The translations under genes were made by a program, and so were the position numbers. Shown piece by piece: positions 1 to 21,237 of a stretch of DNA of 21,237 bases. The stretch spans positions 1 to 21,237 of the forward strand of contig CAKRWX010000010.1 in NCBI GenBank assembly GCA_934418055.1, written 5' to 3'. This DNA comes from an uncultured Lachnospiraceae bacterium. Its GTDB lineage: Bacteria > Bacillota > Clostridia > Lachnospirales > Lachnospiraceae. Under the pieces are notes generated by a model. It did not search any database, was not told the origin of the DNA, and saw nothing but the letters and a program-made list of their open reading frames with translations. Every line of letters begins with the position of its first letter. Position 1 is the first letter of the stretch.

Positions 1-7
1 CAGCGAC

Positions 8-47
8 CCGCCGCAGGCGGAGAACCCTGCAAGCAGGATTCTATTTT
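8..47. other. Two short inverted repeats at the left edge
   Basis: Two potential hairpins lie before yqfC. The first is CCGCC (8-12) and GGCGG (16-20) around a three-base loop. The second is GAA-C-CCTGC (22-30) against GCAGG-A-TTC (33-41), followed by TATTTT. The second could be a weak terminator of an upstream gene outside the window. However, the reading frame of yqfC stays open through this stretch, so it may instead be coding sequence. No promoter is recognisable here. Confidence 0.25.
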
Positions 48-97
48 CATATCCTTTCACATATGATGAAGATGATAAAGTGTCGGAAGTGATCCCC

Positions 98-391
98 ATG
101 CCCAGACAACTTCAGGAGATGGCAGCCCATACCTTAAAAATTCCCGCCGACGTGGCCCTTTCAGAGCCGGTGATCACCATCACCGGGCGCAGGCGGGTGT
201 ATCTGGAGAATTATGACCGGATTGTAAGCCTGGATCCCAGCGAGATCCGTCTGCAGACCCGGACCTGCAAGATCCAGATCCTGGGTGCCTGCCTTGGAAT
301 CGAATATTATACCAGGGATGAAATGCTGATCACAGGCCAGATCATGTCCGTGAATATGGAAGCCAGAGGAGGAAAAAAGGGTGATCCGTGA
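98..391 (+). CDS. yqfC: YqfC/YabP-family sporulation protein
   Basis: A small cytosolic protein of the YabP/YqfC family. In Bacillus subtilis the yqfC-yqfD pair belongs to the mother-cell (sigma-E) sporulation programme; the biochemical role is unknown. Family hallmarks are the hydrophobic run around PEPVITITG-like residues and YLENYDRI, then alternating beta-strand segments, as in B. subtilis YqfC (about 93 aa). I chose the ATG at 98 (97 aa). It has GGAAG (85-89) eight bases upstream and matches the family's short N-terminus. A GTG at 80 in the same frame (103 aa) has no visible ribosome binding site but cannot be excluded. The frame is also open to the left edge of the window. The stop overlaps the yqfD start by 11 bases, so the two are translationally coupled. 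Confidence 0.8.
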   Translation: MPRQLQEMAAHTLKIPADVALSEPVITITGRRRVYLENYDRIVSLDPSEIRLQTRTCKIQILGACLGIEYYTRDEMLITGQIMSVNMEARGGKKGDP

Positions 392-1682
392 GGCTGGACA
401 GTGGAAGAGAGGGTATCTGAAACTGAAGATCTGGGGTTACGGCGTGGAGCGTTTTTTCAATGTGTGCGGGAAAACGGGGATCGGGATCTGGAACGTGCGG
501 GCGGAGAGAGAAGGCGCTCAGGGGAGACAGGAACTTTCAGACAGCCCCCCAAAGTCCTGCGGTTCCGCATTTTCCTGCTGCATGGAACTGAAAGATTTCC
601 GCAGGATCCGTCCGGCTGTCCGGAAAACGAAAGTCCACGTCCGGATTCAGAAACGGCTGGGACTGCCATTTTTCCTTCATCGGAATCGAAAACGATGGTT
701 GTTATTCGCAGGTCCCGGATTGGTTCTGACGATTTTACTGGTACTTTCTATGTTTGTGTGGAATGTGACGTTCGAGGGCAACACCCGTTACACAGATGAT
801 GCCCTGATGACTTATTTGGAGGAATCCGGCATCCGGCCTGGAATTCTCAAGCGGCGGATCTTTTTAAGCCAGCTGGAAGAACAGATTCGTCTGGACTACC
901 CGGAGATTTTGTGGGTGTCAGCGCAGATTTCCGGCACGCAGCTTTCCATAAAACTGCGGGAAAATGACGTGGTGTTTTCTATTCCAGAAAAGGATGATCG
1001 TCCAGCCAATCTGGTGGCTTCTTCTGATGCGGTCGTCACCCGGCTGGTGATCCGTCAGGGAAAGGCACTGGTAAAAGAAGGCGACCAGGTGGAAAAAGGA
1101 CAGATCCTGGCAGAAGGGGCCTTGGAGCTGATGAATGATAACGGGGAAATGATCAGGAAAGCCTATGTCCAGGCGGATGGGGAGATCTACGGGACTGTCC
1201 ATTATCAGTATCGGAAACAGCTAGAGCCTTACCGGAAAATCCAGGTAAAAACAGGAAAGAAAAGCGGCGGGTTCTGCCTGACGGTGGGAAATCAGAGCTG
1301 GGGCTGGACGCTGCCGTCCCTTTCCAAAAATCCATGGATCAGCCGGACAGAAGAAAAGCAGGTGCGGCTGGGAAGGGATTTTTATCTGCCCATTTGGTAT
1401 GGCTGGATCCAAAAAGAGGAAATCCAGGTTTTTGAGCGCCCCTATACCAAAGAGGAGGCAAAAGCCCAGGCGGAACTGGAAAAATGGGCTATGGAAGAAA
1501 AATTATTAGAAAAAGGGGTACACATTATTGGAAATAATGTTAAAATACAAGAGAATGGCTTTTCTTTTTCCATAGAGGGCGAAATCCTGTGCGAGGAACA
1601 GATCGCAGTGCCGGAACATTTTCAGGCACCGCAGGAGGAATCCCTGGAAGGAGAAGAGAATAAAAACGAGGAGACGATGTAA
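381..1682 (+). CDS. yqfD: Sporulation protein YqfD
   Basis: A single-pass membrane protein of the YqfD (stage IV sporulation) family, 433 aa. The GTG start at 381 is set by AGAGGAGG (365-372) eight bases upstream. The N-terminus (RGYLKLKIWGYGVERFFN) is typical of the family. A membrane segment lies at about residues 105-127. It is followed by a POTRA/FtsQ-like stretch beginning VTFEGN (about 128-194), then a lipoyl/barrel-sandwich-like hairpin containing VKEGDQVEKGQIL (about 209-246). The extracytoplasmic part probably faces the space between mother cell and forespore; this is inferred from family knowledge. One oddity is an extra polar, cysteine-containing insertion at about residues 42-68, where homologues I recall are shorter. 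Gene order yqfC-yqfD-phoH-ybeY matches the B. subtilis block. Confidence 0.9.
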   Translation: MIREAGQWKRGYLKLKIWGYGVERFFNVCGKTGIGIWNVRAEREGAQGRQELSDSPPKSCGSAFSCCMELKDFRRIRPAVRKTKVHVRIQKRLGLPFFLHRNRKRWLLFAGPGLVLTILLVLSMFVWNVTFEGNTRYTDDALMTYLEESGIRPGILKRRIFLSQLEEQIRLDYPEILWVSAQISGTQLSIKLRENDVVFSIPEKDDRPANLVASSDAVVTRLVIRQGKALVKEGDQVEKGQILAEGALELMNDNGEMIRKAYVQADGEIYGTVHYQYRKQLEPYRKIQVKTGKKSGGFCLTVGNQSWGWTLPSLSKNPWISRTEEKQVRLGRDFYLPIWYGWIQKEEIQVFERPYTKEEAKAQAELEKWAMEEKLLEKGVHIIGNNVKIQENGFSFSIEGEILCEEQIAVPEHFQAPQEESLEGEENKNEETM

Positions 1683-1688
1683 AACAGC

Positions 1689-2720
1689 ATGAGTATCATC
1701 GAAACTATGATCGACATTCCTGCAGAGCATGAGAAAAATGTCTGCGGACAGTTTGACAGTTACTTAAAGAAGATAGAGCGGACCCTGCATGTGACTATGG
1801 TTTCCAGAGATGGAGCCATCAAGGTGATCGGACCGGAGGTCAGTGTCAGAAAGGCCAAAAGTGTATTTAATAATTTAATTGAGTTGTCCAAACGGGGCAA
1901 TGAGATCACCCAGCAGAACGTGGATTACGCGTTATCCTTATCATTTTCGGAGAGCGATAATCAGATCCTGGAGATTGACCGGGATGTGATCTGCCACACC
2001 ATCAACGGCAGACCGGTAAAGCCGAAAACCATGGGACAGAAGAATTATGTGGACGCCATCCGCAAGAAGATGGTGGTGTTCGGCATCGGCCCTGCGGGAA
2101 CTGGTAAGACTTATCTGGCCATGGCCATGGGAATCCAGGCATTTAAGGACGGCGAGGTGGGAAGGATCATTCTCACCAGACCGGCCATTGAGGCGGGAGA
2201 GAAGTTAGGATTTCTGCCAGGTGACTTACAGAGCAAGATCGACCCGTATCTGAGACCGCTTTATGATGCCTTATATCAGATCATGGGTGCAGAGAGTTAT
2301 CTTCACAACGCGGAGAAAGGTTTAATTGAGGTAGCGCCTCTGGCTTATATGAGAGGACGTACTCTGGATAATGCCTATATCATTCTGGATGAGGCACAGA
2401 ATACCACACCGGCCCAGATGAAGATGTTCTTAACCCGAATCGGTTTTGGCTCCAAGGTGATCATTACTGGAGACCAGACCCAGAAGGATCTTCCGGGCGG
2501 CGCGGCATCTGGTCTTGATGTGGCGATCAAGGTTCTGAAAAAAGTGGACGATATCGGATTCTGTTACCTGACCAGCAATGACGTGGTACGTCATCCGCTG
2601 GTACAGAAGATCGTACAGGCTTATGATGATTATGAGGCTAAGAACCAGGCGAAGGACCGCCAGCGGGGAGAGCGGAAGAACACTCAGGAGAAGCGCCAGC
2701 CCAGAAAGAGAGAATGGTAG
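1689..2720 (+). CDS. phoH: PhoH-family ATPase (PhoH-like protein)
   Basis: A cytosolic P-loop NTPase of the PhoH family, 343 aa, close to the usual length. The Walker A motif GPAGTGKT is at residues 134-141. The Walker B motif with the PhoH-specific DEAQN is at 231-238, and the sensor-like TGDQTQ is at 260-265. An N-terminal KH-like region (about 1-95) precedes the ATPase domain, which suggests RNA binding. The C-terminal 25 residues are strongly basic. The family is linked to RNA metabolism because it is consistently next to ybeY, as here; its substrate is not established. The ATG at 1689 lies six bases after the yqfD stop. Its nearest purine-rich site, GAGGAG (1668-1673), is 15 bases away, which is rather far, so the ATG at residue 7 (1707) is a possible alternative. 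Confidence 0.95.
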   Translation: MSIIETMIDIPAEHEKNVCGQFDSYLKKIERTLHVTMVSRDGAIKVIGPEVSVRKAKSVFNNLIELSKRGNEITQQNVDYALSLSFSESDNQILEIDRDVICHTINGRPVKPKTMGQKNYVDAIRKKMVVFGIGPAGTGKTYLAMAMGIQAFKDGEVGRIILTRPAIEAGEKLGFLPGDLQSKIDPYLRPLYDALYQIMGAESYLHNAEKGLIEVAPLAYMRGRTLDNAYIILDEAQNTTPAQMKMFLTRIGFGSKVIITGDQTQKDLPGGAASGLDVAIKVLKKVDDIGFCYLTSNDVVRHPLVQKIVQAYDDYEAKNQAKDRQRGERKNTQEKRQPRKREW

Positions 2721-2730
2721 GAGGATACCT

Positions 2731-3228
2731 ATGACAGTAAATATTGAATACGAAGCAGAAAAACAGTTAGGAATTCCTTATGAGGAGATCATCAATGACG
2801 TGGTGTGCGCGTCTTTGGATTACGAGGGCTGTCCTTATGAAGCGGAGGTCAACGTGGTTCTCACTGACAACGAGGAGATCCACCAGGTCAACAAAGAGTA
2901 CCGCAACGTGGACGCACCGACAGATGTGCTTTCATTCCCCATGTTAGAGTATGACACGCCGTCGGATTTTGACCACGTGGAAGAGGATTTCGCGGACTGC
3001 TTTAACCCGGAGACCGGAGAGCTGATGTTGGGGGACATTATGATCTCTGTGGACAAGGTGGAAGAGCAGGCGGAAAAATACGGACATTCCACTACCAGGG
3101 AACTGGCATTCTTAGTGGCTCACAGTATGCTTCATTTATGTGGTTATGACCACATGGTGGATGAGGAGCGCCTGGTGATGGAAGCAAAGCAGAATGAGAT
3201 TCTGGAGGGAAAAGGGTACCGCCGATGA
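2731..3228 (+). CDS. ybeY: rRNA maturation endoribonuclease YbeY
   Basis: A single-strand-specific metallo-endoribonuclease used in 16S rRNA 3'-end maturation and ribosome quality control, 165 aa. The zinc-binding motif HxxxHxxxxxH is complete (H131, H135, H141 in HSMLHLCGYDH). The family signature NKEYRNVDAPTDVLSFP begins at residue 54. The frame extends upstream to an ATG at 2578 inside phoH. The true start is the ATG at 2731, preceded by AGGAGG (2719-2724) with a six-base spacer and matching the family N-terminus. The gene starts ten bases after phoH and overlaps the next gene in an ATGA, so it is part of a coupled operon. In many Firmicutes dgkA, cdd and era follow ybeY; here they are replaced by a lipoprotein gene. 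Confidence 0.95.
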   Translation: MTVNIEYEAEKQLGIPYEEIINDVVCASLDYEGCPYEAEVNVVLTDNEEIHQVNKEYRNVDAPTDVLSFPMLEYDTPSDFDHVEEDFADCFNPETGELMLGDIMISVDKVEEQAEKYGHSTTRELAFLVAHSMLHLCGYDHMVDEERLVMEAKQNEILEGKGYRR

Positions 3229-4349
3229 GAAAAATGAGGGGTTTATGGGTAGCTGCAGCGGTAACAGTTTGTCTGCTTACCGCCTGTGGGAAAAAGGAAG
3301 AGTATGTGGCAGTTCCAGAGAGTAAGGTTACCGTAGAAAAGGATCCGGTCCAGGTGACAACTGCGCCGGAACCGGAGAATGAGGCGGAGCCAGAAACCAT
3401 CGAAGAGCCGGAGGAGAGGATCGCCGTTGACGGCAAGATCAAAAGCTATCTGACCGGGGAAATGGTGGATGTGGCGAAGGCGGACCGCCGTCCAGTGGCT
3501 GTGATGATGAGCAACGACAAGGCGGCCCTTCCTCAGTACGGCATCAACCGGGCCGGTGTGGTCTATGAGGCTCCTGTGGAAGGCGGTATGAACCGCTATA
3601 TGGCGATTTTAGAGGACTACGATGATTTAGACCGGATCGGATCAGTCCGGAGCTGCCGTACCTATTACACGTACTTTGCAAGGGAATTCGATGCCATTTA
3701 CGCGCATTTTGGACAGAGTACCTTTGCCCTTCCTTACCTGGATAACGTGGATAATATCAACGGAATCAAGGAGGGAAGCCAGGCTTTTTACCGCAGCAGC
3801 GATAAGAAAACCCCTCACAATGCCTATACCAGCGCCCAGAAGCTTCAAAAGACCATCGAGAGTCTAGGCTACAGTCAGACGTATGATTCTTCCTATCATG
3901 GACATTTCCGTTTTACGAAAAATGGAGAAGAGGTCCAGTTAGAGAACAGTCTGGAGGCAGAGAAAGTTGTGCCGGGCTATGCGTTAAACAACGCGTATTT
4001 CCAGTATGACGAGCAGGAGGGTCTGTATCACCGCTATCAGTATGGCGGTGTTCACAAGGGATCGGAAGGTCCGATTACCGTGAAAAATATTATTTTTCAG
4101 TACTGCTCCACGGGGCATTATGCCACCACAGAGTATCTGAATATTGACGTTCACACCAGCCAGTACGGCTATTACATCACCAATGGGCGGGCGATTCCGC
4201 TGTCCTGGAAGAAGGATGGTGAGTTTGGTGTGACCCATTATTATAATATGGAGAATGAGGAAATCACCTTAAACCAGGGTAAGACCTGGATCTGTATCAT
4301 TCCAACGGCTGATTTCCCAAAAACGGAGATTCATGGAAAGAACAACTAG
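3225..4349 (+). CDS. DUF3048 (YerB-like) lipoprotein
   Basis: A predicted extracytoplasmic lipoprotein of 374 aa, related to B. subtilis YerB (DUF3048 N- and C-terminal domains). The N-terminus has a basic start, a hydrophobic core and the lipobox LTAC with C21 as the predicted lipidated cysteine. An acidic, Pro/Glu-rich spacer (about 22-65) follows. The DUF3048 core begins with RPVAVMMSNDKAALPQYG (about 89-106) and contains EGGMNRY (119-125) and IGSVRSCR (138-145). The C-terminal DUF3048_C part runs to about residue 370. The family's function is unknown; an envelope role is only inferred from location. The start ATG overlaps the ybeY stop by four bases, and the end overlaps the next gene by 17 bases. 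Confidence 0.9.
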   Translation: MRKMRGLWVAAAVTVCLLTACGKKEEYVAVPESKVTVEKDPVQVTTAPEPENEAEPETIEEPEERIAVDGKIKSYLTGEMVDVAKADRRPVAVMMSNDKAALPQYGINRAGVVYEAPVEGGMNRYMAILEDYDDLDRIGSVRSCRTYYTYFAREFDAIYAHFGQSTFALPYLDNVDNINGIKEGSQAFYRSSDKKTPHNAYTSAQKLQKTIESLGYSQTYDSSYHGHFRFTKNGEEVQLENSLEAEKVVPGYALNNAYFQYDEQEGLYHRYQYGGVHKGSEGPITVKNIIFQYCSTGHYATTEYLNIDVHTSQYGYYITNGRAIPLSWKKDGEFGVTHYYNMENEEITLNQGKTWICIIPTADFPKTEIHGKNN

Positions 4350-6057
4350 AACAGGACGCAGCAGAAGTAAATACAAAAGAGCAGAAGGAACAGCAGCAGG
4401 AACTGGGGCTCCAGAGAAGAAGGCAGGTTCTAACTTTATTATCCAGGGAAGTATCCTGGCTATCGCTGGAATCATTGTCCGGCTGATCGGCATGTTATAC
4501 CGCATCCCTCTGGCCAATTACATTGGAGATGAGGGAAATGGTTATTACAGTGCGGCTTATAACATTTATTCGATTATGCTGATTCTTTCTTCCTACAGCC
4601 TTCCGGTGGCGGTTTCCAAGATGGTTTCCGCCCGCCTGGCCAGGGGCCAGTACCGGAACGCAAGAAAGATTCTGCGGGCGGCTTTATTTTACGCAACCAT
4701 TGTAGGCGGTGTGGGCTTCTGTGCTTTATGGTTTGGCTCCGGATTCTTTGCGGAGCATGTGATCAAGATGCCTTACAGTGCTTACGCCTTAAAAGTACTG
4801 GCACCGACGGTCTGGATTATGGCGTATCTGGGAGTCCTCAGAGGATTTTTCCAGGGTCATTCCACCATGGTGCCTACGGCAGTTTCCCAGATTTTTGAGC
4901 AGATCGTCAATGCGGTGATCAGTCTTCTGGCGGCGAAGAGCCTTTTTGACCTGGGAGTGAAATCCAATCTGGTTTACGGCTCCACCGAGTATTCCTATGC
5001 GTTTGGTGCAGCAGGAGGTGCTCTTGGTACGGGAGCCGGAGCTTTGACCGCGTTGATTTTATTTGTTGGCCTGTATCTGATGTACCGCCCGAAAATGAAA
5101 CGGCGGATCCGCAAGGAACAGGGAACATCGGCGGAAAGCTACGGCATGATCACCAGCACTTTGTTTTTGACAGTTGTGCCGATCATTGTCAGCAGCAGCC
5201 TTTATAATAGCAGCACTGTCATTGACAATGTGCTGTTTGGCCAGATCATGACCGGACTGGGAGAGGCAAAGCAGATTGCGTCCCAGTGGGGCATTTATTC
5301 TGGTAAATACCATCTGTTATTTAATATCCCGGTGGCAGTGGCCAATTCTCTGTCCTCTTCCCTGATCCCGGCATTGTCCAGGGCTGTGGCAGAGAAGGAC
5401 CGGAAACAGACCTTAAACCGGATTGCCAGCGCCATCCGCTTCTCGATGATCATTGCCATTCCATCGGCAGTGGGACTGGCAGTGCTGGCGGCACCAATCA
5501 GCAATCTGTTATTTCCTGGAAGAGACAATGCAGATCTGATCAAAATGACCTGTTACGGTTCTTCCGCGGTCGTGGTTTATTCCCTGTCAACGGTGACCAA
5601 TGCCGTGTTGCAGGGTATTAACCGGATGAAGACACCGATCCGCAACGCAGGCATTTCCCTGGTGCTTCATACGGTGATCCTGTTTGTGATGCTGCGATAC
5701 TTGCACATGGGCATCTATGGCGTCCTTTACGCCAATATTTTATTTGCCCTGTTTATCTGCATTTTAAATGCCAGATCCATTGCCAGATTTAAGCGTTACC
5801 GCCAGGAAGTGAAGAAGACTTTCCTGATCCCGATGGTGGCGTCTGCAGTCATGGGCGCGGCGGCATTTGGCGTATACCGGGTCGCTTACCGCGTTTTTGG
5901 CAATCTGATCAGCACTGGAATTTCGGTTCTGGTGGCAGTAGCGGTCTACTTCGTTTTACTGATCCTGTTGAAAGGCATTGACGCCCAGGAAATGAGAAGT
6001 ATGCCTGGTGGAACCAGACTGTTGGGCGTGGCAAGAAAACTGCATCTGATGAAATAG
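4333..6057 (+). CDS. SpoVB/YtgP/MurJ-type polysaccharide or lipid II flippase
   Basis: A polytopic membrane protein of 574 aa in the MVF/polysaccharide-transporter branch of the MOP superfamily (SpoVB, YtgP, MurJ). Roughly fourteen hydrophobic segments can be counted from about residue 34 onward. Family features near the N-terminus are VRLIGMLYRIPLANYIGDEGNGYYSAAYNIY-type residues (about 49-79) and the run LPVAVSKMVSARLARGQ (90-106). Related proteins move lipid-linked peptidoglycan or glycan precursors across the membrane. Whether this copy serves vegetative wall, spore cortex or capsule cannot be told. A basic, alanine/glycine-rich cytosolic extension (residues 1-33) precedes the first helix. 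The ATG at 4333 lies inside the end of the lipoprotein gene (17-base overlap) with GGAG four bases upstream, which implies coupling. Confidence 0.85.
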   Translation: MERTTRTGRSRSKYKRAEGTAAGTGAPEKKAGSNFIIQGSILAIAGIIVRLIGMLYRIPLANYIGDEGNGYYSAAYNIYSIMLILSSYSLPVAVSKMVSARLARGQYRNARKILRAALFYATIVGGVGFCALWFGSGFFAEHVIKMPYSAYALKVLAPTVWIMAYLGVLRGFFQGHSTMVPTAVSQIFEQIVNAVISLLAAKSLFDLGVKSNLVYGSTEYSYAFGAAGGALGTGAGALTALILFVGLYLMYRPKMKRRIRKEQGTSAESYGMITSTLFLTVVPIIVSSSLYNSSTVIDNVLFGQIMTGLGEAKQIASQWGIYSGKYHLLFNIPVAVANSLSSSLIPALSRAVAEKDRKQTLNRIASAIRFSMIIAIPSAVGLAVLAAPISNLLFPGRDNADLIKMTCYGSSAVVVYSLSTVTNAVLQGINRMKTPIRNAGISLVLHTVILFVMLRYLHMGIYGVLYANILFALFICILNARSIARFKRYRQEVKKTFLIPMVASAVMGAAAFGVYRVAYRVFGNLISTGISVLVAVAVYFVLLILLKGIDAQEMRSMPGGTRLLGVARKLHLMK

Positions 6058-6096
6058 ACAGGATGGAACTGTTACAAATAAGTTTAAAATAAACCG

Positions 6097-6159
6097 GATA
6101 AGCAGATACTATGCTCATAAGGAGGAAAAACTTATGAGAAAATATGGTATCTGCTTATT
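6097..6159 (+). promoter_or_regulatory. Nested hairpin enclosing ribosome binding site and start codon
   Basis: Two perfect inverted repeats are nested around the start of the small gene at 6134. The outer arms are ATAAGCAGATAC (6098-6109) and GTATCTGCTTAT (6147-6158), 12 of 12 complementary, extendable by a G-U pair (6097/6159). The inner arms are CTCATAAG (6114-6121) and CTTATGAG (6131-6138), 8 of 8, with a nine-base loop. The ribosome binding site AAGGAGG (6119-6125) is partly in the inner arm and loop, and the ATG (6134-6136) lies inside the inner right arm. A read-through transcript should hide the start. GATACTAT (6105-6112) in the outer left arm resembles a sporulation-type -10 element, but no clear -35 is seen. 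The repeats are certain; the regulatory role is inferred. Confidence 0.7.
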
Positions 6160-6517
6160 GTTATTTGTTGTGTTGGCTGTTGCCTGTTTTTCTGTTGGCT
6201 ACGCAGTGACCAGGACAGAGTCGGTCCGGGAGAGTGCGGTTCCGGCCACCGTATATGAGACGGAGACCGTGGATGAACGGCCTGTGGCAGAAGCGGGAGC
6301 TGGTGTTCAGGCGGAAGGAACCGCGGAGGAGCATTACTGCCTGGTGGCGGAGTCAGGGTATCTGATGGTGTATTCCAGGGAGAGGAACGCCCTATATCTG
6401 GACACCCACATTCCGCTGACAGAATTCCCGGATACAGAAAAAGAGAGGCTTTTGGATGGAATCTGGTTTTCTTCCATGGTGGAAGTGTTTCAATATCTGG
6501 AATCTTACACCAGTTAA
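6134..6517 (+). CDS. Small exported/membrane-anchored protein with BofC C-terminal-like region
   Basis: A 127-aa protein with an N-terminal hydrophobic segment (about residues 5-24: signal anchor or uncleaved signal). A low-complexity, Ala/Glu/Val-rich spacer (25-65) and a compact C-terminal region (66-127) follow. The C-terminal region has YCLVAESGYLMVYSRE, THIPLTEFP, LLDGIWF and a final LESYTS. This pattern matches my memory of the C-terminal domain of BofC, the forespore inhibitor of SpoIVB signalling in the sigma-K checkpoint: strand, then I-x-L, then LL-x-GI-x-F, then a closing aromatic/Ser end. The start ATG has AAGGAGG (6119-6125) eight bases upstream but sits within a nested inverted repeat. 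The gene follows the SpoVB-like gene by 76 bases. Assignment to BofC rests on motif resemblance only. It is much shorter than B. subtilis BofC (about 170 aa) and lacks its N-terminal domain. Confidence 0.6.
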   Translation: MRKYGICLLLFVVLAVACFSVGYAVTRTESVRESAVPATVYETETVDERPVAEAGAGVQAEGTAEEHYCLVAESGYLMVYSRERNALYLDTHIPLTEFPDTEKERLLDGIWFSSMVEVFQYLESYTS

Positions 6518-6540
6518 GAAATTGTTACGAAAAAATGAAC

Positions 6541-6569
6541 TTGCATTGCGGGGGCAAAGCCGATACAAT
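6541..6569 (+). promoter_or_regulatory. Sigma-A-like promoter of the flavoprotein genes
   Basis: TTGCAT (6541-6546) and TACAAT (6564-6569) are separated by exactly 17 bases, close to the TTGACA/TATAAT consensus. Transcription would start near 6576, about 28 bases before the ATG at 6604. It would give the two flavoprotein genes their own transcription unit. Seen by eye, not measured. Confidence 0.55.
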
Positions 6570-6603
6570 GGAGAACGAAAAAAGCAGGAGAAGAGGAAAT
6601 CGA

Positions 6604-7899
6604 ATGAAAAAGAAGGTGTGGATCATCGGAGGCGGTGCCTCTGGAATGATGGCGGCTATCACGGCGGCAAAAGCGGGAGCGGATGTGACCATTGCGGAAC
6701 ATATGGACCGGGTGGGCAAGAAGATCCTTTCTACAGGAAATGGCAGATGCAATCTGACCAATTTATACCAGGATGCCAGATGCTACCGTTCCAGCCAGCC
6801 GGATTTCCCAGGACAGGTATTAAAACAGTTTCCAGTGGATGAGACCATCGCCTTCTTTGAAGATCTGGGAATTGTGATGAAGGACCGAAATGGATATCTG
6901 TATCCCAATTCTGACCAGGCGGTTTCGGTGCTGGACGTTCTGCGGGATGAGGTGGAGCGAAGAAAGATCCAGGTGCATTTAAATTGCCAGATAAAGGAGA
7001 TCCGAAAGAAAAAAGACGGTTTTCAGATTGTAACTGACCAGGGGGTAAAAGAGGCGGACGCTGTGGTGCTGGCAGCAGGCTCCAAAGCGGCTCCGGTCAC
7101 TGGTTCCGATGGCAGCGGATACCGCCTGGCGGAGAGTCTGGGCCATTCGGTGATCACGCCGCTTCCGGCGCTGGTACAGCTTCGGTGTGCGGAAAAGCAT
7201 TACAAGCAGCTTTCTGGGATTCGGACCGATGGGAAGGTCGAGATCTACAGTGCGGAGAAAAACGGCCCGTGGAAATTGGAGGCAGAAGACCGGGGAGAAG
7301 TGCAGCTGACGGACTATGGCATTTCCGGTATCCCCGTATTCCAGGTGAGCCGTTACGCGGCGGTGGCCTTACATAATAAGAAGAACGTAAAAGCAGTCAT
7401 TGATTTTTTTCCTCAATTAAATATAGAAGAAACGAAAACCATGATGGCAGAACGGAAGAGAAAACTTGGCGGACGCAGTGCCGAAGGATTTCTCACCGGA
7501 ATGCTAAATAAAAAACTGGCTTTGGCGTTATTGAAGCTGGCGGGAATTGCGGCGGCAGAGCCCATGGAAACGGTGGACAAGAAGAGATGGGAACGTCTGA
7601 TCCAGGTGATCAAGCAGTACGAGACCGTGGTAATTGCAACGAATCCATATGAAAATGCCCAGATCTGCTGCGGAGGCGTGGATACCAGACAGATCGATCC
7701 GACAACTATGGAGTCGAAGCTGGTAAAAGGGCTTCATTTTGCAGGAGAGATCGTGGATGTGGACGGTATCTGCGGCGGTTATAACCTGCAGTGGGCCTGG
7801 TCCAGCGGGTACGTGGCGGGAAGAAGCTGCGCGGCGGAAAGCCGCAAAACGGAGGAAAAACACAATCCAGTGGCAGAGAGAAAGAAAGGAAAACGATAA
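6604..7899 (+). CDS. HI0933/BaiN-type NAD(P)/FAD-dependent oxidoreductase
   Basis: A cytosolic flavoprotein of the HI0933/YhiN (BaiN-like) family, 431 aa. The Rossmann dinucleotide motif GGGASG is at residues 9-14, followed by the basic/Glu strand end at about 31-32. The signature GKKILSTGNGRCNLTN runs over residues 38-53. A C-terminal FAD-binding element, HFAGEIVDVDGICGGYNLQWAWSSG-like, lies at about 378-402. Substrates of most members are unknown; BaiN has been linked to bile-acid reduction in gut clostridia, but that must not be assumed here. The ATG at 6604 was chosen because AGAGG (6592-6596) lies seven bases upstream and the GGGASG motif then sits in the usual place; an in-frame ATG at 6535 lies upstream of the promoter. 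The C-terminus ends in a basic, lysine-rich tail. Confidence 0.9.
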   Translation: MKKKVWIIGGGASGMMAAITAAKAGADVTIAEHMDRVGKKILSTGNGRCNLTNLYQDARCYRSSQPDFPGQVLKQFPVDETIAFFEDLGIVMKDRNGYLYPNSDQAVSVLDVLRDEVERRKIQVHLNCQIKEIRKKKDGFQIVTDQGVKEADAVVLAAGSKAAPVTGSDGSGYRLAESLGHSVITPLPALVQLRCAEKHYKQLSGIRTDGKVEIYSAEKNGPWKLEAEDRGEVQLTDYGISGIPVFQVSRYAAVALHNKKNVKAVIDFFPQLNIEETKTMMAERKRKLGGRSAEGFLTGMLNKKLALALLKLAGIAAAEPMETVDKKRWERLIQVIKQYETVVIATNPYENAQICCGGVDTRQIDPTTMESKLVKGLHFAGEIVDVDGICGGYNLQWAWSSGYVAGRSCAAESRKTEEKHNPVAERKKGKR

Positions 7900-7905
7900 C
7901 CAGAT

Positions 7906-9513
7906 ATGATCCGGATTACCCAGTTAAAGCTCCCAATTGAGCATAAAAAACAGGAATTATATGAAAAAGCGGCGAAACTTCTGCGGATCGCCCCATCGGA
8001 GATCAAACAGTTAAAGATCGTCAAGCAGTCGGTGGACGCCAGAAAAAAAGAGCAGATCTTATTTATCTATACGGTAGATGTGGAAGTGGCAAAGGAATCG
8101 CAGATCCTGAAGAAAGTGAAAAATAATCAGGTTTCCCAGGTGAAGGAGACTCCGTACCAGTTCCCGACTGACGGCGAAGAGCCCTTAAAACACCCGCCAG
8201 TGATCATCGGCAGCGGCCCGGCTGGCTTGTTCTGCGGTCTGATGCTGGCTCAGGCCGGTTACCATCCGATTCTTCTGGAGCGTGGACAGAATGTGGAACA
8301 GCGGCAGAAAGATGTGGAACTGTTCTGGAATACCGGCGTTTTAAATACCAGATCCAATGTCCAGTTTGGTGAAGGCGGCGCGGGTACATTTTCCGATGGA
8401 AAATTAAACACGTTAGTGAAAGACCCGTTAAAGCGGAACCAGAAGGTACTGGAGATCCTGGTGGAGCACGGAGCTGATCCGGAGATCCTTTATGTCAATA
8501 AACCGCATATTGGAACGGATGTGTTGAGCAAGGTAGTGAAAAATATCCGGGAACACATCATCGACCTTGGGGGCCAGGTATTCTTTGAGAGCCAGGTAAC
8601 GGATATGAAGATCAAAGACGGACGGATCACTGCATTGGAGATCAATGGAGACCAACCGGAGAAACGGAAAATTTTAGAAGCAGAAGCGGTGGTTCTCGCC
8701 GTGGGACACAGCGCCAGAGACACCTTTGCCATGCTGTTAAAGCGGGGCGTGCCCATGGAGAAGAAGGCATTTGCCGTGGGTCTGCGGATCCAACATCCAC
8801 AGGCCATGATCAACCAGTCTCAGTATGGCATGGCCCATTCGGATATTTTAGGCCCGGCTTCCTATAAAGTGACCCATCAGACCAGTCTCCAGAGAGGTGT
8901 GTATTCTTTCTGTATGTGTCCGGGCGGTTTTGTGGTCAATGCTTCCTCAGAGGAGAAGCGGCTGGCAGTCAACGGTATGAGCAATCATGACCGCGGAAGC
9001 AAGAACGCTAACAGTGCCCTGATCGTGACGGTGACTCCTGCGGACTTCGAGGGAGATTCTCCGTTGGCAGGCGTGGAGTATCAGAGAAAATTAGAGGGTC
9101 TGGCTTACGAGTATGGCCAGGGCAAGATCCCGGTGCAGCTTTACGGTGATTTTAAGGCGGGACTGGAGACGAAGCAGCTTGGTGATGTGGACGCGGAGTT
9201 TAAGGGGGCGTATCAGTTTGCCAACTTAAAAGAGATGCTTCCTAAGTATCTGTCCCAGTCCATCATCGAGGGCGTGGAACATTTTGAAGGCATGATCCAC
9301 GGATTTTCCCGCTATGACAGCATCCTGGCTGGTGTGGAAAGCCGGACGTCCTCTCCAGTGCGGATCCACCGTGACGAGCGGTTTGAAAGCCAGATCGGCG
9401 GATTATATCCTTGTGGAGAGGGAGCAGGTTATGCGGGAGGTATTACATCTGCGGCTATGGACGGTTTGAAAGTGGCAGAAGCCATCGGACGGAGATATAA
9501 TTTCCGTGGGTAA
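7906..9513 (+). CDS. COG2509-type FAD-dependent dehydrogenase
   Basis: A 535-aa predicted FAD-dependent oxidoreductase of the uncharacterised COG2509 family. An N-terminal, highly charged alpha/beta region (about 1-90) precedes the flavin domain. The FAD-binding motif GSGPAG is at residues 102-107, with E125 ending the second strand (ILLERG). The conserved glycine-rich stretch NVQFGEGGAGTFSDGKL (151-167) follows. The closing GLYPCGEGAGYAGGITSAAMDG-type segment near the C-terminus is the typical second flavin contact. The substrate is unknown. The ATG at 7906 lies six bases after the previous stop. The best ribosome binding site, AAAGGA, is about 15 bases upstream, so translation may depend on coupling to the preceding flavoprotein. 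Spacing indicates the same transcript. Confidence 0.85.
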   Translation: MIRITQLKLPIEHKKQELYEKAAKLLRIAPSEIKQLKIVKQSVDARKKEQILFIYTVDVEVAKESQILKKVKNNQVSQVKETPYQFPTDGEEPLKHPPVIIGSGPAGLFCGLMLAQAGYHPILLERGQNVEQRQKDVELFWNTGVLNTRSNVQFGEGGAGTFSDGKLNTLVKDPLKRNQKVLEILVEHGADPEILYVNKPHIGTDVLSKVVKNIREHIIDLGGQVFFESQVTDMKIKDGRITALEINGDQPEKRKILEAEAVVLAVGHSARDTFAMLLKRGVPMEKKAFAVGLRIQHPQAMINQSQYGMAHSDILGPASYKVTHQTSLQRGVYSFCMCPGGFVVNASSEEKRLAVNGMSNHDRGSKNANSALIVTVTPADFEGDSPLAGVEYQRKLEGLAYEYGQGKIPVQLYGDFKAGLETKQLGDVDAEFKGAYQFANLKEMLPKYLSQSIIEGVEHFEGMIHGFSRYDSILAGVESRTSSPVRIHRDERFESQIGGLYPCGEGAGYAGGITSAAMDGLKVAEAIGRRYNFRG

Positions 9514-9529
9514 TGCTGATGTTTCCGGT

Positions 9530-9558
9530 TTGACGGATAGATAAAAATATTGTATGAT
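9530..9558 (+). promoter_or_regulatory. Strong sigma-A-like promoter of proB
   Basis: TTGACG (9530-9535) and TATGAT (9553-9558) are 17 bases apart, ten of twelve matches to consensus, and the spacer ends in TG. Transcription should begin near 9565, giving a leader of about 100 bases before the proB ATG. It is the best promoter in the window. Confidence 0.75.
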
Positions 9559-9604
9559 AGTAACCATTCGACAAGGTTATCTATTTTTGAAAAACTTGAT
9601 CGAA
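9557..9604 (+). promoter_or_regulatory. Overlapping hairpins at the proB transcript start
   Basis: Two alternative stems are visible. Stem A pairs ATAGTAACC (9557-9565) with GGTTA-T-CTAT (9575-9584), nine pairs with one bulged T, and runs into TTTTT (9584-9588), like a weak terminator. Stem B pairs TTCGACAAG (9567-9575) with CTTG-A-TCGAA (9595-9604), nine pairs with one bulged A. TTTT/AAAA (9584-9587/9591-9594) can pair inside its loop. If transcription starts near 9565, stem A can form only on RNA arriving from the upstream flavoprotein gene, while stem B can form on proB RNA. No T-box motif was found. The regulatory meaning is inferred. Confidence 0.45.
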
Positions 9605-9628
9605 AGGGAAAAAGAATATAGGATATCA

Positions 9629-9656
9629 GGCAAAATCCAGTTGCCGTATATAGGAG
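9629..9656 (+). promoter_or_regulatory. Hairpin next to the proB ribosome binding site
   Basis: GGCAA (9629-9633) and TTGCC (9641-9645) pair around a seven-base loop, six bases before the ribosome binding site AGGAG (9652-9656). The latter is nine bases from the ATG at 9666. The stem is short and does not itself cover the ribosome binding site. Confidence 0.35.
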
Positions 9657-9665
9657 TGGATAAAG

Positions 9666-10535
9666 ATGCTGGAGAGAGAAAAACTGCAGGATAAAAAACG
9701 AATTGTGATCAAAATTGGTTCATCCTCGCTGACCCATGCGGTCTCCGGTGATTTAAACCTTCAGAAAATAGAAAAATTAGTGCGGATCATCAGTGATTTG
9801 AAAGGCCAGGGCAAGGAAGTGGTGCTGGTATCTTCTGGTGCCATTGCCACAGGAAGACAGGCCCTGCACCATCCGGGAAAGCCGGAGAGCCTTGCCCAGA
9901 AGCAGGCATTTGCGGCGGTCGGACAGGCCAGACTGATGATGGTGTACCAGCGGTTATTTGCGGAGTACAACCAGGTGGCAGCCCAGGTTCTGATGACCAA
10001 GGACACCATGACCAACGATGCCTCCCGCTGCAACGCCAGAAACACCTTTGACGAACTGTTGAAATTGGGCGCAGTTCCGGTGGTGAATGAGAACGATACG
10101 GTCTCCACCTCCGAGATCCCTTACGTGGACAATTTCGGAGATAACGACCGGCTTTCTGCCATTGTATCGGCGTTAATTGGCGCGGATCTTTTGATCCTGC
10201 TTTCGGATATTGACGGGTTATTTACCGATGATCCGAGAAAGAATCCAGAAGCGAAGATGATTCCATTTGTTCCGGAGATCACGAAAGAACTTCTTTCCAT
10301 GGGAAAGGAGACCTCTGGAAGCGGTGTGGGAACCGGCGGTATGGCGGCAAAGCTGGCGGCGGCCCAGATCGCCACGGACAGCGGTTCCGATATGGTGATC
10401 GCCAATGCAGATCAGGTGGACGTAATCTACCAGATCACTGCTGGCGAGGACGTGGGTACTCTGTTTTTAGCCCACAAAAATAAAGATTTTGACCTGATTC
10501 ATTATCTGAATCATGATTATGAGAAGAAAGAGTAA
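9666..10535 (+). CDS. proB: Glutamate 5-kinase (short form, no PUA domain)
   Basis: Phosphorylates L-glutamate to gamma-glutamyl phosphate, the first step of proline synthesis in the cytosol. It is an amino-acid-kinase fold of 289 aa. Motifs are KIGSS (16-20), the substrate loop VVNENDTV (139-146), FGDND (157-161), SDIDGLF (180-186) and the ATP-site GTGGMAAK (222-229). Enzymes such as E. coli and B. subtilis ProB are about 370 aa with a C-terminal PUA domain; here the protein ends about 25 residues after the kinase core, so PUA is absent. The ATG at 9666 has AGGAG nine bases upstream. The gene leads an operon with DUF896, proA and an acetyltransferase. Proline feedback probably acts on the kinase domain, as known for the family. 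Confidence 0.95.
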   Translation: MLEREKLQDKKRIVIKIGSSSLTHAVSGDLNLQKIEKLVRIISDLKGQGKEVVLVSSGAIATGRQALHHPGKPESLAQKQAFAAVGQARLMMVYQRLFAEYNQVAAQVLMTKDTMTNDASRCNARNTFDELLKLGAVPVVNENDTVSTSEIPYVDNFGDNDRLSAIVSALIGADLLILLSDIDGLFTDDPRKNPEAKMIPFVPEITKELLSMGKETSGSGVGTGGMAAKLAAAQIATDSGSDMVIANADQVDVIYQITAGEDVGTLFLAHKNKDFDLIHYLNHDYEKKE

Positions 10536-10635
10536 CTGTTCAACAAGTTACGAAGTTTTCATGCAGGAAGTAAAAATACTGTTTAGAGAATGCAGAACAG
10601 CTACAAAAGAAGAAGCATTTAAAGGAGGTGTAACT

Positions 10636-10860
10636 ATGGTAACACAGGAAATGATCGACCGGATTAATACCCTTTATCATAAATCCCAGGCAACGGGACT
10701 GACAGAAGAAGAGAAGGCGGAGCAGGCAGATCTTCGGAAGAAGTATATTGAAGCGATCCGCACCAGTATGCGTTCCAACTTAAATAACATTTCCATCAAG
10801 GAAAAAGACGGAACCATCACAGATCTTGGCAAGAAATATGGCGGCGTGAAGAGCGAATAA
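10636..10860 (+). CDS. DUF896 (YnzC/UPF0291) small protein
   Basis: A 74-aa cytosolic protein of the DUF896/YnzC family. The sequence is two predicted helices ([17 protein letters not shown], then [19 protein letters not shown]) followed by a basic tail with SNLNNISI, and matches the helical-hairpin family. The function is unknown. The ATG at 10636 is decided by a very strong AAAGGAGGTG (10621-10630) five bases upstream. The same frame is open back to an ATG at 10513, overlapping the end of proB, but that extension has no family match or ribosome binding site. It sits between proB and proA, with 100 bases before it and 25 after. A weak promoter-like pair, TTACGA and TAAAAA with a 17-base spacer, lies in the gap before it (about 10549-10577). 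Confidence 0.85.
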
Positions 10861-10885
10861 GCTTATTGGAAAAGGAGGAGTTCCT

Positions 10886-12130
10886 ATGATGCTGGAAGAA
10901 ATCGGAAGCCGGGCAAAAGAAGTATCCAGAGTGTTAAATAATCTGGGATCAACGCCGAAAAATGAGGGCCTGAAAGCAGTGGCCCAGGCTTTACTGGATG
11001 GAAAAGAGGAGATTCTGGAGGCCAATCAGAAGGATGTGCAGGCAGCGGTTGCAAAAGGCATGAATCCGGGACTGGTGGACCGCCTTTCTTTGAATGACGC
11101 CAGAATCCAGGCCATGGCAGAGGGACTCTTACAGGTAGCCTCCTTAGATGACCCGGTTGGCGAGGTGATCTCCATGAAGCCAAGACCAAACGGCCTGCTG
11201 ATCGGACAGAAACGGGTGCCCTTAGGCGTGATCGGCATGATCTATGAGGCGCGTCCCAATGTGACGGCTGATGCCTTTGGCCTGTGCTTTAAGTCCGGCA
11301 ATGCCGTGATCTTAAAAGGCGGAAGCGATGCCCTGGAATCCAACAAGGCCATTGTGGCACAGATCCGAAAGGGCCTTATAAGCGCCGAACTTCCAGAGGA
11401 TGCGGTACAGCTGATTGAAAGTACCGACCGGGAAGTGACCAGACAGTTTATGCGGATGAATCAGTATCTGGACGTGCTGATTCCAAGAGGCAGCGCCGGA
11501 CTGATTCGCTCCGTGGTGGAGAACAGTACGGTTCCGGTGATCGAGACGGGAACCGGCAACTGTCATATTTTCGTGGATGAGTCCGCAGATCTGGATATGG
11601 CGCTGAATATCATTTTCAATGCCAAGACCCAGAGGATCGGCGTCTGCAATGCCTGTGAGTCCCTGGTGGTTCACCGGGCGGTTGCAGAAAAGTTTCTGCC
11701 GTTATTAAAGGCCAGACTGGATGAGAAGCAGGTGGAGATCCGGGCGGACAAAGAAGCCTGTGCCATGGTGGAGGGTTTTGTCCCGGCCACAGAAGAGGAT
11801 TGGGGCAGAGAATATCTGGATTATATCCTTTCCCTGAAACTGGTGGATTCCATCGACGAGGCCATTGCCCATATCAACCGCTATAATACCAAGCATTCCG
11901 AGGCGATCATTACCTCCGATTACGCCAATGCCCAGCGTTTCTTAAATGAGATCGATGCGGCTGCGGTGTATGTGAACGCCTCCACCCGATTTACTGACGG
12001 CTTTGAGTTCGGTTTCGGTGCGGAGATCGGCATCAGCACCCAGAAGCTTCACGCCAGAGGCCCCATGGGATTGAAAGAATTGACAACGACCAAATACATC
12101 ATTTATGGAAATGGACAGGTGCGCCCATAG
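10886..12130 (+). CDS. proA: Glutamate-5-semialdehyde dehydrogenase (gamma-glutamyl phosphate reductase)
   Basis: NADPH-dependent reduction of gamma-glutamyl phosphate to glutamate 5-semialdehyde, the second step of proline synthesis. At 414 aa it has the usual ALDH-superfamily length for ProA. Recognisable blocks are [20 protein letters not shown] (111-130), [11 protein letters not shown] (143-153), [12 protein letters not shown] (220-231) and the catalytic cysteine block QRIGVCNA with C254 as the predicted nucleophile. The C-terminal segment contains [24 protein letters not shown] residues that close the active site. The ATG at 10886 has AAAGGAGGA (10871-10879) upstream; the next codon is also ATG. 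proC, the last enzyme of the pathway, is not in this window. Confidence 0.97.
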
Positions 12131-12143
12131 AAGGGAGAACAGC

Positions 12144-12716
12144 ATGGAAAAAGAACTGACCATCCGAACTGCCACAGAGAAAGACGCGGCAGCACTTTTG
12201 GACATTTACAGACTGTATGTGGAGAAAACGGCCATTACCTTTGAATATGAAGTACCGACATTGGAGGAGTTCCGTCAGCGGATCCACCAGACACTGGAAA
12301 AGTATCCGTATCTGGTGGCGGAGGCAGATGGGGAGATCGTGGGATATGCGTATCTGAGCGCGTTTCACCCAAGAGCTGCTTACCAGTGGTGTGCGGAGAC
12401 CTCCATTTACGTCAATACAGATAAGAAGAAAATGGGAATTGGCGGCAGACTCTACGATGCTTTGGAGCAGATCGCGAAAGAGCAGGGTATTTTGAATCTG
12501 AATGCCTGCATTGCGGTTCCGGAGCAGGATGACGAGTACCTGACTTCCAACAGCGAGTCCTTCCATGAGCATCTGGGATACCAGTTGGTGGGGAAATTCC
12601 ACAACTGCGGATATAAGTTCGGCAGATGGTATCACATGATCTGGATGGAGAAGATGATCGGGGACCACGGGGGAAAACCGGAGGAGATCATTCCATTTCC
12701 AGAGTTAAAGAAATAA
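12144..12716 (+). CDS. PAT/MnaT-family GNAT N-acetyltransferase
   Basis: A 190-aa acetyl-CoA-dependent N-acetyltransferase of the phosphinothricin/methionine-sulfoximine acetyltransferase branch (COG1247). The N-terminal IRTATEKDAAALLDIY (7-22) and the central ETSIYVNTDKKKMGIGGRLYDAL (85-107) with the acetyl-CoA loop K95-x-x-G-x-G are present. The family ending SFHEHLGYQLVGKFHNCGYKFGRWYHMIWMEK (139-170) is also complete. The frame begins at 12105 inside proA, but the start is the ATG at 12144, with AAGGGAG (12131-12137) six bases upstream. It follows proA by 13 bases, so it is co-transcribed with proline genes. Relatives acetylate glutamate-like toxic analogues; the true substrate here is unknown. 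A repair or detoxification role in glutamate/proline metabolism is a guess. Confidence 0.85.
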   Translation: MEKELTIRTATEKDAAALLDIYRLYVEKTAITFEYEVPTLEEFRQRIHQTLEKYPYLVAEADGEIVGYAYLSAFHPRAAYQWCAETSIYVNTDKKKMGIGGRLYDALEQIAKEQGILNLNACIAVPEQDDEYLTSNSESFHEHLGYQLVGKFHNCGYKFGRWYHMIWMEKMIGDHGGKPEEIIPFPELKK

Positions 12717-12739
12717 AAAATGAAGGAACGGTTCAGCGG

Positions 12740-12820
12740 GTCTGCGCACTTGTTGCGTTGACTGTAAGAAAATAATAGTTATGAAACAAAAATAGTTCCA
12801 TGAAACTGCCCAGATGGCAG
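12740..12820 (+). promoter_or_regulatory. Candidate promoter and leader hairpin before miaB
   Basis: TTGACT (12758-12763) and TATGAA (12780-12785), spaced by 16 bases, form a moderate sigma-A-like promoter for the miaB-mutS cluster. A small hairpin CGCA/TGCG (12745-12748/12754-12757) overlaps its -35. Downstream there is an imperfect direct repeat, TAGTT-ATGAAAC (12776-12787) and TAGTTCC-ATGAAAC (12793-12806), then a perfect hairpin CTGCC/GGCAG (12806-12810/12816-12820). No T-tract follows, so no terminator is called between the acetyltransferase and miaB. Confidence 0.4.
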
Positions 12821-12864
12821 GAAAACAGGAAATTGTTACAAATAAAGATAGAAAAGGATAAGAC

Positions 12865-14286
12865 ATGAGTAATTTAACCGTACAGGCGCCATTAGAGGAG
12901 CCGGCAAGACAGGAATATTTTATGGAGATGGCCAAGAAACAGGTGGCACAGTTAAGCGAGGAGTTAGGACGCCCGCTGACCTGCTGTATCAACACCTTTG
13001 GCTGTCAGATGAATGCCAGGGATTCTGAGAAACTTCTGGGCATTTTAGAGAAGATCGGATACCAGGAGACCACAGACGAACACGCGGATTTTGTGCTTTA
13101 CAACACCTGTACGGTTCGTGAAAATGCAAACTTAAGGGTATATGGCCGTCTGGGCTATTTAAATACCATGAAAAAGAAAAATCCACACATGATGATCGCT
13201 CTCTGCGGCTGCATGATGCAGGAGCCGGAAGTGGTGGAGAAGATCAAGAAGAGCTACCGCTTCGTGGATATTATTTTCGGAACCCACAACATCTTCAAGC
13301 TGGCAGAGTTACTGTGCATGCGGTTTGAGGAGAAAAAAATGGTGGTGGACATTTGGAAAGATACGGACCGTATCGTGGAAGATCTGCCGACTGAGCGGAA
13401 ATACAGCTTTAAATCCGGCGTCAACATCATGTTTGGCTGCAACAACTTCTGCAGCTACTGCATCGTTCCTTATGTAAGAGGACGGGAGCGCAGCAGAAAG
13501 CCGGAGGACATTATCGCAGAGATCAAGCGCCTGGTGGCTGACGGCGTGGTGGAAGTCATGCTGCTTGGCCAGAATGTCAACTCCTATGGTAAGAATCTGG
13601 AGCATCCGGTGACATTTGCGCAGCTTCTGAGACAGGTCAATGAGATTCCGGGACTGGAGCGGATCCGTTTCATGACCTCCCATCCGAAGGATTTGTCCGA
13701 TGACCTGATCGAGGCCATGAGAGACTGTGACAAGGTGTGCCGTCATCTCCATCTGCCGCTACAGTCTGGAAGCAGCCAGATTTTAAAAGTGATGAACCGC
13801 CATTACACCAAGGAACAGTACCTGGAGCTGGTGGAGAAGATCCGCAAGGCAGTGCCGGACATTGCCTTGACCACAGATATTATCGTGGGCTTCCCAGGAG
13901 AGACCGAGGAAGACTTCGAGGAGACCATGGACGTGGTGAGAAAGGTACGCTATGATAGCGCATTTACCTTTATCTACTCCAAACGTACCGGAACCCCTGC
14001 GGCGAAGATGGAAAACCAGGTGCCGGAGGACGTGGTGAAAGCCCGTTTTGATCGGTTGTTAGCGGAAGTGCAGAAGATTTCTTCTGAAGTATGCGGAAGA
14101 GATGTCCATACGGTGCAGAAAGTGCTGGTGGAGGAACTGGATGACCATGTAGAGGGATATGTGACCGGCCGTATGAGCAACAACACGGTGGTTCATTTCC
14201 CTGGAAATGCAGATCTGATCGGCAAGATCGTGGATGTTTACTTAGAGGAGTCCAAGGGATTCTACTATATGGGTAAACAGGCTTAA
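12865..14286 (+). CDS. miaB: tRNA-2-methylthio-N6-dimethylallyladenosine synthase MiaB
   Basis: A radical-SAM methylthiotransferase, 473 aa, that converts i6A37 to ms2i6A37 in tRNAs reading UNN codons. The N-terminal UPF0004 domain carries the three auxiliary-cluster cysteines C47 (TFGCQMN), C82 (NTCTVRE) and C116 (CGCM). The radical-SAM cluster is C192-xxx-C196-xx-C199 (GCNNFCSYC), followed by IVPYVRGRERSR. The C-terminal TRAM domain spans about residues 405-470. A roughly 35-residue N-terminal extension before the catalytic part is common in Firmicutes. The ATG at 12865 has AAAGGA (12853-12858) six bases upstream. Its substrate is made by MiaA, encoded two genes further on at 19019. Confidence 0.97.
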   Translation: MSNLTVQAPLEEPARQEYFMEMAKKQVAQLSEELGRPLTCCINTFGCQMNARDSEKLLGILEKIGYQETTDEHADFVLYNTCTVRENANLRVYGRLGYLNTMKKKNPHMMIALCGCMMQEPEVVEKIKKSYRFVDIIFGTHNIFKLAELLCMRFEEKKMVVDIWKDTDRIVEDLPTERKYSFKSGVNIMFGCNNFCSYCIVPYVRGRERSRKPEDIIAEIKRLVADGVVEVMLLGQNVNSYGKNLEHPVTFAQLLRQVNEIPGLERIRFMTSHPKDLSDDLIEAMRDCDKVCRHLHLPLQSGSSQILKVMNRHYTKEQYLELVEKIRKAVPDIALTTDIIVGFPGETEEDFEETMDVVRKVRYDSAFTFIYSKRTGTPAAKMENQVPEDVVKARFDRLLAEVQKISSEVCGRDVHTVQKVLVEELDDHVEGYVTGRMSNNTVVHFPGNADLIGKIVDVYLEESKGFYYMGKQA

Positions 14287-14305
14287 AAGATAAGAAATGA
14301 TATCT

Positions 14306-14339
14306 GGCTGGCCAGCGCAGGAAAATGCGCTGACCGGCC
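14306..14339 (+). other. Large hairpin between miaB and mutS
   Basis: GGCTGGCCAGCGCA (14306-14319) pairs with TGCGCTGACCGGCC (14326-14339) over 14 positions, with one G-U and one C-A mismatch, around a GGAAAA loop. It is GC-rich but not followed by a T-run, so it is not a standard intrinsic terminator. It ends about 47 bases before the mutS GTG start. It may be an mRNA stability or processing element between the two genes, or a partial terminator. Confidence 0.6.
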
Positions 14340-14386
14340 GTATGGTTATGATACAGAAGAGAGTTTATAGAAAAGAGGTTAACAAA

Positions 14387-17038
14387 GTGGCGGGATTATC
14401 ACCAATGATGACCCAATATGTGGAAACCAAGAAGCAGTATCCGGACTGCATTTTGTTTTACAGACTTGGAGATTTTTACGAGATGTTTTTTGAGGACGCC
14501 CTGACTGCGTCCAAGGAACTGGAAATTACGCTGACTGGAAAGGAATGCGGTCTGGAAGAGAGGGCTCCCATGTGCGGAGTCCCTTATCATGCTGTGGATT
14601 CCTATTTATATAAATTGGTGCAGAAAGGCTACAAGGTGGCCATCGCAGAGCAGATGGAGGACCCGAAATTAGCCAAGGGACTGGTAAAACGGGAAGTGAT
14701 CCGTGTGGTGACCCCGGGAACCATCACCAGCAGCCAGGCGCTGGACGAGACGAAAAATAATTACCTGATGGGTATTGTCTATATCGGGGATACTTATGGC
14801 ATTTCCACCTGCGATATGACCACCGGAGATTATCTGGTGACCGAGGTGGAAGGGGAGAGAAATCTTCTGGATGAGATCCACAAATTCGCTCCGTCAGAGA
14901 TCATCTGCAATGAGGCGTTTTATATGTCCAGCATTGATCTGGATGATTTAAGAAACCGTTATCATGTGGCGATCTCTTCCCTGGACAGCCATTATTTTTC
15001 CGATGATGCCTGTCGGAAGGTTTTAAAAGAGCATTTCCATGTGGGCACTTTAGACGGACTGGGACTGGCAGATTATGACGCTGGTGTGATCGCGGCAGGT
15101 GCAGTCATGGAGTATCTGTATGAGACCCAGAAAAATTCCCTGGCCCACATCGTGACCATTACCCCTTATACCACAGGGCAGTTTATGATCATCGATACTT
15201 CCACCAGACGGAACCTGGAGCTGGTGGAGACCTTAAGAGAGAAGCAGCGCCGCGGTTCCCTGTTATGGGTGCTTGACAAGACCAAGACAGCCATGGGTGC
15301 CAGATTGATGCGTACCATGATCGAGCAGCCTCTGATCAAGAAGGAGCAGATCACCGAGCGTCAGAATGCCATCGAAGAGCTGAACATGAGCTACATTTCC
15401 AGAGAGGAGATCCGGGAATATTTAGGACCGGTGTACGATCTGGAACGCCTTATCGGGCGGATCACTTACAAATCCGCCAATCCAAGGGATCTGATCGCTT
15501 TCCGCAATTCCTTAAAGATGCTGCCGTTTATCCGGGACATTTTAAAGGAGTTTAACAGTGCGGTCTTAAAGGAGATCCATGAGGATATGGATCCGCTGCA
15601 GGATCTGTATGACCTGATCGAGCGTGCCATTGTGGAAGAACCGCCCATCGTCACCAGAGAAGGCGGCATGATCAAGGAAGGCTACAATGAGGAGGCTGAT
15701 AAGCTGCGCCACGCCAAAACCGAAGGAAAGACCTGGCTGGCGGAGTTGGAGGCCAGAGAGCGGGATAAAACAGGCATTAAAAACCTGAAGATCAAATATA
15801 ATAAAGTATTCGGATATTATTTCGAGGTGACCAATTCCTTTAAAGATCTGGTTCCTGACTATTTTATCCGGAAACAGACCCTTGCCAACGCGGAGCGGTA
15901 TACCACCGATGAATTGAAAAATCTGGAAGATATCATTCTGGGAGCGGAGGACAAGCTATTTTCCTTGGAATACGATCTGTTCTGCGATGTGCGGGACCAG
16001 ATCGCCAGAGAGGTGAACCGGATCCAGACCACCGCCAAAGCCATTGCGGGACTGGATGTGTTCTGTTCCTTATCTCTGGTAGCAACCAGAAATAATTATG
16101 TGAAACCAAAGATCAACGAAAAAGGCACCATCCACATCAAAAACGGCCGCCATCCAGTAGTAGAACTGATGTTGAAGGATGATCTATTTGTTGCCAATGA
16201 TACGGTGTTGGACAACAACAAGAACCGGATCTCCATCATCACAGGCCCGAACATGGCTGGTAAATCCACCTACATGCGCCAGACGGCTCTGATCGTGCTA
16301 ATGGCACAGATCGGAAGTTTTGTTCCGGCAGACGAGGCGGATATCGGCGTCTGCGACCGGATCTTTACCCGTGTGGGCGCGTCAGATGACTTAGCTTCCG
16401 GACAGAGTACCTTCATGGTGGAGATGACGGAGGTTGCCAATATCTTAAGAAACGCTACGAGAAACAGTCTTGTGATCCTGGATGAGATCGGGCGAGGCAC
16501 CAGTACCTTTGACGGCTTAAGCATTGCCTGGGCGGTGGTGGAATATATCAGCAACACTAGAGTGTTAGGTGCCAAGACCTTATTTGCCACCCATTACCAC
16601 GAGTTGACAGAGCTTGAGGACACCATGAGCGGCGTCACCAACTACTGCATCGCCGTAAAGGAACAGGGGGACGACATCGTGTTCCTGCGTAAGATCATCA
16701 AGGGCGGCGCGGACAAGAGCTACGGAATCCAGGTAGCCAAACTTGCCGGAGTGCCGGATCAGGTGATCACAAGAGCAAAAGAACTGGTAGAAGAGCTCAG
16801 CAGTGCGGATATTACCATGAAAGCCAGGGAGATCGCGGAGGCCAGTGCCAATGTCTCCCAGCACAAGACGGTCACTAAGCCGGATGAGGTGGATCTCAAT
16901 CAGATGACCTTATTTGACACGGTGAAAAATGACGATATTATCCATGAGCTGGAAGAGATCTCCATCAATGAGATCACGCCGATGGAGGCTCTGAATATCT
17001 TAAGCAGACTGCAGAGCAAGCTGAAGAACCGCTGGTAA
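14387..17038 (+). CDS. mutS: DNA mismatch repair protein MutS
   Basis: The mismatch-recognition ATPase of methyl-independent DNA repair, 883 aa. The mismatch-binding F-x-E is in GDFYEMF (F30, E32). The Walker A motif GPNMAGKST is at 620-628. Walker B VILDE is at 696-700, followed by IGRGTSTFDG, with the ATHYHEL block downstream. A C-terminal QMTLF at 839-843 fits the beta-clamp-binding consensus. I chose the GTG at 14387: AGAGG (14374-14378) lies eight bases upstream, and the protein then begins VAGLSPMMTQY, the classic MutS N-terminus. The frame is open back to an ATG at 14297, but that extension would translate the miaB-mutS hairpin and has no family match. mutL follows after nine bases. 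Confidence 0.97.
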   Translation: MAGLSPMMTQYVETKKQYPDCILFYRLGDFYEMFFEDALTASKELEITLTGKECGLEERAPMCGVPYHAVDSYLYKLVQKGYKVAIAEQMEDPKLAKGLVKREVIRVVTPGTITSSQALDETKNNYLMGIVYIGDTYGISTCDMTTGDYLVTEVEGERNLLDEIHKFAPSEIICNEAFYMSSIDLDDLRNRYHVAISSLDSHYFSDDACRKVLKEHFHVGTLDGLGLADYDAGVIAAGAVMEYLYETQKNSLAHIVTITPYTTGQFMIIDTSTRRNLELVETLREKQRRGSLLWVLDKTKTAMGARLMRTMIEQPLIKKEQITERQNAIEELNMSYISREEIREYLGPVYDLERLIGRITYKSANPRDLIAFRNSLKMLPFIRDILKEFNSAVLKEIHEDMDPLQDLYDLIERAIVEEPPIVTREGGMIKEGYNEEADKLRHAKTEGKTWLAELEARERDKTGIKNLKIKYNKVFGYYFEVTNSFKDLVPDYFIRKQTLANAERYTTDELKNLEDIILGAEDKLFSLEYDLFCDVRDQIAREVNRIQTTAKAIAGLDVFCSLSLVATRNNYVKPKINEKGTIHIKNGRHPVVELMLKDDLFVANDTVLDNNKNRISIITGPNMAGKSTYMRQTALIVLMAQIGSFVPADEADIGVCDRIFTRVGASDDLASGQSTFMVEMTEVANILRNATRNSLVILDEIGRGTSTFDGLSIAWAVVEYISNTRVLGAKTLFATHYHELTELEDTMSGVTNYCIAVKEQGDDIVFLRKIIKGGADKSYGIQVAKLAGVPDQVITRAKELVEELSSADITMKAREIAEASANVSQHKTVTKPDEVDLNQMTLFDTVKNDDIIHELEEISINEITPMEALNILSRLQSKLKNRW

Positions 17039-17047
17039 GGAGGCATT

Positions 17048-19003
17048 ATGCCACATATTACGGTACTGGATCAAAGTACGATCAATAAAATTGCCGCCGG
17101 AGAGGTGATCGAGCGTCCCGCCTCGGTGGTGAAAGAACTTCTGGAAAATGCCATCGACGCCCAGGCGACCGCTGTGACGGTGGAGATCCGGGACGGAGGC
17201 ATTTCCTACATCCGTGTGACGGACAATGGCTGCGGAATCCCAAAGGAAGAGGTTCCGTTAGCCTTTTTGCGCCATTCCACTAGTAAGATCAAATCGGTGG
17301 AAGATCTATTTACGGTGTCTTCCCTGGGATTCCGTGGTGAGGCACTTTCCAGTATCGCCTCCGTGGCCCAGGTGGAACTGATCACCAAGACGTCGGAACA
17401 GCTTTCCGGCACTCGGTATCAGATCGAGGGCGGCGTGGAGCGAAGCTATGAGGAAGTGGGAGCACCGGACGGAACCACCTTTCTGGTGCGCAATCTGTTC
17501 TATAACACACCGGCCAGACAGAAGTTTTTAAAGACGGCCCAGACGGAGGGAAGCCATGTGGCGGCACTGGTGGAGAAGATCGCCATGTCCCACCCGGATA
17601 TTTCCATCCGCTTTATCCAGAATAACCAGAACCGTCTCCATACGTCCGGAAATCATAATCTGAAGGACATTATCTACACGGTGTTTGGGCGGGAGATCGC
17701 TGCCAACCTGCTTCCAGTGGAGAGCGAGCAGGAGGTACTGCAGGTCCATGGATTTGCAGGAAAACCGGTGATCGCCAGAAGCAACCGGAATTTTGAGAAT
17801 TACTACATCAACGGGCGGTATGTGAAAAGTGGGCTGATCAACAAGGCCATCGAGGACGCGTACAAGCCCTTTATGATGCAGCATAAGTATCCGTTTGTGC
17901 TGCTTCACATCAACATTGAGCCGGAGTATCTGGATGTGAATGTGCATCCGACGAAGATGGAACTGCGGTTCCGCAATGGAGAGCAGGTCTATCAGATGAT
18001 TTTCCAGGCCATCAGCCAGGCACTAGCCCATAAGGAGCTGATTCCACAGGTGGATTTAGTGAAGCGGGAAGAGGAGAAAGCCTTAGAAGAGGCAGAGCGG
18101 AAAGCGCCGCATCCGGAGCCATTTGAGGTGAGGCGGCAGGAGGCTATGGGGCAGAAACCATCAGCACCTACTGTTACGCAAAAGCCTTCTCCGGTTTATA
18201 AGAGCGAAGCAATTTACGGAAAAATCGCGGAAAGCCGGACAGAATTAGTTCCAGAACAACCAGCAGAGAAGCCTAAACCAGTGGTTGCTCAGCAGCATAA
18301 TCCGATTCCAAAGGAAGAACCGCGTCAGGCAGTTGTGCCACAACGGGCGGAAGAGCCAGTTCCGCAGCCAGAAAAGCCCCAGCAGTTGGATCTTTTCGAA
18401 GAGAAACTCTTAGAGCCCAAGAACCGCATCCGCCACAAACTGATCGGCCAGCTTTTCGACACCTACTGGCTGGTGGAGTTTAACGAGCATCTCTACATCA
18501 TCGACCAGCATGCGGCCCATGAGAAGGTGCTGTACGAAAAGACCATGCGGACACTGAAAACAAGAGAATTTACCTCCCAGATGCTGAATCCGCCGATCAT
18601 TCTGACCATCGGAAGCACGGAGGAGGTTCTCCTGAAAAAATACATGAAATATTTCCAGGACATCGGTTTTGAGATCGAGCCTTTCGGCGGACGGGAGTAC
18701 GCCGTGCGGGCAGTGCCGGACAACCTGTTTTCCGTGGCGAAGAAAGAGCTTCTTCTGGAGATGATCGACGATCTGTCCGAGGATGCAGGAGCAAGAACGG
18801 CAGACATGATCCACGACCGGATAGCCACTATGTCCTGCAAGGCGGCGGTAAAAGGCAACAACCATCTGTCCTTTGCGGAAGCGGACCATCTGATTGATGA
18901 GCTGTTGAACCTGGACAACCCATACGCCTGCCCACATGGACGGCCAACCATCATTTCCATGAGCAAGTATGAGTTGGAGAAGAAATTTAAACGTATCGTA
19001 TAA
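17048..19003 (+). CDS. mutL: DNA mismatch repair endonuclease MutL
   Basis: A GHKL ATPase that couples MutS recognition to strand incision, 651 aa. N-terminal ATP-site motifs are KELLENAIDA with E30 and N34, DNGCGIP (59-65), STSKI (77-81) and GFRGEAL (94-100). A Pro/Glu/Gln-rich linker (about 340-445) ends in QLDLF (446-450), an excellent match to the beta-clamp consensus. The C-terminal domain has the endonuclease metal motif DQHA-AH-E-KVLY-E (486-497), an SCKAAVKGN block and CPHGRP near the end. This is therefore a nicking MutL, unlike the E. coli type. The ATG at 17048 has AAGGAGG (17037-17043) that overlaps the mutS stop codon, implying coupled translation. Confidence 0.97.
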   Translation: MPHITVLDQSTINKIAAGEVIERPASVVKELLENAIDAQATAVTVEIRDGGISYIRVTDNGCGIPKEEVPLAFLRHSTSKIKSVEDLFTVSSLGFRGEALSSIASVAQVELITKTSEQLSGTRYQIEGGVERSYEEVGAPDGTTFLVRNLFYNTPARQKFLKTAQTEGSHVAALVEKIAMSHPDISIRFIQNNQNRLHTSGNHNLKDIIYTVFGREIAANLLPVESEQEVLQVHGFAGKPVIARSNRNFENYYINGRYVKSGLINKAIEDAYKPFMMQHKYPFVLLHINIEPEYLDVNVHPTKMELRFRNGEQVYQMIFQAISQALAHKELIPQVDLVKREEEKALEEAERKAPHPEPFEVRRQEAMGQKPSAPTVTQKPSPVYKSEAIYGKIAESRTELVPEQPAEKPKPVVAQQHNPIPKEEPRQAVVPQRAEEPVPQPEKPQQLDLFEEKLLEPKNRIRHKLIGQLFDTYWLVEFNEHLYIIDQHAAHEKVLYEKTMRTLKTREFTSQMLNPPIILTIGSTEEVLLKKYMKYFQDIGFEIEPFGGREYAVRAVPDNLFSVAKKELLLEMIDDLSEDAGARTADMIHDRIATMSCKAAVKGNNHLSFAEADHLIDELLNLDNPYACPHGRPTIISMSKYELEKKFKRIV

Positions 19004-19018
19004 ATATAGGACAAAAAC

Positions 19019-19975
19019 ATGAGTGAAAATAAGAAAAAACCGATGATCATCCTGACAGGCCCCACAGCAGTAGGAAAGACCGATCTTTCCATTCAGCTGG
19101 CCAAAGCCATCGACGGTGAGATCATCAGCGCCGATTCTATGCAGGTGTACTGCCACATGGACATCGGTTCTGCCAAGGTAACGCCAGAAGAGATGGACGG
19201 AGTTCCCCATCACCTGATTGACGTGCTGGAGCCGGAGGAAGAATTTAACGTGGTGGTGTTCCAGAAACTGGCGAAAGAGGCGTTGACAGGCATTTATGAG
19301 CGGGGTCATATCCCCATCGTTGTGGGCGGAACCGGATTCTATATCCAGGCCCTGCTCTATGACATTGATTTTACGGAAAATGACGGCGACACCGCCATCC
19401 GCGAAGAATTAGAAGAACTGGCTCAGATGAAAGGGGCCGGATACCTCCATCAGATGCTGCAGGAGATCGACCCAGAGTCGGCAGCCGCCATTCACCAGAA
19501 TAACGTGAAGCGGGTGATCCGGGCCATTGAGTTCTACCGTCAGACCGGGACCAAGATCTCTCTGCACAATGAGCAGGAGCGGGTGAAACAGTCCCCCTAC
19601 CATTTCCTCTATTACGTGCTGAACACGGACCGGAAGACTCTCTATGAGCGGATCGACCGGAGAGTGGATCTGATGATGGAACACGGTCTGGTGGATGAGG
19701 TAAAACGTCTGGCAGACATGGGCTGTACCAGAGATATGGTGTCCATGCAGGGCCTTGGCTATAAGGAGATCCTGGATTACCTGTCCGGGGAGATTACCCT
19801 GGAGGAAGCAGTTTACATCTTAAAACGGGACACCCGCCATTTTGCCAAACGGCAGATCACCTGGTTTAAGAGAGAGCGGGACGTCCGCTGGCTGGAACTG
19901 GAGCAGTTCCAGAACGACCGGAAGAAAGTCCTGGAACATATATTGGATGAAATTGAAGGAGAACAAATACGATGA
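19019..19975 (+). CDS. miaA: tRNA dimethylallyltransferase MiaA
   Basis: Transfers a dimethylallyl group to A37 of tRNAs reading UNN codons, giving the i6A37 substrate of MiaB. The protein is 318 aa, the usual size. The P-loop GPTAVGKT is at residues 14-21, the DSMQVY block at 39-44, and GGTGFYIQA at 103-111. The C-terminal RDTRHFAKRQITWFKRE region is typical for tRNA anticodon-loop contact. The ATG at 19019 lies 15 bases after the mutL stop, with only a weak AGGA (19008-19011) seven bases upstream. The stop overlaps the next start in an ATGA. This gene completes a miaB-mutS-mutL-miaA cluster. Confidence 0.96.
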   Translation: MSENKKKPMIILTGPTAVGKTDLSIQLAKAIDGEIISADSMQVYCHMDIGSAKVTPEEMDGVPHHLIDVLEPEEEFNVVVFQKLAKEALTGIYERGHIPIVVGGTGFYIQALLYDIDFTENDGDTAIREELEELAQMKGAGYLHQMLQEIDPESAAAIHQNNVKRVIRAIEFYRQTGTKISLHNEQERVKQSPYHFLYYVLNTDRKTLYERIDRRVDLMMEHGLVDEVKRLADMGCTRDMVSMQGLGYKEILDYLSGEITLEEAVYILKRDTRHFAKRQITWFKRERDVRWLELEQFQNDRKKVLEHILDEIEGEQIR

Positions 19976-21237
19976 ATACAGAAATGGAAACCATGTACGA
20001 GAGTCTTGGTATCAGCAAAAAGGTACTGGAGTTTGGCACTCAGATCGAGGAACATTTAAAAGAGCGGTTTGAGGAGATTGACAAACGGGCAGAATTTAAC
20101 CAGATGAAAGTCATCAAGGCTATGCAGGACAACCGGGTCAGCGACATTCATTTCGCTGCAACCACCGGATATGGCTACAATGATCTGGGAAGAGACACCT
20201 TAGAGGCTGTTTACGCCAGCGCCTTCCACGGCGAGAGCGCTCTGGTGCGTCCACAGCTGACCTGTGGAACTCATGCGTTGGCAGTTGCTTTAGCATCTAA
20301 CTTAAGACCGGGAGACGAGCTGCTTTCCCCAGTCGGAAAGCCATACGATACCCTGGAAGAGGTTATCGGAATCCGTGATTCCATCGGTTCTTTAAAGGAG
20401 TATGGTGTGTCTTACCGACAGGTAGATCTTCTGCCAGACGGCTCCTTCGATTTTGAGAACATCAGAAAAGCTATCAACGAGAAGACAAAACTGGTAACCA
20501 TCCAGAGATCCAAAGGATATGCCACCAGACCAACTCTTTCCGTAGCCAGAATCGGGGAACTGATCTCCTTTATTAAGAGCATCAAGCCGGAAGTGATCTG
20601 CATGGTAGATAACTGCTACGGTGAGTTTGTGGAGACCATCGAGCCAACCGACGTGGGAGCAGATATGATCGTCGGTTCTCTGATCAAGAACCCAGGCGGC
20701 GGTTTAGCACCAATCGGCGGCTATATCGTAGGACGGAAAGACTGCATCGAGCGTGCCGCATACCGTTTGAGCGCTCCAGGACTTGGAAAAGAAGTAGGAG
20801 CAAGCTTAGGCTTAAACCAGTCCTTCTATCAGGGATTTTTCCTGGCTCCAACAGTCGTTGCAGGTGCGTTAAAGGGTGCAATCTTTGCAGCAAATATCTA
20901 CGAGAAACTGGGCTTTGATGTGATTCCCAACGGAACTGAGTCCCGTCACGACATCATCCAGGCCATCACCTTTGGCAAACCAGAAGGCGTCATCGCGTTC
21001 TGCCAGGGCATCCAGGCGGCTGCTCCGGTGGACAGCTATGTGGCTCCAGAACCATGGGATATGCCGGGCTATGACGCTCCAGTTATCATGGCAGCAGGCG
21101 CTTTTGTACAGGGCTCTTCCATTGAGTTAAGTGCCGATGGCCCGATCAAACCTCCATATGCAGTTTATTTCCAGGGCGGTCTGACCTGGTATCATGCAAA
21201 ACTGGGAATTCTGATGTCTTTACAGAAACTGGTAGAC
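19972..21237 (+). CDS. PLP-dependent YnbB/aluminium-resistance-family protein (cut by right edge)
   Basis: The open frame runs 422 codons from the ATG at 19972 to the end of the window without a stop, so the C-terminus is missing; family members I recall are about that length or slightly longer, so little is lost. It is a fold-type I pyridoxal-phosphate protein of the methionine gamma-lyase-like / aluminium-resistance family (B. subtilis YnbB type). The phosphate-binding region is LTCGTHALAVALASNLRPGDE. VDNCYGEFVE carries the cofactor-ring aspartate. SLIKNPGGGLAP contains K239, the predicted Schiff-base lysine. The substrate is unknown; some annotations call it a cystathionine- or methionine-lyase relative. 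The start overlaps the miaA stop by four bases, with AAGGAG (19956-19961) upstream. miaA and ynbB are also near each other in B. subtilis. Confidence 0.88.
   Translation, partial: MNTEMETMYESLGISKKVLEFGTQIEEHLKERFEEIDKRAEFNQMKVIKAMQDNRVSDIHFAATTGYGYNDLGRDTLEAVYASAFHGESALVRPQLTCGTHALAVALASNLRPGDELLSPVGKPYDTLEEVIGIRDSIGSLKEYGVSYRQVDLLPDGSFDFENIRKAINEKTKLVTIQRSKGYATRPTLSVARIGELISFIKSIKPEVICMVDNCYGEFVETIEPTDVGADMIVGSLIKNPGGGLAPIGGYIVGRKDCIERAAYRLSAPGLGKEVGASLGLNQSFYQGFFLAPTVVAGALKGAIFAANIYEKLGFDVIPNGTESRHDIIQAITFGKPEGVIAFCQGIQAAAPVDSYVAPEPWDMPGYDAPVIMAAGAFVQGSSIELSADGPIKPPYAVYFQGGLTWYHAKLGILMSLQKLVD

Follow-up and report, generated by a model that had tools for sequence, protein, structure and literature searches.

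Gene context and the hairpin at the start codon

The window, i.e. the whole 21,237-nt stretch of contig CAKRWX010000010.1 from an uncultured Lachnospiraceae bacterium that was analysed here, carries a co-directional cluster of yqfC-yqfD-phoH-ybeY-DUF3048-SpoVB-like genes, and 76 nt behind the end of the last one (6057) lies the ATG of a gene for a 127-aa protein. The product of the SpoVB-like gene, a flippase, reached 232.6 bits against TIGR02900 spore_V_B, under the cut-off of 372.3, and neither terminator-like nor sigma-70-type sites were found within 5900-6700, the interval scanned. Among 81 near loci (the best 80 of 131 relatives found by a scan, plus the window), a SpoVB-like gene stands at most 250 nt upstream in 48, and in 12 DUF3048 is adjacent and the SpoVB-like gene gave no match. 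The yqfC-yqfD genes are described as being under sigma-E (mother-cell) control in C. difficile (PMC3789822), their B. subtilis counterparts are likewise described as sigma-E genes, and B. subtilis BofC is counted as a forespore component of the sigma-K activation pathway (PMC12251134), so that read-through from the cluster, if it occurs, could put the downstream message into the wrong cell type.

A search with the 127-aa protein at E ≤ 1e-3 found 51 homologues, of which 35 were aligned together with the window protein (alignment A1). Of these 36 sequences, 26 matched BofC_C (PF08955) at E ≤ 1, the window protein not being among them, with a best value of 5.5e-4; the window protein itself matched no Pfam or NCBIfam family, Pfam giving nothing even at E 10, and so does not reach the curated BofC_C cut-off. 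In its AlphaFold model (mean pLDDT 72.3), residues 3-30 form an N-terminal helix and confidence is good for the C-terminal part, beginning near residue 68; Foldseek returned no PDB fold match at E ≤ 0.001, and comparison with PDB sequences likewise gave nothing meaningful. The protein may resemble BofC in the weak C-terminal similarity of its homologues and in the modelled helix, and differs from it in its short form and in the missing family and fold matches; since the BofC label is weak, we call it BofC-like and not BofC. The A1 profile found the gene in 188 of the 397 family genomes drawn, and in 17 of 17 genomes of one genus. In one 8.4-kb locus (L019), the gene start is present twice (4001 and 6596), by local duplication or as an assembly artefact. 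Beyond the family, a BofC_C search covered 398 genomes and found 156, followed up by reading 30 loci without statistics; by eye, longer BofC genes there (L228, L234, L232 and L233) also have hairpins over the Shine-Dalgarno sequence (SD), whose left arm in L228 and L234 holds GTATA, which could be a −35 box.

The features of the locus are as follows.

4333..6057, + strand: SpoVB/MATE-like flippase gene, co-directional upstream (Polysacc_synt, 6.9e-22; TIGR02900)
6082..6086, + strand: predicted −35 box GTTTA of a forespore (sigma-G/F-type) promoter; G-N-N-T-A in relatives
6088..6093, + strand: basal stem extension (6 bp), left side; pairs with 6164-6169 in the fold
6097..6113, + strand: outer stem, left arm (anti-start arm), from the fold; conserved with compensatory changes
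6105..6111, + strand: predicted −10 box GATACTA, inside the left arm; conserved in relatives
6114..6121, + strand: inner stem, left arm, from fold and repeat finder; in the window alone (1 of 128 loci)
6117..6119, + strand: predicted start of the short mRNA, ~7 nt past the −10 box, placed from the −10 position
6119..6125, + strand: Shine-Dalgarno AAGGAGG, from the sequence
6122..6130, + strand: apical loop, 9 nt, from the fold
6131..6138, + strand: inner stem, right arm, including the ATG, from fold and repeat finder
6134..6136, + strand: ATG of the BofC-like gene, from the sequence
6134..6517, + strand: BofC-like gene, 127 aa, N-terminal helix, C-terminal domain weakly BofC_C-like in homologues
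6143..6159, + strand: outer stem, right arm, within the coding sequence (codons 4-9), from the fold and the compensatory changes
6164..6169, + strand: basal stem extension (6 bp), right side; pairs with 6088-6093 in the fold

RNA folding placed 6080-6175 in one stem-loop made up of an outer and an inner stem, the loop and the basal extension, with a minimum free energy of −33.1 kcal/mol versus −13.41 kcal/mol (sd 2.6) for 200 dinucleotide shuffles of the same segment (z = −7.57), none of which folded as low. An inverted-repeat finder returned arms at 6098-6112/6144-6158 (15 nt, 93%) and 6114-6121/6131-6138 (8/8), in agreement with the fold and with an earlier note on this DNA, which had placed two nested inverted repeats at 6097..6159. 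In the fold, the outer stem (6097-6113/6143-6159) comprises 17 pairs, G-U among them, and in a long RNA the structure surrounds the SD and start region, as in locks of the T4 gene e or sigG type discussed below. Both nested stems exist in the window; of the two, the outer one is conserved and the perfect 8-nt inner stem over the ATG is not, being an individual trait of the window. A further 15-nt inverted repeat (80% complementary) lies at 6236-6250/6310-6324 inside the BofC-like coding sequence.

Pairing of the upstream arm with the initiation region across the family

The pairing was evaluated as the duplex energy between the promoter segment (pre-start) and the initiation region, relative to shuffles of the promoter segment, in the near loci and in a distant set of 52 loci added from the family's more distant genomes. 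Energies attained by ≤1% of shuffles were determined in 103 of 128 distinct loci (61 of 76 near ones, window included, and 42 of 52 distant ones), and by ≤5% in 115, leaving 25 and 13 loci that miss the respective level; relatedness inflates these locus counts. Compared with this, the starts of neighbouring genes, taken with random offsets, yielded only 2 and 16 of 143 at the two levels. Controls from the same promoter finder, from which short cysteine-rich and SASP-like frames had been dropped, gave 7 of 204 at ≤1%; this set retains two target-gene entries, namely the second copy in L019 (at 6596), which is one of the seven, and an alternative start in L034, which is not significant. An earlier promoter-finder control (20 of 230 at ≤1%) was set aside, as it was judged to be contaminated by DUF1540 targets. 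The promoter arm overlaps the −10 box in all 103 significant loci. The earlier note had held that such pairing would hardly arise by chance and that its loss in relatives keeping the gene would speak against a function; the first expectation was borne out, and the second outcome did not occur, most loci with the gene (103 of 128) having retained a pairing.

A covariation alignment was made of 40 loci chosen from 54 distinct same-register ones, near-duplicates and long-loop loci being omitted; another register was best in 21 of 81 loci. On these 40 sequences, a 25-pair stem had 80.2% of its cells paired and 14 pairs with changes on both sides, and its covariation score of 0.257 exceeded those of shuffles (0.177, sd 0.008) and of slid versions (≤0.150), while RNAalifold unaided recovered 9 of the 25 stem pairs. 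The arrangement is thus conserved in relatives with the compensatory changes that the earlier note had proposed to look for. Phylogenetically independent contrasts at single pairs tended in the right direction among the contrasts listed and were too few for significance.

It could be argued that the stem is a by-product, i.e. that a conserved protein start (Y-G-I-C) and a conserved −10 box, each kept for its own reasons, have met by historical accident. The −10 box itself fits such an account, because its pairing (277 of 378 cells) hardly exceeds that obtained after swapping the arms between species (271.9, sd 3.5). The excess, however, sits outside the box: the 14 positions ahead of it were paired in 609 of 756 cells versus 548.7 (sd 6.7) after the swap, with kinship uncorrected. 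Pairing also persists with differing protein starts, as coding-side-only pairing at z ≤ −3 was obtained in 46 of 52 distant loci (and in 55 of 75 near ones, versus 2 of 143 controls), and other genes of the same promoter type are paired as well. An accidental meeting of two conserved elements is therefore very unlikely. The coding-side pairing may dictate residues of the membrane helix of the BofC-like protein, a suggestion read from the codons; in-frame NGT-ATY codons occur in 44 of 128 loci versus 3 of 143 control starts.

The geometry of the hairpin varies considerably. In many relatives' folds, the SD and ATG lie in the apical part and the stem takes codons ~3 to 10, and the distance from the −10 box to the ATG ranges from 19 to 127 nt in near loci. 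In L042 and L041, where this distance is 127 and 93 nt, respectively, the promoter segment still pairs significantly with the start region; L041 also has a large inverted repeat between the −10 box and the ATG. In several clades lacking coding-side pairing, judged by eye, there is another hairpin that stands opposite the SD instead of the coding sequence and whose left arm overlaps or adjoins the −10 box, such as CTAACCT with AGGAGGTTAG in L030 and L073, CCTTTAG with CTAAAGG in L017, L022, L034, L039 and L046, and TCCTCC with GGAGGA in L023; the distant L192, L194 and L204 resemble these clades, again by eye. As most of the SD-facing loci miss the 1% level (L030 and L073 reach it), these hairpins are offered as description and not as statistics.

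This variability bears on another explanation, raised in the earlier note, that the inverted repeat is a DNA operator, a dyad bound by a transcription factor, with the RNA pairing incidental. The left arm does overlap promoter-like sequence, as operators often do, but a dyad-binding protein would need steadier spacing and sequence than the varying −10-to-ATG distance, the switch of arms between coding and SD side (by eye) and the covariation of arm sequences outside the −10 box allow. An operator fits these data poorly and is in our judgement highly improbable.

A promoter-like sequence inside the arm and its predicted RNA

The −35-like GTTTA and the −10-like GATACTA of the window are 18 nt apart, the former lying ahead of the left arm and the latter inside it. 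At the −10 sites of the near loci, which were picked by motif and context within 170 nt, (G/A/C)ATACTA was found in 69 of 81, the remaining 12 having CATCCTA, AATACTC, GATAATA, GATACTG, GACAATA or GAGAATA, and a G-N-N-T-A box stands 17-18 nt ahead in 76 of 81. Of the distant loci, 49 of 52 had a promoter score above the 95% point of shuffled upstream regions, with GTATA (25), GAATA (13), GTTTA (6), GATTA (4) and others as −35 boxes. The sigma-G consensus has a G-N-A-T-A/R-like −35 box and a C-A-T-N-N-T-A-like −10 box spaced by 17-18 nt, and at the sequence level the boxes and spacing found here agree with it, except that the first −10 base in near loci is mostly G or A, not C. The earlier note had seen a sporulation-type −10 box in GATACTAT, an observation that these counts uphold; the eighth base of this octamer is variable and the seventh conserved, which suits sigma-G better than sigma-E/K. 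In C. difficile, sigma-G promoters are described as having a conserved A downstream of the −10 box (PMC3789822). The SASP genes of six near genomes are laid out similarly: the minor SASP (SASP2) has G-N-N-T-A, 17 nt and (C/T)ATACT in 6 of 6, and the main SASP has GTGTA or GAGTA, 17 nt and CATAATA in 5 of 6; SpoVAC, tried as a sigma-G control, had no clear promoter just upstream in the 9 loci tried, probably owing to its position inside an operon.

A putative stage-specific promoter therefore lies over the 5′ arm of the stem. A start ~7 nt after the −10 box would put the 5′ end near 6118 and so remove the outer left arm, and the earlier note's proposition that RNA begun within the left arm would be free of it agrees with this prediction from the −10 position. 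With the same predicted start, 57 of the 81 near loci would have their SD at most 5 nt behind the 5′ end, so that a start only a few nt farther downstream would damage the SD.

The consequence for initiation was computed as the energy of opening the 30S footprint (−16 to +15), which in the window is 21.7 kcal/mol for the long RNA versus 9.2 kcal/mol for the short one, where by reading of the sequence the inner stem could retain 5-6 bp. For the 76 distinct near loci, the medians were 14.6 (long) versus 8.9 kcal/mol (short), the difference being at least 6 kcal/mol in 36 of 76, compared with 4.8% of 147 controls, and nil or reversed in 2. Opening the short RNA still costs somewhat more than opening the controls (median 8.9 versus 6.5 kcal/mol). 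As the SD and ATG alone differ little between the two RNAs in most relatives (median 5.8 versus 4.8 kcal/mol, with a difference of at least 3 in 14 of 81), the argument rests on the whole 30S footprint.

These computations also bear on an RNA thermometer, the other alternative in the earlier note, or a ligand switch, in which a signal would melt or rearrange the stem. The enclosure of the SD and start region is what such a switch would have. Freeing the window's initiation region, however, takes about 22 kcal/mol, which is much for an RNA thermometer; furthermore, no Rfam family matched the window at the gathering score, loop length and sequence vary in the alignment, and the inconstant distance and placement of the arms suit it poorly, so we give this explanation next to no credence.

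We consider it likely that the BofC-like gene is under a translation lock set by where its RNA starts. RNA entering from the upstream cluster would carry the left arm, fold over the initiation region and be translated little or not at all. In the forespore, RNA polymerase with sigma-G (or sigma-F) would start ~7 nt past the −10 box within the left arm, producing a short mRNA that has lost the outer left arm, whose SD and early codons would be freer and hence translated. Such a lock would couple translation to the forespore promoter and silence vegetative and mother-cell read-through.

A different role was also weighed: with transcription starting upstream of the left arm, the forespore transcript would itself contain the hairpin, which would dampen or time its translation. 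B. subtilis offers related cases: a small 5-bp hairpin at the sigG ribosome-binding site is described as dampening translation 2-4 fold (PMC5942855), and a stem over the early codons of cmpA as limiting its translation (preprint PMC13317604). Against this role stand the promoter-like boxes before and in the left arm and the failure to find a sigma-70-type site within 5900-6700; moreover, with the arm overlapping the −10 box in all significant loci, RNA from that promoter should be without the arm. We thus regard a hairpin acting on the forespore transcript as unlikely.

Possible upstream read-through, other genes and known locks

If the start-dependent lock serves to silence read-through, its association with an open upstream region is of interest. 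Loci were classed as open when a co-directional gene lies upstream and a terminator was not found, and as blocked by a terminator or an opposed frame, one further locus being unassigned. Pairing at ≤1% occurred in 95 of 108 open versus 8 of 19 blocked loci (Fisher p = 3.5e-5, kinship uncorrected), and in 4 of 15 blocked loci (p = 1.4e-6) when L042, L045, L057 and L078, whose opposed frames with gaps of 0-2 nt were taken for antisense open frames, were left out. L062, L070, L157 and L188 are blocked yet significantly paired, and so is L045 despite a terminator just upstream (judged by eye). L008 and L015 have a strong terminator ahead of the promoter and no significant pairing, and their −10 box is CATCCTA or CATACTA, with C first.

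A search of 38 genomes for a promoter plus complementary arm returned 34 hits. Of these, 14 fell at the BofC-like locus, and the other 20 were no excess over the reversed control (18). By inspection, 5 of the 20 precede SASP2 or DUF1540 genes, and for this reason both families were then tested by family. In a test of uniform type, pairing was found in 13 of 25 SASP2 loci of distant genomes and 1 of 6 near ones, and in 16 of 29 DUF1540 loci of distant genomes, versus 4 of 29 tested (of 30) plus 0 of 6 near, i.e. 4 of 35, for the main SASP; the gpr control had no promoter score above threshold and pairing in 0 of 8 tested loci (of 9). In 20 of the 29 predicted DUF1540 folds, start codon and −10 box pair with each other, and this box is CATAATA in 11 of the 29. 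Pairing was unrelated to open read-through for SASP2 (7 of 11 open, 7 of 13 blocked, 1 unassigned), and for DUF1540 the difference (14 of 25 open versus 1 of 4 blocked) was not significant (p = 0.33). As single observations, in the SASP2 upstream regions of L319, L321, L320, L310 and L328 the SD is covered by a very strong hairpin whose left arm falls within the promoter, the arms in L319 and L321 being ~16-17 bp long, and in the DUF1540 loci L331, L338, L345 and L353 the SD/start region is paired with a −10 box that reads CATAATA or GATACTA.

The promoter layout suggests that the SASP and DUF1540 genes are forespore genes in these organisms, as SASP genes generally are. Lachnospiraceae forespore promoters might then repeatedly double as anti-start arms, in at least three unrelated genes, their boxes being complementary to the start region of the driven gene, so that only promoter-started RNA would be translatable, as a cheap compartment insurance that evolved more than once. 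We hold this generalization to be an appreciable possibility somewhat short of probable; its standing is lowered by the lack of any excess of the pattern over the reversed control at loci other than the BofC-like one.

The logic of the proposed lock has precedents. For B. subtilis sigG (spoIIIG), it has been proposed that a hairpin of 20+ bp keeps read-through RNA from spoIIGA-sigE untranslated; transcripts begun at the sigG promoter, a target of both sigma-F and sigma-G, cannot fold into this hairpin (PMC5942855). The likeness, drawn from the published description, lies in a locked read-through RNA and an open RNA from the gene's own promoter; unlike there, the arm here includes the −10 box itself and has mainly early codons as its partner, and the arrangement recurs across a family and at some further genes, in a different gene and organism group. 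In phage T4, the early long transcripts of gene e (lysozyme) and I-TevI are described as hiding the SD/AUG, and late promoters situated where the stem's 5′ strand is encoded as giving well-translated RNA, with a 100-fold effect for e (PMC3014915). Here too the long RNA would be locked and RNA from a promoter at the 5′ strand open, although T4 is described as using infection timing and not a cell-type sigma factor. The early codons of the B. subtilis sporulation inhibitor cmpA likewise lie in a translation-limiting stem (preprint PMC13317604); its left arm, however, stands between RBS and ATG inside the transcript with no promoter in the arm, and it depends on 16S rRNA methylation. The earlier note had invoked T4 gene e, and the comparative tests support that logic as probable; it was right on the structure and the promoter-like box as well. 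A literature search through titles and the starts of abstracts, with most subscription journals outside its coverage, found neither this hairpin nor a promoter-arm overlap in Lachnospiraceae. Compared with these systems, the present one stands out by a predicted −10 box that itself lies in the arm, by recurring family-wide at the BofC-like gene and in part at further genes, and by a coding side that may shape the protein.

The usual explanation for compartment-specific expression during sporulation is the place in which each sigma factor is active. In clustered genes with read-through, sigma-factor control would be leaky, and translatability that depends on the RNA start would close this leak without any regulator. 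If the lock operates as proposed, RNA-seq coverage over such genes would not imply protein, and promoter, RNA stem and protein would share the same bases, representing testable overlapping codes kept across a bacterial family.
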